This document shows positions 1-64,000 of a stretch of DNA of 64,000 nucleotides, one piece after another (position 1 is the stretch's first letter; every line of letters begins with the position of its first letter). The position numbers were made by a program, and so were the translations under genes. Source of the DNA: Sporolactobacillus vineae DSM 21990 = SL153. Lineage in GTDB: Bacteria; Bacillota; Bacilli; Bacillales; Sporolactobacillaceae. Under the pieces are notes generated by a model, which saw nothing but the letters and a program-made list of their open reading frames with translations, did no database searches and was not told where the DNA came from. The DNA is taken from the NCBI RefSeq assembly GCF_000377985.1, contig NZ_KB899044.1:186001-250000 (forward strand), read 5' to 3'.

Positions 1-608
1 GTGACCAGATCAAAACAGCTGATCCCCTTATTGCCGCCGGTAATTTCCAGTTTGCCCTGCGAGGTCTTTGAACCGCCTTCCCAGACCACCAGATCAGTCT
101 GAAATAGATCAGCGTATTTCTTCAGATAGTCTTCCAGATTCTGGCTGGCGATTTCTTCCGCACCTTCAACAAAAAACTTGACCTGAAAGGGAAAATCACC
201 GTGCTCCTGCCTGTAGATGTTCAGGGCAGTAAGCCGGGCAATTAGTTCACCCTTGCAGTCAGCTACTCCGCGGCCGACAAGCTTTCCGTCCTTTTCGGTC
301 AGCGTAAACGGTTCGGAGTGCCATTCTTCCAGAGGTTCCGGGGGCTGCACATCATAGTGGTTATAAAATAATACAGTCGTCGCCCTTTTCTGCGGGTCTT
401 CCGGCTGAAAATCTGCATACACTAGCGGGTATTTATAATCATGGAACACTCTTGCCTGCCCACCTGCCTGAGTAAATAATTTCCGCAAGAATTCCGCTGT
501 TTCGGGAATAGCTTTGTTCTGGGCAGAAACTGAAGGCAGCTTTATGTAGTCGGCTAGATGTTTTTTATATTGCGTAACAATGTCATCACTCGCACTCACT
601 TTTGTCAT
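1..608 (-). CDS. M20-family metallopeptidase (dipeptidase-like), C-terminus cut by window edge
   Basis: The first 202 or so residues of a zinc peptidase of the M20/M25/M40 family (CNDP/PepV/DapE-like), cytoplasmic, which hydrolyses short peptides or N-acyl amino acids. Reading leftwards from ATG at 608, the translation carries the HYDVQPP metal-binding motif near residue 84, then a VGRGVADCKG segment (second metal region) and an FVEGAEEIAS motif containing the catalytic and metal glutamates. The C-terminal half lies outside the window. The gene sits directly downstream of a SAM-I riboswitch (704-806) and its terminator (651-680), so its expression should fall when S-adenosylmethionine is plentiful. 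That suggests a role in releasing methionine or cysteine from peptides or acyl derivatives; this role is inference. Confidence 0.88.
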   Translation of the reverse strand, partial: MTKVSASDDIVTQYKKHLADYIKLPSVSAQNKAIPETAEFLRKLFTQAGGQARVFHDYKYPLVYADFQPEDPQKRATTVLFYNHYDVQPPEPLEEWHSEPFTLTEKDGKLVGRGVADCKGELIARLTALNIYRQEHGDFPFQVKFFVEGAEEIASQNLEDYLKKYADLFQTDLVVWEGGSKTSQGKLEITGGNKGISCFDLV

Positions 609-650
609 CCTCTTTTATTCAAATTAGTCATTTAAAATGGTCATAAAGAA

Positions 651-680
651 ATGCCGTTTTCTGTGATAAGAAAACGGCAT
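651..680 (-). terminator. Riboswitch expression-platform terminator
   Basis: A perfect 11-bp inverted repeat, ATGCCGTTTTC / GAAAACGGCAT with an 8-nt loop, is followed on the minus strand by a T-rich stretch (TTTCTTTATGACC). It lies between the SAM-I aptamer and the M20 peptidase start, where an OFF-switch terminator belongs. Confidence 0.85.
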
Positions 681-703
681 GAGTTAATGATTCATACGCT
701 GTC

Positions 704-806
704 TTCTCATCTTTGCAGAATATATTCTGCTGGAATTGACACCATGCAACTATGCTGGTTGTCGGGCTTCATCGGGCCAGTCCCTCCGCCGCTCTGGATA
801 AGAATC
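704..806 (-). promoter_or_regulatory. SAM-I (S-box) riboswitch aptamer
   Basis: Read on the minus strand this is a textbook S-box: CTTATCCAGAG, GGCGGAGGGACTGGCCC, GATGAAGCCC and GACAACC follow in order, matching the conserved P1/P2 junction, the internal loop of P2 and the P3 strand. The P1 arms TTCTTATC (799-806) and GATGAGAA (704-711) pair over 8 bp. A variable P4-type region with the internal hairpin GCAGAATATATTCTGC lies just before the 3' P1 arm. S-boxes bind S-adenosylmethionine and turn transcription off by terminator formation. The regulated gene is the M20 peptidase starting at 608. Confidence 0.93.
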
Positions 807-995
807 GCTTGTGTTTACTTATTAACCATTATATTAGATATATTAGCTGGAGTCGTCAATATAAAGCTACATTATTTTGATGTGCTTTATTATTGATTCG
901 ATTCTTTTTCACTAAGTGAACCTCCCGCCACTAAAGTGGTGCGTTTGCCGGCATTAATCACTTACCAATTAAAAAAGCTGTCACGGCTACCTCAT

Positions 996-1853
996 TCACT
1001 CATTCAAAAAGAGTAAATGATTGGTCCACTTTCGGCGGAAATAATTCTGCATCTTCGCCTCATCGTCTAAATTAAGAATAACAAAATCTAATCGAACATC
1101 CTTAAGCTTCCTGAATGTCTCAAATTCGCTCTTATTAATGATTCCTTTAAACAGGTAATGCTCAATGCCATCAAAGTCTGGTTTCCCAAATTTAATTAAC
1201 GCATGAATCATCCTTTGATTTGAACGATGCGTGAACCGATAACGCAGGGGCTTTCGAAGAAGGGATAATGAGCCATATTTATAACTGACTTTCTTTTTCG
1301 CAGCTAATTGACTGGATCTGGCCAATTCATCCTTCAGCTTTTCATACTCAGCGTTTACGGCTTTTAATTGACTGCGATTTCGGCTGATTCGTATCGCCGC
1401 ATCGTTCAGCGTCAAATTCACTTCAGGTATTTGCTCACTCTTTATCAGTTTCTGCCCCGCTCGATTAAAAGAAGGCTTAACATAATATTCCGGAGTTAAG
1501 TGGTACGGTTCAAATAAGTCCAGCAGTTTCTGGTCTTTATTCAAATTGCGACTGGTCAGTATCGTCAGTCTCTGGAGTAATCCAAGATTATACAGATATT
1601 CATTGAGTCCAGTGTAATCATATTGATAAATTTTTTTAGGAATGAACTTCGCCACCAGATGACTGCCAATCTCATACCTTCTGGATTCACCACTGCTGAG
1701 ACAGCCGCGCACACAGTCTCGAAGTGCCTTCCCTTCCTTTTCAAGTTCTTTTAGCCGTTTATACGAACCGGATGCGACAAAGGCTTCCATTAATTGTTCC
1801 GCGTCCCCTCTGTTTGAAGAGAGGGTTTTACTTTTTGAACGAGAACAGGACAT
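996..1853 (-). CDS. Hypothetical protein, downstream of the short uvrC-like gene
   Basis: A 285-residue soluble, basic protein that I do not recognise. I chose ATG at 1853, because an AAAGGGGG ribosome-binding site precedes it; the open frame extends further upstream but would then overlap the end of the uvrC-like gene. The first 40 residues are Ser/Lys-rich, residues about 150-200 look helical and charged (possible coiled coil), and the C-terminus is rich in aromatic and basic residues. No catalytic motif was evident. It lies 31 bp after the uvrC-like gene on the same strand, so the two are probably co-transcribed and may act together. Confidence 0.6.
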   Translation of the reverse strand: MSCSRSKSKTLSSNRGDAEQLMEAFVASGSYKRLKELEKEGKALRDCVRGCLSSGESRRYEIGSHLVAKFIPKKIYQYDYTGLNEYLYNLGLLQRLTILTSRNLNKDQKLLDLFEPYHLTPEYYVKPSFNRAGQKLIKSEQIPEVNLTLNDAAIRISRNRSQLKAVNAEYEKLKDELARSSQLAAKKKVSYKYGSLSLLRKPLRYRFTHRSNQRMIHALIKFGKPDFDGIEHYLFKGIINKSEFETFRKLKDVRLDFVILNLDDEAKMQNYFRRKWTNHLLFLNE

Positions 1854-1884
1854 AACCCAGATGCCCCCTTTGAACAGCAAGTAA

Positions 1885-2979
1885 TCAGTTCTTAATGCCC
1901 GTTGCTTCCAGTTTCGATAACGACAGCTTATTTTGCAACGCGATGCGTGCATTCTGACAGGCCATCTGTACAAGGTTCTTTTTGGTGCCACGTTTGGGAT
2001 GGATCAAACGGATGCCCAGAAATTTCTGGATCGTTTTTTCATCATCCAATTCCGGTATCAAGATTTCTTTTGGCCGGATATGGCGATGGCCCAAATAAAA
2101 TTGTCCCAGATAAGCACGTATACCCGTTTCCGGCTCGGCATACACGGGGAAGAATGAAGCTGCACGCTGCAATAATTTTCCACTGCGAATATGGAAAACC
2201 TGCACGCATAGCCAGCCTTCCTGAAAAGCGTAACCGAACACATCGCGATCGACGAAATCCAGGTTATTGATGCTCTGCTTGTCCATCGTCGCTTCAATAC
2301 AAGAGATCAAATCATGGAGCTCCCGGGCCTTCTCAAAGTCTAGCCGATCCGATGCCCCCCGCATCTCCTCTTTTAATCTTCGTTCAACTGCTCTGAACCC
2401 GCCATGAAAAAAATGAACGATTTTACGCGTTACCCGGCGATATTCTTCTTCGCTCACTTCCCTGGCACAACACCCAATGCATCTACCGATCTGGTAATAG
2501 AGACAGGGCCGCCGGGCGGTAAGCGGGCACCGCCTCAGTGGATAGAGACGGTCCAACAGGGCTTTCGTTTCATTAGCAGCACTTACATTGGGAAAGGGGC
2601 CGAAATACTTCCCTTTATCTCTCCTCACCTGTCGGGTAATGATGAGCCTGGGATGGCGCTCATCCGTTATTTTTATATAGGGGTAGCTTTTATCATCCTT
2701 CAGCAAGATGTTGTATTTCGGACGATAGTTTTTAATTAAATTATTTTCAAGAATGAGTGCGTCAACATCAGATGCAGTCACAATAAACGTAAAATCAGCA
2801 ATTTGACTCACTAATTTCTCCGTTTTTGGATTATGTTTGCCGATGAAATAAGAGTGTACGCGTCTCTTTAAGATCTTTGCTTTTCCAACATAAATGACCG
2901 TACCGCGATGATCCTCCATCAAATAACAGCCGGGCTGTTTCGGAAGCAGGGAAAGTTTATCTCGAATCACTCGATTCAT
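1885..2979 (-). CDS. Short UvrC-like GIY-YIG nuclease
   Basis: 364 residues corresponding to the N-terminal half of UvrC, the incision nuclease of nucleotide excision repair. Residues about 12-95 form the GIY-YIG domain (PGCYLMED then VIYVGKAKILKRRV, and ENNLIKNYRPKYN). Residues 150-175 hold a cysteine cluster (CLYYQIGRCIGCC) as in UvrC, and residues about 200-235 a UVR (UvrB-binding) motif with DRLDFEKARELHDLI. The protein stops before the RNase-H-like 5'-incision domain and the helix-hairpin-helix pair; normal UvrC is about 600 residues. The frame is clean and ends in a normal stop, so this looks like a dedicated short paralogue making only the 3' incision (Cho-like in logic), not a recent truncation. 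That is inference. The partner gene follows at 1853. Confidence 0.85.
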   Translation of the reverse strand: MNRVIRDKLSLLPKQPGCYLMEDHRGTVIYVGKAKILKRRVHSYFIGKHNPKTEKLVSQIADFTFIVTASDVDALILENNLIKNYRPKYNILLKDDKSYPYIKITDERHPRLIITRQVRRDKGKYFGPFPNVSAANETKALLDRLYPLRRCPLTARRPCLYYQIGRCIGCCAREVSEEEYRRVTRKIVHFFHGGFRAVERRLKEEMRGASDRLDFEKARELHDLISCIEATMDKQSINNLDFVDRDVFGYAFQEGWLCVQVFHIRSGKLLQRAASFFPVYAEPETGIRAYLGQFYLGHRHIRPKEILIPELDDEKTIQKFLGIRLIHPKRGTKKNLVQMACQNARIALQNKLSLSKLEATGIKN

Positions 2980-3026
2980 TCATTTCACCTCCGCGTTTCA
3001 TCATCTGTCGGTTGAATCAGCACGAT

Positions 3027-3608
3027 TTACGATAGAATCCGGTTAATCAATTTCTTCAAATCTGGTAAGACGCCGTCCTCAAACCAGGGATTTCTTTTGA
3101 TCCAGATAGAGTTTCGTGGTGACGGATGCACCAATGGAAAATAGCTGGGTAAATAATCGCGATAATTTTTAACCATTTCAGTTAATGTCATTTTTGAATG
3201 CGCCTTCAGGTAGTACTTCTGCGCGTAGGCGCCAACTAATAAAGTTAACTCGATACCTGGCATCGCCCTGATGAGTGGATCATGCCACTTTGCCGCGAAT
3301 CCCTTTCTCGGCGGCAAATCGCCGCTCTTCCCTTTGCCGGGAAAATAAAAATCCATCGGAAGCACGGCAATTTTCCCCGAATGGTAGAAAGTATCGTCTG
3401 ATACGCCCATCCATTCCCGTAACCGTACGCCGCTTCGATCATTCCATATTATCTTTGTATTCTGCGCGATCTCACCCGGAGCCTGCCCGATGATTAGCAG
3501 CTTTGCTGTTGGGGCGGCATAGTAGAGCGGATCGATGTTGTTATTTGTGAAACGAATATTTTCAGGATCTGCTTTAATTCGATGAAAAAGATCTTCGAAC
3601 ACGTCCAT
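3027..3608 (-). CDS. Uracil-DNA-glycosylase family protein
   Basis: 193 residues of the single-domain UDG superfamily (family 4/5-like or the small bacterial UDG-like group), which removes damaged bases from DNA. The water-activating or binding loop is seen as LLIIGQAPGEIAQNT (about residues 37-51), and the C-terminal DNA-intercalation loop as PLVHPSPRN (about 158-166). No cysteine set for a 4Fe-4S cluster is visible, which argues against the classical family 4 enzyme. A GGAGGTAACG site precedes the ATG at 3608. It is on the same strand as the short UvrC-like gene, and the two may form a small DNA-repair group. Confidence 0.8.
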   Translation of the reverse strand: MDVFEDLFHRIKADPENIRFTNNNIDPLYYAAPTAKLLIIGQAPGEIAQNTKIIWNDRSGVRLREWMGVSDDTFYHSGKIAVLPMDFYFPGKGKSGDLPPRKGFAAKWHDPLIRAMPGIELTLLVGAYAQKYYLKAHSKMTLTEMVKNYRDYLPSYFPLVHPSPRNSIWIKRNPWFEDGVLPDLKKLINRILS

Positions 3609-3751
3609 CTTCGTTACCTCCTGAACAAGCGATGATACCTTGGTTCATCAGCTAAAATTAAAAGTCCGATCAGTGAACCATCCTGCATCCCGTGCGCGCA
3701 TCAGCGCGGCGGATGTTTCGGGCGCAGACCGCTCCGGAGAACGGATTAGGA

Positions 3752-5101
3752 TCAGAATACCGAAACGAGCCATGGCGCCGTATACAAGACCATGAATAAG
3801 ATCCCGTAACCCACGCCCCAGCGGTGAAGCAGGCCCGAAACAAGTCCGATCAGCATGACGCCGCCGATATTCATCCAGCCTGCATCCATATACGCAAGCA
3901 GGAGAACGAAAGCGCAAAACAGGCCAAGGATGGCTTCGTGAGGAATCCGTTTGAACACAAAGGCACATATCGATTGCGCATATTTGATGGCCAGCGTATA
4001 CGTGACCATGAGGGCAACGCCGGCGCCAATCACTGTCGCCCAGATGAAATCAGTCTGCGAAAGGATGTGGTGCATATTGTGCGTTGCAGTGAAGACTGGC
4101 GGTGCGTCAAACAGCGCATGAGCAGGGCCTATGGCAACCGGAGAAAGGGGGATACCTAACGCGATCAGCGGGATCAGCGTCCCGGAAAGATAGGTCGCGT
4201 TTGCCAGTGCATTCATCGTTGTAATTGCAAGTACCGACCGTTCAACCGGATCCTTCGTCCGTTTTGAAAAGAGTTCGCCAAGAAGCGTCGTCATCCCGAC
4301 CGGGCTGAGAATAAAAGTAAAACAGCTGACCAATGACGCGACAGCGCTTGTGATCCATTCCTGTTCTTTCAACGCATGAAACGGATTGAGCGATTTCCAT
4401 TCAAAGGGCACTTTCTGAAGGGTAATCCTACGCGGCTGATCACACTTCATCCGTTCTCTTTTCTCTTTATTCAGCAGCTCAAACAGAGTCAAAATGATCG
4501 GTCCAATCGTTATGCCGAGAAAGAACGAAATGAACACCGTTGTTCCTTTTGGTACAATGCCGATGCCCCAATAGAGATAGCGCAGCCCTTCAATGAGCAG
4601 TGTGAAAGGGAGAATGGAGGCAAGTGCCAGTACCTTATTCTTACTCAGCAAGGCAAGTAAAACAGCGCCGGCAAAGAAGAGCGGGTCGGCGTACGCTTTA
4701 ATGACTTCGGCAAGCGGAATCAGACTTCTTGCAAGCAGTAAACTGACCGGAACACTGACCAGTACACCGATCAGTGAACCCCCGGCCATTTTGCGCAGCG
4801 ATCGGTCGGCCATTCCCTTTCGTTTAAGTAACAGCGCATGGCCAACGAGCGGACTTGCCATAACGCCGCCGGGAATCCCGACAATGGCTGCAGGTACCGC
4901 ATCCATCAGGTTATTGGCAATCGCAGCTGAGATAAAAAAGCAGAGGACAACGACAGGTTGAACACCGGCGAGCACTAAGATCAGTGTGACAGGAACCAGA
5001 ACGGCTGTTTCGTCCGTCCCCGGGATGATGCCAATAATTGTATATAAAAGTGCAGCCCCAACAGCTGCAATGATCATTTCTACTAAGAGAACAAGGCCCA
5101 T
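3752..5101 (-). CDS. TctA-type large permease of a tripartite tricarboxylate transporter
   Basis: 449-residue integral membrane protein with about 10-12 hydrophobic segments. The family signature (TctA/DUF112) is visible: GIIPGTDETAVLVPVTL near residue 26 and PAAIVGIPGGVMASPLVGHALL near residue 70, plus a second half with LGIPLSPVAIGPAHALF. TctA works with a small TctB subunit and a periplasmic or lipid-anchored TctC binding protein. A small membrane protein is encoded 3 bp upstream (5105-5353), but no TctC-like binding protein is in the window. Substrate cannot be read from the sequence. Confidence 0.82.
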   Translation of the reverse strand: MGLVLLVEMIIAAVGAALLYTIIGIIPGTDETAVLVPVTLILVLAGVQPVVVLCFFISAAIANNLMDAVPAAIVGIPGGVMASPLVGHALLLKRKGMADRSLRKMAGGSLIGVLVSVPVSLLLARSLIPLAEVIKAYADPLFFAGAVLLALLSKNKVLALASILPFTLLIEGLRYLYWGIGIVPKGTTVFISFFLGITIGPIILTLFELLNKEKRERMKCDQPRRITLQKVPFEWKSLNPFHALKEQEWITSAVASLVSCFTFILSPVGMTTLLGELFSKRTKDPVERSVLAITTMNALANATYLSGTLIPLIALGIPLSPVAIGPAHALFDAPPVFTATHNMHHILSQTDFIWATVIGAGVALMVTYTLAIKYAQSICAFVFKRIPHEAILGLFCAFVLLLAYMDAGWMNIGGVMLIGLVSGLLHRWGVGYGILFMVLYTAPWLVSVF

Positions 5102-5104
5102 CCA

Positions 5105-5353
5105 TTATTTCTTCCTTTCCGTCTCTTCAAAAATACGCTTGGGTTTAATGAAGAGTGAGCAAACCATAAACCCGATCACCGCTCCGATTAAGCCAAATAA
5201 GAGCGGCATCGGCGCATGGTCCGGTGCAGCAAAATAGCCGCCCAATGTTGTGATACTGCTGATCGCAATCGCGAGGACAAGATCCCTGACCCGGACGACA
5301 TCATCCCATATTTCAATCATTTCAGGATCCTGTTTTGAACGTGAAGTCATCAA
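5105..5353 (-). CDS. Small membrane protein, possible TctB-like partner
   Basis: 82 residues with two hydrophobic segments (about 28-45 and 50-68) and a charged, cytosolic-looking tail ending ETERKK. The stop lies 3 bp before the TctA-type gene, so the two are translationally coupled. TctB subunits are usually about 150 residues with four helices, so if this is the small subunit it is a half-size version. The start is ATG at 5353 with an AGGAGAA site before it. Confidence 0.65.
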   Translation of the reverse strand: MMTSRSKQDPEMIEIWDDVVRVRDLVLAIAISSITTLGGYFAAPDHAPMPLLFGLIGAVIGFMVCSLFIKPKRIFEETERKK

Positions 5354-5460
5354 TAACGATTCTCCTTTCTGATTCAGAGGCGGGAGCAGGTGCGAACAAG
5401 TAAGGAAGTCTCTTTTTCACCCTGATCTTTATCAAGCACTCAATCCTGTACGCTGATGAT

Positions 5461-7491
5461 TTAACCCCGTATTTTAGACTGAGTTAACCGCTCATACTTA
5501 TCCTTCAATACAGATACTTCACTCTCATCACAGAAGACAAAATGTCCAGGAATGATTTGGCGCAGCTGCTTCTTCGATGCCTCTCCTGTCTTCTGGCGAT
5601 CTGGCTGAAAGATCAGTCTTTTTTTATGCTGCTCGCGGAGTGGATCTGCTTGCGGGATCGCCGAAATCAATGCCTCTGTATAGGGGTGGAGCGGGCATTG
5701 ATACAGGTCATCTGCCGGCGCCAGTTCGACGATCTTGCCCGCGTACATCACACCGATCCGATCGCTTATATACTTAACCATGGAAAGGTCATGAGCGATG
5801 AATAAAAGTGTAAGTCCGCGTTCTTTTTGTAACTTCTTTAATAGGTTGACAATTTGGGCCTGGATGGAAACATCCAGAGCTGAGATAGGTTCATCCGCAA
5901 TGATCAGCTCCGGTTGAACGGCAAGCGCCCGGGCGATACCCACGCGCTGACGCTGACCACCGGAAAGTTCATAGGGATAGCGACTGGCAAGATTCGGTTC
6001 CAGACCAACTGTTGTCAGAAGTTCGGCAACTTGCTGTTCTAAATCTTCTTTGGTTTTTGCAAGACCATTCAGGACTATTCCTTCTGCGATAATTTGACCA
6101 ATGATTAAATGCGGGTCTAACGAGGAGTAGGGATCCTGGAAAATCATCTGCATCTTTTGATGGAACTCACGTTTCATTTGTCTGCCATAATGATTACCCA
6201 TCGACTGATCTTCCAGCCGTATGGTACCGCCCGACGCTTTATAGATGCCCATGATGGTTCGTCCCAGGGTCGATTTGCCGCATCCCGATTCACCGACCAG
6301 GCCAAAGGTCTCACCTTGATACAGTTTGAGTGAAAGATCATCAACGGCGTGCAACTGTCTTCTCCCATTTGAAAAGGATTTCTTCAAATGACTGACCTCA
6401 AGCATGACTTTATCTGACTGCTTTATTTTTTCATCTTCCTTGTGTTCGCGTTGTCGCTTACTCCCGGCCTGTTGCCCGCGCTTGCGAATCTCCTCCGGCA
6501 CATCTACGGATGGCGCTTCGGGGTGCAGTAACCAGGTCGCGGCAAAATGAGTATCGGAAACCCGAAACATCGGTGGTTGCTTGATCTGATCGATTTTCAT
6601 GGCATACTTATTTCTCGGTGCGAACGCATCACCTCGAATGGGCAGCTGCAGATTCGGCGGAGAGCCTGGTATTGTGTATAGCACATCACCGGTTGTTTCC
6701 AGACTGGGTGTTGCACTGAGCAGCCCCCACGAATAGGGATGCCTGGAATGATAGAAAATATCCGATGATGTGCCAATCTCGACGATCTTTCCCGCATACA
6801 TGACGGCTACCCGGTCCGCCACATTCGCAATCACACCGAGATCATGTGAGATAAAAATAATGGACATGCCGTTCTCTTTTTGAATATCCTTCAGCAGTTC
6901 GATAATCTGTGACTGAACAGTCACATCAAGCGCTGTCGTTGGTTCATCAGCAAGCAAAATATTCGGTTTGCAGGCCAATGCAATCGCGATCATCGCTCGC
7001 TGCCGCATGCCACCGGAAAATTGATGTGGATACTGTTTCATTCGCAGACTGGCATCCTTGATTCCGACCCGTTGTAGCAGCTGCAAAACCTTCTCTTTCG
7101 CTTCAGTGCCCGAAAGATTCTGATGCGTCTTCACAGCCTCCATAATTTGATTGCCGATTTTCATCGTCGGATTCAATGAAGTCATGGGATCCTGGAAAAT
7201 CATCGAAATCCCTCGTCCGCGAATACTTTGCAGGACATGCTCTTTCGCCCCGGCCAGGTCTAATCCCTTGTACCATATACGCCCCTTCTTAATTCGTGTA
7301 TTATTTTTGGGAAGCAAGCCGATAATTGCCTTTGCCAGGGTTGATTTTCCAGAGCCGGATTCACCGACGAGACCGAGTATCTCACCTCTTCGAAGTGACA
7401 AATTCACTCCGCGAATCGCCTGGATTTCTCCTCCATACGTGTCAAATGAAAGATGCAAATCTTCAATTTCGAGCAAAGCTTTTTCCTCCAT
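5461..7491 (-). CDS. Fused oligopeptide/nickel-type ABC transporter ATPase (DppD-DppF fusion)
   Basis: 676 residues with two complete ABC ATPase domains. Domain 1 (about 1-330) has GESGSGKST, the signature FSGGMRQR and the Walker B/D-loop LLADEPTTALD. Domain 2 (about 365-650) has GESGCGKST, LSGGQRQR and IIADEPISALD. Each domain carries the oligopeptide/dipeptide C-terminal extension (RHPYSWGLLSA and LHPYTEALISA). The family energises import of peptides, nickel or metallophores. In usual operons the two ATPases are separate genes beside two permeases and a binding protein; none is present here. Fur-box-like sites in the upstream region (7626-7640, 7707-7721, 7836-7850) hint at iron control. 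Confidence 0.88.
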   Translation of the reverse strand: MEEKALLEIEDLHLSFDTYGGEIQAIRGVNLSLRRGEILGLVGESGSGKSTLAKAIIGLLPKNNTRIKKGRIWYKGLDLAGAKEHVLQSIRGRGISMIFQDPMTSLNPTMKIGNQIMEAVKTHQNLSGTEAKEKVLQLLQRVGIKDASLRMKQYPHQFSGGMRQRAMIAIALACKPNILLADEPTTALDVTVQSQIIELLKDIQKENGMSIIFISHDLGVIANVADRVAVMYAGKIVEIGTSSDIFYHSRHPYSWGLLSATPSLETTGDVLYTIPGSPPNLQLPIRGDAFAPRNKYAMKIDQIKQPPMFRVSDTHFAATWLLHPEAPSVDVPEEIRKRGQQAGSKRQREHKEDEKIKQSDKVMLEVSHLKKSFSNGRRQLHAVDDLSLKLYQGETFGLVGESGCGKSTLGRTIMGIYKASGGTIRLEDQSMGNHYGRQMKREFHQKMQMIFQDPYSSLDPHLIIGQIIAEGIVLNGLAKTKEDLEQQVAELLTTVGLEPNLASRYPYELSGGQRQRVGIARALAVQPELIIADEPISALDVSIQAQIVNLLKKLQKERGLTLLFIAHDLSMVKYISDRIGVMYAGKIVELAPADDLYQCPLHPYTEALISAIPQADPLREQHKKRLIFQPDRQKTGEASKKQLRQIIPGHFVFCDESEVSVLKDKYERLTQSKIRG

Positions 7492-7625
7492 GATTCTCCC
7501 TCTTTTCTATATTTCTCTTGTTTCTATATCGTCGATCACTGTGTTTTCAATATAAATGGGTTGATCTTCATAAACTGCTCTCAGTGGCATTGTGACTTTC
7601 ATCACATGTATGCTTAAAATTATAG

Positions 7626-7640
7626 TGATAATGGTTCTCA
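7626..7640 (-). promoter_or_regulatory. Fur-box-like site 1, upstream of ABC ATPase
   Basis: TGATAATGGTTCTCA matches the 7-1-7 Fur consensus TGATAATnATTATCA at 12 of 14 informative positions. It lies 135 bp upstream of the ATPase start. Confidence 0.55.
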
Positions 7641-7706
7641 TTTTCAATCAATATCCTACCCTGAAGTGCGTATTAACCATGACAGTTTTGTGACCATTCA
7701 AGTTGG

Positions 7707-7721
7707 TGATAATGATTAATC
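7707..7721. promoter_or_regulatory. Fur-box-like site 2
   Basis: TGATAATGATTAATC: the left half and centre match the Fur 7-1-7 consensus exactly, and the right end diverges at its last three bases. It abuts the 28-bp tandem repeat. Confidence 0.4.
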
Positions 7722-7722
7722 T

Positions 7723-7778
7723 TCGGATACAAAGTTTGAGCAATATGAAATCGGATACAAAGTTTGAGCAATATGAAA
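7723..7778. repeat. Perfect 28-bp tandem duplication
   Basis: Two identical head-to-tail 28-bp units (7723-7750 and 7751-7778), each starting TCGGATACAAAG and ending GCAATATGAAA. They lie between Fur-like sites in the intergenic region separating the divergent ATPase and DnaC-like genes. Confidence 0.95.
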
Positions 7779-7835
7779 TGGGTAGTGAATTTCAATAAAC
7801 TATTTGTCTCTTCTTTGATGACTCACTCTTGAAAC

Positions 7836-7850
7836 TGAAAATGATTATCA
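7836..7850. promoter_or_regulatory. Fur-box-like site 3 (best match)
   Basis: TGAAAATGATTATCA differs from the Fur 7-1-7 consensus TGATAATnATTATCA at one position. It lies about 200 bp before the chosen start of the DnaC-like gene and 345 bp from the ATPase start, so which gene it serves is unclear. Confidence 0.55.
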
Positions 7851-8050
7851 CTAAAATGGCAAGTGATCCAGGAAAAATCAGGCTGCACTGTCCTCTGCCC
7901 TGCAATCTATCAATCATCTCTCTGATTACTTTCTTGTTACCGCACGCGTCGCCAGCTTTCGGTTCCATGCTTCGAAGTGCTCGCGCCTTTCGGGGGAATA
8001 AACAAGAAATAAGTGCAGCGTTAATTCATCTCATAAAAGCTGGTGTTATC

Positions 8051-8860
8051 ATGCGTCGCTTAGCTGATCTCTTTCATGCAGACGGTATTGATTTGAAGCG
8101 AACCTTAGTCAATGTCACGCATTGCCGTAATTGCGGCAGAGCGCTGAACGTCTATAAAATGCGCATGGTCGGCGGGCCACGAAAAGGTTCACGGACGACG
8201 ATCACCGAGCATTGTGACTGCGCGTTGTCTCAGAAGGCGGTACAAGAGGCCGACAGAATCAAGCGTGAACGATTTTCCGAACTGTCGACGATCAACGATG
8301 CCTTAAAACAGGCAACGTTAAAAAACTTTTCTGTCCAGAATGCGTCACAGATCCATGCGGTCGAACAGGCTATTGCATTTGTTAAAAAGATAGGAGAAAA
8401 TAAGCCGGCGAGAATGATTTATTACGGCAAACCCGGCCTGGGCAAATCGCATTTGGCCGTAGGAATCAGTAAACTGCTTGACCAGAAGTATCATAAAACG
8501 TGCTTATTTATTGATGTCCCGGCTCTAAAGCTCATCTTTAAATCAACCTGGGCGAAAGAAAGTACGCTCACAGAGCGCGAACTCATGACATTCATCGCAG
8601 ATGCCGATCTGCTCATTCTGGATGATGTTGGTGCAGAAGGGATTACGCCATGGACAAAAGAGCTCATGTTCGCCATACTCAATGCGCGATTATCGAAAAG
8701 TCTGCTGGTAACGACAAATCGATCAATCTCAGAACTCTATCTCGATTACGGTCCTAAAATTATCGACCGTTTTCTGGAGAATATGTCCAAAGCGGATCTT
8801 GTCCACTTAGACGGTGACTACAGCTATCGCCTTGCACGCTTTATCGAGGATGATAAATAG
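8051..8860 (+). CDS. DnaC/DnaI-like AAA+ ATPase with N-terminal zinc ribbon
   Basis: About 269 residues from ATG at 8051; the frame is open further upstream to 7829 but that part has no family-like character. After a short N-terminal part come a likely zinc-binding CRNCG and HCDCAL pair, then the ATPase core: Walker A GKPGLGKSHLA, Walker B LLILDDVGAE, and sensor-1 LLVTTNRS. This arrangement is that of helicase loaders (DnaC, DnaI, phage homologues) and of the related IstB proteins. The zinc ribbon and the absence of an IstA transposase favour a phage- or element-type helicase loader. No phage replication genes accompany it, so it is probably an island relic. Confidence 0.72.
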   Translation: MRRLADLFHADGIDLKRTLVNVTHCRNCGRALNVYKMRMVGGPRKGSRTTITEHCDCALSQKAVQEADRIKRERFSELSTINDALKQATLKNFSVQNASQIHAVEQAIAFVKKIGENKPARMIYYGKPGLGKSHLAVGISKLLDQKYHKTCLFIDVPALKLIFKSTWAKESTLTERELMTFIADADLLILDDVGAEGITPWTKELMFAILNARLSKSLLVTTNRSISELYLDYGPKIIDRFLENMSKADLVHLDGDYSYRLARFIEDDK

Positions 8861-8899
8861 TAAAAAGATGACGACATAGGCTTCGGCTTGATTCCTTAT

Positions 8900-9045
8900 C
8901 CAGTGTGCGAACAACACGCCGGCTGCTCGCATCAGCAGGTGTGACCGTGGGCAGCCTGGGGCCTCCTCAGACATGCTGGTATCTGTGGGGTCTCCTTTGG
9001 CCAGCGATCAACAGAAACGCTCCGCAGACGCCTGGGCACTTTCGT
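8900..9045. repeat. Degenerate copy of Bacillaceae-type intergenic palindromic repeat
   Basis: The 407-bp gap after the DnaC-like gene contains GGGGCCTCCTCAG, TGTGGGGTCTCC and CGCTCCGCAGACGCCTGGGC in the order and orientation expected for the reverse copy of the repeat seen at 54622-54732 and familiar from Bacillaceae intergenic regions. It is more degenerate, and its ends are not clear. No other gene was seen in this gap. Confidence 0.45.
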
Positions 9046-9138
9046 GACTAACGCAGGACGCGTTCCTCTTTCATGCCGCTAATCATCGTGCCAGCAAGGT
9101 AAAATTATACACTTGCTTTAACCTGTTACTGTTAAAAT

Positions 9139-9170
9139 AAATTCCCGTCAGGAAGAGCTGACGGGAATTT
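9139..9170. terminator. Perfect 13-bp hairpin, possible terminator
   Basis: AAATTCCCGTCAG and CTGACGGGAATTT flank a 6-nt loop. Neither flank has a long T-tract, so efficiency is uncertain. It lies downstream of the DnaC-like gene and the repeat-like segment. Confidence 0.6.
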
Positions 9171-9339
9171 CTAATTGATCAATCATAACGGTGCAAGTGC
9201 CGTAAAGTTTCACAAAAAAGATCAGTTCGTCTGGCACTATAGAAAATTTTAACCGTTTTGCAATCTAGTGCATCATAACCAGTATTTTAAAATTAATTAC
9301 AATATTTTTTCTTTTTTGATAAAATCTAAAAAAGATGAA

Positions 9340-9543
9340 ATGATGCGTCTAATAAAATATAGTGTTCCTTTAACTGATGGCGAAGTGCCCCGGATAGAGA
9401 ACATCTTGAAAGACATAACGACCAATCAAAACATTAAGAAACGCAGCCAGATATTACTTATTACTGGATACCGACATCAATTACGGAGAAACACACTAGC
9501 ACAAAGAACAAAAAGATCGACAGGCGAGGTCTTTAACGCTTGA
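9340..9543 (+). pseudogene. N-terminal remnant of an IS630-type transposase
   Basis: The translation KYSVPLTDGEVPRIENIL...RSQILLITGYR resembles the N-terminal helix-turn-helix leader of IS630/Tc1-type transposases (a leucine-threonine-rich start, then a KxxKRSQILL helix). It then loses the pattern and stops. About 68 residues remain of an enzyme usually near 340, and no DDE catalytic part or terminal inverted repeats were found. The identification is weak. Confidence 0.35.
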
Positions 9544-9626
9544 GTCAATATGATTTCCTTTGATCAGGGCATAGGCGCCACTAACGGCCAACTACTACTG
9601 GGTGGTTCTATGAGCACATCGCAAAT

Positions 9627-11369
9627 TCAATGATGCGTTTCATTGTTGTAATTCTTTAAACGAGATTTGATGACCTTCAGTAATTCATCACTCCCTATAT
9701 CGTGACTTGTGCTAAAAGAAGCCACCTGATCCAACAATGATTCAAACTCAAGACGAAGATTTTCGTCTTTTTGTAGTGTTGTGGAAAAGTTCTCAACACT
9801 CTTACCAAGCTCTTTCTCCATCTTTTCGGCAAAGTACTCCTTATCGATCTTCCAAGATAAAATTTTTTGGATATATACGTAAAGCTTAGGGTTATTAATA
9901 ACAACTAGAAGCAAATCTTTCCGAACTCTGGTCAGAGCCTCAAACAGCTCCGCTATCTGTTTGTAAGGATAGTAATTAATATACCTACCCTCCATTCCTT
10001 CCTTCGTTGCGCAGTAATGCTTGTCGAGGATGACCAGTACACGGTCGTACTCCCGACCTATTGTATGATGTACGTCATGAGAGAACCAAAAATGCTTCCG
10101 TCTCTTTACTACACGAGTTGTTTTCGTTACATATTCTGTCGGTTCAATAGATACATAGCCCTCATTTCTCACTTTGTTAGTAATATAATAATTAGCCATT
10201 TCCTTATCAGAAAAATACTGAAGTTGGACCTTTTTATAATGATATGGTCTTGCACCTGACTTGCCATTTCCTAAGAATCGTTGAATAAAAGATGATAAAG
10301 AGGGATCGTAACGCACCCGGCCTTTTAAGTTGACATGTAATATGTCGCTAGTTGATATAGATGGCTCTATTTTCAACGCGTCCTCCGCTACATGCAATGT
10401 CTGCTGCTTATCCATTGACAAAATCAATAATGACCCAGTGAGAGTCACGAGTACATTCAATTTTTCTTGATAGATTCTTTGCGCTTCATCAACCAAAATA
10501 ACATCAAATTTTAGTTTAGCAAGATCGTCTTGTGACAAATGATTAATAGGTTCAACTTTTATCCCTATGGTATTTGAAACCTGTTCGTAATTTTCCAATG
10601 GAGCACAAAAAATCACAATTACCGTCTTATTTCGTTGCTGATATTCTCGAGCTAAATCTAATAAGAGTAGTGTCTTCCCAGTACCAGGTCCACCAGTGAT
10701 AACTATTCTTGATTTTGAGCTATTAAGTATTTCTTCCCTCCTCTGATATTGATTCTCTGTAAGAAAATATTTATGCTGAGCGAATAATTCAGGCTGAACG
10801 TAAGGAGAAACAATCATTGATGTTAAATCGACTTCTTTTAACGAATGATCAGAATCATTAGTTAACTCAATCAAATCAAACAACCTTTGCGGTTCTATGT
10901 TGGTAAATTCACCACTGTTATTAATCCAAAAGATTACATTTCTACTCTGTAGATAACAACACACAGTAAGGCTCTTGGGATTCAAGATATTTAAGTACAG
11001 TTGATGACGACGAAGCTGTCGCTCTATAGCTGATAATCCACCATCTGGCAAATCATGTTTCAGTTCCAAATTAAAAACTCCATCGTTCCCAAACCGAAGA
11101 ACGTCGAACTGTTCCTGTAACCCTCCAATCGCAGAAACGTAACCCAATATATAGCCCACGCTTTGCTCAAATGAAAGCTCATGCTCAGAGTTTAATAAAG
11201 AAATCAAGGCAAAGAGGTCATTCAATTCATTAGCAGAGAATCGCGGCTCATCTTTATCATAGTTGTAGCCGATGTCCTGAACCTTTAAAAATGACTTCAC
11301 TAATTCGGGATTTTTTTGATTGACAATATCGCTTACCGTCCATAAATTTGTGTATCTCAACTCATTCAT
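9627..11369 (-). CDS. PD-(D/E)XK nuclease fused to superfamily 1 helicase (DUF2075-like), putative defence protein
   Basis: 580 residues; ATG at 11369 is chosen for the AGGGGAT site upstream. Residues about 85-135 look like a PD-(D/E)XK nuclease: FDVL (Asp about 89), then FNLELK (Glu about 102, Lys about 104) and a QLRRHQLYL helix. From about residue 205 comes an SF1 helicase: Q-motif LTENQYQRR, Walker A GGPGTGKT (about 226-233), Walker B VILVDEAQR (about 289-298), and motif V/VI-like HTIGREYDRVLVILD. Nuclease-helicase fusions of this kind are common in anti-phage islands. The gene lies downstream of the type I R-M operon on the same strand, about 600 bp away. Target is unknown. Confidence 0.75.
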   Translation of the reverse strand: MNELRYTNLWTVSDIVNQKNPELVKSFLKVQDIGYNYDKDEPRFSANELNDLFALISLLNSEHELSFEQSVGYILGYVSAIGGLQEQFDVLRFGNDGVFNLELKHDLPDGGLSAIERQLRRHQLYLNILNPKSLTVCCYLQSRNVIFWINNSGEFTNIEPQRLFDLIELTNDSDHSLKEVDLTSMIVSPYVQPELFAQHKYFLTENQYQRREEILNSSKSRIVITGGPGTGKTLLLLDLAREYQQRNKTVIVIFCAPLENYEQVSNTIGIKVEPINHLSQDDLAKLKFDVILVDEAQRIYQEKLNVLVTLTGSLLILSMDKQQTLHVAEDALKIEPSISTSDILHVNLKGRVRYDPSLSSFIQRFLGNGKSGARPYHYKKVQLQYFSDKEMANYYITNKVRNEGYVSIEPTEYVTKTTRVVKRRKHFWFSHDVHHTIGREYDRVLVILDKHYCATKEGMEGRYINYYPYKQIAELFEALTRVRKDLLLVVINNPKLYVYIQKILSWKIDKEYFAEKMEKELGKSVENFSTTLQKDENLRLEFESLLDQVASFSTSHDIGSDELLKVIKSRLKNYNNETHH

Positions 11370-11706
11370 CCTCAATATCCCCTATGTATGATGGATCCTG
11401 AATTCCCGTGCTTTTATACCAAGGTTCTGATAATCCCTGATATTAAGGCATCTTTGGCAAATAGCAACCAGCATAATTATACCAATAGGAAAAAGACCAT
11501 TGTATTAGAAATCCTTTTCTGATGCGCTTTTCAGACTCCTTGGTATAATTTTCCGGGAATGCAGGATGGATTTCTAAACAAACACAGGCCGACGATTTGC
11601 TACTGTTATTCAACGACATATTCACAGTCTCGTTAACTGTCGTAGGTGGATAGCCTATACTTCCACAGCAAACAGCTTAACAGTAACTCTCCTCTGAGCC
11701 CTAACA

Positions 11707-11856
11707 TCAGTGGCGCACAACCCGATATGTGCCGGCATTTTTCCTTTCTTCCATATCGAGTTCGCCCCATTGCAGCAGTTTCGCTTCACCCATTTCTTCG
11801 ACAGCCTGATCATGGTCAGCTAATGCGTCATAAAACACCAATTCTTCAGGTGTCAG
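11707..11856 (-). pseudogene. C-terminal fragment of a second, different HsdR
   Basis: A 49-codon minus-strand frame reads LTPEELVFYDALADHDQAVE then EMGEAKLLQ, matching the conserved LTPEE-AFYDALA-N-SAVE-MGD segment of type I restriction R subunits of another subfamily. It has no start codon and breaks off into unrelated residues before a stop. The intact hsdR at 11978-15061 does not contain this segment, so this is debris of an earlier system. The rest of the gap 11370-11977 shows nothing convincing. Confidence 0.7.
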
Positions 11857-11977
11857 TCACAAGTCCTCCCCCTTACTTTCCTTCACCTTCTTCGCTATCT
11901 CAATTAGGTTTCAAATAACTAACTGGACTTATCAAGATCAATACGCCCAGTAAAAGTAAAGCCAATTCACCCCAGAG

Positions 11978-14900
11978 TTAATCATATTTTTGCTTCATTT
12001 CAGCAATCTCCTCTGGAAGTTTGGTCGTTAGCATCATATTATGCCTAAGCAAATTACCAGCCGATTGATGGCTCGCCTTATTTAAATCAACACTACTAAT
12101 CAGTTCATCGATGTATGGTACAACGTCCGGTTGGGAATAAGAATATGAACGAACAGATTTTCCGAGTAAGTCACTGTTCAATCCCCACTCTTTAGAAAAA
12201 TCTTTAACAGCACGATTTAATTTTCTTGCTTTCCAAGCTTCAAATGCCTCGTCAAAATTTAAACCGCTCGATAATTTTCCAGGCACAAGTTCAGTGTCCA
12301 CAAATTCTTTCAATAGCTGTGCATGCTCGTATTCACCCATATTACTTAATTCCTGAATTTGCTCATAGATAATACGGAGTGTCTCACTATCTACAGTTTG
12401 CACACCATTCGTTGAGGTCACTTTAGAACCGATCAAACGAAGAATATGATTTGCATCGATGACCTGAGTTCCCGCTAACTTCGTTTTTCCAACAAGCGGA
12501 TTAGTTGGTGTTGGCGGAGATGGAGTGCCTGGCTTCCGGGTTAAGTTCCTATAGGCACCGACATACTGCAACCAAGTATGCTCATCAATACCAAAAGCTG
12601 CATCATCCCACTTGAATTTATAGTATTGTTCTACCAAATTCAACTGCTCAGCAGCATCTTTAAAAGCAAGTATAAATGCTTCTTTTTTCTTCTCATCATG
12701 TTCAATGGTCTGCCATTCGGTTGGGTCAGGTAAAGTCGGAATCATTTCAGTAACTTTTATGGCTAATTTCTTTACGGCAGTTTCATAAGTATCAACAATT
12801 GCCTTACTGCTCTTACCCCCACTTCCATACAGCTTCAAAGCTTGATCGACTCTTTCTTCAGTCATTCGAGGATATTGGAAGTTAATGATCGTACCAAATT
12901 CTTTATTTGAGCCAAACACACGATTTGTTCGTGAATAGGCTTGAATCAAACCTTGAAGTTCAAGCGAGCGGTCAACATAAAGCGTATTCAGACGTTTAGA
13001 ATCGTAGCCTGTCAGCAATTGATCTGCCACAATCACAAGGTCTATATTCTTAGGATTTCGCCCGCTGCCACCTCGAGTCGCACGTTCTACAAGGTCTTCA
13101 AAATAAGCATCTTCGCCGTGCTTTTTATCCCCGGCAATAAACTCAATACCTGTAAAGGCAGCGTAGTCTTTAAACATCCCTTTGATAATTTCAGGGTCGA
13201 GTGACGCAGGGTCATTTTCGTTACCGAAACTAAACGTCATCGCCACATTCAGCTTCGCTCCACGATCTTTCAATTGTTTTTTAAATTCATCATAATAAGC
13301 AATTACACGATCTTTATAGGCCACTGTCAAAATAGCATTAAATGCTCTGCCTTGTGATTGCGCGTCCCAGTTACTCAGAATTTCCTCAACGACACGTGGG
13401 ATATGCGTTTCATCTTGGTATACAAGCAAATCTCGTTTTTTAGCCTGCTTTTCAACGTCAGCTTCTGACATTTCTTGAACTTGGCGTTCAATTTCTCTGT
13501 CTGTTAATTCAGGATGTTCTTCCTTCATTTTTTCAGCTAGTTGCTCTCTTAAATCATCATAACTCTTGAATTCTCCAGTGTTGATATAGTCAACGTGAAA
13601 ACCTAATACATTCCTATCCGCAATCGCCTCATCAATTGTATATTGATGTAACATAGGGCCAAATAACTTCTCAGTCGTATTGATGACTTCGCTTTTTTCA
13701 TTGACCTTTCCTTTGATCTTATTTTCATCAAATAAAGGCGTACCAGTAAAACCGAAGAAGAGTCCATTTTTCTTGAAATAGCGCTTAATGGTTCCCATCA
13801 TCTGCCCCATTGTCGTACGATGGGCTTCATCGATGATAAATACAATTTTCTTATTGGCTAAACTATTATCGCGTGCTTCTTCCAGTTCCTTAACTAAAGC
13901 ATTCAGTTTGAATGTGGTCGTGACCACAATTCCGTTTTTCGTTGATTTGAGTATCTTTTTTAGCTGGTAGGTGCGTGATGTATCATCAACGGAAACGGGC
14001 TCGTAAGCAGCATATGCTTTGAAGTTTTCACTGGTACGATTGTCTAGCTCACGTCTATCAACGAGAAAGACAACTTTATCAAATCCTACTCGAGTCGATA
14101 AAAACAAAGCCGTCTTGAAACTCGTAATCGTTTTGCCCGAACCGGTCGTGTGCCAAACAAAACCGCCATGAGGCAATTTTCCCTTATTGTCCCAGCCAAA
14201 TGCTGCCCCTTCAACGGCCTGCAAAGCGTGAACCTGATAAGGACGCATGAGCATATGTCGTCTGTTTTCCTCATCGCGAGCTTCATCAATAACCAGATAA
14301 TCTCCGACCATCTGATGCGCCATTGGAATCATCAAGAATTGCTTAATCACGTCTTTCCAGTCGTTTACAGCCTTGTTATCTTTATCGGACCAATGAAAGA
14401 CGAACCCAGGGTTAAAATCCCCTATTGTTTTTGGCGTAGCGAAATAGCGAGTAGCAATTTCCGAAGTGATGACCATCATCTGCGAAAATGCCATAAAGTT
14501 ATTGCTGTATTCGCCGTCACGATAATAACGCATAAACTGTCCAAATGCCTCATCTAGCGTTTTGTCCGTGCGTTTTTGCTCAATATTGATTAAAGGCAGG
14601 CCGTTGATCAGTAAGACAATGTCAAAGCGGTTGTCATTGGGGGTCTGTACTTCTCTAGCAATCCGATAGCTTGAGTCCCCACCACGCACCTCAGCTTTTT
14701 TGAAAATCGTCAACGTGATTTGTTTTCTCGTAATTTTTGGATTGTCATCACGATAGACGCCATCAATCTTACCTTTTGATTCTTCAATGGCTAAAATCTT
14801 TGCTGCCTCGTAGCTGTTGTTGATACGGCTGACTTTTGCCATAACTTGACTGAACTCATTATCCGTCAATGCCACACCTTCAAGCTGATCAGCATTGATA

Positions 14901-15061
14901 CGGTTGAGTTCCTTACGCCAGTGGGTAACTAAATCAGCAACCGTTACTTTTTGCTTATTGCCGTCGAGATAATCCGGTGCTTCCCATTTATATTTTTGTA
15001 GTTCTTTGACAAAATTCTCTTGAAAAGTTTTCTCTGCCGCACTTTTTGGTGCATTACTCAT
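11978..15061 (-). CDS. hsdR: Type I restriction enzyme R subunit (EcoR124-like)
   Basis: 1027 residues: the translocase/endonuclease subunit of the HsdRMS complex, which pulls in unmethylated DNA and cleaves at a distance. An N-terminal PD-(D/E)XK nuclease is seen (NRFDIVLLING then NIEQKR; Asp147, Glu161, Lys163), followed by SF2 motor motifs: Walker A HTTGSGKT (304-311), DEAH (411-414), FTGTP, and a later QAYSRTNR motif VI. The C-terminal helical region should bind the methylase core. Length and motif layout fit the EcoR124/IC-type family. It is the last gene of hsdM-hsdS-hsdR, 14 bp after hsdS. No frameshift was seen. Confidence 0.95.
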   Translation of the reverse strand: MSNAPKSAAEKTFQENFVKELQKYKWEAPDYLDGNKQKVTVADLVTHWRKELNRINADQLEGVALTDNEFSQVMAKVSRINNSYEAAKILAIEESKGKIDGVYRDDNPKITRKQITLTIFKKAEVRGGDSSYRIAREVQTPNDNRFDIVLLINGLPLINIEQKRTDKTLDEAFGQFMRYYRDGEYSNNFMAFSQMMVITSEIATRYFATPKTIGDFNPGFVFHWSDKDNKAVNDWKDVIKQFLMIPMAHQMVGDYLVIDEARDEENRRHMLMRPYQVHALQAVEGAAFGWDNKGKLPHGGFVWHTTGSGKTITSFKTALFLSTRVGFDKVVFLVDRRELDNRTSENFKAYAAYEPVSVDDTSRTYQLKKILKSTKNGIVVTTTFKLNALVKELEEARDNSLANKKIVFIIDEAHRTTMGQMMGTIKRYFKKNGLFFGFTGTPLFDENKIKGKVNEKSEVINTTEKLFGPMLHQYTIDEAIADRNVLGFHVDYINTGEFKSYDDLREQLAEKMKEEHPELTDREIERQVQEMSEADVEKQAKKRDLLVYQDETHIPRVVEEILSNWDAQSQGRAFNAILTVAYKDRVIAYYDEFKKQLKDRGAKLNVAMTFSFGNENDPASLDPEIIKGMFKDYAAFTGIEFIAGDKKHGEDAYFEDLVERATRGGSGRNPKNIDLVIVADQLLTGYDSKRLNTLYVDRSLELQGLIQAYSRTNRVFGSNKEFGTIINFQYPRMTEERVDQALKLYGSGGKSSKAIVDTYETAVKKLAIKVTEMIPTLPDPTEWQTIEHDEKKKEAFILAFKDAAEQLNLVEQYYKFKWDDAAFGIDEHTWLQYVGAYRNLTRKPGTPSPPTPTNPLVGKTKLAGTQVIDANHILRLIGSKVTSTNGVQTVDSETLRIIYEQIQELSNMGEYEHAQLLKEFVDTELVPGKLSSGLNFDEAFEAWKARKLNRAVKDFSKEWGLNSDLLGKSVRSYSYSQPDVVPYIDELISSVDLNKASHQSAGNLLRHNMMLTTKLPEEIAEMKQKYD

Positions 15062-15075
15062 AACTTACACCCCCT

Positions 15076-16335
15076 CTAAACAAACATCTCATTTAGATAT
15101 GCATTTTTCATATTTTGCAGTTTTTCCAACTTATGCTGATGAAGAGCGATAGTCTGGTCGAGACTCGAGAAAAAGGCACCAATTTTCTTCTGCTCAACTA
15201 GTTCAGGCACCATGATTTTGTAGTCAGCATATTCTTGTGCGTTAACTCCTGGCTGCCCAGAACGCTGTGAAGTAATCTTAATGAAGTTATTATACTTGTT
15301 TGTTAGTGTATTCTGGAATACAAACTCAGAGTCAAATTCTGGCTTGATTCTCGCACGGATCAAGAAACCCGCATAATAAACAATCCCATCAGATTTCTTG
15401 TAGCGATACGTTTTTCCAACACTTGCACCTGTGCGAGCAAATAACACATCACCTTCTTGCAACTTATAGTTATTCGATTTGCTTAAATCAATATCAGGCG
15501 ACGTCAAAGAGTCGGTTTTAAACTCGCGTGTCTCATCATCAATATCTGTGATGCGAATATACTTGTTTGTTCCATCGTATTTAGTAGCGGAGATATTTAA
15601 TCCGTACTCAAACGATTTCGATACTTCACCTAGCTTCCGCTGTTCCCAAGCGCCAGTAAATCCTGCAAATCTCCGTTTTGGCTCACGCTCACCCTCAGCG
15701 GGAAACATCTCAGAAAGGTATGCAGATTTAAGTGCTTTTAACTTTTCCAACTTACGCTGATGAAGGGTGATTGCGTTATCGAGATGGTCAAAGAAGGTGG
15801 CAATCTTAGTTTGTTCGCCCATAGTCGGGGTGAAAAAATGCATTCTTATCAGATCTGGAATATTCACAGATTGAACCGTTGTCCCAGTCTTTACAATCTT
15901 GTGAAGAATGAACTGCTCTTTACTCTCCAACTGAGATACTACAAACTGCGTATTTAGCTGAGCACGATCAAATGTCAGAGCCTTAATATCCTGATTAATA
16001 GCCACAGTCTTTGTTGGACGTGAGATTGGGAAGGTATGCGCCAAGATACCGCTACGATAAACAATTAGTGGTGTGTCTTTTTCAACCAGTTTTGTAGCCG
16101 TTTCTTCGACTGCCTTCTGAGTAATCATGTACGTGCCTTGGCTAACATAGCGTTGCTTGATTTCCTGCGAAGACAACCAGACGATATTGCCACCCCAAAA
16201 CTTCGGGTTGGACTTTGATGGTGTCCCTCCGCTCGTTAACTTGATTAACTCCCCCAACTTCCGCTGTTCCCAAGCGCTGGTATTTTGAAATTCCTTAAAT
16301 CGTCTTTTTGGCACTAAGTTTGTTTGTTCTGTCAT
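15076..16335 (-). CDS. hsdS: Type I restriction-modification specificity subunit S
   Basis: 419 residues with the usual two target-recognition domains (about 25-190 and 230-400) and two repeated conserved linkers. The linker motif appears twice: DHLDNAITLHQRKLEKLKAL near residue 190 and SLDQTIALHQHKLEKLQNM near 400. Each half starts with WEQRKLGE, typical of Gram-positive HsdS. The ATG start overlaps the hsdM stop by 4 bp, so translation is coupled. Two intact half-sites suggest a bipartite asymmetric recognition sequence, which cannot be predicted here. A fragment of another S-type protein lies at 19675-20028, offering material for recombination. Confidence 0.95.
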   Translation of the reverse strand: MTEQTNLVPKRRFKEFQNTSAWEQRKLGELIKLTSGGTPSKSNPKFWGGNIVWLSSQEIKQRYVSQGTYMITQKAVEETATKLVEKDTPLIVYRSGILAHTFPISRPTKTVAINQDIKALTFDRAQLNTQFVVSQLESKEQFILHKIVKTGTTVQSVNIPDLIRMHFFTPTMGEQTKIATFFDHLDNAITLHQRKLEKLKALKSAYLSEMFPAEGEREPKRRFAGFTGAWEQRKLGEVSKSFEYGLNISATKYDGTNKYIRITDIDDETREFKTDSLTSPDIDLSKSNNYKLQEGDVLFARTGASVGKTYRYKKSDGIVYYAGFLIRARIKPEFDSEFVFQNTLTNKYNNFIKITSQRSGQPGVNAQEYADYKIMVPELVEQKKIGAFFSSLDQTIALHQHKLEKLQNMKNAYLNEMFV

Positions 16336-18896
16336 GATCTCACCACCAGGTCACGCATCAATGCTTCAAGTGATGATTCCGAGTCTCGAATTTCTTCATC
16401 AATCGCTGATAAGGTGTTGGCATAACGATTGTGCAACATTTGCAGCGTGTTTAACTCTGCTTTTAACGGTTTCCATACCAAATCAACCATAGCGTCCACC
16501 ATGCTACCGAACCATTTTTCATACATCAAGCTGTCGATTTCTTCGTTTGTCAAAGTTAAGATACGTTCTTGCACGGATTCTTTGAGCGCTTTTTCATCCG
16601 CTCTCACGGCTCTGCTAAGCGCAGATTTATCCGCTAATAATTTTTCAACTTTTTTCAGCAGGTTATGTTCAGCCGTTCCTCTGCCCCGCTTCTTCAACTC
16701 AGCTTTGACTTTTTTGTTTTCAAAAGCCTCACCAGACTTATTCAAGGTTTCGCCTAAAGCATTTTCTTCATCACTGTCTTCAACATTCGCAGCGCTGACC
16801 AAGTCTGACAGCTCATTTTCAATCTCTTGAATGCGAGTCTTCTTTGATTCGATTTCTTCTAACTCATGACTGTATAAACGTTTCGCAATCAACTCATTCG
16901 GCACGATCCTGCCAACCCAGCCATCTTGCTCTTCACGTTTTTTATTACCTGATCCTTTCGTGACCATATTGGGTTCACGCGTGCGTCCTGCGGTATAGAA
17001 ACCACTTAACGCAATGATCTCCGTATCATGGGTCAGTGCATTTTTCCAAATCTCAGCCACAACCTGATAGCCGTCATAAACATCAATATATTTGAACGCT
17101 GAAAGAATCTCCTTGATTTCTACAAGCATTTCATCCATCAACTGAGTCAAGCTACTGCCGTTGTCTACATTTCGTAAAATGTCCCAGTATTTATCAATAT
17201 AGGCTTTTGTTTTGCTTTCGATTTCTTTTGTTTTTTGGGCAATGCGCGCGTCGCTCAATATATCATCAGATATTTCCTCAATGGGCTTCACAAGTTCAAC
17301 ATAACCGTCACGGATTTTTTTCAAAGATCGTTTCAAAACATCTGGTGCTGTAGACTGCAAAATCTTCAACTTGTCAATGTCCTTTTGAGGAATTCCACCG
17401 AGCAGGTGAGCATCTACATCCTGAGGAATCTCTTCGCTAAGTGCCTCAATATAGCGAGGAATGTTCATGTTGTATTGATTTTCGATAATCTCTTCACGTG
17501 TCGCTAAGTGGCTATAGCCTTCTTCTTCCCTACGTTCAACGTGCGTATCGACAATTTTAGCGATGTCTTTTTCTTGCAAGACGTTTTGTTTTCCAACTTT
17601 AATAAAGCCGCGCGACGCGTCAATGATTAAGACAGGTTCATCGATTTTTCGGTTCTTCTTCAAAATCATCACAACAACTGGAATACCCGTATTGGTAAAC
17701 AAGTGATCCGGTAAGCCAATAATCGTATCTATGTAATTTTTCTTAAGCAAACGTTCACGAATGGTGCCTTCAGCTGAGCCACGAAATAGCACACCATGAG
17801 GCAAGACAATCGCCATCGTACCGTTCTGACCTAAGTGGAATAATCCATGTAAAAGGAAAGCGAAATCTCCTTTAGAGTCAGGTGGCAACACCCCAGCAAC
17901 TTCAAAACGAGGGTCACTGACTTTTAGCCCTGATTTATTCCAATTTTTCACAGAGTATGGAGGATTCATTACCACTGCATCAAATTGTACGCCTTCATTT
18001 GGACGTTCTGGATCTTCTGGCCAGTCCTGGGAAAGTGAATCGCCGTTTCTAATAGTCATCTTCTCAGGACGAACATCATGAAGGAGCAAATTCATACGCG
18101 TTAAATTATAGGTTGCTGTATTTTTTTCTTGCCCGTAATAGTTCAAATTCTTTTGTGCATCTTCATCTAAATGCCTTCCAACCGTTAAAAGTAGCGAACC
18201 AGAACCAACAGTCGGGTCATAGATTGACTTGATGTTTGAGGTTCTCGCTACAATTTGTGCCATGACTTCACTGACTTGTCGTGGTGTATAGAATTCCCCT
18301 GCTTTTTTCCCTGATTCCATCGCAAACTGACCGATGAGGTATTCATACGCATCACCCAGTACATCACCTTTTTGCAGTGCCACCATGTTTAAATCAGCAA
18401 ACAGCAAAATCAGTGCCTTAACATTTTTGCTCCGTTCGTTTAAGTTGCTTCCTAAAGCAGTATCCGTTAAATCAAGAGTTGAACTTGAGAACAATCCCTT
18501 GAAGTCATCCGAATCACCAGAAACGGCAATCGTACGTTCGAAGTTATTCAAGCTATCCGTTACCTTTTGGACTTCAAAATCTCCTGAATTGATATCTTTT
18601 AACCAAGTCTGATAAAGATACTCAGGCAAAACATAATAACCAAGTACATTTTTAATCATCTTCTCTAGTTGTTCGCCGTATTCTGCTTTTGCCTTTGAGT
18701 ATTCCTCAACCAATTCGGATTCAGCCATCTCGCCTAACCCGCTGGTCACTTTAAACGTTTCTAAAGTCTTATCACTCAAAAACTTATAGAACATTAACCC
18801 AAGCATATAATCTTTATAGCGGCTGGCATCCATTGAACCGCGTAGTTCATTTGCCCCATCCCATAATCTACGTTTAATTTCTTCCGATGTTATCAT
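16332..18896 (-). CDS. hsdM: Type I modification methyltransferase subunit M with long C-terminal extension
   Basis: 854 residues. The first 520 or so match HsdM: an N-terminal helical domain, AdoMet-binding motif DPTVGSGSLL (227-236), and catalytic NPPY (311-314) for N6-adenine methylation. Residues about 520-854 form an extra charged, helix-rich tail with heptad-like stretches, rather than the short tail of classical HsdM (about 500-540 residues). The tail could be a coiled coil that substitutes for or supports subunit contacts. First gene of hsdM-hsdS-hsdR; a promoter should lie in 18897-19012, where AT-rich -10-like hexamers occur, but no clear -35/-10 pair could be fixed. Confidence 0.93.
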   Translation of the reverse strand: MITSEEIKRRLWDGANELRGSMDASRYKDYMLGLMFYKFLSDKTLETFKVTSGLGEMAESELVEEYSKAKAEYGEQLEKMIKNVLGYYVLPEYLYQTWLKDINSGDFEVQKVTDSLNNFERTIAVSGDSDDFKGLFSSSTLDLTDTALGSNLNERSKNVKALILLFADLNMVALQKGDVLGDAYEYLIGQFAMESGKKAGEFYTPRQVSEVMAQIVARTSNIKSIYDPTVGSGSLLLTVGRHLDEDAQKNLNYYGQEKNTATYNLTRMNLLLHDVRPEKMTIRNGDSLSQDWPEDPERPNEGVQFDAVVMNPPYSVKNWNKSGLKVSDPRFEVAGVLPPDSKGDFAFLLHGLFHLGQNGTMAIVLPHGVLFRGSAEGTIRERLLKKNYIDTIIGLPDHLFTNTGIPVVVMILKKNRKIDEPVLIIDASRGFIKVGKQNVLQEKDIAKIVDTHVERREEEGYSHLATREEIIENQYNMNIPRYIEALSEEIPQDVDAHLLGGIPQKDIDKLKILQSTAPDVLKRSLKKIRDGYVELVKPIEEISDDILSDARIAQKTKEIESKTKAYIDKYWDILRNVDNGSSLTQLMDEMLVEIKEILSAFKYIDVYDGYQVVAEIWKNALTHDTEIIALSGFYTAGRTREPNMVTKGSGNKKREEQDGWVGRIVPNELIAKRLYSHELEEIESKKTRIQEIENELSDLVSAANVEDSDEENALGETLNKSGEAFENKKVKAELKKRGRGTAEHNLLKKVEKLLADKSALSRAVRADEKALKESVQERILTLTNEEIDSLMYEKWFGSMVDAMVDLVWKPLKAELNTLQMLHNRYANTLSAIDEEIRDSESSLEALMRDLVVRS

Positions 18897-19012
18897 TTCA
18901 TATCACCCATTAATTTCCTATTTTTCAGTTCAAGCACACAAACATATCATGTGTATAATTCAGATATAATCTAACACACTTATTGGTTCATAACCTATTC
19001 ACAAAGTTTCTT

Positions 19013-19498
19013 TTAGCCGAATAATTCTTGGAAGCTATTACATTTCACTCGCAATGCTGTTACCCGTGAACCATCAATCGGAATTCGATATGATTTTTCG
19101 CCTTTTTTTCGACTGACTGTGAACCACTGTTTACCAGCATCTATAATCTGAAGAATTTGCTCTTTATTTAATAATGCGAGCTCACTGTTTGACAGATCTC
19201 CAGAACTACATATTAAAGCAAGCACCACATTTTTTCCTTCGTCAATATAGTCCTTAAGTTCTTGATAATCACCAGAAATATTGAATGCCCAACTATTGTA
19301 ATTCAGCCTTTTTATATTCTGACAGTCAGCACGGTACTTCAAGAAAAGTCTGTATTCGTTACCAGAATTCACTGTAAAATCATAGACTTGACGATCATCA
19401 TTCCCTTCAATCAACGCTGGATTCATAATCCCTTGATTAAATAACATAGATAAAACTGATCCATAGTAGAAATCAGCAACTTTGAGTTTTGTCATCAT
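19013..19498 (-). CDS. Hypothetical protein upstream of the type I R-M operon
   Basis: 161 residues, soluble; the start is a double ATG behind a GGGGGAG site. I do not recognise the family with certainty. The central part reads NEYRLFLKYRAD then an alpha/beta-looking NVVLALICSSGDLSNSEL and SRKKGEKSYRIPIDGSR. A hydrophobic strand ending in a Lys is reminiscent of nuclease folds, but no acidic ExK pair is present. It lies 116 bp before hsdM on the same strand, so it may be an accessory or regulator of the restriction system; that is inference from position only. Confidence 0.65.
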   Translation of the reverse strand: MMTKLKVADFYYGSVLSMLFNQGIMNPALIEGNDDRQVYDFTVNSGNEYRLFLKYRADCQNIKRLNYNSWAFNISGDYQELKDYIDEGKNVVLALICSSGDLSNSELALLNKEQILQIIDAGKQWFTVSRKKGEKSYRIPIDGSRVTALRVKCNSFQELFG

Positions 19499-19674
19499 GT
19501 CTCCCCCTTTTCCCTGTTAAAGCTATTTATTTGCTTTATTTTGAATAGTTAGATGTCAATTCTTTGAATCTTATGGCTCACTACCAAAGTCACGTTAACT
19601 ATCTTCATTTTATCAGATTTTATAGTATATTATTTCTATTCATTCATATGGAAGAAACAAATCTACTGATTCCA

Positions 19675-20028
19675 TTAGTTTTCAGATACAGCTGCTCTGA
19701 TTCCCATTTTTTCATAGCAATCCTCATACGCTTTCTTTTGCTTTTCAGTTGCTTTATTTATTGCTTCTTTGAATTCTTTCTCAGCACCCTGTTGCTCAAC
19801 GGATAGCACTGGCACTTTCAGGTAATTGAATTCTTTTAATCCAATTACCTTAATTGCTGTTTCTTTCTGCATGGATTCAAGATAAGACTGGCCAATGGGG
19901 CTCTCCAAATAGGCTTTAATGAACAAAGAATTCATTCCTTTTTTGGGTCGGATATTAAATTTGTATGTTGCAGCATCGGAGGATTGGCTGAATACATAAG
20001 GATTTCTTTCCAGCAAACAGATATACAT
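19675..20028 (-). pseudogene. C-terminal fragment of an HsdS- or methylase-specificity-like protein
   Basis: 117 codons ending in YLKVPVLSVEQQ followed by a helical Lys/Glu-rich tail. This is the usual end of a target-recognition domain (the lPxPxxxEQ motif plus coiled-coil linker). The N-terminal part of the domain is missing, and the fragment sits at the edge of the R-M island, next to the ADP-ribosylglycohydrolase gene. It probably marks an insertion or deletion boundary. Confidence 0.5.
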
Positions 20029-20067
20029 ACAGCTACCGCATAGTTGACCGACCTTTGTATCATCAGA

Positions 20068-22374
20068 TCACTGTTCCTGCACTCTCCCGATTATTTTTTT
20101 CGTCTTCTCCAGTGGGAATGGAACTTCTTCAATCGGAAAATAGTCAATGCTTTCAACGCGCGCGGTTCCTTCCATGTTCGTCGCGCCGAACGGTACACGG
20201 ACATAGTCGCCGACTTCGATACCTTCATCATCGGTTTGATAATAATAAGTTTTCTCGCTGTCATCGAAGGCGACGCTGCAGTATTTTACTTCTCCATCTT
20301 TTCGCGCATTCATGAACGCATTTCGATCAAGCAGCCGGCCAAATCCATAGAGGCCAACAAACTGACGGATCAGGTCCATCAGTTCAGACCATGATTCTTC
20401 GGGGATGTGGCGTCGATTATAAATACCGGAATGTGATCGGACCGTGCCGTCATAATAGTCTGCCTCAAGTTTGTAAAAGCGGGCACCCGTTGCATCATCA
20501 ACCTTTGGTGTATCCACCCAGCCGTCGTCATGGAAACAATCCTCGACAGCTCGCAAAAGGTCATCCATTCCCCCTTGAACATCGTACTGGTGCGTCACCG
20601 AACAAGCCATTCCGGCACGCTGCCTGATGACGAGCTGCTGCCTTTCATGGTCGATGGTTAATGATTCTGTATCATGCCAGTTTACCCCCTGCGGACTGAA
20701 TGAGGCGTCAAAATGACGATGACGATCAAATTCAATCGTCATTTTCCTGATGTTCACCGTGCTGTCAGCGTCATCATCGATATCGAAAAAGTGCAGCAGG
20801 TCTCCCCAGTTGGGCGGATAGGCGTTACTGCCTGACCAGACTTCGTCGCGTTGTCCCCCATAGTTGACCGCGAGTTTCCACTGTGTTCCGTCAAGAACCC
20901 CGAGATCTGTGTATTCGCTTTCCCAGTATTCAACATGGATGTTCTCAAAAGCCTTCATCAGTTGTGCTGTTTCTTCACGTGAATAATGTTCTGTGGCTGA
21001 AGGATCCCTCATAAAATCTGTGGTGAAAATTGCTCTGCCGTTTTCAAATACCATGCGATACGTATTCCACCCACTAAAGAAACCACCGATATCAAAACAA
21101 ATTTCCTCGATCTGTGTGCTCTTCAACCGCCTGTCAATCGATTTGAGCCGTTTCAGCCATTTGATCATCGAGCCGTCCTGAAAAAAGTCAAAAAGCGCCC
21201 CATCGCAAAACCGCTCGGCTCGGATCGCTCCCATAATCAGCGCAAGAACACACTGAGCACCAAGCGAGTCCGTCCCGGCATGACGCATCACCTCGCTGTC
21301 CCATTTCAATCCGTTGTTTTCAAGAATCGAGCTGTACTCGGTCAGAGCGTACCCCGGATGGCTGTCTGAAAACTGGCAAAATTCGCGGATAAACGAATCG
21401 ACAAGTTGATTATAATAGATATCTGGCATGGGAATCGGAAACTCTGGAGTGCCAGCATGCTCATTGCCGATAGACCAACCGCTGAAAGAATCAGGTGCGG
21501 ACAATTTACCGATATATTTGGTCAGCATTTTGAACTGATTATCCGTACTTCCACCGAAAAATCGAGACCATTCATGATAAATGGCATAACGGTCCTGATC
21601 AAGATATGTAACTGCTTTTTCAACAATCGAATCAGAGACGCCATAATAAGCTTCTGCAAGCGCACCGGTAATGGCGGCCCGTGTTCCGCGATCACCGCCC
21701 AGGGAAACAGCCGTCCGTATCGCATCGTTAAACGATACAGAGTCTAAAAAAGCCTCGATTGCCTGTGGCACAATTCCCTGGCCGGTCTCGGCAGGTCCAT
21801 TTACTTCTCTGATCCCATCAAGGGTAAAGTCCAGAGGAAAATAGTTCTGGTTTACTTTTTGACAGATTTCCGATTTGGTAAATCCCCGCCTGGCCATGAA
21901 GACAGCGACAGCCACTGCTTCACCATCCTTAATCCCTTCATGGTGAAGAGGGATGGCCCCGGTTATCGCTTCAGCCAGGCAGATGGCTTCCATGTCCGTT
22001 CTTGCTGCAAATCCCGCTGGAATGACAGACAGCACCCCACCGTTTCCAAAACTGCTGTCGATTTCAGGTGTCTCACCATTTACCTGACCGGATAAGCTTT
22101 TGCCTGAACCAGATTGGCGATATTGACGACTGATTTTTTTCACATTCCTGAGCGTCAGATTTTCCAGCAAGGCCAGGAACTCATCATCGTATGTTCCGCC
22201 TGTCGAAAGTTTTTTTACTTTTATCGTATCCATAAGCGCCCTGGCCACGGCAAACATCAGGAGGCTGCTTTCTGTCAGCCGGCAATCGTCTGTAAACAGT
22301 TCAAAATCTTTGCCCTGATTATCATCGGACGTAAATCGGGAACCGGCGATATCGCCGATCATCGCACCGATCAA
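20068..22374 (-). CDS. Multidomain ADP-ribosylglycohydrolase homologue with degenerate active site
   Basis: 768 residues; TTG start at 22374 behind GGGGGAGG. Residues 1-260 are an ADP-ribosylglycohydrolase (DraG/ARH) fold: GAMIGDIAGSRF, SFGNGGVLSVIPAG, and SLGGDRGTRAAITGALAEAYYG. The metal motifs are altered. The usual FTDDT-VMT becomes LTESSLLM (residues 33-40), and the usual GGDxDT becomes GGDRGT (226-231), so both Mg-binding aspartate sets are damaged. Residues about 335-410 look like a DUF6508-type helical domain. Two related beta-rich repeats follow (about 425-545 and 545-700), and the C-terminus (VGDYVRVPFGATNMEGTARV) resembles a small SH3-like barrel. It may bind rather than cleave ADP-ribose; that is inference. 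Confidence 0.8.
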   Translation of the reverse strand: MIGAMIGDIAGSRFTSDDNQGKDFELFTDDCRLTESSLLMFAVARALMDTIKVKKLSTGGTYDDEFLALLENLTLRNVKKISRQYRQSGSGKSLSGQVNGETPEIDSSFGNGGVLSVIPAGFAARTDMEAICLAEAITGAIPLHHEGIKDGEAVAVAVFMARRGFTKSEICQKVNQNYFPLDFTLDGIREVNGPAETGQGIVPQAIEAFLDSVSFNDAIRTAVSLGGDRGTRAAITGALAEAYYGVSDSIVEKAVTYLDQDRYAIYHEWSRFFGGSTDNQFKMLTKYIGKLSAPDSFSGWSIGNEHAGTPEFPIPMPDIYYNQLVDSFIREFCQFSDSHPGYALTEYSSILENNGLKWDSEVMRHAGTDSLGAQCVLALIMGAIRAERFCDGALFDFFQDGSMIKWLKRLKSIDRRLKSTQIEEICFDIGGFFSGWNTYRMVFENGRAIFTTDFMRDPSATEHYSREETAQLMKAFENIHVEYWESEYTDLGVLDGTQWKLAVNYGGQRDEVWSGSNAYPPNWGDLLHFFDIDDDADSTVNIRKMTIEFDRHRHFDASFSPQGVNWHDTESLTIDHERQQLVIRQRAGMACSVTHQYDVQGGMDDLLRAVEDCFHDDGWVDTPKVDDATGARFYKLEADYYDGTVRSHSGIYNRRHIPEESWSELMDLIRQFVGLYGFGRLLDRNAFMNARKDGEVKYCSVAFDDSEKTYYYQTDDEGIEVGDYVRVPFGATNMEGTARVESIDYFPIEEVPFPLEKTKKIIGRVQEQ

Positions 22375-22525
22375 TTTTTCCCTCCCCCTTCAGCTTTTTG
22401 CCATTCTCGTGAGCGCCATTTCTGCCGATACATGATCCTCCACCGCTGTTCGTGCCGCAACGGGAATTTCAGAAGATAGTTCGCCCATTCAGGTTAAAAA
22501 TCTCGGGACCTTACATTTTTCCATG

Positions 22526-23078
22526 TCAAACGAACGCGAGGTGAGCGGACAGCTTACGATTGATTCGTTGATCTTCCTGTTGGAAGTTCTTGCGTGATCC
22601 GTCACAGTTAGGATAGCGTTTAGCGTGTCCACAAATGCAGTCAGTTAATCCCTTTCCATTCAGTATCCGCTGCGTACACTTTTCAATCCTTGACACTCAT
22701 GTTGTCGATCGTTTGGGCTTTGAAAAGTGGAAAATGTATGCTTTCTTGCGTCCCGGTGTTCATCCTTTAAAAGCTGTTTTCAGGTCAGGATTTTCATCGA
22801 ATTTATTTGAAATGCCTAACTCCGTTTTGCACTTTACATCTACCTTTAAACCTGCTTTTTCAACGTCAATGCCCTTTTTAATATAGTCCTTCAGGATGGG
22901 GTCCATGTCAACTGTTTCCTGAACATCGGTGAATCGAATCTGACGCGCCGCCTGCACGTTCTCCGTTTGTTGGATGAGAATCCTATGGGCGTACTTTAAC
23001 AGTGTACCTTTGTGAAACAGAAGCGACAATATTCTTGAAACTCATGGGTTAAAACGATGTTCTTCCCTTCATATCAAC
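22526..23078 (-). pseudogene. YdeI/OmpD-associated-like protein, broken by a frameshift and two in-frame TGA stops
   Basis: Conceptual minus-strand translation gives a YdeI-family order: GKNIVLTHEFQEYC, a frameshift near 23030, then FHKGTLL, ILIQQTENVQAARQIRFTDV, VEKAGLKVD and LKTAFKG. A TGA follows, then TPGRKKAYIFHFSKPKRSTT, a second TGA, then [20 protein letters not shown] and a CDGSH-like [17 protein letters not shown] tail. The two stops are in the same frame and fall where family members have Leu and Arg. The N-terminal third is missing. This is a clear relic with more than one lesion, not a functional small protein. Confidence 0.75.
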
Positions 23079-23102
23079 CATTGTTTGATAAAATCATTGA
23101 AT

Positions 23103-23138
23103 AAAAAAGGATGGATAATAAATGATCCATCCTTTTTT
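23103..23138. terminator. Bidirectional rho-independent terminator
   Basis: The 14-bp perfect stem AAAAAAGGATGGAT / ATCCATCCTTTTTT has an 8-nt loop and T-tracts on both strands. It lies between the YdeI relic and the GPH symporter relic. Confidence 0.85.
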
Positions 23139-23234
23139 ATCAGCTGAACAAAGCGGCAGCAGATCAATATCAATCCGAATATTTGATATTTATCCAGATC
23201 GGGCAGTCAATCTGCTATTTGGTTCTTCCACTTC

Positions 23235-24020
23235 ATGGACAACCGGTCTGTCAGCATGGTCAAGATAACGCTTCACCATGTTCGATCCAATGTCGGATCC
23301 TCTCAGAACAGGTATCTGCTGTGGGCACGAGGTTCATTGGATCTTTCCGTTTATTATTTTAATTATAATCTGGACCGTTCCGACCTGGTTCCAATTGTGA
23401 TGTCCCTTAATTTTGTTTCCATGATTTCAATCTTTTTTATCCTGGCGATTGCAAAACATATCGGCAAACGCAATACTATGTCCTTAGGCCCTGGACTTGG
23501 AATTTTCGGACAAATGATTACCGGGATTGATGCTTATGCAGGCAGCATCACAATCACAACTGTGATTACCGGAACCATCATCGTTCAATTAGGATTTGGC
23601 TTCATCTTCGAACTGATGTCAGTGATGCTTGCCGACACTGTTGACTACGGTAAATGGATCAGCGGCGTACATGCGCAGGGATTACCATCCGCTTCAAGTT
23701 TTGCCGTAAAATTTGGCATGGGTATCGGCGGAGCCGTATCTGCCTTAATCATGTCTTATGCATGTTATACACCTGGAACCGTTCAGTCTTCGGGAGCTCT
23801 GACTGCGATCGAATTCAATTTCGTCTGGCTGCCGGCTATTGGTTTTGCCATTGCAGTCCTGGCCCTGTGTTTCCACCATGTTGATAAGCACGAAACTCAG
23901 ATCATCTATGATCTCAATAAACATCACCATGCAGAAGCCTGGCACCAAAGAAAATTCGATCACTTATACGATGTCGTGACAAATGCACTGCTCTTGAGAC
24001 GTTTGATCCCATCCGTTTAA
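23235..24020 (+). pseudogene. N-terminally truncated GPH-family sugar:cation symporter
   Basis: The homologous part (from about 23330) has the helices of the C-terminal half of MelB/XylP/LacS-type glycoside-pentoside-hexuronide symporters: SLNFVSMISIFFILAIAKHI, MLADTVDYGKWISG then QGLPSASSFAVKFG, and SGALTAIEFNFVWLPAIGF. Family members are about 450 residues with 12 helices; only about 6 remain, and the first 30 codons look unrelated. It probably arose by deletion of the 5' half. Terminators flank it on both sides. Confidence 0.75.
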
Positions 24021-24039
24021 CGCAGACGCTCCATTCGTG

Positions 24040-24078
24040 AAGCAGGGCTTGCCGTCTGGCAAGGCCTGCTTATTTTAT
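24040..24078 (+). terminator. Rho-independent terminator after the GPH relic
   Basis: AAGCAGGGCTTGCC, loop GTCT, GGCAAGGCCTGCTT (one internal mismatch), followed by ATTTTATT. Confidence 0.75.
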
Positions 24079-24374
24079 TGGGCAGGCTGTGATTAACAAA
24101 GCGCTCATACTGGAGCCCGATGATGAGGATACCTGGTATGAGCGTATGTATGGAGATGATGGAACCGCCGTATACAGATCCGTATTTACGGTGGTATGAT
24201 TTTCTTCCTGCCCGATCTATGTGATTTATTCAAACATTTCGGAGGAGGCATGAATCATTCAATCAATTTAGCAATTAACTATAAACAAGTGGGAGCTGGA
24301 AAATCTGTCTCTCTTCCGTAAACGGATCCTTACGATTGTTCACAGAAAGAGACATGGCTTAGAATCACTTCCCT
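24079..24374 (+). other. Gap with two very short reading frames, no recognised gene
   Basis: The gap holds a 36-codon frame from GTG at 24090 (VINKALILEPDDEDTWYERM, continuing to a stop at 24200 or so). It also holds a 23-codon frame at 24250-24321 (starting MNHSINLAINYKQVG) directly behind GGAGGAGGC, an unusually strong ribosome-binding site. Either may be the start or end of a deleted gene. Nothing else was seen. Confidence 0.35.
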
Positions 24375-24683
24375 TTACATCACATCATTCAAATAAGACA
24401 GACCAATAAAAATTATCGTTTCAAATATTGGGCATAATAGAGCAATAACAATAATAATGGGGATCAGAAGATAGAACTTTATTTTCAGGGCATATAAGAT
24501 CACGCCAAGAATATAAAGAAAACCGACAATAAGTACGGCATAATAAGCATAAGGGGGCTGAACGGTCTCACCTATCCCTGTAAAGTCAATGCTCAGGGAG
24601 GCAAGCAGTCCAAACCCAAATAAGACAGTTAGGATCACATTAAAGAGGCAAAAATAAAACAGCCATTTATTAGACCGCTTCAT
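24375..24683 (-). CDS. Small hypothetical membrane protein
   Basis: 102 residues with three hydrophobic segments (about 8-30, 45-62 and 66-95) separated by short loops; the N-terminus MKRSNKW is positive-inside. No family motif was recognised. It overlaps by 14 bp the end of a short open frame upstream (24670-24915) that looks like debris. Its own ribosome-binding site is weak. Confidence 0.5.
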   Translation of the reverse strand: MKRSNKWLFYFCLFNVILTVLFGFGLLASLSIDFTGIGETVQPPYAYYAVLIVGFLYILGVILYALKIKFYLLIPIIIVIALLCPIFETIIFIGLSYLNDVM

Positions 24684-24943
24684 ACAGACACTTCCGTTTG
24701 TTTCGTATTCTTCTATCTATGTTGCCCGTCCGGTTCATCCGATTTTTTAAATGCTCAATAACATCCTGTTCATGGCCCTTTCGCTGATTTATTTCTTCTA
24801 AAAATGCTTTGTCATGCGTTTGTGTTTTACCGGTTTCCAATGGCTCTTTATACAGCCCGAGATAAAGAAGTCCCTGTCGCTTTGCCCGATCTTGCGGTTG
24901 TATTTCCATGTACATCAGAAAGCAATGCGATTTTACGGTTCAT
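24670..24943 (-). pseudogene. Relic beginning with a metallophosphoesterase N-terminus
   Basis: From ATG at 24943 the translation MNRKIALLSDVHGNTTA is the diagnostic start of calcineurin-like phosphoesterases (first metal motif DVHGN). The frame then diverges and ends within about 15 codons. An 81-codon frame in another register (24670-24915), rich in Lys, Arg and Glu, continues to the small membrane gene and is not like a phosphoesterase. A deletion probably fused the first 17 codons of a phosphoesterase to unrelated DNA. Confidence 0.55.
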
Positions 24944-25500
24944 GCACGTTCCACGCTCCCGGCTGGCTAAATTTGCTTATCAACTCATTGTTATTCAAGA
25001 ACAACGCTGTTTGGGGGTCTTAATCATAAGTTTCAACACAGATCGTAATCATACATCTTAGACAAACAATATTAAACTTATTGTGAGATCTCCCCTCACC
25101 CACCGGCACCAGGCCTATCATACGTCTTTTTAACCCACTGCTCTAATTCAGCCCGGAACTTCTCTTTTTGTTCATCGTTTTGAAACATCTTTTTGAATAC
25201 TCATTATGTGAAAAAGAATTGCACCTTCTCCGTCTCCGTCGTCTGCACAGACAGGAAGCAGAGAAACAAAAGGTGTGCGCCGCTCTTACGCCGTTCTTAT
25301 CATAATCTTATTCCAGCATAATTTGGTAGACATGAATCAGTAAATCATTTGTGTCCCATAAATCTCTTAAGCTGCATGTTCATATGGAGCGTCTCCCCCT
25401 TACCTTGTATGTTTGGTTCTCGCAAATTAATCATACCAGGGAGGGACTCCTTTATTGTTCAATCTAGCATAAAAATGTTCATTCCAGAAAAACCCAAAAA
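24944..25500. other. Gene-poor gap with short minus-strand frames
   Basis: About 560 bp without a convincing gene. Two short minus-strand frames stand out. The first is 25096-25188 (30 codons, MFQNDEQKEKFRAELEQWVK, then a stop soon after), which looks like the end of a small protein. The second is 25345-25434 (29 codons, MINLREPNIQGKGE onwards), preceded by AAAGGAG. Neither could be assigned; both may be relics. Confidence 0.3.
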
Positions 25501-25504
25501 ATAT

Positions 25505-25533
25505 TTGACATATCTCTGGTTGAGTTGTATATT
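25505..25533 (+). promoter_or_regulatory. Sigma-A type promoter of the leader/transporter unit
   Basis: The -35 box TTGACA (25505-25510) and the -10 box TATATT (25528-25533) are separated by exactly 17 bp. The start site would fall about 25 bp before the leader peptide ATG at 25567. Confidence 0.75.
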
Positions 25534-25566
25534 AATTCACAATTAAAAGTAAAAGAGTGAACATAA

Positions 25567-25626
25567 ATGTTAGCAAACCATGCAGCTATTATTCGAATTA
25601 TTATCAGCGCCATTATCATTATTTGA
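25567..25626 (+). CDS. Isoleucine-rich leader peptide of a putative attenuator
   Basis: A 19-codon frame reads MLANHAAIIRIIISAIIII and then stops: 9 of 19 residues are isoleucine, encoded by ATT and ATC. It lies between a good promoter and a strong terminator (25677-25714), immediately before a transporter gene. The segment CATGCAGC (25579-25586, codons 5-7) is exactly complementary to GCTGCATG (25635-25642) just after the stop, forming a hairpin that a ribosome stalled at the Ile codons would disturb. This is the layout of amino-acid attenuators such as ilv leaders. In isoleucine starvation, stalling would allow readthrough. A precise antiterminator helix could not be established by eye. Confidence 0.72.
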   Translation: MLANHAAIIRIIISAIIII

Positions 25627-25676
25627 TAATGCGGGCTGCATGTTGTTGTCCGCAAAAAAGCGGGCAGGGCTAGCGA

Positions 25677-25714
25677 GGCTAGGAACTGTCAAAGGTTCCT
25701 AGCCTTTTTCTTTT
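25677..25714 (+). terminator. Attenuator terminator upstream of MHS-type transporter
   Basis: The perfect 10-bp stem GGCTAGGAAC / GTTCCTAGCC has an 8-nt loop and is followed by TTTTTCTTTT. It lies 50 bp after the leader peptide stop and 85 bp before the transporter start. Confidence 0.9.
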
Positions 25715-25799
25715 ACTCTTAATGAATCATTGAACGAGGAGGCAGAGAAAATTTTTTCGTTCGGGTTTTAATTAGACTGTTACTTGGGGGGATTTTTTG

Positions 25800-27116
25800 A
25801 TGAATGGTGTTGCTGTTGATGAATCATTCGTCGGTGAAACATTAAAGCGAGATTCGGTTAAAACCGTTATCTTTGCTTCAATGATCGGAACAGCCATCGA
25901 ATTTTTTGACTTCTATGCTTATGGAACCGCTGCTGCTGCTTATTTTCCGAAGGTCTTTTTTCCTGAGGTAACGCCGACAATTGCGACGATTCTGAGCTTG
26001 CTGACCTTTGGTGTTGCTTTTGTTGCCAGGCCATTAGGCGCATTTGTTTTTGGCCACTTTGGCGATAAGATCGGCAGAAAAAACACTTTAGTTGTTTCTC
26101 TGCTGTTAATGGGCGTTTCAACCGTCTTAATTGGAGTTTTACCAAGTTATAACACTTTAGGCCTGACAGCTGTCTTACTGTTATGCACATGTCGTTTTGT
26201 TCAAGGAATCGGTTTAGGAGGAGAGTGGTCAGGTGCTGCTCTAGTGGCAACTGAAAATGCTCCTGCTGACAAACGTGCTTTATATGGTGCTTTTCCAGAA
26301 TTAGGTGCGCCATTAGGCTTCTTTTTAAGTAATGGTCTATTCTTTGTTCTTGAAAGTATTCTAACACCAGCACAAATGATCACTTTTGGTTGGCGTGTTC
26401 CGTTTTTGGCTTCTGCTTTATTAGTTATCGTCGGCTTATGGGTGAGAGCAAGAATGCAAGAGACTCCTTTATTCCGATTCGCACAAAAGAAAAATAAAGT
26501 TACCCGCTCACCCTTATTAACCGTTTTGAAAACGAGTTGGCGCCAGCTGATCCAGGGTACATTTATTGTCTCTGTTACATATACCCTTTTTTATACACTG
26601 GCAACCTGGTCATTGGCCTATGCAACGACCAATCTAGGATTTACCAACCGTGAATATTTATTCTTACTGATGGGGGCTGTTTTCGTATTTGCCGCATTTA
26701 TTGTGATTGCCTCGTTAAATGCCGATCGATTTGGCCGGCGGAAGGTTTTGATTTCTTCATCTGTAGCCCTCATCGTCTTTTCTATTGTCTTTCCCTACTT
26801 ACTTCAAGGTCACCAGAATTTCTTTGGCGCTGCTGCTTTCTTAGTCATTGGATTTGCTTTAATGGGGATTGCTTTTGGACCGGTCGGTGCCATTTTGCCA
26901 GAATTATTCAAAACTGAAGTCCGTTATTCAGGTTCCGGAATTGCCTATAATCTGGCGGCCATTGTAGGTGCTGCCTTCACGCCAACCATTGCAACTTGGC
27001 TAGCTGCCACCTGGGGCATCAAGTCTGTTGGACTTTATCTAGGAATCATGGCTGTCGCTTGTTTCGTTTCGTTAATCACTGTCAAGGAAACTAAAAATGT
27101 CGATTTTACGAAATAA
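25800..27116 (+). CDS. MHS-family major facilitator (metabolite:H+ symporter)
   Basis: 438 residues with 12 predicted helices; ATG at 25800 follows GGGGGGA by 7 nt. MHS-family features are visible: SMIGTAIEFFDFYAYGTAAA in helix 1, RPLGAFVFGHFGDKIGRK in the loop 2-3 signature, RFVQGIGLGGEWSGA in helix 4-5, and a repeated DRFGRRKVL in loop 8-9. The family carries shikimate, 2-oxoglutarate, proline/betaine, citrate and other organic acids with protons. Upstream is an isoleucine-codon attenuator, which suggests the substrate is isoleucine, a branched-chain 2-oxo acid or a related precursor; that is inference. AT-rich codon use differs from the right half of the window, so it may have been acquired horizontally. 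Confidence 0.85.
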   Translation: MNGVAVDESFVGETLKRDSVKTVIFASMIGTAIEFFDFYAYGTAAAAYFPKVFFPEVTPTIATILSLLTFGVAFVARPLGAFVFGHFGDKIGRKNTLVVSLLLMGVSTVLIGVLPSYNTLGLTAVLLLCTCRFVQGIGLGGEWSGAALVATENAPADKRALYGAFPELGAPLGFFLSNGLFFVLESILTPAQMITFGWRVPFLASALLVIVGLWVRARMQETPLFRFAQKKNKVTRSPLLTVLKTSWRQLIQGTFIVSVTYTLFYTLATWSLAYATTNLGFTNREYLFLLMGAVFVFAAFIVIASLNADRFGRRKVLISSSVALIVFSIVFPYLLQGHQNFFGAAAFLVIGFALMGIAFGPVGAILPELFKTEVRYSGSGIAYNLAAIVGAAFTPTIATWLAATWGIKSVGLYLGIMAVACFVSLITVKETKNVDFTK

Positions 27117-27287
27117 TCATTCAACTTATGAGGGTGATTAACATGTTACTTAAAAATAAAAAGCATCGGTTGCCGCCGATACTTTTGCATCGTAAATTCA
27201 CTCTGTCAAATCATTATGTCGCTATGCAAAATTAATTATAGCATCATTTTTTTAGTTGCCTGTTGCTTCAGGCTTGCCCTCTATATC

Positions 27288-27330
27288 TGGTACGGATAGA
27301 AAAATTTTTCTATCCGTACCAATTTTTTTA
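27288..27330 (+). terminator. 34-bp perfect palindrome with T-tract, probable terminator
   Basis: TGGTACGGATAGAAAAA (27288-27304) is followed directly by its exact complement to 27321, then ATTTTTTTA. It is the likely terminator of the transporter gene. The zero-loop symmetry would also suit a protein site. Confidence 0.8.
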
Positions 27331-27363
27331 TGCAAAACCGGAGATGAAGCTGCATATCCGGTT

Positions 27364-27560
27364 TTAACTCGCCTCATCCTTTTTGACAAATGCAACTGCG
27401 ACGTCCGGGAATGCATAGAGATATTCAGGATGATGTTTATGGTCAACATCGATGACCACACAATCTTTTGCTTTCTTCAATGAGTGTGACTGGAACGCCA
27501 CTCGGATTTTTACCAATATAGCAATCTTTGCCGCTGACCACGATTTCAACAAATTACATG
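27364..27560 (-). pseudogene. Relic of a small unidentified protein, split by a frameshift
   Basis: Two minus-strand frames appear to be pieces of one gene. The upstream piece reads FVEIVVSGKDCYIGKNPSG and VPVTLIEESK. The downstream piece, in a shifted frame, reads AKDCVVIDVDHKHHPEYLYA, then FPDVAVAFVKKDEAS and a stop. The first codon of the upstream frame is preceded by ATG-TAA. I cannot name the family. The rest of the 27117-27723 gap holds the terminator and the azoR promoter region. Confidence 0.4.
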
Positions 27561-27723
27561 TACTCACTCCCCCATTTATTTTGGTTTGACTATTTCGTAT
27601 TTATTTTCGCACCGCGGTTCATCGCCACCATTTTGTCTTCTTTGCCTTGTTGTAAGGGATTACATCGGTGTTATAGTTGAATTGTGAGATTGTGAATAAA
27701 TTCTCTATTTGGGAGTGACGATC

Positions 27724-28365
27724 ATGAGTAAAGTCCTTGTCATTGAAGCGCATCCGGATACCGACAAATTTTCCAGCAGCCTGACACTGGGCAAGACTTT
27801 TCTGGATGCCTATCAGGAGGCGCATCCGGACGATGAAATTACCGTGCACAATGTTTCCGTTGAAATGAACTATCCGCTCAATGCAACGGCACTGGCAATC
27901 TATCACAAAACAATTGACCGGAAGCCGCTGTCGGAGCCTGAGCAGTTATTTGAAGAGGGACGCCAGAAATGGCTGGACGAATTTATCAGCGCCGATAAAT
28001 ATGTCTTCATCAACCCGATGTACAATCTCTTTATCCCGGCAGAGATGAAGAGCTATTTCGATCTGGTCATGCAGGTGCCGTACACATTCGTATACACACC
28101 GGAAGGCAATCCGCAGGGTGTGCTGAAGCACAAGAAGGCGATTCATCTGCAGTCCGCCGGCGGGTTCTATCATGGTGAAAGCGGCCATCCGGATCTGAGT
28201 TTCCTGGACATGGCGGATACTTATGTGAAGACCATTCTTAGTGTCATGGGAGTCACCGATTATCAGGCGCTGTTTGTCGAAGGTATGGACCACGAACCTG
28301 AGCACGCCGAAACGATTGAAACCGCTGCCTTCGACAAAGCGGAAGAATTGGCGAAGACATTCTGA
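27724..28365 (+). CDS. azoR: FMN-dependent NADH-azoreductase
   Basis: 213 residues; ATG at 27724 has GGGAGTG upstream. Flavodoxin-like fold: the FMN-phosphate loop EAHPDTDKFSSSLTLG (about 8-23), INPMYNLFIPAEMKSYFDLV (FMN isoalloxazine loop, about 96-116) and the QSAGGFYHG segment (about 144-152) match AzoR family enzymes, which reduce azo dyes and quinones as homodimers using NADH. A strong terminator follows at 28386. A 166-bp piece of a related azoR is found again at 31046-31211. Confidence 0.92.
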   Translation: MSKVLVIEAHPDTDKFSSSLTLGKTFLDAYQEAHPDDEITVHNVSVEMNYPLNATALAIYHKTIDRKPLSEPEQLFEEGRQKWLDEFISADKYVFINPMYNLFIPAEMKSYFDLVMQVPYTFVYTPEGNPQGVLKHKKAIHLQSAGGFYHGESGHPDLSFLDMADTYVKTILSVMGVTDYQALFVEGMDHEPEHAETIETAAFDKAEELAKTF

Positions 28366-28385
28366 GCCGGTGAGAATTCAAATTT

Positions 28386-28425
28386 AAAGCGTCCGGTACC
28401 TTGCGGTGTGCCGGACGCTTTTTCA
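28386..28425 (+). terminator. Rho-independent terminator of azoR
   Basis: AAAGCGTCCGG and CCGGACGCTTT flank a 14-nt loop and are followed by TTC after a T-run. Confidence 0.85.
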
Positions 28426-28631
28426 TGGTGGTTGAACCTCAAAAGGATCACTTATTGAGGCTGAGTGACACGCAGCATTTAGGATCCAGGCGTTCCGAAT
28501 TTGGCGGCTATTTGTCTGAACCACGCTCTGCATGAAAAGTGCATGCATTCATTGTTGCGATTTAGAGTTGCTGTTCCGGCCGGAATCGGTTTAAAAATAC
28601 TTGCTCAAACTTTCGACTGAACTCAATCCTT

Positions 28632-28764
28632 CACAATTTAAACGTTTCATCGTCCCGGCCGTTGTCCTGATTCTCGATGTAGTCCTTGATCATATTTTCC
28701 GTCACAGCACCAACTGTCCTGCAGAAATATCCTGGTGCCCTTTGTGACACTGGTGATTTTGAAA
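28632..28764 (-). mobile_element. C-terminal remnant of an IS200/IS605 TnpA (Y1 transposase)
   Basis: The minus-strand frame KSPVSQRAPGYFCRTVGAV then TENMIKDYIENQ matches the end of IS200/IS605 TnpA, where GYF-TVG and the IxxYIxxQ helix are conserved. The catalytic tyrosine and HUH motif are upstream and absent; the fragment abuts the stop of the alcohol dehydrogenase gene. It has a normal stop at 28632. The rest of the gap 28426-28631 shows nothing recognisable. Confidence 0.65.
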
Positions 28765-28765
28765 A

Positions 28766-29764
28766 TCAGTTCACGCGAACCACGGCTTTGGTGATCTTCT
28801 CAGGGATCCGTCCGGCGAGCAGATCAGGAATGTCTTCAAGCTGCATTTCATGAGTGATCAGGGATTCAACATCCGCCCCGGCGACCATTAAATGGATGGC
28901 GTCCTGCATGGCATGCGGATTGATAAATGCCCCTTTGACAGTCAGCTCATTAAAAAAGATTGGATAAGATTTGATGGTGAAGGTATCATCGGGATTTGAG
29001 ACGCCGAACATGAGTACCTGACCGCCTCTTGCGGCAAAAGTCAGCGCCTGCTCTTGTGTGTTCGGGAGACCGACACATTCGATCACCAGGTCATATCGCT
29101 CAGAATGTTCTTCTTTCTCGGGATTGAATACTTCGTCGGCACCAATCTTTTTAAGCAGAGCAATCTTTTTCGGGTTGTGCCCGCTCACGGCAACTTTCTT
29201 CAAGCCCTGTTGCGCAAGAAGCAAGGTAAAAATCTGGCCGATGAATCCGTCACCGATGACGAGTGCGGTATCATGCGGCTTGATATCAAGTTCGTCCAGA
29301 CCGTGCACGACACAGCTCACCGGTTCAGCCATCGCGGCGGCTTTCAGAGACAGTCCATCCGGGATTTTATAAACATTTGTTTCCGGTACATGGACATATT
29401 CGGCCATCCCACCGTTTCGGGTGACGCCGACTGCCTGATTATTTTCGCAAAGCTGCGGACGGCCTTCCCGGCAAAAACGGCAGACGCCGCAGGGAATATT
29501 CGGATCAATCGCGACACGATCGCCGATTTTCAGGTCACTGTGGATCTCAGAACCCAGACTGTCGACGATTCCGGAGATCTCATGTCCGAGGATCACCGGG
29601 ATTCTTGCTTCCCCTGATCCAGGCTGCCCGCCATATAAGTGCTTGTCCGTCCCGCAAATACCGACATAACTGACGCGTACGCGGACTTCTCCAGGTTTCA
29701 GGGGCTGCTCTTGCGGATGCTGTATTTCCATCTGTTTTTTTCCTGTTAATACAAGTGCTTTCAA
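28766..29764 (-). CDS. Zinc-dependent medium-chain alcohol/polyol dehydrogenase
   Basis: 332 residues of the medium-chain dehydrogenase superfamily (sorbitol or threonine dehydrogenase-like). The catalytic zinc region CGTDKHLYGG (Cys about 37) and GHEISGIVDSLG (His/Glu about 60) is followed by the structural-zinc cysteines CGVCRFCREGRPQLC (about 91-105). The NAD(P)-binding motif is VIGDGFIGQ (about 168-176). All key ligands are present. The start overlaps the end of the YczE-like gene by 4 bp, so the two are coupled. Substrate cannot be fixed. The 3' end abuts an IS200 remnant but the reading frame is complete. Confidence 0.88.
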   Translation of the reverse strand: MKALVLTGKKQMEIQHPQEQPLKPGEVRVRVSYVGICGTDKHLYGGQPGSGEARIPVILGHEISGIVDSLGSEIHSDLKIGDRVAIDPNIPCGVCRFCREGRPQLCENNQAVGVTRNGGMAEYVHVPETNVYKIPDGLSLKAAAMAEPVSCVVHGLDELDIKPHDTALVIGDGFIGQIFTLLLAQQGLKKVAVSGHNPKKIALLKKIGADEVFNPEKEEHSERYDLVIECVGLPNTQEQALTFAARGGQVLMFGVSNPDDTFTIKSYPIFFNELTVKGAFINPHAMQDAIHLMVAGADVESLITHEMQLEDIPDLLAGRIPEKITKAVVRVN

Positions 29765-30732
29765 TGTTTGGTACTCCTTTCATTAGGCCGTGTTCGCTTT
29801 GACTGTTGGTCATCTGAGTCATGATTTTTCACCTGATCGCGACGCTGCTTCTCATTTTTAATCATGCCTAACTGAGCCACAGATCTTTTTAACATGCTGC
29901 GAGCCTGACGCGCATTTCGCCGAACTTGTTTCTGCTTCTGTTCCAGTTCCTCATCAGAATACCGGGACAGTTTCTTCTGAATTTCCACAGTACTGACATA
30001 GCTGCCCTTCACAAAGTTATAAGTGGATTTTCCGGCCACATCGAATCCATGCCCGATCCTTTTTCGAGATGGGTCCTTTCCGAATTCGATGACCTGATGA
30101 ATTACCTTTTCGCTGAAGTGATGATCCCAGAATGTAATCAGCGGGCCGGCAAAAAATGAGATGATGATGGTCGCCAGGCCAATCGGCCCGCCCATGAGAA
30201 GCGCTGCGACCATAAACAGGAGATCCTGTGCGATCCGGCAGAATTTATATTTGATGTGCAGACGGCTGGAGAGAATCGGTGCCAGAGCGTCATACGGAGC
30301 GACGCCAAGGTCGACCATCATATAAAGCGAAGTGCCGAGCGTAAATAAAAGCAATCCAAGAATTCCATTGATGACCGCCGTAAGCAGCGACGGCTGATAA
30401 TGAAACAACGTCGAATGGAGTGTTGAAAACCAGTCAATCAGGAACCCGGCGAACACCATATTAAAAACTGTGCCGATCCCAATTTTCTTCCGGTCGAGGA
30501 AAATGACCAAAAGGATAATGACAAGATTGGCAAGCAGCTGATACACGCCTAAACTCAGGTGCAATTTTCCGGATACGCCGATGTTCAGTGCCGTAAATGG
30601 GTCAAGTCCGACATTGCCGACACGGCAAAACGTCGCACCAAGTGCAAGTATGGCGACACCGATCAATGAAATAAGTGATTTGAGAACAAGTTGCAGATAT
30701 CGGTGAGACGGATTTCTATCCTCTTTCGTCAA
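29761..30732 (-). CDS. YczE/YyaS-type integral membrane protein with long basic tail
   Basis: 323 residues; TTG start at 30732 with GGGGG upstream. Five or six hydrophobic segments fill residues 15-200 with the family motif VGLDPFTALNIGVS (about 47-60) and a second VDLGVAPYDALAPILSS (about 142-158), which recall each other as an internal repeat. Family function is not established (YczE/YitT group, possibly transport). From about residue 215 there is a long, charged, predicted cytosolic tail rich in Lys, Arg and Gln that usual members lack. It is co-transcribed with the alcohol dehydrogenase by a 4-bp overlap. Confidence 0.75.
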   Translation of the reverse strand: MTKEDRNPSHRYLQLVLKSLISLIGVAILALGATFCRVGNVGLDPFTALNIGVSGKLHLSLGVYQLLANLVIILLVIFLDRKKIGIGTVFNMVFAGFLIDWFSTLHSTLFHYQPSLLTAVINGILGLLLFTLGTSLYMMVDLGVAPYDALAPILSSRLHIKYKFCRIAQDLLFMVAALLMGGPIGLATIIISFFAGPLITFWDHHFSEKVIHQVIEFGKDPSRKRIGHGFDVAGKSTYNFVKGSYVSTVEIQKKLSRYSDEELEQKQKQVRRNARQARSMLKRSVAQLGMIKNEKQRRDQVKNHDSDDQQSKRTRPNERSTKH

Positions 30733-31045
30733 CTAATAATACCCCCAATCTCAGATACAATTCCCCCAATGAGCATGAACGATCCAACCATTGGTAAAAA
30801 TCCCGGAATGTTCTGATTGAAAAATTTTTCGCCCTGTCCTATAATTATATTTTTCCAATAACTTTTCCTTTTGTCAAGGACACCGGCAATCTGGCGGCTT
30901 ATAATCGGTGAATAAGAAATTTTATTTCTACTTGTTGGTCAAAGTTAATGAAGAAATACTTTATCTTTCTTCATTGATCACAACCGGAACAGACATAGCA
31001 CGAACCATTGTTTCCAATTATTTCCATGAATATACGCGACCACGC

Positions 31046-31211
31046 TTTATCAGCGCCGATAAATATGTCTTCATCAACCCGATGTACAATCTCTTCATCC
31101 CGGCAGAGATGAAGAGCTATTTCGATCTGGTCATGCAGGTGCTGTACACATTCGAATACACACCGGAAGGTAATCCGCAGGGCGTGCTGAAGAACAAGAA
31201 GGCGATTCACT
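31046..31211 (+). pseudogene. Internal fragment of an azoreductase gene (partial azoR copy)
   Basis: 166 bp match azoR at 27982-28147 with about 7 substitutions; the translation FISADKYVFINPMYNLFIPA onward is the FMN-binding middle of the enzyme. An open frame runs through it from 30908 but its first 46 codons are unrelated, and it stops shortly after the match. Both ends of azoR are missing. The rest of the 30733-31325 gap holds no recognisable gene. Confidence 0.85.
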
Positions 31212-31325
31212 TGTCCCTGTCCCAGTAATAAATATAGAGACATATGTTCTCTTTTCCTGTATGATTAATGTATCCCTAAATGAGCGTCCCGGTACAGCCC
31301 CTAATAAACAACGGGAGACTTGTGT

Positions 31326-32231
31326 ATGATGGATCATGACCGATATTTTAAGGAACTGCTGAACGTATTTTTTGATGAATTTCTCGAAGCTTTCTTCCCG
31401 CAGGTGTATCAATCACTAGATCTCACGAATAAACGATTTCTTTCTGAAGAACTTTTCCCTGATCTCATACAGGGAGATAAGAAACGTGCTGATGTCATTG
31501 CTGAGGCAAAATACAAAGATGGTGGCAAAGATTGCGTGCTGATCATCCATCTGGAAGCTCAGAATTACCATCAGAACAATTTCCCGCAACGAATGTTCAC
31601 CTACTTTGCGATGATTTACTTAAAATTCAGAAAACCCGTTTTGCCGATCGCGATTTTCAGTTATGATGGGGTTAGGGATGAACCGGACCAGTTTAGAATC
31701 CGAACCCCCTTTCTTGAAACGCTCTCTTTCCGCTACTTTAAAATGGAACTGCGGCGGATGAATTGGCGATTGTTCATGAACGCGAACAATCCGGCCAGTG
31801 CGGCGCTGATGTGCAAAATGAATTACCGTCCGGAAGAACGCGTGGCCCTGCGTATCTCTTTTCTGAAACAATTGGCAAGGATGCATCTGGACGAAGCTCG
31901 CGGCAGCATCGCTTTTGGATTTTTTGAAACCTATCTGAAACTGAATGATCAGGAGGAGAAAGAATTCATGAAACAAACAAACGACATGCCTGAAGAATTG
32001 CGCGAAGAAGTGCTGAAGTGGCCGAATTCATTTTATGACCGTGGTAAAGAAGAGGGAAAAAGAGAGGGGAAAAAAGAAGGAAAAAAAGAAGGAAAAAAAG
32101 AAGGAAAAAGAGAGGGAAACAAGGAAACAGCGATTCGATTATTAAAAATGGGAATCGACGTTGTCACAGTTTCAAAAGCGACCGATCTTAATCAGGAAGA
32201 AATCAAGGAGCTCCAGAGGAAAATCTTATGA
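31326..32231 (+). CDS. Rpn-family PD-(D/E)XK nuclease / transposase-like protein
   Basis: 301 residues; ATG at 31326 lies 8 nt after GGGAG. The N-terminal two thirds match the recombination-promoting nuclease (Rpn/PDDEXK_2) family: MDHDRYFKELL, FPDLI then KKRADVIAEA, and the active-site strand VLIIHLEAQ, in which the usual ExQ replaces ExK. Rpn proteins cut DNA and promote RecA-independent recombination. The C-terminus has a low-complexity, lysine/glycine/glutamate repeat (KEGKKEGKKEGKREG, about 240-256) followed by a small helical end domain (TVSKATDLNQEEIKEL). Its last codons overlap a second, partial copy of the C-terminus. Confidence 0.82.
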   Translation: MMDHDRYFKELLNVFFDEFLEAFFPQVYQSLDLTNKRFLSEELFPDLIQGDKKRADVIAEAKYKDGGKDCVLIIHLEAQNYHQNNFPQRMFTYFAMIYLKFRKPVLPIAIFSYDGVRDEPDQFRIRTPFLETLSFRYFKMELRRMNWRLFMNANNPASAALMCKMNYRPEERVALRISFLKQLARMHLDEARGSIAFGFFETYLKLNDQEEKEFMKQTNDMPEELREEVLKWPNSFYDRGKEEGKREGKKEGKKEGKKEGKREGNKETAIRLLKMGIDVVTVSKATDLNQEEIKELQRKIL

Positions 32232-32434
32232 ATTCAAAAACTCCTGCGACCAGGAAACAACATTCAGAAGTCCTGAAGTGGCCGAATTCATTTTATGACC
32301 GTGGTAAAGAAGAGGGAAAAAGAGAGGGCAACAAGGAAACAGCGGTTCGATTGATGGAAATGGGTGTGGACCTCTTGATCGTGACCAAGGCGACCGGTCT
32401 GACCCGGGAAGAGCTGATACACTTGAAAAAGTAA
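32228..32434 (+). CDS. Duplicated C-terminal segment of the Rpn-family protein
   Basis: 68 residues starting at an ATG that overlaps the rpn stop by 4 bp. A 63-bp block (32266-32328) repeats 32006-32068 with one mismatch, giving EVLKWPNSFYDRGKEEGKRE; it then joins directly to the NKET end domain, here TVRLMEMGVDLLIV with AV for the first two residues. It lacks the nuclease domain. It could be translated by coupling as a separate small C-terminal domain, or be an inert duplication scar. Confidence 0.5.
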   Translation: MNSKTPATRKQHSEVLKWPNSFYDRGKEEGKREGNKETAVRLMEMGVDLLIVTKATGLTREELIHLKK

Positions 32435-32469
32435 AGCTTGCACTCCCTCAATTTTTTCTCATAAAAATG

Positions 32470-32525
32470 ACAACAGCGTGGCTGCAGATTATCGTTTCGA
32501 CACATACCTGCAGCCACGCTGTTGT
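32470..32525. terminator. 18-bp perfect hairpin between convergent genes
   Basis: ACAACAGCGTGGCTGCAG and CTGCAGCCACGCTGTTGT flank a 20-nt loop. The minus-strand side is followed by CATTTTTATG, so it should at least terminate the 32531 gene; the plus side has only TTGG. Confidence 0.75.
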
Positions 32526-32530
32526 TTGGC

Positions 32531-32869
32531 TCAGCAAAAATAGAGCGGTTCGTTCATTTTGGCGGCATAGTCCATGCCTTCCGCTAAAGATAACGCCTCC
32601 TGAACATCATCTTCCGCCGGCCACGAAGCGATCAGTTCCCGAAGTCTTGGTGCAACTCGCGCACATTCTTCCGGTGTTAATTCGCCTTCACAGTCCGAGT
32701 GATCCAGAAGCGGAATAATATCGTCGTCAAAGGCGGCAAATGATAATGTGCCGCCAAAGCCGTCCATTTTATCCAGGTCCATCCCTATTTCCCTGGCCAG
32801 CTTGCAGCGAAAATCGTGAAACAATCCGTAAGCCCAGTGTGCATCACAATAACTGAAATTAACGCCCAT
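32531..32869 (-). CDS. Small hypothetical protein (acidic, cytosolic)
   Basis: 112 residues from ATG at 32869, chosen for GGGGAAG 8 nt upstream; the frame opens 11 codons earlier without a good site. The sequence starts MGVNFSYCDAHWAYGLFHDF and contains LLDHSDCEGELTPEECARVA followed by PRLRELI. I recall similar small proteins annotated as hypothetical in many Bacillota and Actinobacteria; function is unknown. His, Asp and Cys in the HSDCEGELTPEEC stretch could bind a metal. It is convergent with the Rpn fragment gene. Confidence 0.7.
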   Translation of the reverse strand: MGVNFSYCDAHWAYGLFHDFRCKLAREIGMDLDKMDGFGGTLSFAAFDDDIIPLLDHSDCEGELTPEECARVAPRLRELIASWPAEDDVQEALSLAEGMDYAAKMNEPLYFC

Positions 32870-33032
32870 GCGCTTCACTTCCCCGGTTATGAGTTTTTTC
32901 AAGATAACTCATTTTTAACCGAATCGGGAAGCGCGGGCAAACCGGCAAATCGTCCAATATCCGGCAAAAGGCGGCACATTTTTTAATGATTCAGCGGACA
33001 TGACTCGCTGGCAGCGACTTTTCACGGAAAGC

Positions 33033-34334
33033 TTACTTTTTTACGCCATCTTCCAGCCCGCAGGCTTCGGCGAGCAGTTCAATCAGATGAATGGCCCGGA
33101 CGTGATCCTGGAGACCTTCGCGCTCAATGCCTGCTTTCATCTGCAGCAGGCAGCCGGGATTGGTCGTGACGATGATTTCCGGATCGTGCGCCTTCACATC
33201 GGCCATCTTCACATCAAGGATCTTCATCGATTCGTCAAAATGGACGACATTATAGATTCCGGCAGAGCCGCAGCAGAAATCGGGATTGTCCAGTTCCCGG
33301 AAGTCAATTCCTCGCACACTGCGGATCAGCTGCTTGGGTTCATCCACGACTTTCTGGACATTCGTCAGGTGACAGGAGGGCTGATAGGTCACGCGCCTGC
33401 GGATCTCTTTCTGCAGCGGCAGATCAAGCCGGGCCAGAAGTTCACTGATGTCGATGGAACGGGCGGCAAAAGCTTCGGCACGTGCCTTCCATGACGGATC
33501 ATCCGCGAACAATTCCGGATACTCATGCAGCATCGCCCCGCAGCCCCCCGCCGTATTGACCACATAATCAAAGCTTTCCGTCTCGAACGCTTTGATGTTC
33601 TGTTTCGCCAGTTCCCTTGCCTGCTGCGTCCGGCCGCCGTGATTATGGAGAGCACCGCAGCACGTCTGACCGCCCACGGCTGCAACCGTGCAGCCCCCGG
33701 CCGCGAGCAGGCGCATCCCGAGATCATTAATCCGGTCGAAGAGTGCGTCCATGATACAGCCCGTGAAAAAGCCGACTTTAAAACGCGGCGTGTGCTTCGG
33801 CGCGATTCTGGACGGGCGGCGGTGACGGCGCACGGGACTGGTTACGGAAGGAAGAATTTCTTCAAAGGTGGAGATGCATTCCGGCAGCAAGTGATGCAGA
33901 CGGGTTTTTTCAGCCAGACGCCGCAACCCTGACTTCTGATAAAACCAGAGAAGATTGGTCCCCGCGCCCATTACGTTTTTCTTCGGAAAAACCTGATTGT
34001 AATAGAGATCTTCCTGAAACTTTTTCACCGGCGACAGTTGCTCGTGCTCGCGGATCGCCACTTTGGCGGATTCAAGAATCCGGCCATAAGCGACATGAGT
34101 CGGGCAGACGCGTTCACAGGCCCGGCATCCGAGACAAAGATCAATCGGTTCTTTCAGCTCATCAAGCGTAATCTTGCCCTCTGCCGCCATTTTCACAAGA
34201 TTGATCCGGCCTCGCGGCGACTGAGTTTCGGTCCCCATCGTCTTGTAGGTCGGGCAGGCCGGCAGACAGCTCCCGCACTGGATACAGCTGAAGGTCGCGT
34301 CATAGTCCAGCTTCTCTCTCGGATCCTCGTTCAT
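33033..34334 (-). CDS. glcF: Glycolate/D-lactate oxidase iron-sulfur subunit
   Basis: 433 residues from ATG at 34334, overlapping the glcD stop by 4 bp. Two N-terminal 4Fe-4S motifs are complete: CIQCGSCLPACP and CLGCRACERVCP (about 16-82). The C-terminal half has two CCG-type domains (GQTCCGALHNHGG and PDFCCGSAGIYNV) with the PSCHL motif, as in GlcF and LldE/HdrB-like proteins. With GlcD it passes electrons from 2-hydroxy acids to the quinone pool at the membrane. GlcE is not present in this locus, as in many Bacillota. Confidence 0.92.
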   Translation of the reverse strand: MNEDPREKLDYDATFSCIQCGSCLPACPTYKTMGTETQSPRGRINLVKMAAEGKITLDELKEPIDLCLGCRACERVCPTHVAYGRILESAKVAIREHEQLSPVKKFQEDLYYNQVFPKKNVMGAGTNLLWFYQKSGLRRLAEKTRLHHLLPECISTFEEILPSVTSPVRRHRRPSRIAPKHTPRFKVGFFTGCIMDALFDRINDLGMRLLAAGGCTVAAVGGQTCCGALHNHGGRTQQARELAKQNIKAFETESFDYVVNTAGGCGAMLHEYPELFADDPSWKARAEAFAARSIDISELLARLDLPLQKEIRRRVTYQPSCHLTNVQKVVDEPKQLIRSVRGIDFRELDNPDFCCGSAGIYNVVHFDESMKILDVKMADVKAHDPEIIVTTNPGCLLQMKAGIEREGLQDHVRAIHLIELLAEACGLEDGVKK

Positions 34335-35743
34335 CGCGACTGCACCAGCTTCGGTCCGGCCACTGGAAAAATTTTCGATGGGTTCAGAATATTGTTCGGA
34401 TCCCACGCCATTTTGATCCGCTTCATCAAATCCAGTTCCTGCGGCGTCAGTTCCCACGGCATATACGCGCGTTTCATCGTACCGATTCCGTGTTCGCCGG
34501 AAAGCGTTCCGCCGAGTTCGATCGCCGCCTTGAAAATCGCTTCGACGGCCTGCTCTGCCCTTTTCATCTCTTCACGATCGCGTTTGTCACAGATGATGTT
34601 CGGGTGAAGATTTCCGTCACCGATATGGCCGAAGACGACCAGGTCGATCTGATACTCTTTCTTAATATCCTGAAGTTTCTGACAGAAATCAGGAATTTTA
34701 CTCCTTGGAACGGTGGCATCTTCGGATATTTTTGTCGGCTTCTTTGCGGCGATTGCTGGAGAGACCAGCTTCCGCGCCATCCAGAGTTCACGGGCTTCTG
34801 CTTCGGAATGGTCCACCTTGACGGAACGGACGCGCATTTTTTTGGCAATGTCACTGATCCGCGCTGCATCGTCGGCGACCGCCGCCGGGTGCCCGTCGAG
34901 TCCGACCAGGAGGATCGCTTCAGCATCCACCGGCAGCCCCTGCGGCTTAAATGCTTCTACGGCCTGAATTGATGCCTGATCCATCATTTCGATCTTGGCC
35001 GGCTGGATTCGTGAGGTCAGAATCCTGGTGACTGTTTTCGCCGCTTCAACAAAGTGATCGAAAATGAGCATTACGGTATGGGAGGCGAGCGGCCGGGGAA
35101 TCAGCCTCAGCGTCGCTTCGGTAATCACGCCAAGCGTCCCCTCCGAGCCGACGATCAGCTTCGTCAGATCATACCCGGTGACATTTTTCACCGTCCGTCC
35201 TCCGGTACGGATGATCTCTCCCTGAGGTGAGACGACTCTCAGACCGATCACGTAGTCCTTGGTCACACCATATTTCAGGCAGCGCGGACCGCCGGAATTC
35301 TCCGCCAGATTCCCGCCGATCGTGGAAAAATGCGAGCTGCCCGGATCCGGAGCGTAGAGCAGTCCGTACTTTTCTGCTTCGTGATCGAGATCTGCCGTTA
35401 TCACGCCGGGCGACACCACGGCAACCATGTCTTCGCTGTCGATCACCAGCTTCTCTTTCCATTGTGAAAAATCGAGTACAATGCCGCCGTCCACGGGCAG
35501 CGGCCCGCCGCTCAGACTTGATGCCTGTCCGCGCGGCGTCACCGGAACGCGCAATTTATTCGCGATCTTCAGGACTGCGGCCACTTCTTCCTCAGACTTA
35601 ACCTGCACGACCACATCCGGTTTATAGAAACCGAACGACGCATCATAGCCATAACTGACCAGATCGGTTTCTTTAGTCAGAATTCTCCCAGGGTCAGAAA
35701 CAATCCGATGTAATTGCTCCGTGAGTTTTTCTTTCGGCACCAT
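34331..35743 (-). CDS. glcD: Glycolate/D-lactate oxidase FAD-binding subunit
   Basis: 470 residues of the FAD-linked oxidase (VAO/PCMH) family. FAD-binding segments: VTPRGQASSLSGG (about 70-82), PDPGSSHFSTIGGNLAENSGG (about 133-153) and IVGSEGTLGVIT (about 195-206). The C-terminal cap has the catalytic FGHIGDGNLHPN (about 371-382) and SGEHGIGTMKR (about 413-423). It oxidises glycolate or D-lactate. First gene of glcD-glcF; the product is expected to be peripheral to the membrane. The L-lactate permease at 43708-45372 may supply substrate, though it is not in the same operon. Confidence 0.92.
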   Translation of the reverse strand: MVPKEKLTEQLHRIVSDPGRILTKETDLVSYGYDASFGFYKPDVVVQVKSEEEVAAVLKIANKLRVPVTPRGQASSLSGGPLPVDGGIVLDFSQWKEKLVIDSEDMVAVVSPGVITADLDHEAEKYGLLYAPDPGSSHFSTIGGNLAENSGGPRCLKYGVTKDYVIGLRVVSPQGEIIRTGGRTVKNVTGYDLTKLIVGSEGTLGVITEATLRLIPRPLASHTVMLIFDHFVEAAKTVTRILTSRIQPAKIEMMDQASIQAVEAFKPQGLPVDAEAILLVGLDGHPAAVADDAARISDIAKKMRVRSVKVDHSEAEARELWMARKLVSPAIAAKKPTKISEDATVPRSKIPDFCQKLQDIKKEYQIDLVVFGHIGDGNLHPNIICDKRDREEMKRAEQAVEAIFKAAIELGGTLSGEHGIGTMKRAYMPWELTPQELDLMKRIKMAWDPNNILNPSKIFPVAGPKLVQSR

Positions 35744-36204
35744 TTTGTCCCCCCACTCCTCAAATTGCGCATCCGCACGGCAAAATCATGGAACCGTTTA
35801 CATTTTGCAGCTATTTATATGGTTAATATTACTTTTATCCCATTTATGTCTGTCATGCAAATGATATGACTCAATCCCGGGGAATGTGCCTGAATCGGGC
35901 TGACGCGGACGATTGGCGCGAAAAGGCACGATGAAGCGTAAAAAGGGATTGCGGAAGGCCTGAATTTGGCTGGCAGCGCCGAATTTTTCCACTCGCTTCG
36001 AAATGGCTAAAAGCGCATCGATCCGTAATAATTAAATGTTAAGCCCCGTAATCTCAGCGGATCCAGAATTACTTTTTCCAATAACATGATATGATGAAAT
36101 TACATTATTTTGGCAACACGCCCGGCCGATGAATCGCCGTTTGAATAGAATAAATCATGACAGGCAGTTATGTCGAACAGCTCATTACAGGGAGTGCTCA
36201 CCTG
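35744..36204. other. Intergenic region between divergent glcD and membrane-protein gene
   Basis: About 460 bp with no recognised gene. It must hold the glcDF promoter (minus strand; TTGCAT with an AT-rich stretch near 35830-35860) and that of the 36205 gene. A short frame at 35798-35992 has no family resemblance. Confidence 0.4.
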
Positions 36205-36657
36205 ATGAATAAATTTCTTGTCACATGGATCTATGATCTGCTTCTGGCAAGTTTGTATACCTGGTGCCTGTATCAGGCATACATTTACGACGCGAAAACG
36301 ATGACCGGGTCGGTGCTTATCTATCTCGTCATTTACGGATTTTTCACACTGATGATCCGCTCTGTATTCGATATCATCATTATGAACACCGTCGCCTCAT
36401 TCAGCCTGCTGTTTATCTTTCTGGATCCGGTCATACAGCGTGCCGGCGGCTATTTTGATTTCCAGCCGATCCTCGGCATCGCTGCCAATATCCTGATTGC
36501 TCTGGTGCAGATCGTCACAATGATGCCTCTGCTGCAGGTCGGTGAACGGTTTCTGAAAAGCCGGACCCAATATGTGATCTCGTTGATTGCGCTTCTGGCG
36601 TTCAGCTGCCTGATGACCATGTTTGTGCTCCTCGTTCCCATTTCCACGCGAGGGTAA
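36205..36657 (+). CDS. Hypothetical integral membrane protein
   Basis: 150 residues from ATG at 36205, chosen because GGGAG lies about 10 nt upstream; an earlier ATG at 36157 has no site. Four to five hydrophobic segments (about 5-22, 33-55, 58-80, 90-110 and 122-145) cover most of the protein. No motif for a known transporter or enzyme was seen. It precedes the adenine deaminase gene by 81 bp on the same strand and may share its transcript. Confidence 0.7.
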   Translation: MNKFLVTWIYDLLLASLYTWCLYQAYIYDAKTMTGSVLIYLVIYGFFTLMIRSVFDIIIMNTVASFSLLFIFLDPVIQRAGGYFDFQPILGIAANILIALVQIVTMMPLLQVGERFLKSRTQYVISLIALLAFSCLMTMFVLLVPISTRG

Positions 36658-36738
36658 GCAGAATCAAGCAGCCGGGCACTAGATTCCTGTATAATAAAGA
36701 TGAAAAGAATTCTGTAAACGGAGAAGTGACTGATAAAG

Positions 36739-38451
36739 ATGATTCGGAAATGGACAAGGGCGCAGCATGACCGGCTGATTGATACCGCCCGCGGCGTACT
36801 GGCTCCGACGGCGCTGATTCCGGAGGCCCAGGTTCTCCATGTCGCAACCGGAACTGTCAGCAGAAAAAATATCTGGCTGTGCGGCGACCGGATCGCCTAT
36901 GTGGGACCGGATCGTCCGTCTGATTCCGCGCAGACCATGATTTACACCATCAGACCGGATCAGGTGATTGTTCCCGGTTATATTGAGCCGCACGCGCATC
37001 CTTTTCAGCTGTACAATCCGTTCACCCTGGGAGAATTTTTTACTCGTGAAGGAACTGCCATTTCAATTAACGACAATCGGATGCTTGCTCAGCACCTGAG
37101 TCCGGAAGCGCAGAAAACTTTCATCCGCGAGCTTGATGAGACCGGGGGGCATCTGTGGCTGTGGTGGGCTTATTTTGAAGAACATGATCCGGTTAAAAAT
37201 GACGTGCTTGCGGACTGGCTGGCCCAGCCGCTTGTGGTTCAGGGCGGCGAACTCAGCAACTGGCTGGCGATGCGTTCGGGGTCGGCGGATCTATACGCGA
37301 AGCTCTGCACCGTGCGCCGCTCCGGAAAACGGATGGAAGGTCATCTGCCCGGTTCATCGGCGAACACACTGAATCTGTTCGCCGCGGCGGGAATCACTGC
37401 CGATCACGAATCGATGAGTGCCGATGACGTCCTGAAACGGCTCGATCTCGGTTACGTTGCGGCGCTGCGCTATTCGTCGATCCGGCCGGACCTGCCGAAA
37501 CTGATCCGGGCACTGAGCCGATATCCGGATCTCGACCGTTCGCGGCTGATGCTGACGAGCGACGGCGCCTCCCTCCCCTTCCTGCTGCAGGCCACCCCTG
37601 CAGATCTGATTCAGCTGGCGATGAAAAATGGTTTTTCGACTACCGATGCCTACCGGATGGCGACGATCAATCCGGCCCTCTACTATCATTTTGACGACGC
37701 GGCCGGATCCGTCTCCCCGGGCCGGCTGGCGCATCTCAATGTGCTGGATTCGCTGCAGGACCCGCATCCGGCCGATGTGCTGTTTTCAGGAAAATGGATC
37801 CGGCGCCAGGGCCGAAGCTTCCCGCCGCCAGAGGACTTTTCAGACCGGCTGAATCACTATTTAGGGAATCGGCGATTTGCCCTGCCGTCCGCCCCGCCGA
37901 ATCTCCGGGAAACAACGACGATCGGCATCGATCTTGTGAACAATGTGATCACACGGCCCTATACCTTTTCCGCGGAAGCCCCGCTGTCTGATCATGAATG
38001 CCGGCTGATTTATCTCTGCCCGGCGTCAAAAGAGTATCTGTCAACCCGGATACGCGGTTTCGCTGTCAGACTGAATGCACTGGTCAGTACGTACAGCGTC
38101 TCCGGAGGCATCGTCCTGATCGGGAAAAACCCGGCTGCGCTGAACGCAGCATGGAAAAAGCTGAGCGCAGGCTTCCGCGGGATTGCCGCCGAGTCTGGTG
38201 ACGGATCCGAAGCTGAGATCGCTCTTGACCTGCTCGGTATGATGAGCACAAAAAATATAGACAAGTTGGCTGAGGAAGCCGCAACTTTTACCCAAAATCT
38301 TCAAAAGGACGGGTTTCCATACAATGATCCTTATTTCTGCCTGCTGTTTCTAACTGTCAGCGTCCTCCCCTTTATCCGGCTGACACCCGCCGGCCTGATT
38401 GACGTCAAAACGGATCATGTTCTGGCACCGACGCGGCAGCTGCCGTTCTAA
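36739..38451 (+). CDS. Adenine deaminase-like amidohydrolase (YerA type)
   Basis: 570 residues of the adenine deaminase branch of the amidohydrolase superfamily, which converts adenine to hypoxanthine and ammonia. The N-terminal metal motif PGYIEPHAHPF (about 75-85), the GHLPGSS segment (about 198-204), ADHESMSADD (about 221-230) and LMLTSDGAS (about 270-278) follow the family order. The C-terminal half carries the extra adenine-deaminase domain. Sequence and length resemble B. subtilis YerA (putative adenine deaminase) more than AdeC. The start ATG has GGAGAAG upstream. It is probably part of a purine salvage unit. Confidence 0.85.
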   Translation: MIRKWTRAQHDRLIDTARGVLAPTALIPEAQVLHVATGTVSRKNIWLCGDRIAYVGPDRPSDSAQTMIYTIRPDQVIVPGYIEPHAHPFQLYNPFTLGEFFTREGTAISINDNRMLAQHLSPEAQKTFIRELDETGGHLWLWWAYFEEHDPVKNDVLADWLAQPLVVQGGELSNWLAMRSGSADLYAKLCTVRRSGKRMEGHLPGSSANTLNLFAAAGITADHESMSADDVLKRLDLGYVAALRYSSIRPDLPKLIRALSRYPDLDRSRLMLTSDGASLPFLLQATPADLIQLAMKNGFSTTDAYRMATINPALYYHFDDAAGSVSPGRLAHLNVLDSLQDPHPADVLFSGKWIRRQGRSFPPPEDFSDRLNHYLGNRRFALPSAPPNLRETTTIGIDLVNNVITRPYTFSAEAPLSDHECRLIYLCPASKEYLSTRIRGFAVRLNALVSTYSVSGGIVLIGKNPAALNAAWKKLSAGFRGIAAESGDGSEAEIALDLLGMMSTKNIDKLAEEAATFTQNLQKDGFPYNDPYFCLLFLTVSVLPFIRLTPAGLIDVKTDHVLAPTRQLPF

Positions 38452-38546
38452 GATTCTATAAAAAAGGAGACAGATCAGCCGGGCCTGTTCCGAAAAGGAT
38501 AAATGCGTTGAGCGGGAAGATGAATTGAAAAGGAGTACCTGTAGGC

Positions 38547-39143
38547 ATGATCCTGCTGCTGATCATCGTGCTGCTGGCTGCAGCCGTCCTGTGCATGATA
38601 CTGGCTCTATCGGTCGTCATTGCTTTTGCACCGGGCGTCTTCCACCAACAAGCAAATATCGGCGCCTTTTATGACGTGATCATCATTCTCGGCTGCCCGG
38701 CGACAGCCGACGGGAAACCGTCCGCGACGATGCGGTCACGGATGGCTGCGGCGCTTGAAGCATACCAGGGAAAGCATGCTGCGGAGCTGATCTGTTCCGG
38801 AGGCAGCGCGCATAATGCCTACCCGGAAGCAGATGTGATGGCCGGCCTGGCCGAAGCATCCGGCGTTGCTGCCGAACATGTCCACCGCGAAACGCGGTCG
38901 GCAAATACCTATGAAAATATCGCGAATTCCGTTCAAATGATGAAGGATAACGGCTGGAAGTCGGCACTGATCGTCACGTCGCCCTGGCATCTTCGCCGGG
39001 CGGGCTGTCTTGCGGCAAACTATCCGATTCGGTACGGCCTGCTCAGCTCCCGCCCGCCGAAGCAGCTTTCGGTCCGGAAAGCCATCGTTCTGTCTGTCCG
39101 TGAAAACTGTAAGATCATTCAGATGAAACTTGGACGGCACTGA
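38547..39143 (+). CDS. YdcF/SanA-type DUF218 membrane-anchored protein
   Basis: 198 residues: one N-terminal transmembrane helix (about 2-28) and an extracytoplasmic DUF218 domain. Motifs: IIILGCPATADGKPSATMRSR (about 47-67), ICSGGSAHNAYPEADVMAG (about 84-102), TRSANTYENIANS (about 118-130) and TSPWHLRRA (about 146-154). The family (YdcF, ElyC, SanA) is linked to envelope biogenesis; the enzymatic activity is not settled. It is preceded by AAAGGAG at a good distance. The 21-bp array at 39182 starts 38 bp after its stop. Confidence 0.88.
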   Translation: MILLLIIVLLAAAVLCMILALSVVIAFAPGVFHQQANIGAFYDVIIILGCPATADGKPSATMRSRMAAALEAYQGKHAAELICSGGSAHNAYPEADVMAGLAEASGVAAEHVHRETRSANTYENIANSVQMMKDNGWKSALIVTSPWHLRRAGCLAANYPIRYGLLSSRPPKQLSVRKAIVLSVRENCKIIQMKLGRH

Positions 39144-39181
39144 AACAAAAGCAGCGAACAATTTTTATCAGAGAACAGTTC

Positions 39182-39244
39182 AAGACCGAAACTCTCCCTC
39201 TGAAGACCGATAACTTCACTACGAAGACCGAAAGTTTGTCCCGG
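39182..39244. repeat. Intergenic array A: AAGACCGA core, exact 21-bp period, 3 units
   Basis: The core AAGACCGA starts at 39182, 39203 and 39224; the remaining 13 bases of each unit vary but are rich in ACT/AGTT. No long inverted repeat is formed. It lies 38 bp after the DUF218 gene. See arrays B (43557) and C (45597) for the same architecture with other cores. Confidence 0.85.
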
Positions 39245-39347
39245 CTGCTTCCTGAGATGCTGTGAACCGCCGGAACATCTGCAGATTCCGCCTATCGCTG
39301 TTTAAAGACAAAAGCTGCTTCATCATCTGCTGATGAAACAACCTTTT

Positions 39348-39539
39348 TTATTTGACCATATGATTATGCTGCTCGATAATGCCGGCGATCAAGTCGTACC
39401 AGTCGCGTGCCGCTTCACGTGCGAATTTATACTGATTGTCGTCGGCACGGACGCCGCTCCTGTGAGCGAAGAAGCGGACATCCCATTCCTCATGGTCCGG
39501 ATCATTAACATAGATTTTGAGTGGTTTGCAGTTTGCGCG
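39348..39539 (-). pseudogene. Open frame without a start codon, C-terminus of an unidentified small protein
   Basis: A 63-codon minus-strand frame after a TAG reads KPLKIYVNDPDHEEWDVRFF, later KFAREAARDWYDLIAGIIEQ and a stop at 39348. Composition and codon use look like a real protein end, but no ATG, GTG or TTG lies in the frame. Either the 5' part has been lost by frameshift or it starts at an unusual codon. The family is not recognised. The gap 39245-39643 otherwise holds the menB promoter region. Confidence 0.45.
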
Positions 39540-39643
39540 CTAAGGACTCGCAAAACTGAAGGATCGCGTCGAATATGGTACAATATTTTTGTCTTTTGAC
39601 AGATTTGTGACACCTAATTTATTGAAAAGGAAGCGTTTTTATC

Positions 39644-40462
39644 GTGACTGTTGCATGGAAAAAGGTCCGGGATTATGAAGAAATCATCTTCGAGACCTAT
39701 GAAGGAATTGCGAAAATCACCATCAACCGTCCGCAGGTACGCAATGCATTCACTCCGAACACGGTGATGGAAATGTATGATGCATTTACCCGCGCGCGCG
39801 ACGACAGCTCGATCGGCGCGATTATTCTGACCGGCCAGGGACCGCTCGCCTTCTGCTCCGGCGGCGACCAGAAAGTCCGCGGCAACGGCGGTTATGTCGG
39901 CAAGGACAATATCCCGCGCCTGAACGTTCTTGATCTGCAGCATCTGATCCGTGTGATTCCGAAACCGGTTGTCGCCATGGTTGCCGGCTACGCGATCGGC
40001 GGCGGCAATATTCTCGCACTGGTCTGCGACCTGACGATTGCGGCGGACAACGCCCGCTTCGGTCAGACCGGCCCGAAAGTCGGCAGTTTCGATGCCGGCT
40101 ACGGCGCCGGCTATCTGGCCCGCGTCGTCGGCCAGAAGAAAGCCCGTGAGATCTGGTTCCTGTGCCGTCAGTACAATGCACAGGAAGCGCTGGACATGGG
40201 CCTGGTCAACACTGTCGTGCCGCTTGACCAGCTGGAGACGGAAACGATCAAATGGTGCAAAGAAATGATGACAAAGAGTGCCACCGCCCTGCGCTTCCTG
40301 AAAGGTGCCTTTAACGCTGACTCTGACGGCCTCGCCGGTCTGGCGCAGCTCGGCGGCGACGCCACGCTTCTTTATTACACAACGGATGAGGCAAAAGAAG
40401 GGCGCGATGCCTTTAAGGAGAAACGTGATCCGGACTTCAGCAGATTCCCGAAATTCCCGTGA
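39644..40462 (+). CDS. menB: 1,4-dihydroxy-2-naphthoyl-CoA synthase
   Basis: 272 residues; GTG start with AAGGAAG upstream. Crotonase-fold enzyme of menaquinone synthesis that cyclises o-succinylbenzoyl-CoA. Oxyanion-hole and active-site segments [17 protein letters not shown] (about 66-82), [14 protein letters not shown] (about 111-124) and [16 protein letters not shown] (about 140-155) are typical of MenB. The stop overlaps the menE start by 4 bp (GTGA). The remaining men genes are not in the window. Confidence 0.96.
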
Positions 40463-41967
40463 GTCATATGGACAATACCGCTCTTTCGATGCCCGTCTGG
40501 CTGAAGCAGCGCGCCCTGCTGACGCCGGACCGGGTGGCTTACGAGACGGAAAACCGAAAACTGACGTTCAGGGAACTCGACCGGACCGTGCGGCGGCTGG
40601 CTGCGGCGCTTGAGCAGCATGGTGTGCAGGCCGGCAGCCATGTTGCTGTCCTGCAGGAGAATACGCTGGAAATGGTGGCCGCGCAGCATGCATTGATCTA
40701 TATAGGTGCGGTCTGCGTGCCGCTGAATGTGCGGCTCTCCGCGGCTGAACTGACGGATCAGGTCACCGACAGCCAGAGTCAATTTCTGATTGACGACAGC
40801 GCCGATGCCGGCAAAGCCGGTGATGTCCGTGAATCTGCCGGCTGCACCGTGCTCCGGATTGATGAGCTGATGGCCGAACCGATGACCGGCGAACCCATGC
40901 TGAAAGACGACATTTTTTTAAACGATCCGTGTACGATCATTTACACGTCAGGAACGACCGGGCGTCCTAAGGGCGTCGTGCTCACCTATGGCAATCACTG
41001 GTGGAACGCCAACGCCTCGCTGATCAATCTCGGCCTGCGCCGTGACGACGAGTGGCTGTGCAGCGTGCCGCTCTTTCACGTCAGCGGCCTGTCGATTATG
41101 ATGAAAAATGTGATCTACGGCATGCCTGTTTACCTTTTCCGGCATTTTGACCCGGAGAAAGCGAACGAGCAGATTCTGAAGGGAACGGTGACGCATATTT
41201 CTGTGGTTGCTTCGATGCTGCAGCGGATGTTCGCGGCGCTGAATGGCCACGTTTATCCTGCTTCCCTGCGCTGCGCGCTGCTCGGCGGCGGGCCGATCCC
41301 GGGCGAGCTGCTGCGTCTCTGCCAGGCGCAGCATGTGCCGGTCTACCAGACATACGGTCTGACGGAAACCGCGTCACAGTGTGTTACACTCCCTCCGGAA
41401 TACATGACGTCGAAGATCGGTTCCGCCGGCAAACCGCTTTTCCCCCTGAAAATAAGGATCGTTTCCGGGGCGCATCCGGCAGCAGCCAAAGAACCCGGGG
41501 AAATTCTGGTTAAAGGGCCGACCGTGTTCAGCCATTATCTGAACCGTGCTGAGGCAACCCGCGATGCGTTCACAGATGGCTGGTTCCATACCGGTGACAT
41601 CGGCTATCTGGATGAAGACGGATTCCTATTTGTCCTCGACCGGCGCAAGGATCTGATTATTTCCGGCGGGGAAAATGTATACCCCGCGGAAGTCGAATCC
41701 GTACTGAGAGACGATCCTAATGTCGTCCGTGCCGGTGTCATCGGCGTCGCCGATCCGGACTGGGGGCACGTTCCCGTTGCCTTTGTCTGCGTCGGTGCCC
41801 CGGAGAAATTTTCGGAAACGGCGCTGATCGCCTGGTGCCGGCAGCGGCTGGCTCATTATAAAGTGCCGAAACGGATCTTTTTAATCGAAGCGATGCCGGA
41901 AAACGCCTCGCATAAAATTCTGAGAAGAAAACTGTACGCGAAACTTCCGGCAACTTTTTCATCCTGA
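40459..41967 (+). CDS. menE: o-succinylbenzoate-CoA ligase
   Basis: 502 residues of the acyl-adenylate (ANL) family. P-loop [19 protein letters not shown] (about 155-173), the A5 motif [10 protein letters not shown] (about 295-305), and A7/A8 segments [15 protein letters not shown] then [21 protein letters not shown] are intact, as is the C-terminal catalytic lysine region SHKILRRKL. It forms the CoA thioester used by MenB. GTG start inside the menB stop gives translational coupling; an ATG three codons later is the alternative. Confidence 0.93.
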
Positions 41968-42084
41968 AAGCACTTCTGCTCAGGCAGTCCGCAACCACGG
42001 GCTGCCCTTGCTATGAACGGTGTGCGAAAAATGTCTCGGTTGGTGTAAAATAAATGCGTGAAAAAAATTAAGGGAGTTTTAACA

Positions 42085-43503
42085 GTGACTGAAAAAGCAT
42101 GTACAACCGTTCTTGTCGGCAAAAAAGCATCGATCGACGGGGCGACACTCGTGGCGCGTAATGATGACACGCCGGATCCCTTGTCTGCCCATCGTTTCTA
42201 TATGGCCCCGGCGGTAACCGGGCGGCATGAAACGCTGACCTCGCCGCTGAACGGGTTTACCGCGCCGCTCCCGGCGAACGGCTATCGCCATACAGCCGTG
42301 CCGAATATTCATCCTGAGAAAGACGGAATCTACGACGAATCCGGCATCAATGAAAAGAACGTGTCGATGAGTGCGACTGAAAGCGTTTATGGCAATGAAA
42401 AAGCGCTGGCTTATGATCCGCTCGTCAAAAACGGGCTGGCCGAAGACGCGATGCAGACCATGGTGCTGCCGTTCATCGATTCTGCCCGGGAAGGCGTGCA
42501 ATATCTCGGCGGCCTGATCGCCAAGTACGGTTCTCCGGAAGGCAACGGCGTCGCGTTCAGCGACAAAAACGAAGTCTGGTATATGGAGATTGTGACCGGC
42601 CACCACTGGGTCGCCGTACGGATTCCCGATGACGCTTATGCCATCGCCGCCAACCAGGTAGCGATTCAGCAGATTGATTTTAACGATCCTGAAAATTATA
42701 TGTGGTCGGACGGCATTCAGCAATTTGTCACCGGCCATCATCTGAACCCTGATTCGGAGGGCTGGAATTTCCGCCACATCTTCGGAACCTCCACGGAGAA
42801 GGACCGCCACTATAATACACCGCGTGTCTGGTACGGCCAGCGCTGCCTCAATCCGGAGATCGAGCAGGATCCGCAGTCCGGCGAGCTGCCATTCATCTGC
42901 CATACCAGCCGTAAGATTACGGTTGAAGATGTCGGCTTTATCCTGAGCTCTCATTTTAATGAGACGAAATACGATCCGCTCGGCAAGGGTAATGAGACGG
43001 ACAAATTGCTGTTCCGGCCGATTGCCATGAACCGCACGCAGAACTCCCACATTCTGCAGATCCGCAATGATGTGCCCGATGCTTACGCGGCGATCTTCTG
43101 GCTGAACTTCGGCGTGCCGTCCTTCTGCCCGTACGTGCCGTTTTACAGCAATGCCACCGACACCGACCCGAGTTACAGCAAAACATCGGATACGATGAAT
43201 CTCGATGACGCTTACTGGATGTACCGCGCACTTTCGTCGGTCGTTGAAGGACATTATGAGGCCTATATCCAGGAAAACAGGGACTATATCACTGCGGCGA
43301 AACAGGCGCTCCGTACCCGCGTCGAAGCAGCTGATAAACAGGCGGCAAAACTGAGCGGCAAGGAACTGACTGATTTCCTGACCGAACAGAACCACCAGAC
43401 GGTTGCTGAAATGAAGAAACGGACGCTCGACCTTCTTTTCGGTCTGCTGACCAGGGGCCTTACCCTGTCCAAACTGACCTTTGATTATGATAAAAATCTG
43501 TAA
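42085..43503 (+). CDS. C69-family dipeptidase (PepD-like, N-terminal nucleophile)
   Basis: 472 residues from GTG at 42085, chosen because AAGGGAG precedes it by 8 nt and it puts the presumed nucleophile at Cys6 (MTEKACTTVLVG). The earlier GTG at 42058 has no site. Family features: VARNDD (about 25-30), ESGINEKNVSMSATES (about 89-104), WYMEIVTGHHWVAVRIPDD (about 167-185), and SSHFNETKYDP. Peptidase family C69 (formerly U34) enzymes cleave dipeptides with broad specificity in the cytoplasm and are typical of lactic bacteria. Its own terminator follows. Confidence 0.88.
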   Translation: MTEKACTTVLVGKKASIDGATLVARNDDTPDPLSAHRFYMAPAVTGRHETLTSPLNGFTAPLPANGYRHTAVPNIHPEKDGIYDESGINEKNVSMSATESVYGNEKALAYDPLVKNGLAEDAMQTMVLPFIDSAREGVQYLGGLIAKYGSPEGNGVAFSDKNEVWYMEIVTGHHWVAVRIPDDAYAIAANQVAIQQIDFNDPENYMWSDGIQQFVTGHHLNPDSEGWNFRHIFGTSTEKDRHYNTPRVWYGQRCLNPEIEQDPQSGELPFICHTSRKITVEDVGFILSSHFNETKYDPLGKGNETDKLLFRPIAMNRTQNSHILQIRNDVPDAYAAIFWLNFGVPSFCPYVPFYSNATDTDPSYSKTSDTMNLDDAYWMYRALSSVVEGHYEAYIQENRDYITAAKQALRTRVEAADKQAAKLSGKELTDFLTEQNHQTVAEMKKRTLDLLFGLLTRGLTLSKLTFDYDKNL

Positions 43504-43516
43504 AGGGAACAGCACC

Positions 43517-43544
43517 AAAAAACCAGCCTGTGGGCTGGTTTTTT
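43517..43544 (+). terminator. Rho-independent terminator of the dipeptidase gene
   Basis: AAAAACCAGCC, loop TGTG, GGCTGGTTTTTT. Confidence 0.92.
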
Positions 43545-43556
43545 ATCGATTTACAG

Positions 43557-43636
43557 AAATGCGCGCATTTGTTGAGAAATGCGCGCATTTTATCATAAAT
43601 GCGCGCAAATCAGAAAAATCGCGCGCAAATTTTTTA
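43557..43636. repeat. Intergenic array B: (A)ATGCGCGCA core, exact 20-bp period, 4 units
   Basis: GCGCGCA starts at 43561, 43581, 43601 and 43621. The first three units begin AAAT and the last AATC; the spacers are AT-rich and differ. It lies between the dipeptidase terminator and the 3' end of the convergent lactate permease gene. Confidence 0.92.
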
Positions 43637-43707
43637 CGAGAGTTCCGGAAATGGTCCATCCTCATCCAAACTATACGGGCACAAATGAAAATGTGTCTAT
43701 CAGTCTA

Positions 43708-45372
43708 TCAGGGAATCATCCATTGCAGGACATACGCCTGCAAGAGCGTAATCACCCCGATAATGGCCAGGAAAAAGAGACTGTGTTTGATCGTGAACAG
43801 GAACAGACTGCCTTCTTTCCCTACCTGTCCGGTCGCGGCGGCAGCCACAGCAATTGACTGCGGCGAGATCATTTTGGCCGCCACCCCTCCGGATGAATTG
43901 GCCGCCACGAGCAGCGTCGGATCGACACCGATCTGATGGCCGGTGATCTTCTGCAGGTTAGAAAACAGCGCGTTGGAGGACGTATCCGAACCGGTGAGGA
44001 ACACGCCGAGCCAGCCAATGACCGCCGAAAAAAACGGAAAAGCGGCACCGGTTGATGCCAACCCCAGTCCGAGAGTGGCGCTCATTCCCGAATAGTTGTC
44101 AATATAGGCAAAACCGAGCACCGACGCGATCATCAGAAGCGGCAGCATCAACGATTTCAGCGTTTCGCCCAGTGTCAGCAGCCATCTTTTCCAGGTCATC
44201 CGGAGCAGAAACTTGCTGAGGATACAGGCAACCATGATCGAACTTCCGGTTGCGGCCAGCAGATCAAATTTGTAAATAGCCGCGTACGGCGCCGGCGCGC
44301 TGACAATCGGTGCAGCCTTGAATACAGCGCCGTCCAGACCAGGCACAGGGATCAGCACCGTCAGTTTACCGAGTATCGTTTTCACCCAGTCCGATCCGCC
44401 CCACAGGCAGATGACGACGACCAGTGCGAGAAACGGCGACCATGCCTGAATCACTTTACCCAAGGGATGTTTTCGTCCGCCCTCAAGGGCTGCTGCTTGT
44501 TCCGTGAATCCACCCGACGGCGGGAGGACCGGTGCCTCCCCTTTGAAGCGGAAGATCGTTTTCGGCTTCCATACCTTCAGGAAAAGCGTCACGGCAACAA
44601 GACTCACAAGCGACGACGTAATATCGGGCAGTTCCGGTCCAAGATAATTGGACGTGAAAAATTGGGTTGCAGCAAAGGAAATGCCGCAAACCAGAATCGC
44701 CGGAAGCACCTCAATCGTTTTTTTCCAGCCCGCCATGATAAATACCAGCCAGAACGGGACGAAGACGGACAGGAACGGGACCTGGCGGCCGACCATCTGG
44801 CTGATTGAGGAAACGTCGATTCCGGATACCTGTGCTGCCGTCAGAATCGGAATACCGACTCCGCCGAAAGCAACCGGTGCTGTATTGGCAATCAGACACA
44901 GTCCCGCTGCGTAGAAAGGATTGAAACCGAGTCCGGCAAGCAGCCCGCCGGCAATCGCCACCGGTGTGCCGAATCCGGCCGTTCCTTCCAGAAAAGCGCC
45001 GAATGAAAAAGCGATCAGTAAAGCCTGCAGCCGGCGGTCTTCGGTTACCGAAGCGATGGAATCGCGGATCAGGTCAAAATGGCCGGAAGCCACTGTCAGT
45101 TTGTACAAAAAGACAGCGGTCACAATGATCCAGCCGATCGGCCACAAACCCTGGAATGCCCCATAAATTGTCGCCGAAACAGCCGGGACCACGGGCATTC
45201 GATAAATAAGGACAGCTTCCAGCACCGCAATGAGTACGGTCAGCAAACCTGCCCAGTGCCCTTTCATCTTTTTGATCGCCAGAGCCCAAAAGAAAAAGGC
45301 GATTGGCACACAGGCAGCGAGAAACGAGAGCAACATGTTTCCAAGCGGGTTGTAATTCTGCACCCAATGCAC
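43708..45372 (-). CDS. lctP: L-lactate permease
   Basis: 554 residues with 12-14 hydrophobic segments, the size and pattern of LctP/LldP, which import L-lactate (also glycolate and D-lactate) with protons. Signature stretches are FGAFLEGTAGFGTPVAIAGGLL (about 125-146), TAPVAFGGVGIPILTAA (about 165-181), FFSAVIGWLGVFLTGSDTSSN (about 453-473) and SSGGVAAKMISPQSIAVA. The start ATG at 45372 has AGAGGTC upstream. A cre-like site and a 15-bp palindrome lie 45-80 bp before the start, so both carbon catabolite control and a specific regulator are likely. Confidence 0.95.
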   Translation of the reverse strand: MHWVQNYNPLGNMLLSFLAACVPIAFFFWALAIKKMKGHWAGLLTVLIAVLEAVLIYRMPVVPAVSATIYGAFQGLWPIGWIIVTAVFLYKLTVASGHFDLIRDSIASVTEDRRLQALLIAFSFGAFLEGTAGFGTPVAIAGGLLAGLGFNPFYAAGLCLIANTAPVAFGGVGIPILTAAQVSGIDVSSISQMVGRQVPFLSVFVPFWLVFIMAGWKKTIEVLPAILVCGISFAATQFFTSNYLGPELPDITSSLVSLVAVTLFLKVWKPKTIFRFKGEAPVLPPSGGFTEQAAALEGGRKHPLGKVIQAWSPFLALVVVICLWGGSDWVKTILGKLTVLIPVPGLDGAVFKAAPIVSAPAPYAAIYKFDLLAATGSSIMVACILSKFLLRMTWKRWLLTLGETLKSLMLPLLMIASVLGFAYIDNYSGMSATLGLGLASTGAAFPFFSAVIGWLGVFLTGSDTSSNALFSNLQKITGHQIGVDPTLLVAANSSGGVAAKMISPQSIAVAAAATGQVGKEGSLFLFTIKHSLFFLAIIGVITLLQAYVLQWMIP

Positions 45373-45416
45373 GTCGGTAGACCTCTTTTCATAATTTTAT
45401 GGGTACGTCTTTTTAG

Positions 45417-45430
45417 TGTAAGCGTATACA
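45417..45430 (-). promoter_or_regulatory. cre (CcpA) site upstream of lctP
   Basis: TGTAAGCGTATACA (TGTATACGCTTACA on the gene strand) matches the cre consensus TGWAARCGYTWNCW with one mismatch in either orientation. Confidence 0.7.
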
Positions 45431-45435
45431 TAATA

Positions 45436-45450
45436 GCATGTACTACATGC
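45436..45450. promoter_or_regulatory. 15-bp palindromic operator upstream of lctP
   Basis: GCATGTA-C-TACATGC is a perfect 7-1-7 palindrome, 63-78 bp upstream of the lctP start and adjacent to the cre site. The regulator is not encoded nearby. Confidence 0.6.
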
Positions 45451-45596
45451 AAAAAAGATCGGTTTGTGTCGCCGCCGAATCAATGATTTTCGACGACTGC
45501 ACATCCATATATCTGTCCGTTCGACACTTTCTCTAGACATTCATCTTAAAAAACGATCTGACAGCGGATTCGTGAAGACGCTCAGAACATTAATCC

Positions 45597-45729
45597 GCGC
45601 TCCGAAATGATTGTTTCGCGCTCCGAAATTTTTGAAACGCTCCGAATTCGGAAAATCGCGCTCCGAAATCATCAATTTGCGCTCCGAAATGGTCGTATCG
45701 CGCTCCGAAATTTTTGACACGCTTAATCC
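45597..45729. repeat. Intergenic array C: GCGCTCCGAAAT core, 19-21 bp period, 6-7 units
   Basis: GCTCCGAA starts at 45599, 45620, 45639, 45660, 45681 and 45702 (steps 21, 19, 21, 21, 21), with a degenerate seventh near 45721. Five units have GCGCTCCGAAAT or a close variant; spacers are AT-rich and differ. It lies 90 bp before the methyltransferase gene and about 200 bp upstream of lctP. Confidence 0.92.
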
Positions 45730-45816
45730 GGCAGAACGGGAACAGAAAGAATGGACTATAATTAAACCACATGTCAGGAGATACTGCAGCGATGGCCTGT
45801 GAGAGGAGTATGACTT

Positions 45817-46425
45817 ATGAGCACGCTGAATCAGCGTATTCAGAAACGCTACAACCGAATTTCCGGAATTTACGATACGATGGATCAGATGATCCGTGAA
45901 AGCTGGCGCCGGGAACTTCTCGGACACGTCCATGGCCGGGTTCTTGAAGCCGGTGTCGGCACAGGTGCGAATCTCCCTTTCTACCCGGAAAAAGCCGAAG
46001 TGACCGGCATCGATTTCAGCCGGGGCATGCTGGACCGGGCAAGAAAGAAACTGGAGCAAGGCCCGAACAATAGCAGAATTCACCTTGAGGAAGCCGATAT
46101 TCAGGCTCTGCCGTTCGCGGACGATACTTTTGACTTTGTCGTATCCACGTGCGTGTTCTGCTCGGTTCCGGATCCTGTCCTCGGGCTGCGGGAATTAAAA
46201 CGCGTCTGCAAACCGGACGGCCGGATTCTGATGCTCGAACATATGCGCAGCAAAAATCCGGTCGTCGGTGTCCTGATGGATCTCCTGAATCCGCTGACGG
46301 TCAGGCTATGGGGCGCCAATATCAACCGGCGGACGATGGACAATATCCGCCGTGCCGGACTGACCGTTCTTGAGGAGAAGCCCCTGTTTTACAGCATCCT
46401 GAAAAAACTTGTCCTGCGCCCGTAA
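45817..46425 (+). CDS. Class I SAM-dependent methyltransferase (UbiE/phospholipid methylase-like)
   Basis: 202 residues; ATG at 45817 has GAGAGGAG upstream. The AdoMet motif I VLEAGVGTGANLPFY (about 43-57) is followed by motif II TGIDFSRGMLDRARKKL (about 65-81), an ALPFADDTFDFVVSTC segment (about 98-113) and LRELKRVCKPDGRILMLEH (about 124-142). The YDTMDQM start and C-terminal RRTMDNI segment resemble PmtA-type or UbiE-related enzymes. A menaquinone or lipid substrate is possible but not shown. The 21-bp array C precedes it. Confidence 0.85.
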   Translation: MSTLNQRIQKRYNRISGIYDTMDQMIRESWRRELLGHVHGRVLEAGVGTGANLPFYPEKAEVTGIDFSRGMLDRARKKLEQGPNNSRIHLEEADIQALPFADDTFDFVVSTCVFCSVPDPVLGLRELKRVCKPDGRILMLEHMRSKNPVVGVLMDLLNPLTVRLWGANINRRTMDNIRRAGLTVLEEKPLFYSILKKLVLRP

Positions 46426-46509
46426 CCGCGCGCAGGTCCCTCCCTTTTTTTCCTCGCTCATGAACGCCACTTTTCATTTGAGATGAAGCAAGTTGATTGT
46501 CATTTGAAT

Positions 46510-46523
46510 TTTAAGCGCTTACA
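46510..46523 (+). promoter_or_regulatory. cre-like (CcpA) site upstream of MFS gene
   Basis: TTTAAGCGCTTACA matches the cre consensus with one mismatch. It continues as CTAAAAA, a stretch that also follows the lctP cre site (CGCTTACACTAAAAA in both). Confidence 0.6.
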
Positions 46524-46579
46524 CTAAAAAATAATCTGACGAATCAGTCCCTCTCTCACAGAATCAAGGAGGCTTTGCA

Positions 46580-47821
46580 GTGGGATTTATTGTGTCTGGA
46601 ACGAAGTCCTTTCGGAAAGCAACCCTCTCTCTTTTTGCCGGCGGATTTGTGACTTTTGCGATTCTATACAGCACGCAGCCTTTGCTGCCGGTGTTCACCG
46701 ATGCTTTCCATGTCCTCCCTGCATCAGCCAGCCTGACTCTATCGCTGACTACCGGCGTCCTTGCCGTCACGCTGCTCTTCTCTTCACTTATCTCCGAACG
46801 GTGGGGTCAAAAGAAGGTCATGGCGATTTCTCTGTTCCTGTCGGCGATCATGGCGATACTCACAGCGTTTGCCCCTTCATTTTCCATCCTGGTGATTCTG
46901 CGCATCGTCCAGGGCATCGCACTTGCCGGTCTGCCCTCTATCGCCATGGCCTATGTCGACGATGAATTTGACGCGAGAAGTCTGGGAACGGCGATGGGGC
47001 TGTATGTAAGCGGAACAACGCTCGGCGGCATGTCCGGCCGGATCATCGTCGGAACGATCTCCGATTTTTTTTCCTGGCAAGTCGCACTCGGTGCCGTCGG
47101 CCTGATCAGCCTGCTGTTCGCCGTCTGGTTCTGGATCGGGCTTCCGGAACCTGTCCACTTTGTAAAGAAAAAAGTGCCTGTATCTGAAGTTTTCGAACCA
47201 CTGCTGCAACACTTGAAATCGGTCAATCTGCTTTGCTTATTCGGCATCGCCTTTTTCCTGATGGGCGGGTTCGTGACACTTTATAACTACATCGGCTATC
47301 AGCTGATCCGGCCGCCTTATTCGCTCAGCCAGGCGGCGATCGGATGGATCTTCGCCGTCTATCTGTGCGGCACGTTCAGCTCCGCCTATATGGGAAAACT
47401 GGCGGATACTAAAGGAAAGTCCGGCGTGCTGGTCACCAGCATGAGCCTGATGCTCACCGGGCTGCTCCTGACACTGGTTCCGCTCCTCCTGGTCAAGATC
47501 ATCGGAATTGCGCTATTCACATTCGGTTTCTTCGGCAGCCATTCGATTGCAAGCGGCTGGGTCGGCAGGTTCTCCGGTGCCCATGCAGCCCAGGCTGCTT
47601 CATTATATTTGTTTTTCTATTATGCGGGATCGAGCCTGATCGGGACGTTTGGCGGAACCATCTGGCATTTTCTCGGCTGGGAAGGCATTGTCCTGCTGAT
47701 TTCGATGTGTATCGGTTCTGCCCTTGCCCTCGAAGCGGTGCTGGTTCACCATGAACATGACATGCAAAACCGCTTGCCGGACAGGTCCATACCCCATCCG
47801 TTTCATACGATAAAAAAATGA
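46580..47821 (+). CDS. MFS transporter, YnfM-like (putative arabinose/drug efflux)
   Basis: 413 residues, 12 predicted helices; GTG start 8 nt after AAGGAGG. Helix 1 reads FAILYSTQPLLPVFTDAF, typical of the YnfM/YgaY branch; loop 2-3 has ERWGQKKVMAIS, helix 4 RIVQGIALAGLPSIAMAY, and motif C-like YVSGTTLGGMSGRIIVG in helix 5 marks an antiporter. The substrate is unknown. A cre-like site and AT-rich promoter region lie about 60 bp upstream, so expression probably depends on carbon supply. It shares a bidirectional terminator with the convergent araC-type gene. Confidence 0.85.
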   Translation: MGFIVSGTKSFRKATLSLFAGGFVTFAILYSTQPLLPVFTDAFHVLPASASLTLSLTTGVLAVTLLFSSLISERWGQKKVMAISLFLSAIMAILTAFAPSFSILVILRIVQGIALAGLPSIAMAYVDDEFDARSLGTAMGLYVSGTTLGGMSGRIIVGTISDFFSWQVALGAVGLISLLFAVWFWIGLPEPVHFVKKKVPVSEVFEPLLQHLKSVNLLCLFGIAFFLMGGFVTLYNYIGYQLIRPPYSLSQAAIGWIFAVYLCGTFSSAYMGKLADTKGKSGVLVTSMSLMLTGLLLTLVPLLLVKIIGIALFTFGFFGSHSIASGWVGRFSGAHAAQAASLYLFFYYAGSSLIGTFGGTIWHFLGWEGIVLLISMCIGSALALEAVLVHHEHDMQNRLPDRSIPHPFHTIKK

Positions 47822-47862
47822 GGTGCACGGCCGAAACATCAGCCGCGCACCTCATTTTTCTC
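47814..47862. terminator. Bidirectional terminator between convergent genes
   Basis: AAATGAGGTGC-ACGGC and GCCG-CGCACCTCATTT pair around a short loop, with T-run TTTTTC on the plus strand and A-run/T-run on the minus. It overlaps the MFS stop codon. Confidence 0.9.
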
Positions 47863-47876
47863 ATTTCCGGCACAGC

Positions 47877-48662
47877 TCAACGCGTGGGAACCAGCGCCCT
47901 GGGCCGCGCTTCCGTCTTCTCATCTTTGTCTTTGCGCTGACGATATTCCGAAGGCGTCATCCCGCAGTACTTCTTAAACAGCGACGTGTAATAGCTTTGA
48001 TTGCAGAAGTGGAACAACAGGGCGATTTCGGAGACGCTGCTGTTGGTATGTGCGAGGAAGTACAGCGACTCCTCAATTCGCTCCCGGTTAATAAACTCGG
48101 TCAGCGACCAGCCCACTTCTTTTTTAAAAATATGCGACAGATAATTCGGATTGAGATAAACATAGCCGGCGATGTCCTGCAGGGTGAAGTCCTGCAGAAT
48201 TCGCTCGTGAATGAATTCAACGGCAATCTGAACCGGATGGCTGTAACTGTGCAACTTCTTCTGAACCTTTTTCAGCTGATCGATAAATCCCTCCAGCATT
48301 GTGTATTCAAAGGCTAACAAAGCGTCGCGGTCACTCATTTTCTCAATCTCCAGAATACAGGCGTCGCTGTAGTTAAACGCGGTCTCAGGAGGCATCCCGC
48401 CGCCGATTACTGCTCGGGTCAAAAGCGTACAGGAACAAATCAGTGAATTTTTCAGTGAGCGGACGGGGTCTTCGGCCAGCATGGCCCGTTCCAGACGGTT
48501 GATCTTCTTCAGCAGAAAGTAAGCGCTGTCATATTTGCCCTCAGAAACAGCCTTCAGTAACCGTGTCTCAATCAGATAAGGGGGATGCAGATAATACTCA
48601 CGGTGTTCCTTCAACCGGTGGCGCAGAAAATGGCGCACAACATCCGGATTAATGGTCGGCAT
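47877..48662 (-). CDS. AraC-family transcriptional regulator of the sugar ABC/GH65 locus
   Basis: 261 residues from ATG at 48662, chosen for GGAAGGAG upstream. The C-terminal part (about 155-255) is an AraC double helix-turn-helix: EFIHERILQDFTLQDIAGYV then YLNPNYLSHIFKKEVGWSLTEFI, and the second helix set ESLYFLAHTNSSVSEIALLF with the signature SYYTSLFKKYCGMTPSEYR. The N-terminal half is helical and not a cupin, as in YesN-type regulators. Divergent from the binding-protein gene at 48813 with 150 bp between them. That spacer contains AATCAAAA ... TTTTGATT and TGTGAT ... ATCACA inverted repeats, which are candidate operators. Confidence 0.88.
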   Translation of the reverse strand: MPTINPDVVRHFLRHRLKEHREYYLHPPYLIETRLLKAVSEGKYDSAYFLLKKINRLERAMLAEDPVRSLKNSLICSCTLLTRAVIGGGMPPETAFNYSDACILEIEKMSDRDALLAFEYTMLEGFIDQLKKVQKKLHSYSHPVQIAVEFIHERILQDFTLQDIAGYVYLNPNYLSHIFKKEVGWSLTEFINRERIEESLYFLAHTNSSVSEIALLFHFCNQSYYTSLFKKYCGMTPSEYRQRKDKDEKTEARPRALVPTR

Positions 48663-48812
48663 ACTTTCGTTCGCTCCTTCCGTAAAGCTGAATATTTTAA
48701 CAACCATCCAACGTTTCTAATATCATTCTAATTCTCATTCGGCTAAAATCAAAATGTGATGTAGAACGATTTTGATTGTTATATATCACATTACACATGA
48801 GGGGGTAGCTCA

Positions 48813-50051
48813 ATGTCAAAGAAATGGCTCTCAATATTGGCAGCGCTTACACTTGCAACTGCTTTACTCGCAGGCTGCGGTCAGAATTCATCGGGATCGG
48901 GAAGTTCCGCTCCGGCGAAAAAAGTTGTCTTGAAATTCGCGGCTCAGGCGGACAGTACCCCGGCAACGAAGGCTTTGATCAAAGCGTATAACGCGCAGTC
49001 CAAGAAATATAAAGTAGTCTGGACACAAATGACCAATGACTCGGCACAGATGCATGATCAGCTGCTGACGTCCCTGTCCAGCGGTTCCAGCGAATATGAC
49101 ATCATCTCGATGGATGTTGTCTGGGCAGGCGAATTTGCCGGCGGCGGTTATCTTCAGCCGCTTGACAGCCAGCTCGTGAAATCCAGTCTGACTAAAGATC
49201 AGTTCAATCAAGGTTCAATGATCTCCGGTAATTATCAGGGGAAACAGTATACCCTTCCTTTCTTCCCGGATGTCGGCCTGCTCTATTTCCGCAAGGACAT
49301 TGTCAGCTCGGCCGATGCGGCAAAACTGACGAGCGGTCAGTATACGTACCAGGATCTTGGTAAACTGGCAGCTAAGTACGCCGGTCAGAAAGGGACAAAA
49401 TATGGCCTCGTCTATCAGTCGAAACAGTATGAAGGCCTGACGGTCAATCTGACCGAATTCTCCAAATCCTATAAAGATACCAAAACAGGCCTGCAGACGA
49501 TGCATCAGTTCACGACAGCTAAATGGGCACCAAATAACCTGCTCAATTACACAGAAGCAGAAACAGCAACCAGTTTCACGCAGGGTGCTTCCGTATTCGC
49601 ACGTAACTGGCCTTATCAGTACGGTATGATCAAGACGGGCGGCAACGGCATTAAGCTTAAAACCGGCCAGGTGGGCATTGCACCGCTTCCGAACGGCGGT
49701 TCGGTCGGCGGCTGGCTGCTCGGGATTAATAAAAATTCAAAGAATGCTGCCGGTGCCTGGGATTTTATCAAGTATGTATCCGGCAAATCCGGACAGAAGA
49801 TCCTGTCAACCAAAGGCGGCTACCTCCCCGGCTACAATGCGCTGCTGAAAGATCAGAGCGTCCTGAAATCCAATCCGCTCCTGAGTATGCCCGGCTTCCA
49901 GAAAGCGCTGGCGACCACGATCGCCCGTCCGGTATCGCCGAAGTATAACAAAGTTTCGGATACGATTCAGATCGCTGCGCATAAATATCTGAGCTCCGGC
50001 ACAGGTCTGGACAGCGCTGTGAAGACGATACAGACGGCAGCCGGAAAATAA
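48813..50051 (+). CDS. Sugar ABC transporter substrate-binding lipoprotein
   Basis: 412 residues. The lipoprotein signal peptide MSKKWLSILAALTLATALLA ends in LLAGC (lipobox Cys about 22), followed by a Ser/Gly linker. The rest is a MalE-like fold of binding-protein cluster D (extracellular solute-binding family 1): TQMTNDSAQMHDQLLTSLSSG, YDIISMDVVWAGEFA and LPFFPDVGLLYFRKD segments. Located outside the cell. With the GH65 gene in the operon, an alpha-glucosyl disaccharide (trehalose, maltose, nigerose, kojibiose) is the likely ligand, by inference. A terminator-like hairpin follows, so it may be expressed more than the permeases. Confidence 0.9.
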   Translation: MSKKWLSILAALTLATALLAGCGQNSSGSGSSAPAKKVVLKFAAQADSTPATKALIKAYNAQSKKYKVVWTQMTNDSAQMHDQLLTSLSSGSSEYDIISMDVVWAGEFAGGGYLQPLDSQLVKSSLTKDQFNQGSMISGNYQGKQYTLPFFPDVGLLYFRKDIVSSADAAKLTSGQYTYQDLGKLAAKYAGQKGTKYGLVYQSKQYEGLTVNLTEFSKSYKDTKTGLQTMHQFTTAKWAPNNLLNYTEAETATSFTQGASVFARNWPYQYGMIKTGGNGIKLKTGQVGIAPLPNGGSVGGWLLGINKNSKNAAGAWDFIKYVSGKSGQKILSTKGGYLPGYNALLKDQSVLKSNPLLSMPGFQKALATTIARPVSPKYNKVSDTIQIAAHKYLSSGTGLDSAVKTIQTAAGK

Positions 50052-50082
50052 TGAGCGCGTTATTCTGAATAGCACGTCCTGG

Positions 50083-50110
50083 GGCTCTAATGAAAATTAG
50101 AGCCTTTTTC
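50083..50110 (+). terminator. Intercistronic terminator-like hairpin after the binding-protein gene
   Basis: GGCTCTAAT, loop GAAA, ATTAGAGCC, TTTTTC. Leaky hairpins after binding-protein genes are a known way to make more binding protein than permease. Confidence 0.85.
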
Positions 50111-50160
50111 TAAAAATGCTGCAGGCAAGTTGCTCAGCGGTATGAAAGCGAGGGTTCACC

Positions 50161-51375
50161 ATGAAAAAAGCCGGCTGGCAGCCCCTATGGTTCATCCTGC
50201 CCACTTTACTTTTCATTGCTGTGTTCTCCATCTGGCCGATCATCCAGTCGTTCACCTATACCTTTTTCGACTATCAGCTGAACAATCAGCAGAAGTCCGG
50301 CCTCTACCTGAGCGATCGCTACAATTTCGATCTGTTCAATGAGACGCAGACCTACGTGAAACTGTTCATGTCCGAAGACCGGCCGCACGTGACTGCCGAA
50401 GCCGACCGCGCCAGGATTGACGGCGTGCTGAAACAGGTTGATGCGGCCAATCAACAGTTCAAAGGAAAAGTGAAGATTCAGAAGATCAGCAGTGCGGAGG
50501 AAAAACAGCTGAGCGCACTGGACGGACGCGTAACCTCTGTCGTTCAGCAGATTAACAGCAAATATAAAACACCGAACGGCAAGAATCTGGCCCAAGTCAT
50601 CAAAGGTTATAAAGAAAGCTTTATCAAATCCAATTTCATCGGTTTCCGCGGCTATGCACAGGCACTGACCGACCCGAGACTGGGCAACGCGCTCTGGAAA
50701 ACAACCCTATTCACTGTTGTCTCTGTGTTCATCGAATTCGTCCTCGGCCTGTTCCTGGCGATGATCATGAATAAGGCGATCCGCGGTCAGGGCTTTATCC
50801 GAACAACATCACTGATCCCCTGGGCGATTCCGACGGCAGTGGCCGCCTTGATGTGGAGCTATCTGTATGACGGCTCAAGCGGGATCGTCGCAAACTTTTT
50901 CGAAAAAATCGGTCTGGTGGGGAACTCAAGCGACCTGCTGCTCTCGGCAGGGGGGGCGATGGTTTCGACGATTATTGCCGATGTCTGGAAAACCACCCCG
51001 TATATGGCGATTCTTCTGCTTGCCGGGCTGCAGAACATACCGGAGTCCATCTATGAAGCGGCGGATATTGACGGCGCAAATAAATGGCAGCGCTTCTTCC
51101 GGGTCACTCTGCCGATGCTGAAGCCGGCGATTCTGGTCGCCCTTCTGTTCCGGACGCTCGATGCGTTCCGGGTGTTCGATTTGATCTACGTATTGACTAA
51201 CGGCGGTCCCGGCGGGGCGACGGAATCATTGTCGCTGTATGCCTACAAGACGATGTTCGGCCAGACAAATTTCGGATACGGTTCAGTCATCGTCATGCTG
51301 ATGTTTGTCTGCGTCGCCATCATTGCCGTCATCTTTGTCAAAGTGCTGGGAACCAATCTCATGGATAAAAATTAG
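50161..51375 (+). CDS. Sugar ABC transporter permease, MalF-like with large extracytoplasmic insertion
   Basis: 404 residues. Helix 1 spans about 7-33; residues about 40-165 form a charged loop between helices 1 and 2 (FNETQTYVKLFMSED, ISSAEEKQLSALDG, SKYKTPNGKNLAQV), where typical two-component sugar permeases of about 290 residues have almost none. The rest has the usual helices and the EAA motif EAADIDGANKWQRFFRVTLPM (about 300-320). The loop recalls the P2 domain of E. coli MalF, which contacts the binding protein. Start ATG at 50161 after AGCGAGGG. It pairs with the 51388 gene. No ATPase gene is in the locus, so a shared MsmK/MalK-type ATPase is likely. Confidence 0.9.
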   Translation: MKKAGWQPLWFILPTLLFIAVFSIWPIIQSFTYTFFDYQLNNQQKSGLYLSDRYNFDLFNETQTYVKLFMSEDRPHVTAEADRARIDGVLKQVDAANQQFKGKVKIQKISSAEEKQLSALDGRVTSVVQQINSKYKTPNGKNLAQVIKGYKESFIKSNFIGFRGYAQALTDPRLGNALWKTTLFTVVSVFIEFVLGLFLAMIMNKAIRGQGFIRTTSLIPWAIPTAVAALMWSYLYDGSSGIVANFFEKIGLVGNSSDLLLSAGGAMVSTIIADVWKTTPYMAILLLAGLQNIPESIYEAADIDGANKWQRFFRVTLPMLKPAILVALLFRTLDAFRVFDLIYVLTNGGPGGATESLSLYAYKTMFGQTNFGYGSVIVMLMFVCVAIIAVIFVKVLGTNLMDKN

Positions 51376-51387
51376 AAGGTGAGAATC

Positions 51388-52221
51388 GTGAAGAAAACGA
51401 AACTGAGAACCCACTGGCTAGGCGCCGCATTGATCGTTGTCTTTCTTTTCGGCATGATTTTCCCTTTCTTCTGGATTCTGATCACCTCGTTCAAACCGGA
51501 TGGGGAAATCTTCGGCGATGGTGCGTTCCGGATTTTTGCGCAGCATCCGACGCTGAACGCGTATTATGAAGTACTTTTTAATAAAAATATTCTCACTTCG
51601 GTCCGTAACAGTCTGATTGTTGCGACGACAACTACGGTGTATATCATCGTGATCGCTACATTTACGGCCTACGCGATTTCCCGGTTCCGCTTCCCGGGAA
51701 AGAACCTCTTGCTCGGGCTCATTCTGGCTGTTTCCATGTTCCCGCAGATGATCGTGGTCGGACCTGTGTACAATATGTTTCTCAATCTTCATCTGACGAA
51801 CAGTTTTGCCGTGGTCCTGCCCTATTCGACGATCACACTGCCGATTGCCGTATGGATTCTCGTCACACATTTCAACCAGATCCCGATCGCTCTGGAAGAG
51901 TCGGCGAAAATCGACGGGGCGTCGCCGCTGCAAATCCTCTACAAGATTGTCTTTCCGCTGGCCGCACCGGGCGTTTTCACCACAGCGATTATTGTCTTTA
52001 TCGCCGCCTGGAACGAGTTCCTCCTGACGATTACCCTTAACTCGGATTCGGCGTATCATACCGTCCCGGTGGCCATCTCCTTCCTGAGAACGCAGTTCCA
52101 GATTCTCTGGAGCGAGGTCTCGGCTGCGACGGTCATCGTTACGATCCCGACACTCGTGATCGTCCTGCTCTTCCAGAAGAAGATCGTGTCCGGACTGACC
52201 AGCGGCGGCGTCAAAGAATAA
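51388..52221 (+). CDS. Sugar ABC transporter permease, MalG-like
   Basis: 277 residues from GTG at 51388, with AAGGTGAG upstream (an in-frame GTG at 51379 is the alternative). Six predicted helices. The EAA loop is EESAKIDGASPLQILYKIVFPL (about 180-201), followed by AAPGVFTTAIIVFIAAWNEFLL, the usual MalG C-terminal signature. It forms a heterodimer with the upstream permease in the membrane. It is spaced 21 bp from the GH65 phosphorylase gene and so is in the same operon. Confidence 0.92.
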   Translation: MKKTKLRTHWLGAALIVVFLFGMIFPFFWILITSFKPDGEIFGDGAFRIFAQHPTLNAYYEVLFNKNILTSVRNSLIVATTTTVYIIVIATFTAYAISRFRFPGKNLLLGLILAVSMFPQMIVVGPVYNMFLNLHLTNSFAVVLPYSTITLPIAVWILVTHFNQIPIALEESAKIDGASPLQILYKIVFPLAAPGVFTTAIIVFIAAWNEFLLTITLNSDSAYHTVPVAISFLRTQFQILWSEVSAATVIVTIPTLVIVLLFQKKIVSGLTSGGVKE

Positions 52222-52242
52222 CAGATAAGGAGTCTGTAGCTG

Positions 52243-54528
52243 ATGAACTGGACCATTTCGAATCAATCTCTGGATCCGCAACAATTGCTTGTCAATGAGA
52301 GCCTCTTTTCACTCGGCAACGGCTATCTCGGCGTGCGCGGCAACTTTGAGGAAGGTTACCCTGAAGGCGTTCCGACGATCCGTGGAACATACATCAACGC
52401 CTTCCATGACCTTGCAGCCATTCACTACGGGGAAAAAGCATTCGGCTACCCGGAAGTCCGGCAAAAACTGATGAACCTTATCGACGCCCAGACGATCAGG
52501 CTCTATCTGGACGACGAAACGCAGCCTTTTTCGCTCTTCTCAGGGGATGTGGTACACTTCGAACGCACGCTCGATCTGCAGTATGGGTTCAGCGAACGCC
52601 TGATCCAGTGGCACTCACCGGCCGGCCGTGAAATCATGATCCGGTTCCGGCGGCTCGTATCCTTTGTCCGCCGCGAACTGTTCGCCATCGAAGTGACTGT
52701 AGAGCCAGTGAATTTTTCCGGCCGGCTGAAGATTGTTTCAACGGTGAACGGCGATGTCGAAAATTTTTCCGATGCCTCCGACTCGCGGGTCGCATCGGAG
52801 GATGAAGCGCACCTTGATGTGTTGTCGGCGAGAAATGACGGGGCAGTCAGTCTGGTTACCGATCAGGCACATACATCAAAACGAAAGGTTTCCTGCGCCG
52901 CGTCACTAAACTTCTCCGTTCCGGCAGAGACGCAGCTGGCCGTTTTGCCGGGGTCGGTGGAAACGAGTGCAACCGTCGCTCTGAACGGCCCGGTGACGGT
53001 AATCAAGAAAACAATTTATACTGATTCATTGCGGCATGGTCAGCAGACCGAACAAACGGCCGCGGCGCTCCTGCGAGGACTGGATCATGTACCTTTTTCT
53101 AAACTGCTGGAGGAGCAGCAAACTTACCTGGATCGGTTCTGGCGCCTGTCCGACGTCCGGATAACCGGCAGTCCGGCGCTGCAGACGGGGATCCGCTTCA
53201 ATCTGTATCAGCTGCTGCAGGCTGCCGGCAGAGATTCGGTCAGCAGCATCGCCGCGAAGGGATTATCCGGCGAAGGCTACGAAGGCCATTATTTCTGGGA
53301 TACGGAGATCTTCATGCTGCCGTTTTTTACACTGACCCAGCCGGAACTTGCGCGCGGGCTGCTCCTCTTCCGTTATGGACTGCTGGACAGTGCCCGGCGC
53401 CGGGCACGCGTGATGGGGCATCGCAAAGGGGCGCTGTTCCCGTGGCGAACCATTACCGGATCGGAATGTTCCGCCTTCTTCCCCGCCGGGACAGCCCAGT
53501 ACCACATCAATGCCGATATTGCCTACAGCTGCGTGCAGTATTATCTGGCGACGGGCGACGATGATTTTCTGGCTCGCTTCGGTGCGGAAATTCTATTTGA
53601 AACCGCCCGTGTCTGGATGGAAACAGGGCATTATCTGAACGGCTCATTCCGGGTTGACGGGGTGACCGGACCCGATGAATATACGGCGATCGTCGACAAT
53701 AATTACTACACGAATGCCATGGCAAAATATAATCTTTACTGGGCGGCAAAAGCCGCCGGCAATCTGAAAGCTGCGGATCCCGGCTGCTATACCCGGCTGT
53801 CGGAACGTTTGCAATTAACTGATCGCGAGCCGGAGGAATGGGCGCATGCGGCGAAGGCCATGTATCTGCCCTATGACCCGGAACGCGGCATCAATCCCCA
53901 GGACGATACGTTTCTTCAGAAGGCAGTCTGGAATTTTGCAGAGACGCCGCCGGGGAACTATCCGCTTCTCCTTCACTATCACCCGCTGACCCTTTACCGG
54001 TATCAGGTCTGCAAACAGGCAGACACCGTCCTCGCTCATTTTCTGCTCGAGGATGAACAGACACTTGAGACGATGCGCCGCTCATTCGACTACTACGAAA
54101 AGGTCACAACGCATGATTCGTCCCTGTCGACCTGCATCTTCAGCATCATGGCCGCCCGGCTCGGCGACACCGGGAAAGCCTATGACTACTTCAAGACCGC
54201 CGCCCGCATCGACCTGGACAACACCCAGGGAAATACGCGGGACGGGCTTCATCTGGCCAATATCGGCGGCACCTGGATGGCGATCGTCTTCGGCTTTGCC
54301 GGCGTCCGTATCAAAGAAAACGGCCTGTCCCTCAGACCTGTGCTCCCGTCAGCCTGGAAGGGTTACGCATTTCGGCTGGTTTATCATGGTCGCGTGCTCT
54401 CTGTATCCGTAGCCGGCGAACAGCTGGAGCTTCAGCTGACTGAGGGAAGCCGCCTCTCTTTCAAGCTTTACGATCAGCCGGTTGAACTGAAAAGCGGACA
54501 GACAGCCGTATTCCCGCTGCACCGATAA
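52243..54528 (+). CDS. Glycoside hydrolase family 65 disaccharide phosphorylase
   Basis: 761 residues; ATG with TAAGGAG upstream. GH65 architecture: N-terminal beta-sandwich (about 1-270; NESLFSLGNGYLGVRGNFEE at 18-37), linker helices, an (alpha/alpha)6 barrel (about 310-670) and a small C-terminal sheet. The catalytic acid lies in RVDGVTGPDEYTAIVDNNYY (Glu about 479), with the partner motif GYEGHYFWDTEIFMLPF (about 345-361). Phosphate-site residues NTQGNTRDGLHLANIGGTW (about 660-678) are present. It splits an alpha-glucosyl disaccharide to beta-glucose-1-phosphate; maltose, trehalose, kojibiose and nigerose specificity cannot be separated by eye. No beta-phosphoglucomutase gene follows in this window. 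Confidence 0.92.
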   Translation: MNWTISNQSLDPQQLLVNESLFSLGNGYLGVRGNFEEGYPEGVPTIRGTYINAFHDLAAIHYGEKAFGYPEVRQKLMNLIDAQTIRLYLDDETQPFSLFSGDVVHFERTLDLQYGFSERLIQWHSPAGREIMIRFRRLVSFVRRELFAIEVTVEPVNFSGRLKIVSTVNGDVENFSDASDSRVASEDEAHLDVLSARNDGAVSLVTDQAHTSKRKVSCAASLNFSVPAETQLAVLPGSVETSATVALNGPVTVIKKTIYTDSLRHGQQTEQTAAALLRGLDHVPFSKLLEEQQTYLDRFWRLSDVRITGSPALQTGIRFNLYQLLQAAGRDSVSSIAAKGLSGEGYEGHYFWDTEIFMLPFFTLTQPELARGLLLFRYGLLDSARRRARVMGHRKGALFPWRTITGSECSAFFPAGTAQYHINADIAYSCVQYYLATGDDDFLARFGAEILFETARVWMETGHYLNGSFRVDGVTGPDEYTAIVDNNYYTNAMAKYNLYWAAKAAGNLKAADPGCYTRLSERLQLTDREPEEWAHAAKAMYLPYDPERGINPQDDTFLQKAVWNFAETPPGNYPLLLHYHPLTLYRYQVCKQADTVLAHFLLEDEQTLETMRRSFDYYEKVTTHDSSLSTCIFSIMAARLGDTGKAYDYFKTAARIDLDNTQGNTRDGLHLANIGGTWMAIVFGFAGVRIKENGLSLRPVLPSAWKGYAFRLVYHGRVLSVSVAGEQLELQLTEGSRLSFKLYDQPVELKSGQTAVFPLHR

Positions 54529-54621
54529 TAGCAAAAGATCCTGCTGAGTAAATATTGAGGGCAGGATCTTTTACTATTCTTTTCAATAAACTTCAGTGAA
54601 ACAATATTATTGATCACGCAC

Positions 54622-54732
54622 GTTGATTGGAGCTGAAGGTGCGCGAGCCAAGTGATACCCCACAGCGAGTGCAACAAGCGAGGAGGCTCACGGATCGCCC
54701 GCGGAAAGCGAGCACCTGCAGCGGAAATCAAC
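54622..54732. repeat. Bacillaceae-type palindromic intergenic repeat
   Basis: About 111 bp beginning GTTGATTGGAGCTGAAGGTGC and ending GCACCTGCAGCGGAAATCAAC; the two ends are inverted repeats matching at 17 of 21 positions. Inside are AGCGAGGAGGCTCACGG and GCCCGCGGAAAGCGAGC. I recall this type of sequence between genes in many Bacillaceae genomes. It lies between the GH65 and htpG 3' ends. A degenerate copy is at 8900-9045. Confidence 0.75.
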
Positions 54733-54763
54733 AGACAGTTTCACAGCATCCTTCACATTGGAG

Positions 54764-56647
54764 TTAATTCATTAATTTACAGATGTCATTGGCAAAAGCG
54801 ACGGGATCCTGAACCTGCAGTCCTTCAACCATCAACGCCTGATTATAGAGCAGGTTTGTGTAGAGACTGACCTTCTTCTCATCGTTCAGGTCAAAAGCGG
54901 CTTTCAATGCTTTAAACACGTTATGGTGTGTATTGATTTCGAGAATCTTATCCGCTTTAACCTGCTGATTGTTCGGCACCTGGTTAAGCACTTTCTCCAT
55001 CTCGATCGACACTTCGCCTTCTGTCGCGAAGCAGACCGGATGCGTCTTAAGCCGTTTCGATGCACGGACGTCCTTGACCTTATCCGACAGGATCTCTTTC
55101 ATTTTCCCGAACAGATCTTTATTCGCTTCATCTTCAGCCTTAGTTTCTTTCTTCTCTTCATCGTTTTCAAGGCCTAAATCACTGCTCGACACAGATTTAA
55201 ATTCTTTCTCTTTATAGGCATGCAGCATCTTGATGGCGAACTCATCGACATCGTCGGTAAAGTAGAGAATCTCATACCCTTTATCGGCGACAAGTTCGGT
55301 CTGCGGCAGTTTCTCAATCTTTTCATTCGACTGGCCGACCGCGTAATAGATATATTTCTGATCTGCCGGCATCCTTGAAACATATTCGTCCAGTGTGACA
55401 TTCTTCTTCTCGGTCGATGAATAGAACAGCAGCAGATCCTGCAGTTCATCCTTATGGGCACCGTAGTCCATATAGCAGCCGTATTTCAGCTGACGTCCGA
55501 AAGCCTTGAAGAATTTCTCATACTTCTCCCGGTCTTCCTTTAGCAGTTTCTCCAGCTGTTTCTGAATTTTATGATTGATATTCTTGGCGATCAGCTGCAG
55601 CTTGCGGTCGTGCTGCAGAATCTCACGGGAAATATTGAGTGAAATATCCTCAGAATCCACCAGACCTTTGACAAAACTGAAGTAATCCGGGAGCAGTTCG
55701 GCACACTTTTCCATGATCAGGACACCGCCGGAATAAAGTTCCAGGCCTTTTTCATAATCCTTCGAATAGTAATCAAACGGAATATTCTCCGGGATGTAGA
55801 GAATCGCATGATAGCGGACGGTACCGTCAACCTGGATGTTGAGATAATCCAGCGGCTTGTCGTAGCCGTAATGCTTCTCCGTATAGAAATTCTCGTAATC
55901 TTCGTCTTTCAGTTCATTCTTATTCTTGCGCCAGATCGGAACCATGCTGTTAACCGTCTGAATCTCTTTGGTTTCTTCGGTTTCTTTCTCATTGTCTTTC
56001 TTCGGTTTATAGACGGTCACTTCCATTTTGATTGGGTAGCGGATGAAGTCGGAATATTTCTTAATGATCGCTTTCAGTTTATATTCTTCAAGAAATTCAC
56101 TGTACTTCTCATCGTCTGTATCTTCCTTAAGTTTCAGGATCACGTCGGTTCCGATGCTGTCCTTCTCGCATGGGTCGATCGTATAGCCGTCGGCACCGGA
56201 CGATTCCCATTTATAAGCCTGATCGCTGCCGAGCGCCTTGGTCATCACCGTGACTTTGTCAGCAACCATGAATGCCGAATAGAAACCGACACCGAACTGG
56301 CCGATGATGTCGTGCCCGTCCTTCGCGTCGTTGGCATGTTTAAAATTGAACGAACCGCTCTGCGCGATCGTACCAAGATTATTCTCGAGTTCATCCTGAG
56401 TCATCCCGATGCCGGTATCGGAAACGGTTAATGTCCGGTTCTTCTTGTCGGCCGTAATCTGAATGTAGTAGTCATCTTTGTTAAAATTCAGACTCGTATC
56501 CGCGAGTGCCTTATAATAGATCTTATCAATGGCATCACTGCTGTTTGAAATAATCTCTCTCAGAAATATTTCCTTCTGAGAATAAATCGAATGGATCATC
56601 ATATCGAGCAGTTTTTTCGATTCTGCTTTAAATTCTTTCGTCGGCAT
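54764..56647 (-). CDS. htpG: Molecular chaperone Hsp90 (HtpG)
   Basis: 627 residues. The N-terminal GHKL ATPase shows [18 protein letters not shown] (about 26-43), [20 protein letters not shown] (about 75-94) and [17 protein letters not shown] (about 114-130). The middle domain has [21 protein letters not shown] and [19 protein letters not shown], and the C-terminal dimerisation domain completes it. ATP-dependent cytosolic chaperone. Length and motifs are complete. A perfect CIRCE operator lies 54 bp upstream, so HrcA control is expected. Confidence 0.96.
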
Positions 56648-56700
56648 AGATCTCTCTCCTTCTGGCCAATCGTATGTAACAATCCCATCCGTTCCTCAAA

Positions 56701-56727
56701 TTAGCACTCATAATGTTTGAGTGCTAA
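56701..56727 (-). promoter_or_regulatory. CIRCE operator (HrcA binding site) of htpG
   Basis: TTAGCACTC, 9-bp spacer, GAGTGCTAA: an exact match to the CIRCE consensus, located 54-80 bp before the htpG start. Confidence 0.97.
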
Positions 56728-56861
56728 CACAATAAATTTATATCTCAATGGTGCGCATTTGTCAACTTGAAACCGGCAACTGACGCTTCTCTGAACCGTT
56801 TACAGCCAGTTCAATCAATGCTACTATGAGGCGTAGATGACAGATCAACGGAGAGAGCGAA

Positions 56862-57515
56862 ATGATGAAAACCTTCTATATCGTCCGGCACGGTGAGACG
56901 ATTCTTAATCTATTAAACCGCGCTCAAGGCTGGGCGGATTCGCCGCTGACCCGAAAAGGTGTCGGGCAGGCGGCCAATCTTGGAAAAACGATTGCGGAAA
57001 CCCCGATTACTTTCGATGAAGCCTACACAAGCGATTCCGGACGGGCAAGAGAAACAGCCCGTCTGGTCCTCGATCACTCAGGTAACGGATCCGTTCCCCT
57101 GCATGAGACAGAGACCTTGCGTGAAGCCGCATTCGGCAGCTATGAGGGCAGCAATAACGATCAGATGTGGGGTGACGCCGGCCGGGCAGCGGGAATTGAA
57201 GGAATGACCCGCAAATCGCCGATCGACTTGAAAATCAAGGCGATCGCCGGTATTAAACAACTGGATCAGATCGATTACGCAGAAGACTTCGAAACAATCC
57301 GGACCAGAATCGAGAAACTGAGAGACAGGCTGACGACGACGGAAGGTCAATCTGTCCTGCTTGTCTCCCACTCGCTGCTGATCTGCTGCATCCTCCATGT
57401 CCTGTTTCCGGACGGGCTTAAAATTGATCGCGTGCCGAACGCCAGTGTGACGAAGATCCATTATGCCGATCATGCGTTCCACCTTGACTACATTGGCCGA
57501 ACCCGGCAGCTGTAA
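56862..57515 (+). CDS. Histidine phosphatase superfamily protein (phosphoglycerate mutase-like)
   Basis: 217 residues; the start is a double ATG after GGAGAGAG. The catalytic RHGET motif (YIVRHGETILN, about 7-16) is followed by AYTSDSGRARETARLVLDH (about 52-70), FGSYEGSNNDQMWG with the proton-donor glutamate (about 92-105), and VLLVSHSLLICCILH with the second catalytic histidine (about 168-182). Substrate is not evident (broad phosphatase or PGM-like). It is a single-gene unit with its own terminator. Confidence 0.88.
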   Translation: MMKTFYIVRHGETILNLLNRAQGWADSPLTRKGVGQAANLGKTIAETPITFDEAYTSDSGRARETARLVLDHSGNGSVPLHETETLREAAFGSYEGSNNDQMWGDAGRAAGIEGMTRKSPIDLKIKAIAGIKQLDQIDYAEDFETIRTRIEKLRDRLTTTEGQSVLLVSHSLLICCILHVLFPDGLKIDRVPNASVTKIHYADHAFHLDYIGRTRQL

Positions 57516-57559
57516 TACGTACCGAACTTTTAAAGAATTAATCCATAAACGCCATAGGA

Positions 57560-57607
57560 CGCAGTGAAGAGGAACAGGGCCTTCCCGGCTTTGCTCCTCT
57601 TCACTAT
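57560..57607 (+). terminator. Long hairpin terminator, probably bidirectional
   Basis: CAGTGAAGAGGA and TCCTCTTCACT flank an inner hairpin (GGGCC/CGGC). It lies between the histidine phosphatase and dhaM 3' ends. Confidence 0.7.
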
Positions 57608-57627
57608 AACCTTAGAAAGCAGACTGT

Positions 57628-58002
57628 TTATTTTATTTTCAGCGGCTCAAGCTGTTTCTTTACTTCATCAATCGAAACACCGGCCTGCAGCAATGCAGAA
57701 GCGGTATAAGCGCTTTCGATAAAAGCTGTATCAAAAATTGTGATCGGTTTCTCCGACACTTCTTTAACCATTTCCAGGTTCATTTTGGAACTGCCGAGAT
57801 CATAAAAGGCAAGAATTTCTTCCGCCTTATTGGCATTGACTGCGGCCTGGATCTTATCAAAACTGCTGCCGATCCCGTCGTCATCTGTTCCGCCTGCTGT
57901 GGTGATCGAGACATCCCTGGCCACTTCATTCAGCAGTAAGGACAAACCGTCAACGATCTTTGAGACGTGCGACACAAGAAGTACCCCATATTTTCGGGTC
58001 AT
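57628..58002 (-). CDS. dhaM: Dihydroxyacetone kinase phosphotransfer subunit (PTS EIIA-like)
   Basis: 124 residues from ATG at 58002, with GGGAGG upstream and a 4-bp overlap with dhaL. A mannose-type EIIA domain: YGVLLVSHVSKIVDGLSLLL (phospho-accepting His about 11), TTAGGTDDDGIGSSFDKI, and ILAFYDLGSSKMNLEM. DhaM takes phosphate from HPr of the PTS and passes it to ADP bound on DhaL. It is the single-domain form usual in Bacillota, not the three-domain E. coli form. Confidence 0.93.
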   Translation of the reverse strand: MTRKYGVLLVSHVSKIVDGLSLLLNEVARDVSITTAGGTDDDGIGSSFDKIQAAVNANKAEEILAFYDLGSSKMNLEMVKEVSEKPITIFDTAFIESAYTASALLQAGVSIDEVKKQLEPLKIK

Positions 58003-58583
58003 AAAATGCCTCCCGCAATCAGACACTTAAACAGATAGCCGCTGGACATCGCTCCGGGATCAATATGTCCGACGGAACGGTCTCCTAGATATGATGCGCG
58101 GCCCTTTTTGGCTTTTAATGGCGCTGTTGCCTGCACCGCCTGATCGATCACGGCATCGGTCAGTTTTCCTTCCTTTAATGCATGCAGAACCGTCAGCCAG
58201 ACGTCGACCATCGTTTTATCGCCGGGTTCGGCTTTTCCCCGCTTCTGAATGCCGTCCGCACCCGCCTGAACGATGGAAGTAAGGTCGGTATCGGCGTTTC
58301 CTGCTTCTTTGGCCATGCCGATCAATGCTGAACCATACAAAGGGCCCGACGCACCGCCAATTTTACTGAGCAGCGACATTGCGGCTGTCTTCAGAACATC
58401 CTGCACGGTTCCAAAATTTTGCTTGCCCAGCGCTTCTTTCATTGCAGCAGTACCGCGACTCATGTTCGCTCCGTGATCGCCGTCACCGATCGCCTGATCC
58501 AGTTCGCTCAGGTAATCTTTTTCAGCGGCAACCTTATCCGCGAACAGATCCAGCCACTTGATTGTATTTTCAACTGTGAGCAT
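57999..58583 (-). CDS. dhaL: Dihydroxyacetone kinase ADP-binding subunit
   Basis: 194 residues. The Mg/ADP-binding motif AIGDGDHGANMSRG (Asp about 34 and 36, His 37) is followed by GGASGPLYGSALIGM (about 76-90), GDKTMVDVWLTVLHAL (about 121-136) and GRASYLGDRSVGHIDPGAMSS (about 157-177). All typical DhaL positions are intact. It lies 19 bp after dhaK and overlaps dhaM by 4 bp, forming the dhaKLM operon. Confidence 0.95.
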   Translation of the reverse strand: MLTVENTIKWLDLFADKVAAEKDYLSELDQAIGDGDHGANMSRGTAAMKEALGKQNFGTVQDVLKTAAMSLLSKIGGASGPLYGSALIGMAKEAGNADTDLTSIVQAGADGIQKRGKAEPGDKTMVDVWLTVLHALKEGKLTDAVIDQAVQATAPLKAKKGRASYLGDRSVGHIDPGAMSSGYLFKCLIAGGIL

Positions 58584-58602
58584 TGTTGTTCCTCCCTCAA
58601 AT

Positions 58603-59595
58603 TTACCAGGCTGTTGTTTCCACAGGTACGTTGAGCCAGTCGAGCCACTGATCCTGTTTCAGATGGAACAGGGTCAGGGAGATACCTGCCATATCCAGAG
58701 ATGTCATGTAACTGCCGACTTTTCTGAAGGGAAGTTCGATCTTATCCTTTGTCAGGATTTCAGAGACATCATTTGCAAAAATATATTGTTCCATTAACGG
58801 TGTTGCTCCGAGTCCGTTCACAAGAATGGCATACCGATCGCTGGCATTCCATTTGAATGCGTCACGCAGCTTATCGGTAAGTTCCTTGGCAATCTCTTTT
58901 GAAGACTTAATCGGTTCGCGCCGGTAGCCCGGCTCCCCATGGATCCCGACACCGTATTCCATTTCATTATCCTTGAGCACAAATCCCGGTTTTCCGGACT
59001 CCGGAACCGTCCCTGCCGAAAGCGCAACACCAATGGTTTTAATCGATGAGATGACCTGATCGCCGAGATCTTTTAACTCATTCAGCGACAGTCCGGCTTC
59101 CGCCGCGGCCCCCATCATTTTATGAACAAGAATCGTTCCGGCGACGCCGCGTTTCCCGGCGGTATAAGTGCTGTCTTCAACGGCAATATCATCATCGACG
59201 ACGATATGTTTTACCTCGATATGATCCATCGACGCCAGGTCTTCAGCCATTTCGAAATTCATGATGTCTCCGGAATAGTTCTTAATGACCAGCAGGACAC
59301 CTGCACCCTGATTCGCTTCCTTGATGGCAGCAGCAATCTGGTCGGGCGTCGGTGAGGTAAATACAGGTCCGCAAACCGCTGCGGCAAGCATCCCTGATCC
59401 CACAAATCCTGCGTGGGTGGGTTCATGCCCGCTGCCGCCGCCACTGACGACAGCCACTTTTCCTTCTGATTTCTGCTTTCTCAAAATGACGTTCGTGCCC
59501 GGCAATCGCCTGATCAGCGATGCACTGGTGAAAACCAGGCCGTCAAGCATCTCATCGACGACATCCTCTGGCTTATTGATGATTTTTTTCAACAA
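58603..59595 (-). CDS. dhaK: Dihydroxyacetone kinase substrate-binding subunit
   Basis: 330 residues. The substrate loop GGGSGHEPTHAGFVG (about 52-66), KNYSGDIMNFEMA (Asp about 110) and GVGIHGEPGYRRE, whose His219 forms the covalent hemiaminal with dihydroxyacetone, are all present. First gene of dhaK-dhaL-dhaM. A cre-like site lies about 50 bp upstream of the start, which would repress the operon on preferred sugars; no DhaS/DhaR regulator gene is in view. Confidence 0.95.
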   Translation of the reverse strand: MLKKIINKPEDVVDEMLDGLVFTSASLIRRLPGTNVILRKQKSEGKVAVVSGGGSGHEPTHAGFVGSGMLAAAVCGPVFTSPTPDQIAAAIKEANQGAGVLLVIKNYSGDIMNFEMAEDLASMDHIEVKHIVVDDDIAVEDSTYTAGKRGVAGTILVHKMMGAAAEAGLSLNELKDLGDQVISSIKTIGVALSAGTVPESGKPGFVLKDNEMEYGVGIHGEPGYRREPIKSSKEIAKELTDKLRDAFKWNASDRYAILVNGLGATPLMEQYIFANDVSEILTKDKIELPFRKVGSYMTSLDMAGISLTLFHLKQDQWLDWLNVPVETTAW

Positions 59596-59644
59596 TACTC
59601 ACCCTTTTCACTGAATGTCCCTTTACTCCAATATCATCATAGTG

Positions 59645-59658
59645 CGGAAGCGCTTGCT
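59645..59658 (-). promoter_or_regulatory. cre-like (CcpA) site upstream of dhaK
   Basis: CGGAAGCGCTTGCT has the perfect AAGCGCTT core of cre sites but two mismatches to the TGWAARCGYTWNCW consensus, both in the outer left arm. It lies 50-63 bp before dhaK. Confidence 0.5.
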
Positions 59659-59683
59659 TGTCCAATTCATTACAGTTTATTCC

Positions 59684-59713
59684 AAAAAAGACCAGGCTAT
59701 TCAGCCTGATCTT
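59684..59713 (-). terminator. Rho-independent terminator of alaR-alaT
   Basis: On the minus strand, AAGATCAGGCT, loop GAAT, AGCCTGGTCTT is followed by TTTTGG; one internal mismatch. Confidence 0.8.
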
Positions 59714-59732
59714 CAGCACACATGGTTAATCA

Positions 59733-60899
59733 TCAAAGCGTGGCCACATAATGCTTCATCCGGTTCATTGCTTCCTGGAGCTGAGCCATGGATGTGGCGT
59801 ACGAACAGCGGACAAACCCTTCCCCGCCTTCTCCGAAAGCCGTACCTGGAACGACGACGACTTTTTCAGCCTGGAGCAGTCCGGTCGCAAATTCTTCGGA
59901 ACTCATTCCGGTCGATTCAATGCAGGGGAAGGTATAAAATGCCCCCTCCGGCTTAGGACAGGTAAGACCGATCTCATTCAGTGAACGGACGATAAAGTTG
60001 CGGCGCTCGCGGTAACTCCGCCGCATCTCGTTCACATCCTTCCGGCCGGTCTTCAGGCCTTCCAGTGCGGCGTACTGCGCCATCGTCGAAGCGCACATGA
60101 TCGCATACTGATGGATCTTGAGCATGCCGCTGATGATCTCTTTCGGGGCGCAGACAAATCCGAGCCGCCAGCCGGTCATCGCCAGATCCTTGGAAAAGCC
60201 GCTGATCAGGATCGTTCGCTCGCGCATGCCTTCCAGTGCGGCAAAACTTGTATACAATTCATCATAGACCAGCTCCGCGTAAATCTCATCGGAGATAACG
60301 ACAAGATCGTGTTTGATCGCTACGGAAGCTACTCTTTCCATTTCTTCTTTACTGAGCATCGAACCGGTCGGATTGTTCGGTGAGCAGATCATGATCGCCC
60401 GGGTCCGGTCTGTGATCGCTGCTTCAAGTTCTTCAGCAGTAACCTTGAACTGATTTTCTCTGGAGGTCTGAACGATCACCGGTTTTCCGCCGGCGAGGGT
60501 CACAAGTGGCGCATAAGAGACGAAACAGGGTTCGACAACGAGCACTTCATCGCCCGGATCAAGAATGGCCCGCATGGCAAGATCAATCGCCTCACTGGCA
60601 CCGACAGTGACGATCACTTCCGATTCCGGATGATACGCGACACAGAAATAGTTTTCAATATAGGCGGCAATTTCTTCACGCAGCACCGGAAGTCCGGCAT
60701 TTGCTGTATAGGAAGTGTGGCCGTTCTCCAGTGACAGGATCGCCGCCTCACGCACATTCCACGGCGTGACAAAGTCCGGCTCACCGACGCCGAGCGAGAT
60801 CACCCCGGTCATCCCGGCCGTCGCATCGAAGAATTTCCGGATACCGGACGGCTTCAGGGCCCTGACGTGCTTTGCCAGATAGTTTGTTTTCACTGCCAT
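59733..60899 (-). CDS. alaT: PLP-dependent aminotransferase (AlaT/PatA type)
   Basis: 388 residues; ATG at 60899 overlaps the alaR stop by one base (TGATG), with GTG at 60902 as alternative. Class I/II aminotransferase fold: ISLGVGEPDFVTP (about 33-45), GASEAIDLAMRA (about 105-116), CSPNNPTGSM (about 170-179), ISDEIYAELVY (about 201-211), the Schiff-base lysine SGFSKDLAMTGWRLGF (Lys about 231) and the phosphate/carboxylate Arg in GFVRCSYA. The pairing with an Lrp-type regulator matches B. subtilis alaR-alaT (yugG-yugH), an alanine transaminase. I name it by that context. Confidence 0.88.
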   Translation of the reverse strand: MAVKTNYLAKHVRALKPSGIRKFFDATAGMTGVISLGVGEPDFVTPWNVREAAILSLENGHTSYTANAGLPVLREEIAAYIENYFCVAYHPESEVIVTVGASEAIDLAMRAILDPGDEVLVVEPCFVSYAPLVTLAGGKPVIVQTSRENQFKVTAEELEAAITDRTRAIMICSPNNPTGSMLSKEEMERVASVAIKHDLVVISDEIYAELVYDELYTSFAALEGMRERTILISGFSKDLAMTGWRLGFVCAPKEIISGMLKIHQYAIMCASTMAQYAALEGLKTGRKDVNEMRRSYRERRNFIVRSLNEIGLTCPKPEGAFYTFPCIESTGMSSEEFATGLLQAEKVVVVPGTAFGEGGEGFVRCSYATSMAQLQEAMNRMKHYVATL

Positions 60900-61399
60900 C
60901 ACGGAGACACCACAATTCTTTTATCGGAATGATCCGCATCATAAATTGTGCCGTCATGTTTGTATTTTTTCAGAACAAAATGTGTCGTCGTTGAGATGAC
61001 GCCGTCAATGGTCGACAGCTTCTGTGTGACAAAATGGGCGACTTCATTCACTGAGTTTCCTTCGACAACCACCGACAGATCGTACGTTCCCGACATCAGA
61101 TAGACGGATTTGACTTCGCTGTGCCGGTAGATGCGCTGGGCAACGTCCTGAAAACCAACATCCCGCTTAGGTGTAACCTTCACGTCGATCATCGCAGTAA
61201 CGCCTTGATGCCCGTCAATCTTATTCCAGTCAACAAGCGTGACATAGCGGACAATAACTTTCTGATCCTCAAGTTTTTTTATGATTTCTTTGGTCTGTTC
61301 GAGACTGAGATCCATCATTTTGGCCACATCTTCATTGGTCAGACGGGCGTCTTTCTCCAGTATTTCGGCAATTTCAATTTCTGTAGCAGTCAGCTTCAT
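60899..61399 (-). CDS. alaR: Lrp/AsnC-family regulator of the aminotransferase operon
   Basis: 166 residues. N-terminal winged helix-turn-helix (about 1-60: EIAEILEKDARLTNEDVAKM then MDLSLEQTKEIIKKLEDQKV) and a C-terminal RAM ligand-binding domain (GVTAMIDVKVTPKRDVGFQD, VYLMSGTYDLSVVVEG). First gene of the alaR-alaT operon. It likely senses an amino acid, alanine by analogy with B. subtilis AlaR. ATG start with AGGAGAAA upstream. Confidence 0.88.
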   Translation of the reverse strand: MKLTATEIEIAEILEKDARLTNEDVAKMMDLSLEQTKEIIKKLEDQKVIVRYVTLVDWNKIDGHQGVTAMIDVKVTPKRDVGFQDVAQRIYRHSEVKSVYLMSGTYDLSVVVEGNSVNEVAHFVTQKLSTIDGVISTTTHFVLKKYKHDGTIYDADHSDKRIVVSP

Positions 61400-61660
61400 C
61401 TGATTTCTCCTCTCAGTTTATCAGTTAAAGAAACATAAACTTTACAATCATTATATTACTTCCGCGATTCGGTGAAAACGAATTTATCCAAGAAACACAC
61501 GGTAATGAAGCATCCCGCCGGACCATCGCCGACTTTCCGGGACAACTTACCCACGGGCCGGTACCGAATATGCTATAGGGAGGCAATATGCCGGAAGACT
61601 GGCGGGTCAGTCTTTGCGATACGAACGGAGAAATAAGAGCAACAGATGGAGGAATAAGCC

Positions 61661-62620
61661 ATGAAAATAGTTGTGACCGGCGCAGCCGGTTTTATCGGTT
61701 CCCACCTGTGTGAGCGTCTGCTTCAGAATCCGGAACATACAGTGATCGGGATCGACAGCCTGGTCAATGAACGGAAAATCAGGCTGAGGAACCTGATCCA
61801 ACTGCTGGAGATTGATGAACCGCGTTTTCAATTTTTCCCGGTTGATCTGTTAACGGCAGATCTCCAGCCGCTGCTCGATGGAGCCGACGCCGTCTATCAT
61901 CTTGCCGGTGTGCCCGGTGTCCGTTCCAGCTGGGGCAGTCAGTTCCGGACCTATGTTGAAAATAATATTCTCGTCACACAACGCCTGCTGGAAGCCTGCA
62001 AAGGATTGAAGCTGAAAAGATTCATTTATGTCTCCACATCTTCAGTATACGGGGAAAAGGAAGGCAGAATCACCGAGGACGCGCGGACACAGCCGCTGTC
62101 TCCCTATGGCGTCAGTAAACTCGCCGGGGAACATCTCTGCCGCATTTACTGGCAGACGGAGGGGGTTCCGGCCGTCATTCTTCGCTATTTCACTGTATAC
62201 GGTCCGAGGCAGCGTCCGGACATGGCTTTTCACAAATTTATTCATCAGATACTCAAAGGAGACCCGGTACCGGTTTACGGCGACGGACTGCAGTCACGTG
62301 ATTTCACGTATATCAGCGATTGCGTCGAGGCAACGGCGACCGCACTCAGAGCTGATCACATCATCGGCGAAACGATTAATATCGGCGGCCATGAGCGGGC
62401 ATCAATCCAGAACATACTCAAACTACTTGAAGAGCTGACCGGAAAGCCGGTAGCGATCAGCACACTTGCTCCGGCTAAGGGAGAGCCCCGCCATACATGG
62501 GCGGATATCAGCAAGGCACAGGCGCTGCTGCACTATCATCCTGCTGTTTCATTAAAATCGGGATTGCAGCGGGAAATCAGCGATCTTAAGGCGTTTTACA
62601 AAAAGGAACTGAACTCCTGA
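61661..62620 (+). CDS. NAD-dependent sugar epimerase/dehydratase (YtcB-like)
   Basis: 319 residues of the extended short-chain dehydrogenase family. Rossmann motif VTGAAGFIGSHLCERLL (about 5-21), the active-site Ser and Tyr-x3-Lys in STSSVYGEKEG and PLSPYGVSKLAGEH (Tyr about 149, Lys about 153), and RYFTVYGPRQRPD (about 175-187) typical of UDP-glucose/UDP-galacturonate epimerases. Start ATG follows GGAGGAAT. Its place beside spore-coat genes matches B. subtilis ytcB near cotS, so a role in coat or crust polysaccharide is likely (inference). Confidence 0.88.
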   Translation: MKIVVTGAAGFIGSHLCERLLQNPEHTVIGIDSLVNERKIRLRNLIQLLEIDEPRFQFFPVDLLTADLQPLLDGADAVYHLAGVPGVRSSWGSQFRTYVENNILVTQRLLEACKGLKLKRFIYVSTSSVYGEKEGRITEDARTQPLSPYGVSKLAGEHLCRIYWQTEGVPAVILRYFTVYGPRQRPDMAFHKFIHQILKGDPVPVYGDGLQSRDFTYISDCVEATATALRADHIIGETINIGGHERASIQNILKLLEELTGKPVAISTLAPAKGEPRHTWADISKAQALLHYHPAVSLKSGLQREISDLKAFYKKELNS

Positions 62621-62654
62621 TGTAAAAATACGCTTCTTAAAAAAACAACGTTAA

Positions 62655-62690
62655 AGCAGGAGGCTTTCCTAATCAGCCTCCTGCTCTTCT
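62655..62690. terminator. Terminator between convergent epimerase and coat genes
   Basis: The 11-bp perfect stem AGCAGGAGGCT / AGCCTCCTGCT has a 9-nt loop and is followed by TCTTCTTCT; T-rich sequence also follows on the minus side. Confidence 0.85.
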
Positions 62691-62695
62691 TCTGT

Positions 62696-63211
62696 TCATT
62701 GATAGCCTCTTCCGGTCACCTGCTTTGCAAGCCAGGGACGTGCCGGAGGATTAGGGCTTTTCACATACTCCTCTATGAGCGGGTCATTTACTTCTAGCAC
62801 CGCTGTCTTTTCCCGATCAGGGATTTCCTTTCCCGGAAGCTCTTCTGTGCGCTGTTCCAGTTTCTTCTCAGGACTCTGTTTAGATTTCTTCTCAGGACTC
62901 CTCTGTTTAGGTCTCTTGTCAGGCGGCGTTACCGTGGCTGATGCGTCAACTGTGTCACTTGCGCGTTCATGTTCACTTGAAAATGGAAGATCACCGCCCG
63001 CCCTGTCCTTCGATACGGACAGCTCAACCCATTCTTCCTGTGGTACCTCAGGCGGTGAAAATGTTTCCGTCTGAATCGTTCGTTCCGGATCCGTGATCAG
63101 TTCTTCATATTCCGCCTCGCTCCATCCCATGGATCCCGGCGGGGAGAAACGGTAGCGGTCCAGATCGACAATGGGAATGATCAGCTTTTTGAGGTTTTCC
63201 GGCAGCGTCAC
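62696..63211 (-). CDS. Hypothetical low-complexity protein in spore-coat operon
   Basis: 171 residues. Starts MTLPENLKKLIIPIVDLDRY and has a middle part (about 80-135) rich in Pro, Glu, Lys and Ser with short repeats of the type SPEKKxxQ, which looks disordered. It ends with a conserved-looking DPLIEEYVKSPNPPARPWLA segment. No family was recognised. Its start overlaps the stop of the CotS-like gene by 4 bp, so it is co-translated and may be a coat-associated or coat-kinase substrate protein; that is inference. Confidence 0.65.
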   Translation of the reverse strand: MTLPENLKKLIIPIVDLDRYRFSPPGSMGWSEAEYEELITDPERTIQTETFSPPEVPQEEWVELSVSKDRAGGDLPFSSEHERASDTVDASATVTPPDKRPKQRSPEKKSKQSPEKKLEQRTEELPGKEIPDREKTAVLEVNDPLIEEYVKSPNPPARPWLAKQVTGRGYQ

Positions 63212-64000
63212 GTCGTCCCCTCCTTTAGATGAAGGATATGCGTTTCAGACTGTTCCAGAAACGGCTGCTTGGATTCTTCCATGGCGATCACGTTCCGGAA
63301 GTTCATCAGATATTTCTCATCACCCCAGGACTGTTTCTGACCCAGATAATATTTGTGCACCATTGAGCAGAACAGATGGGGAAATTTCAGGTCCGTCCAG
63401 AGAATTCGATACTGTGCCGGCGTTAACGGATGAACCTGATCATAGGACCGGAGCATCCTGATCGCAAGTTCCGTGTCCCACACGTTCAGCTTTCTCATCA
63501 CTTTATTTAATAAAATCCGCAAGTCTCTGGCAGGCAGATCAATCGTTACGGAGTGCAGATCTTTCAGAAACATGTGCTCCTCTTTTACCGTCATCCGGGC
63601 AAGTGTAAAATCCTGCTGGCAGAACATGCCTGATCGCAGCGTTTCCAGTGTCCACTCACTGAGTTCAGGCGTATCTAATTCGTTCAGCGCTTCATACCCG
63701 CGTTCGAGCATCCGGTCTACGTGCGCCAGAAACAGTTGTGAAAATGCATCGTCCGGATCCTGCAGTGCCACTTTCTTATGGTCTTCCAGTTCCTGCAGTT
63801 TCCATCGGTACAGCTTCTGCCATTTACCTGTTCGTGTTCGTTTTTTGCTTTGTTCGCCGGGAATATACCCTTTTGAAGCCTGATGAAACTGCCCGGTAAA
63901 TGCCATGATTTCCTCGAGTTGATCCCGGTCGTAGTAAAGGACCGGCACCCCCTCACTGGCTTCATAGAGCACATAGACAAATTCGCCCCCTGCCAGACAC
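63208..64000 (-). CDS. Spore-coat CotS/CotI-like kinase-fold protein, N-terminus beyond window
   Basis: The last 263 or so residues of a CotS/YutH/CotI-type protein; the frame is open through the right edge (LAGGEFVYVLYEASEGVP), so no start is present. Family marks: FTGQFHQASKGY (helix after the hinge), the catalytic-loop-like HVDRMLERGYEAL, FCQQDFTLARMTVKEEHMFL (replacing HGDxxxxN), and a DLPARDLRILLNKVMRKLNVWD segment where the choline-kinase-like fold has its Asp. CotI/CotS family members are made in the mother cell and act on the spore coat; CotH-type phosphorylation is a separate family. First gene seen of the coat operon. Confidence 0.82.
   Translation of the reverse strand, partial: CLAGGEFVYVLYEASEGVPVLYYDRDQLEEIMAFTGQFHQASKGYIPGEQSKKRTRTGKWQKLYRWKLQELEDHKKVALQDPDDAFSQLFLAHVDRMLERGYEALNELDTPELSEWTLETLRSGMFCQQDFTLARMTVKEEHMFLKDLHSVTIDLPARDLRILLNKVMRKLNVWDTELAIRMLRSYDQVHPLTPAQYRILWTDLKFPHLFCSMVHKYYLGQKQSWGDEKYLMNFRNVIAMEESKQPFLEQSETHILHLKEGTT

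Follow-up and report, generated by a model that had tools for sequence, protein, structure and literature searches.

Why is a transporter gene of Sporolactobacillus vineae preceded by a short frame made up largely of isoleucine codons and by a terminator, and what does the encoded protein carry? The gene (25800–27116, forward strand) encodes an MFS transporter of 438 aa that resembles the metabolite:H+ symporters (MHS type), and lies in a stretch of 64,000 nucleotides, which we refer to as the window. We consider it very probable that a ribosome-mediated transcription attenuator at this locus reads the supply of isoleucyl-tRNA, and controls what is probably an MHS-type importer of branched-chain amino acids, isoleucine foremost. 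The leader, its predicted pairings, the company that the switch keeps and the nesting of the transporter in its tree were all established by comparison of related sequences. Ribosome-mediated attenuation is a classical mechanism; in enterobacteria, the his and leu operons are each headed by an attenuator that combines a codon-run leader peptide with a relay of alternative hairpins.

Leader, promoter and terminator ahead of the transporter gene

The sequence-only reading of this DNA had proposed a sigma-A promoter, an isoleucine-codon frame, a helix formed by the frame with the bases past its stop codon, and a terminator with a T-run in front of the transporter, and we found each of them as described. 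The sigma-A type promoter (TTGACA-17-TATATT, 25505–25533, forward strand, as are all elements below) has a 17-bp spacing and matches the consensus at 11 of 12 positions; identical boxes at identical spacing also occur within 80 nt 5' of the leader at the related loci L048, L049, L050 and L052. The putative leader peptide frame, MLANHAAIIRIIISAIIII (25567–25626), has 19 codons, nine of them for isoleucine (7 ATT and 2 ATC). Segment 1, CATGCAGC (25579–25586), which comprises leader codons 5–7 plus one preceding base, is the perfect complement of GCTGCATG (25635–25642), past the leader stop, and this 8-bp helix is present in the MFE fold. The intrinsic terminator hairpin D:D' (25675–25706) has 13 pairs, a folding energy of −21.5 kcal/mol and the tail TTTCTTTT, with a T-rich run to 25714. 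A Shine-Dalgarno-like core was found in 33 of 39 leaders; the window leader, with its weak Shine-Dalgarno, is not among the 33.

Three segments lie between the stop codon and the terminator. Segment A (GCGGGC, 25631–25636), directly 3' of the stop codon, can pair with 25648–25653 in segment B, TTGTCCGC (25646–25653), whose partner is either A or C. The 5' part of segment C, GCGGGCAG (25660–25667), can pair with B, or its bases GGCAG (25663–25667) with CTGTC at 25686–25690. The 3' part of C (CTAGC, 25670–25674) finds its partner in GCTAG (25678–25682) in the terminator arm, forming an antiterminator. This element was missing from the sequence-only account, and is both present and conserved.

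The 260-nt leader region folded better than all 200 of its shuffled versions (z = −5.8), and none of 2000 sequences generated from a first-order Markov model of it contained an ATG frame of 10–40 codons with at least the isoleucine fraction of the window leader. Between 24500 and 28000, the counts of promoter-like sites (7, against 7.2 in shuffles) and terminator-like sites (6, against 3.7) were near the shuffle level, and the significance of the locus therefore rests on the combination of elements and on their conservation. Searches with Rfam 15 at the gathering thresholds gave no match at the leader, a SAM riboswitch being the sole match in the whole window, and at E values up to 0.5 nothing was found over the leader in 10 loci. 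The T-box model (RF00230) had no match at the window locus, and none at gathering in eight relatives; at L128, a match on the opposite strand some 0.8 kb off scored 92.6 bits against a cut-off of 93.

Conservation of the leader among transporter relatives

The best 80 named relatives of the window transporter include 43 from Bacillota. Conservation of the frame and of its isoleucine codons had been named beforehand as one point on which the attenuator reading could fail, and a short Ile or Ile/Val leader was present at 36 of these 43 loci, starting some 220–370 nt ahead of the transporter match (about 490 nt at L065). A leader was absent at the other seven (L053, L054, L069, L066, L067, L074 and L075), the first three of which have little or foreign upstream sequence. 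The peptides range from MLATRAAIIRIIIISAIII in Sporolactobacillus to MTTNTNILIIIIISAIIN, MRKTTAIINVNVVVIAQDIIVI and MSTVTKQMQNNSIIIIRIIL. The window leader and that of L048 (strain THM19-2) have nine Ile each and differ by one codon gained and one lost, in frame. Across the relatives, the Ile positions shift, codons are gained or lost in frame, and Ile is exchanged for Val. Changing third bases in conserved isoleucine codons had been named as a sign that would support the reading; some ATT/ATC changes were seen, but the variation is modest and ATT dominates.

When Ile-rich frames were called by a fixed rule at 42 loci (L074 excluded), 26 loci had one upstream in the sense direction, against 5 upstream in antisense and 0 and 0 downstream. 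The simple Ile-ORF scan missed Val-rich leaders, which were read by eye post hoc, and some of those counted are thin, with four Ile each at L057, L062 and L064. The actinobacterial relatives L072, L073 and L089 carry a short RIII leader. An MFS gene downstream of a short hydrophobic leader might also suggest drug sensing, in which a ribosome-bound antibiotic stalls translation on a fixed peptide motif and induces an efflux pump. We find this hardly credible, since the leaders hold no fixed motif, their Ile runs moving, varying in length and being partly Val, and since several companions of the switch, described below, are genes of branched-chain amino acids.

The codons of the leaders differ from those of the genes that they precede. 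Among loci that are not independent of one another, 39 leaders contain 206 ATT, 27 ATC and 1 ATA codons, against 454 ATT, 456 ATC and 23 ATA in the transporter genes behind the same leaders (those of L092 and L098 being only partly read), and GTC makes up 30 of 48 Val codons in the leaders versus 419 of 1473 in the transporter genes. Codons that are read less well are expected to sharpen sensing. The bias could reflect such sharpening, or a constraint from RNA structure.

Alternative pairings in the leader RNA

Pair counts were made on an alignment of 29 leaders (A2). Four pairings are found in it, each excluding the next: A:B, B:C, C with the 5' arm of the terminator (C:D), and D:D'. The segments read GCGGGC after the stop (A), GCCCGC or GTCCGC (B) and GCGGGCAG or GCGGACAG (C). 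Standard pairs occupied 94.6, 89.7, 88.2 and 87.2% of the cells in A:B, B:C, C:D and D:D', respectively, against 63.1, 49.6, 51.0 and 60.5% in the best slid controls, and the covariation scores (0.187, 0.193, 0.241 and 0.404) were above the slid-control maxima (0.127, 0.133, 0.140 and 0.203). Pairs changed on both sides numbered 3, 5, 5 and 11. Those in B:C and D:D' exceed every slid version (maxima 3 and 5). For A:B and C:D, slid versions attain the same 3 and 5 pairs, in equal or more cells, and for these two pairings it is the percentage paired and the covariation score alone that exceed the controls. At L062, for example, A contains GTGAGC, B GCTCGC and C GCGAGC. Eight leaders from Limosilactobacillus and Ligilactobacillus form a second type with a longer A:B helix, judged by eye.

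We infer ribosome stalling and a response to starvation that would proceed as follows. With isoleucine plentiful, the ribosome would reach the stop codon and cover A, allowing B to pair with C; the terminator D:D' would then form, and transcription would end ahead of the transporter. With isoleucine scarce, the ribosome would stall in the Ile run and cover segment 1, leaving A free for B; once A:B had formed, C would be free for the terminator 5' arm, resulting in read-through. Where there is no translation, segment 1 would hold A and B:C would form, so that termination would be the default. The predicted relay resembles that of a his/leu-type attenuator. For lactic acid bacteria, the locus offers a candidate sensor of isoleucine. 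A codon-run frame, a terminator and antiterminator that exclude each other, the position of the terminator before the gene, and targets related to branched-chain amino acids were all found at the locus or its relatives.

The leaders are followed by strong terminators, and a short transcript might simply stop at an ordinary one while the transporter is served by an unseen promoter of its own, the gene being unregulated by the leader. This is very improbable, as A:B and C:D have been kept despite excluding B:C and D:D', and no promoter-like site is listed between 25707 and 25800.

Folding energies and the position of the ribosome

For window RNA ending at the antiterminator's end, A:B with C:D had an energy of −21.1 kcal/mol versus −17.1 kcal/mol for B:C with the inner C:D, while in the full-length RNA the terminator was favoured (−34.3 kcal/mol for B:C with D:D' versus −22.5 kcal/mol for A:B with C:D). 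Antitermination would therefore have to be kinetic, a point that counts against the attenuator reading.

We also folded leader RNA with the ribosome at defined positions, leaving free to pair the RNA that begins 13 nt past the first base of the A-site codon. An earlier equilibrium fold, of RNA truncated where the terminator 5' arm ends, was flat for the window (0.28–0.39 stalled versus 0.32 at the stop). This short cut lost bases needed by the outer antiterminator helix, and the test was therefore rerun with three more bases. In the rerun, a version picked after seeing the first result and which also used corrected terminators for L081 and L085, the expected number of C:D pairs, averaged over 39 leaders, was 9.5 for a ribosome stalled in the Ile codons, 7.6 for one at the stop and 3.4 without a ribosome; the window gave 8.0, 4.8 and 3.9. 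The stalled mean exceeded the stop value in 29 of the 39 leaders and the no-ribosome value in 38. The ten in which stalling did not exceed the stop value are L060, L064, L070, L089 and six Lentilactobacillus leaders, whose frame ends within segment A.

The switch in Lactobacillaceae and its other candidate target genes

The covariance model R1, built on B:C and D:D', had one match in the genome of the window at E values up to 0.1, the window itself. In 301 genomes of Lactobacillaceae, the family of Liquorilactobacillus sicerae (G058), it had 51 matches in 40 genomes, and the transporter was found (E up to 1e-80) at 48 places in 45 genomes, in a set that shares species with the named relative loci. 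An attenuator was present at 40 of the 48 places, 31 by an R1 match at most 600 nt upstream and nine by the leader frame (G276 by eye), as R1 misses most second-type leaders with their longer spacing; leader frames were seen in R1 loci too. The switch was absent at G129, G185, G270, G339, G266, G298, G248 and a second, partial G270 copy. At G129 and G185, 269 and 345 nt are left to the contig end, a transposase end lies ahead of the transporter in G270, and the upstream sequence of G339 looks foreign by eye.

Twenty R1 matches lie away from the transporter. Behind six of them is ilvD (L170 and L180 by family models, the remaining four, of which two are near-identical, by resemblance), behind three a BrnQ/LIVCS carrier (L182 by model, two by resemblance), and behind one a gene resembling hydroxyisocaproate dehydrogenase (HicDH), with another such gene, L185, coming from a separate R1 search. 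Compared with solved structures, the HicDH-like protein matched L-2-hydroxyisocaproate dehydrogenase (1hyh) at 4e-115, the next best match being 1.8e-53. In the ilvD group, the leaders mix codons for Val, Leu and Ile (MKTTNATLLQILVVRIVIM, for example), and those of the BrnQ type are Ile runs, MTYQSVTTEEIIISIIIIR. Branched-chain amino-acid codons in leaders before ilvD, BrnQ-type and HicDH-like genes thus tie the switch to these amino acids independently of the transporter, and point to a ribosome-stalling regulon in lactobacilli, a group in which T-boxes abound.

As for the other matches, two have a leader and no frame of at least 150 aa on the same strand within 2 kb or more, and one lies at a contig end. 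Four (L181, L183, L189 and L250) have no leader and were taken as false. ApbE-like genes follow two matches (L172 by model) and a PTS beta-glucoside gene follows one, again behind leaders with codons for branched-chain amino acids; these targets have no obvious place in the metabolism of branched-chain amino acids.

The transporter and its probable substrate

The best NCBIfam model for the window transporter is TIGR00883 (metabolite:H+ symporter), at 414.3 bits and under the curated cut-off of 443.45. The shikimate transporter (ShiA) and ProP are the other leading models, Pfam MFS_1 scores 132.9 bits (cut-off 33.4), and the nearest solved structure is a remote relative only.

Gene neighbours link the transporter to isoleucine. 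By similarity grouping, an acetolactate-synthase-like gene lies divergent beside it in six Liquorilactobacillus loci, and an ilvD-like gene adjoins it in four Secundilactobacillus loci. In Liquorilactobacillus, the transporter sits within an ilv cluster. At L227 it is flanked on one side by ilvD, a PanS-like carrier and an ABC gene, followed by ilvC and ilvB, while ilvA and a gene of the Rid family lie on its other side; at L228 it is divergent to ilvB, ilvC, ilvA, an ABC gene, Rid, ilvD and a PanS-like carrier (the carrier of L228 and the ABC genes of both clusters were named by resemblance). A further branched-chain leader, MLQIGNLIQVIIILISLVIIKLRVCDLMPRLF (start set by eye) or MSSYNDQLAVRTLKNVISLIILVIIIMRECDLMPGLV, belongs to the ilvB operons themselves, and at ilvD of L227 the T-box model scores 84.4 bits, under the cut-off of 93. 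No ilv gene was found among the flanking genes read beside the window transporter, and ilvD of its host is on a different contig.

MHS relatives transport carboxylates and betaine or proline. The attenuator may therefore be real and yet serve a carrier of a branched-chain 2-oxo acid, a 2-hydroxy acid or another precursor such as threonine, a possibility that we regard as rather unlikely. In its favour are the cargo of these relatives and the leading models (metabolite:H+ symporter, shikimate transporter and ProP), the HicDH-like dehydrogenase and PanS-like carrier that accompany the switch or the cluster, and ilvA within the cluster of L227 and L228. Set against these is the gene content of attenuator-bearing genomes. 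No ilvD was found in 8 of 12 chosen ones, no Aminotran_4 protein in G140, G323, G193 and G276 (it is present in G310 and G000), and no type-II BCAT in G140 and G323, the two of these four that were searched for ilvD and that lack it as well. An oxo acid or dihydroxy acid would therefore be of little use there, its conversion to isoleucine being hard, although these are draft genomes, other aminotransferases may act, and the substrate may vary by species. The sequence-only reading had left isoleucine, an oxo acid and a precursor side by side; ilv neighbours and co-switched genes uphold the link to isoleucine, while the missing aminotransferase and ilvD genes speak against the other two.

We favour isoleucine and valine themselves as the simplest common substrate, an argument that presupposes a single substrate throughout the family, complete genomes (those used being drafts) and no rescue by another aminotransferase. 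This gives a transporter without an assigned substrate a concrete, testable candidate. The substrate and the direction of transport are both deduced from this genomic setting, and the protein is probably an isoleucine importer. The sequence gives no direction, and the protein might export isoleucine, valine or an inhibitor, the leader gauging a correlate; this is improbable, as induction at low isoleucine would have the wrong sign, and the ilvD and BrnQ-type companions would obey the same logic as an importer.

Relation to known attenuators

The locus shares with the enterobacterial his and leu attenuators a codon-run leader and a relay of 1:A, B:C and D:D' against A:B and C:D, and differs from them in phylum, sequence and target, which in the window is a transporter. 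T-box leaders (RF00230) likewise sense tRNA charging, whereas the window switch would do so via translation.

Stalling attenuators had been placed by the sequence-only reading outside the usual control in Bacilli, a view that needs amending. Attenuation by a branched-chain amino-acid-codon leader is described as shown by mutation for Rli60 of the Listeria ilv-leu operon (PMC5864092), and an ilvD attenuator is described as supported in Staphylococcus aureus (PMC5794164). Rli60 shares with the window the leader peptide, the terminator and antiterminator and the class, and differs by its description in a 13-aa leader, an ilv-leu operon target and additional control by CodY (PMC5864092). The S. 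aureus attenuator likewise has a leader peptide rich in branched-chain amino acids and a terminator, and is described as Leu-led, 26 aa long and ahead of ilvD (PMC5794164). The ilvB leaders of Corynebacterium (PMC11109978, PMC10272879) and of other descriptions in Actinobacteria (PMC1262725) share an Ile/Val/Leu leader and a terminator, their reported target being ilvB and not a transporter. Leader peptides have been reported for hisS relatives in Firmicutes (Naville and Gautheret, PMC2965389). A T-box survey includes MFS among T-box-regulated transporter families, with MHS unmentioned in the part of its text available (PMC2494555), and in two surveys of new bacterial RNA motifs the terms Lactobacillus (PMC8632094) and Lactobac (PMC11109978) are absent from the main text. 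Among the open-access literature matches listed, none describes the present attenuator. The principle of attenuation is thus known; the type of target is new, and a regulon is probable.

Probable transfer of the transporter gene with its switch between families

A tree of 58 transporters, rooted at the midpoint, with long branches among the deeper rows and with L092 and L098 excluded for broken or shifted reading, placed the window and L048 as a pair with Liquorilactobacillus sicerae (100/100). These rows lie inside an eight-row group (95/92) whose other members are Liquorilactobacillus, apart from a single Lactobacillus sp. and a single Ligilactobacillus. At the DNA level, similarity to L. 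sicerae (76.7%) begins near 25486, 19 nt ahead of the −35 box, and continues to the end of the gene. Just 5' of this Liquorilactobacillus-like stretch lies a repeat (25377–25461, forward strand), of which there are two copies near contig starts in the host genome and one in each of two congeners, weaker copies occurring in G006 and G014. Of 15 genomes of the genus, 3 have the region that lies past this repeat. The nesting in the tree, the limits of similarity to L. sicerae, the presence in 3 of 15 genomes, the repeat and, in a host with 16 T-box matches, the single R1 match together make lateral gain of the whole cassette likely. The probable source is a Liquorilactobacillus-like donor, from which promoter, attenuator and gene would have entered Sporolactobacillus as a unit, suggesting that a regulated transporter crossed family borders along with its own switch.

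We see an even chance that the wider picture holds in full, namely that a new family of attenuators, acting beside or instead of T-boxes, unites ilvD, a BrnQ-type carrier, a hydroxyisocaproate dehydrogenase and an MHS carrier of Lactobacillaceae in one regulon for branched-chain amino acids, that the MHS member would be the first isoleucine/valine importer of its family, and that promoter, attenuator and gene constitute a self-regulated cassette moving between bacterial families. The sequence-only reading had claimed neither the regulon nor the lateral transfer. T-box matches at E values up to 0.001 number 16 in the host genome and 36 in L. sicerae.

Leaders at ilvB, at other genes and at transporter relatives

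In the Liquorilactobacillus ilv clusters that contain the transporter (L227 and L228), the ilvB operon carries its own branched-chain amino acid (BCAA) leader peptide, distinct from that of the transporter and followed by hairpin-like sequence (L227:9160-10060, minus strand; L228:4684-5850). This leader and that of the transporter are oriented toward each other, and constitute a pair of putative attenuators, back to back.

Several matches of the attenuator covariance model lay away from the transporter. An Ile/Val leader was followed by a gene for an ApbE-like FMN transferase 436 nt downstream at L172 and 320 nt downstream at L178, and at L179 the Ile leader MENSLFSNNNNIISAVIII preceded a PTS beta-glucoside gene, an unexpected target. 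Both the BCAA leader and the relay of mutually exclusive pairings were present at L175 and L184, and no frame of 150 aa was found on the same strand downstream of the leader, within 3.2 kb at L175 and within about 2.1 kb at L184. These two elements appear to be orphan or decayed attenuators.

Transporter relatives in Bifidobacterium and Pseudoclavibacter (L072, L073 and L089) have a short leader containing ARIIIP or TRIIIP, possibly a separate attenuator type of Actinomycetota. At L236, the end of a transposase (DDE_Tnp_1_6) lies directly upstream of the transporter, at the position expected for the leader, and inspection by eye placed a transposase end there at L053 and L069 as well. Such a replacement of the leader would release the transporter from attenuation.

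Other features of the window

The repeat at window 25377-25461 has two copies in the window's own genome, near contig starts, one copy per genome in two congeners, and weaker copies in genomes G006 and G014. A SAM riboswitch (RF00162, 85.2 bits) occupies 704-804 on the minus strand. On the plus strand, the GPH sugar symporter gene at 23235-24020 is truncated, with only the C-terminal part present (profile positions 243-435 of 437), and the translation of a fragment at 30908-31228 duplicates a segment of that of the azoreductase-like gene (27724-28365).
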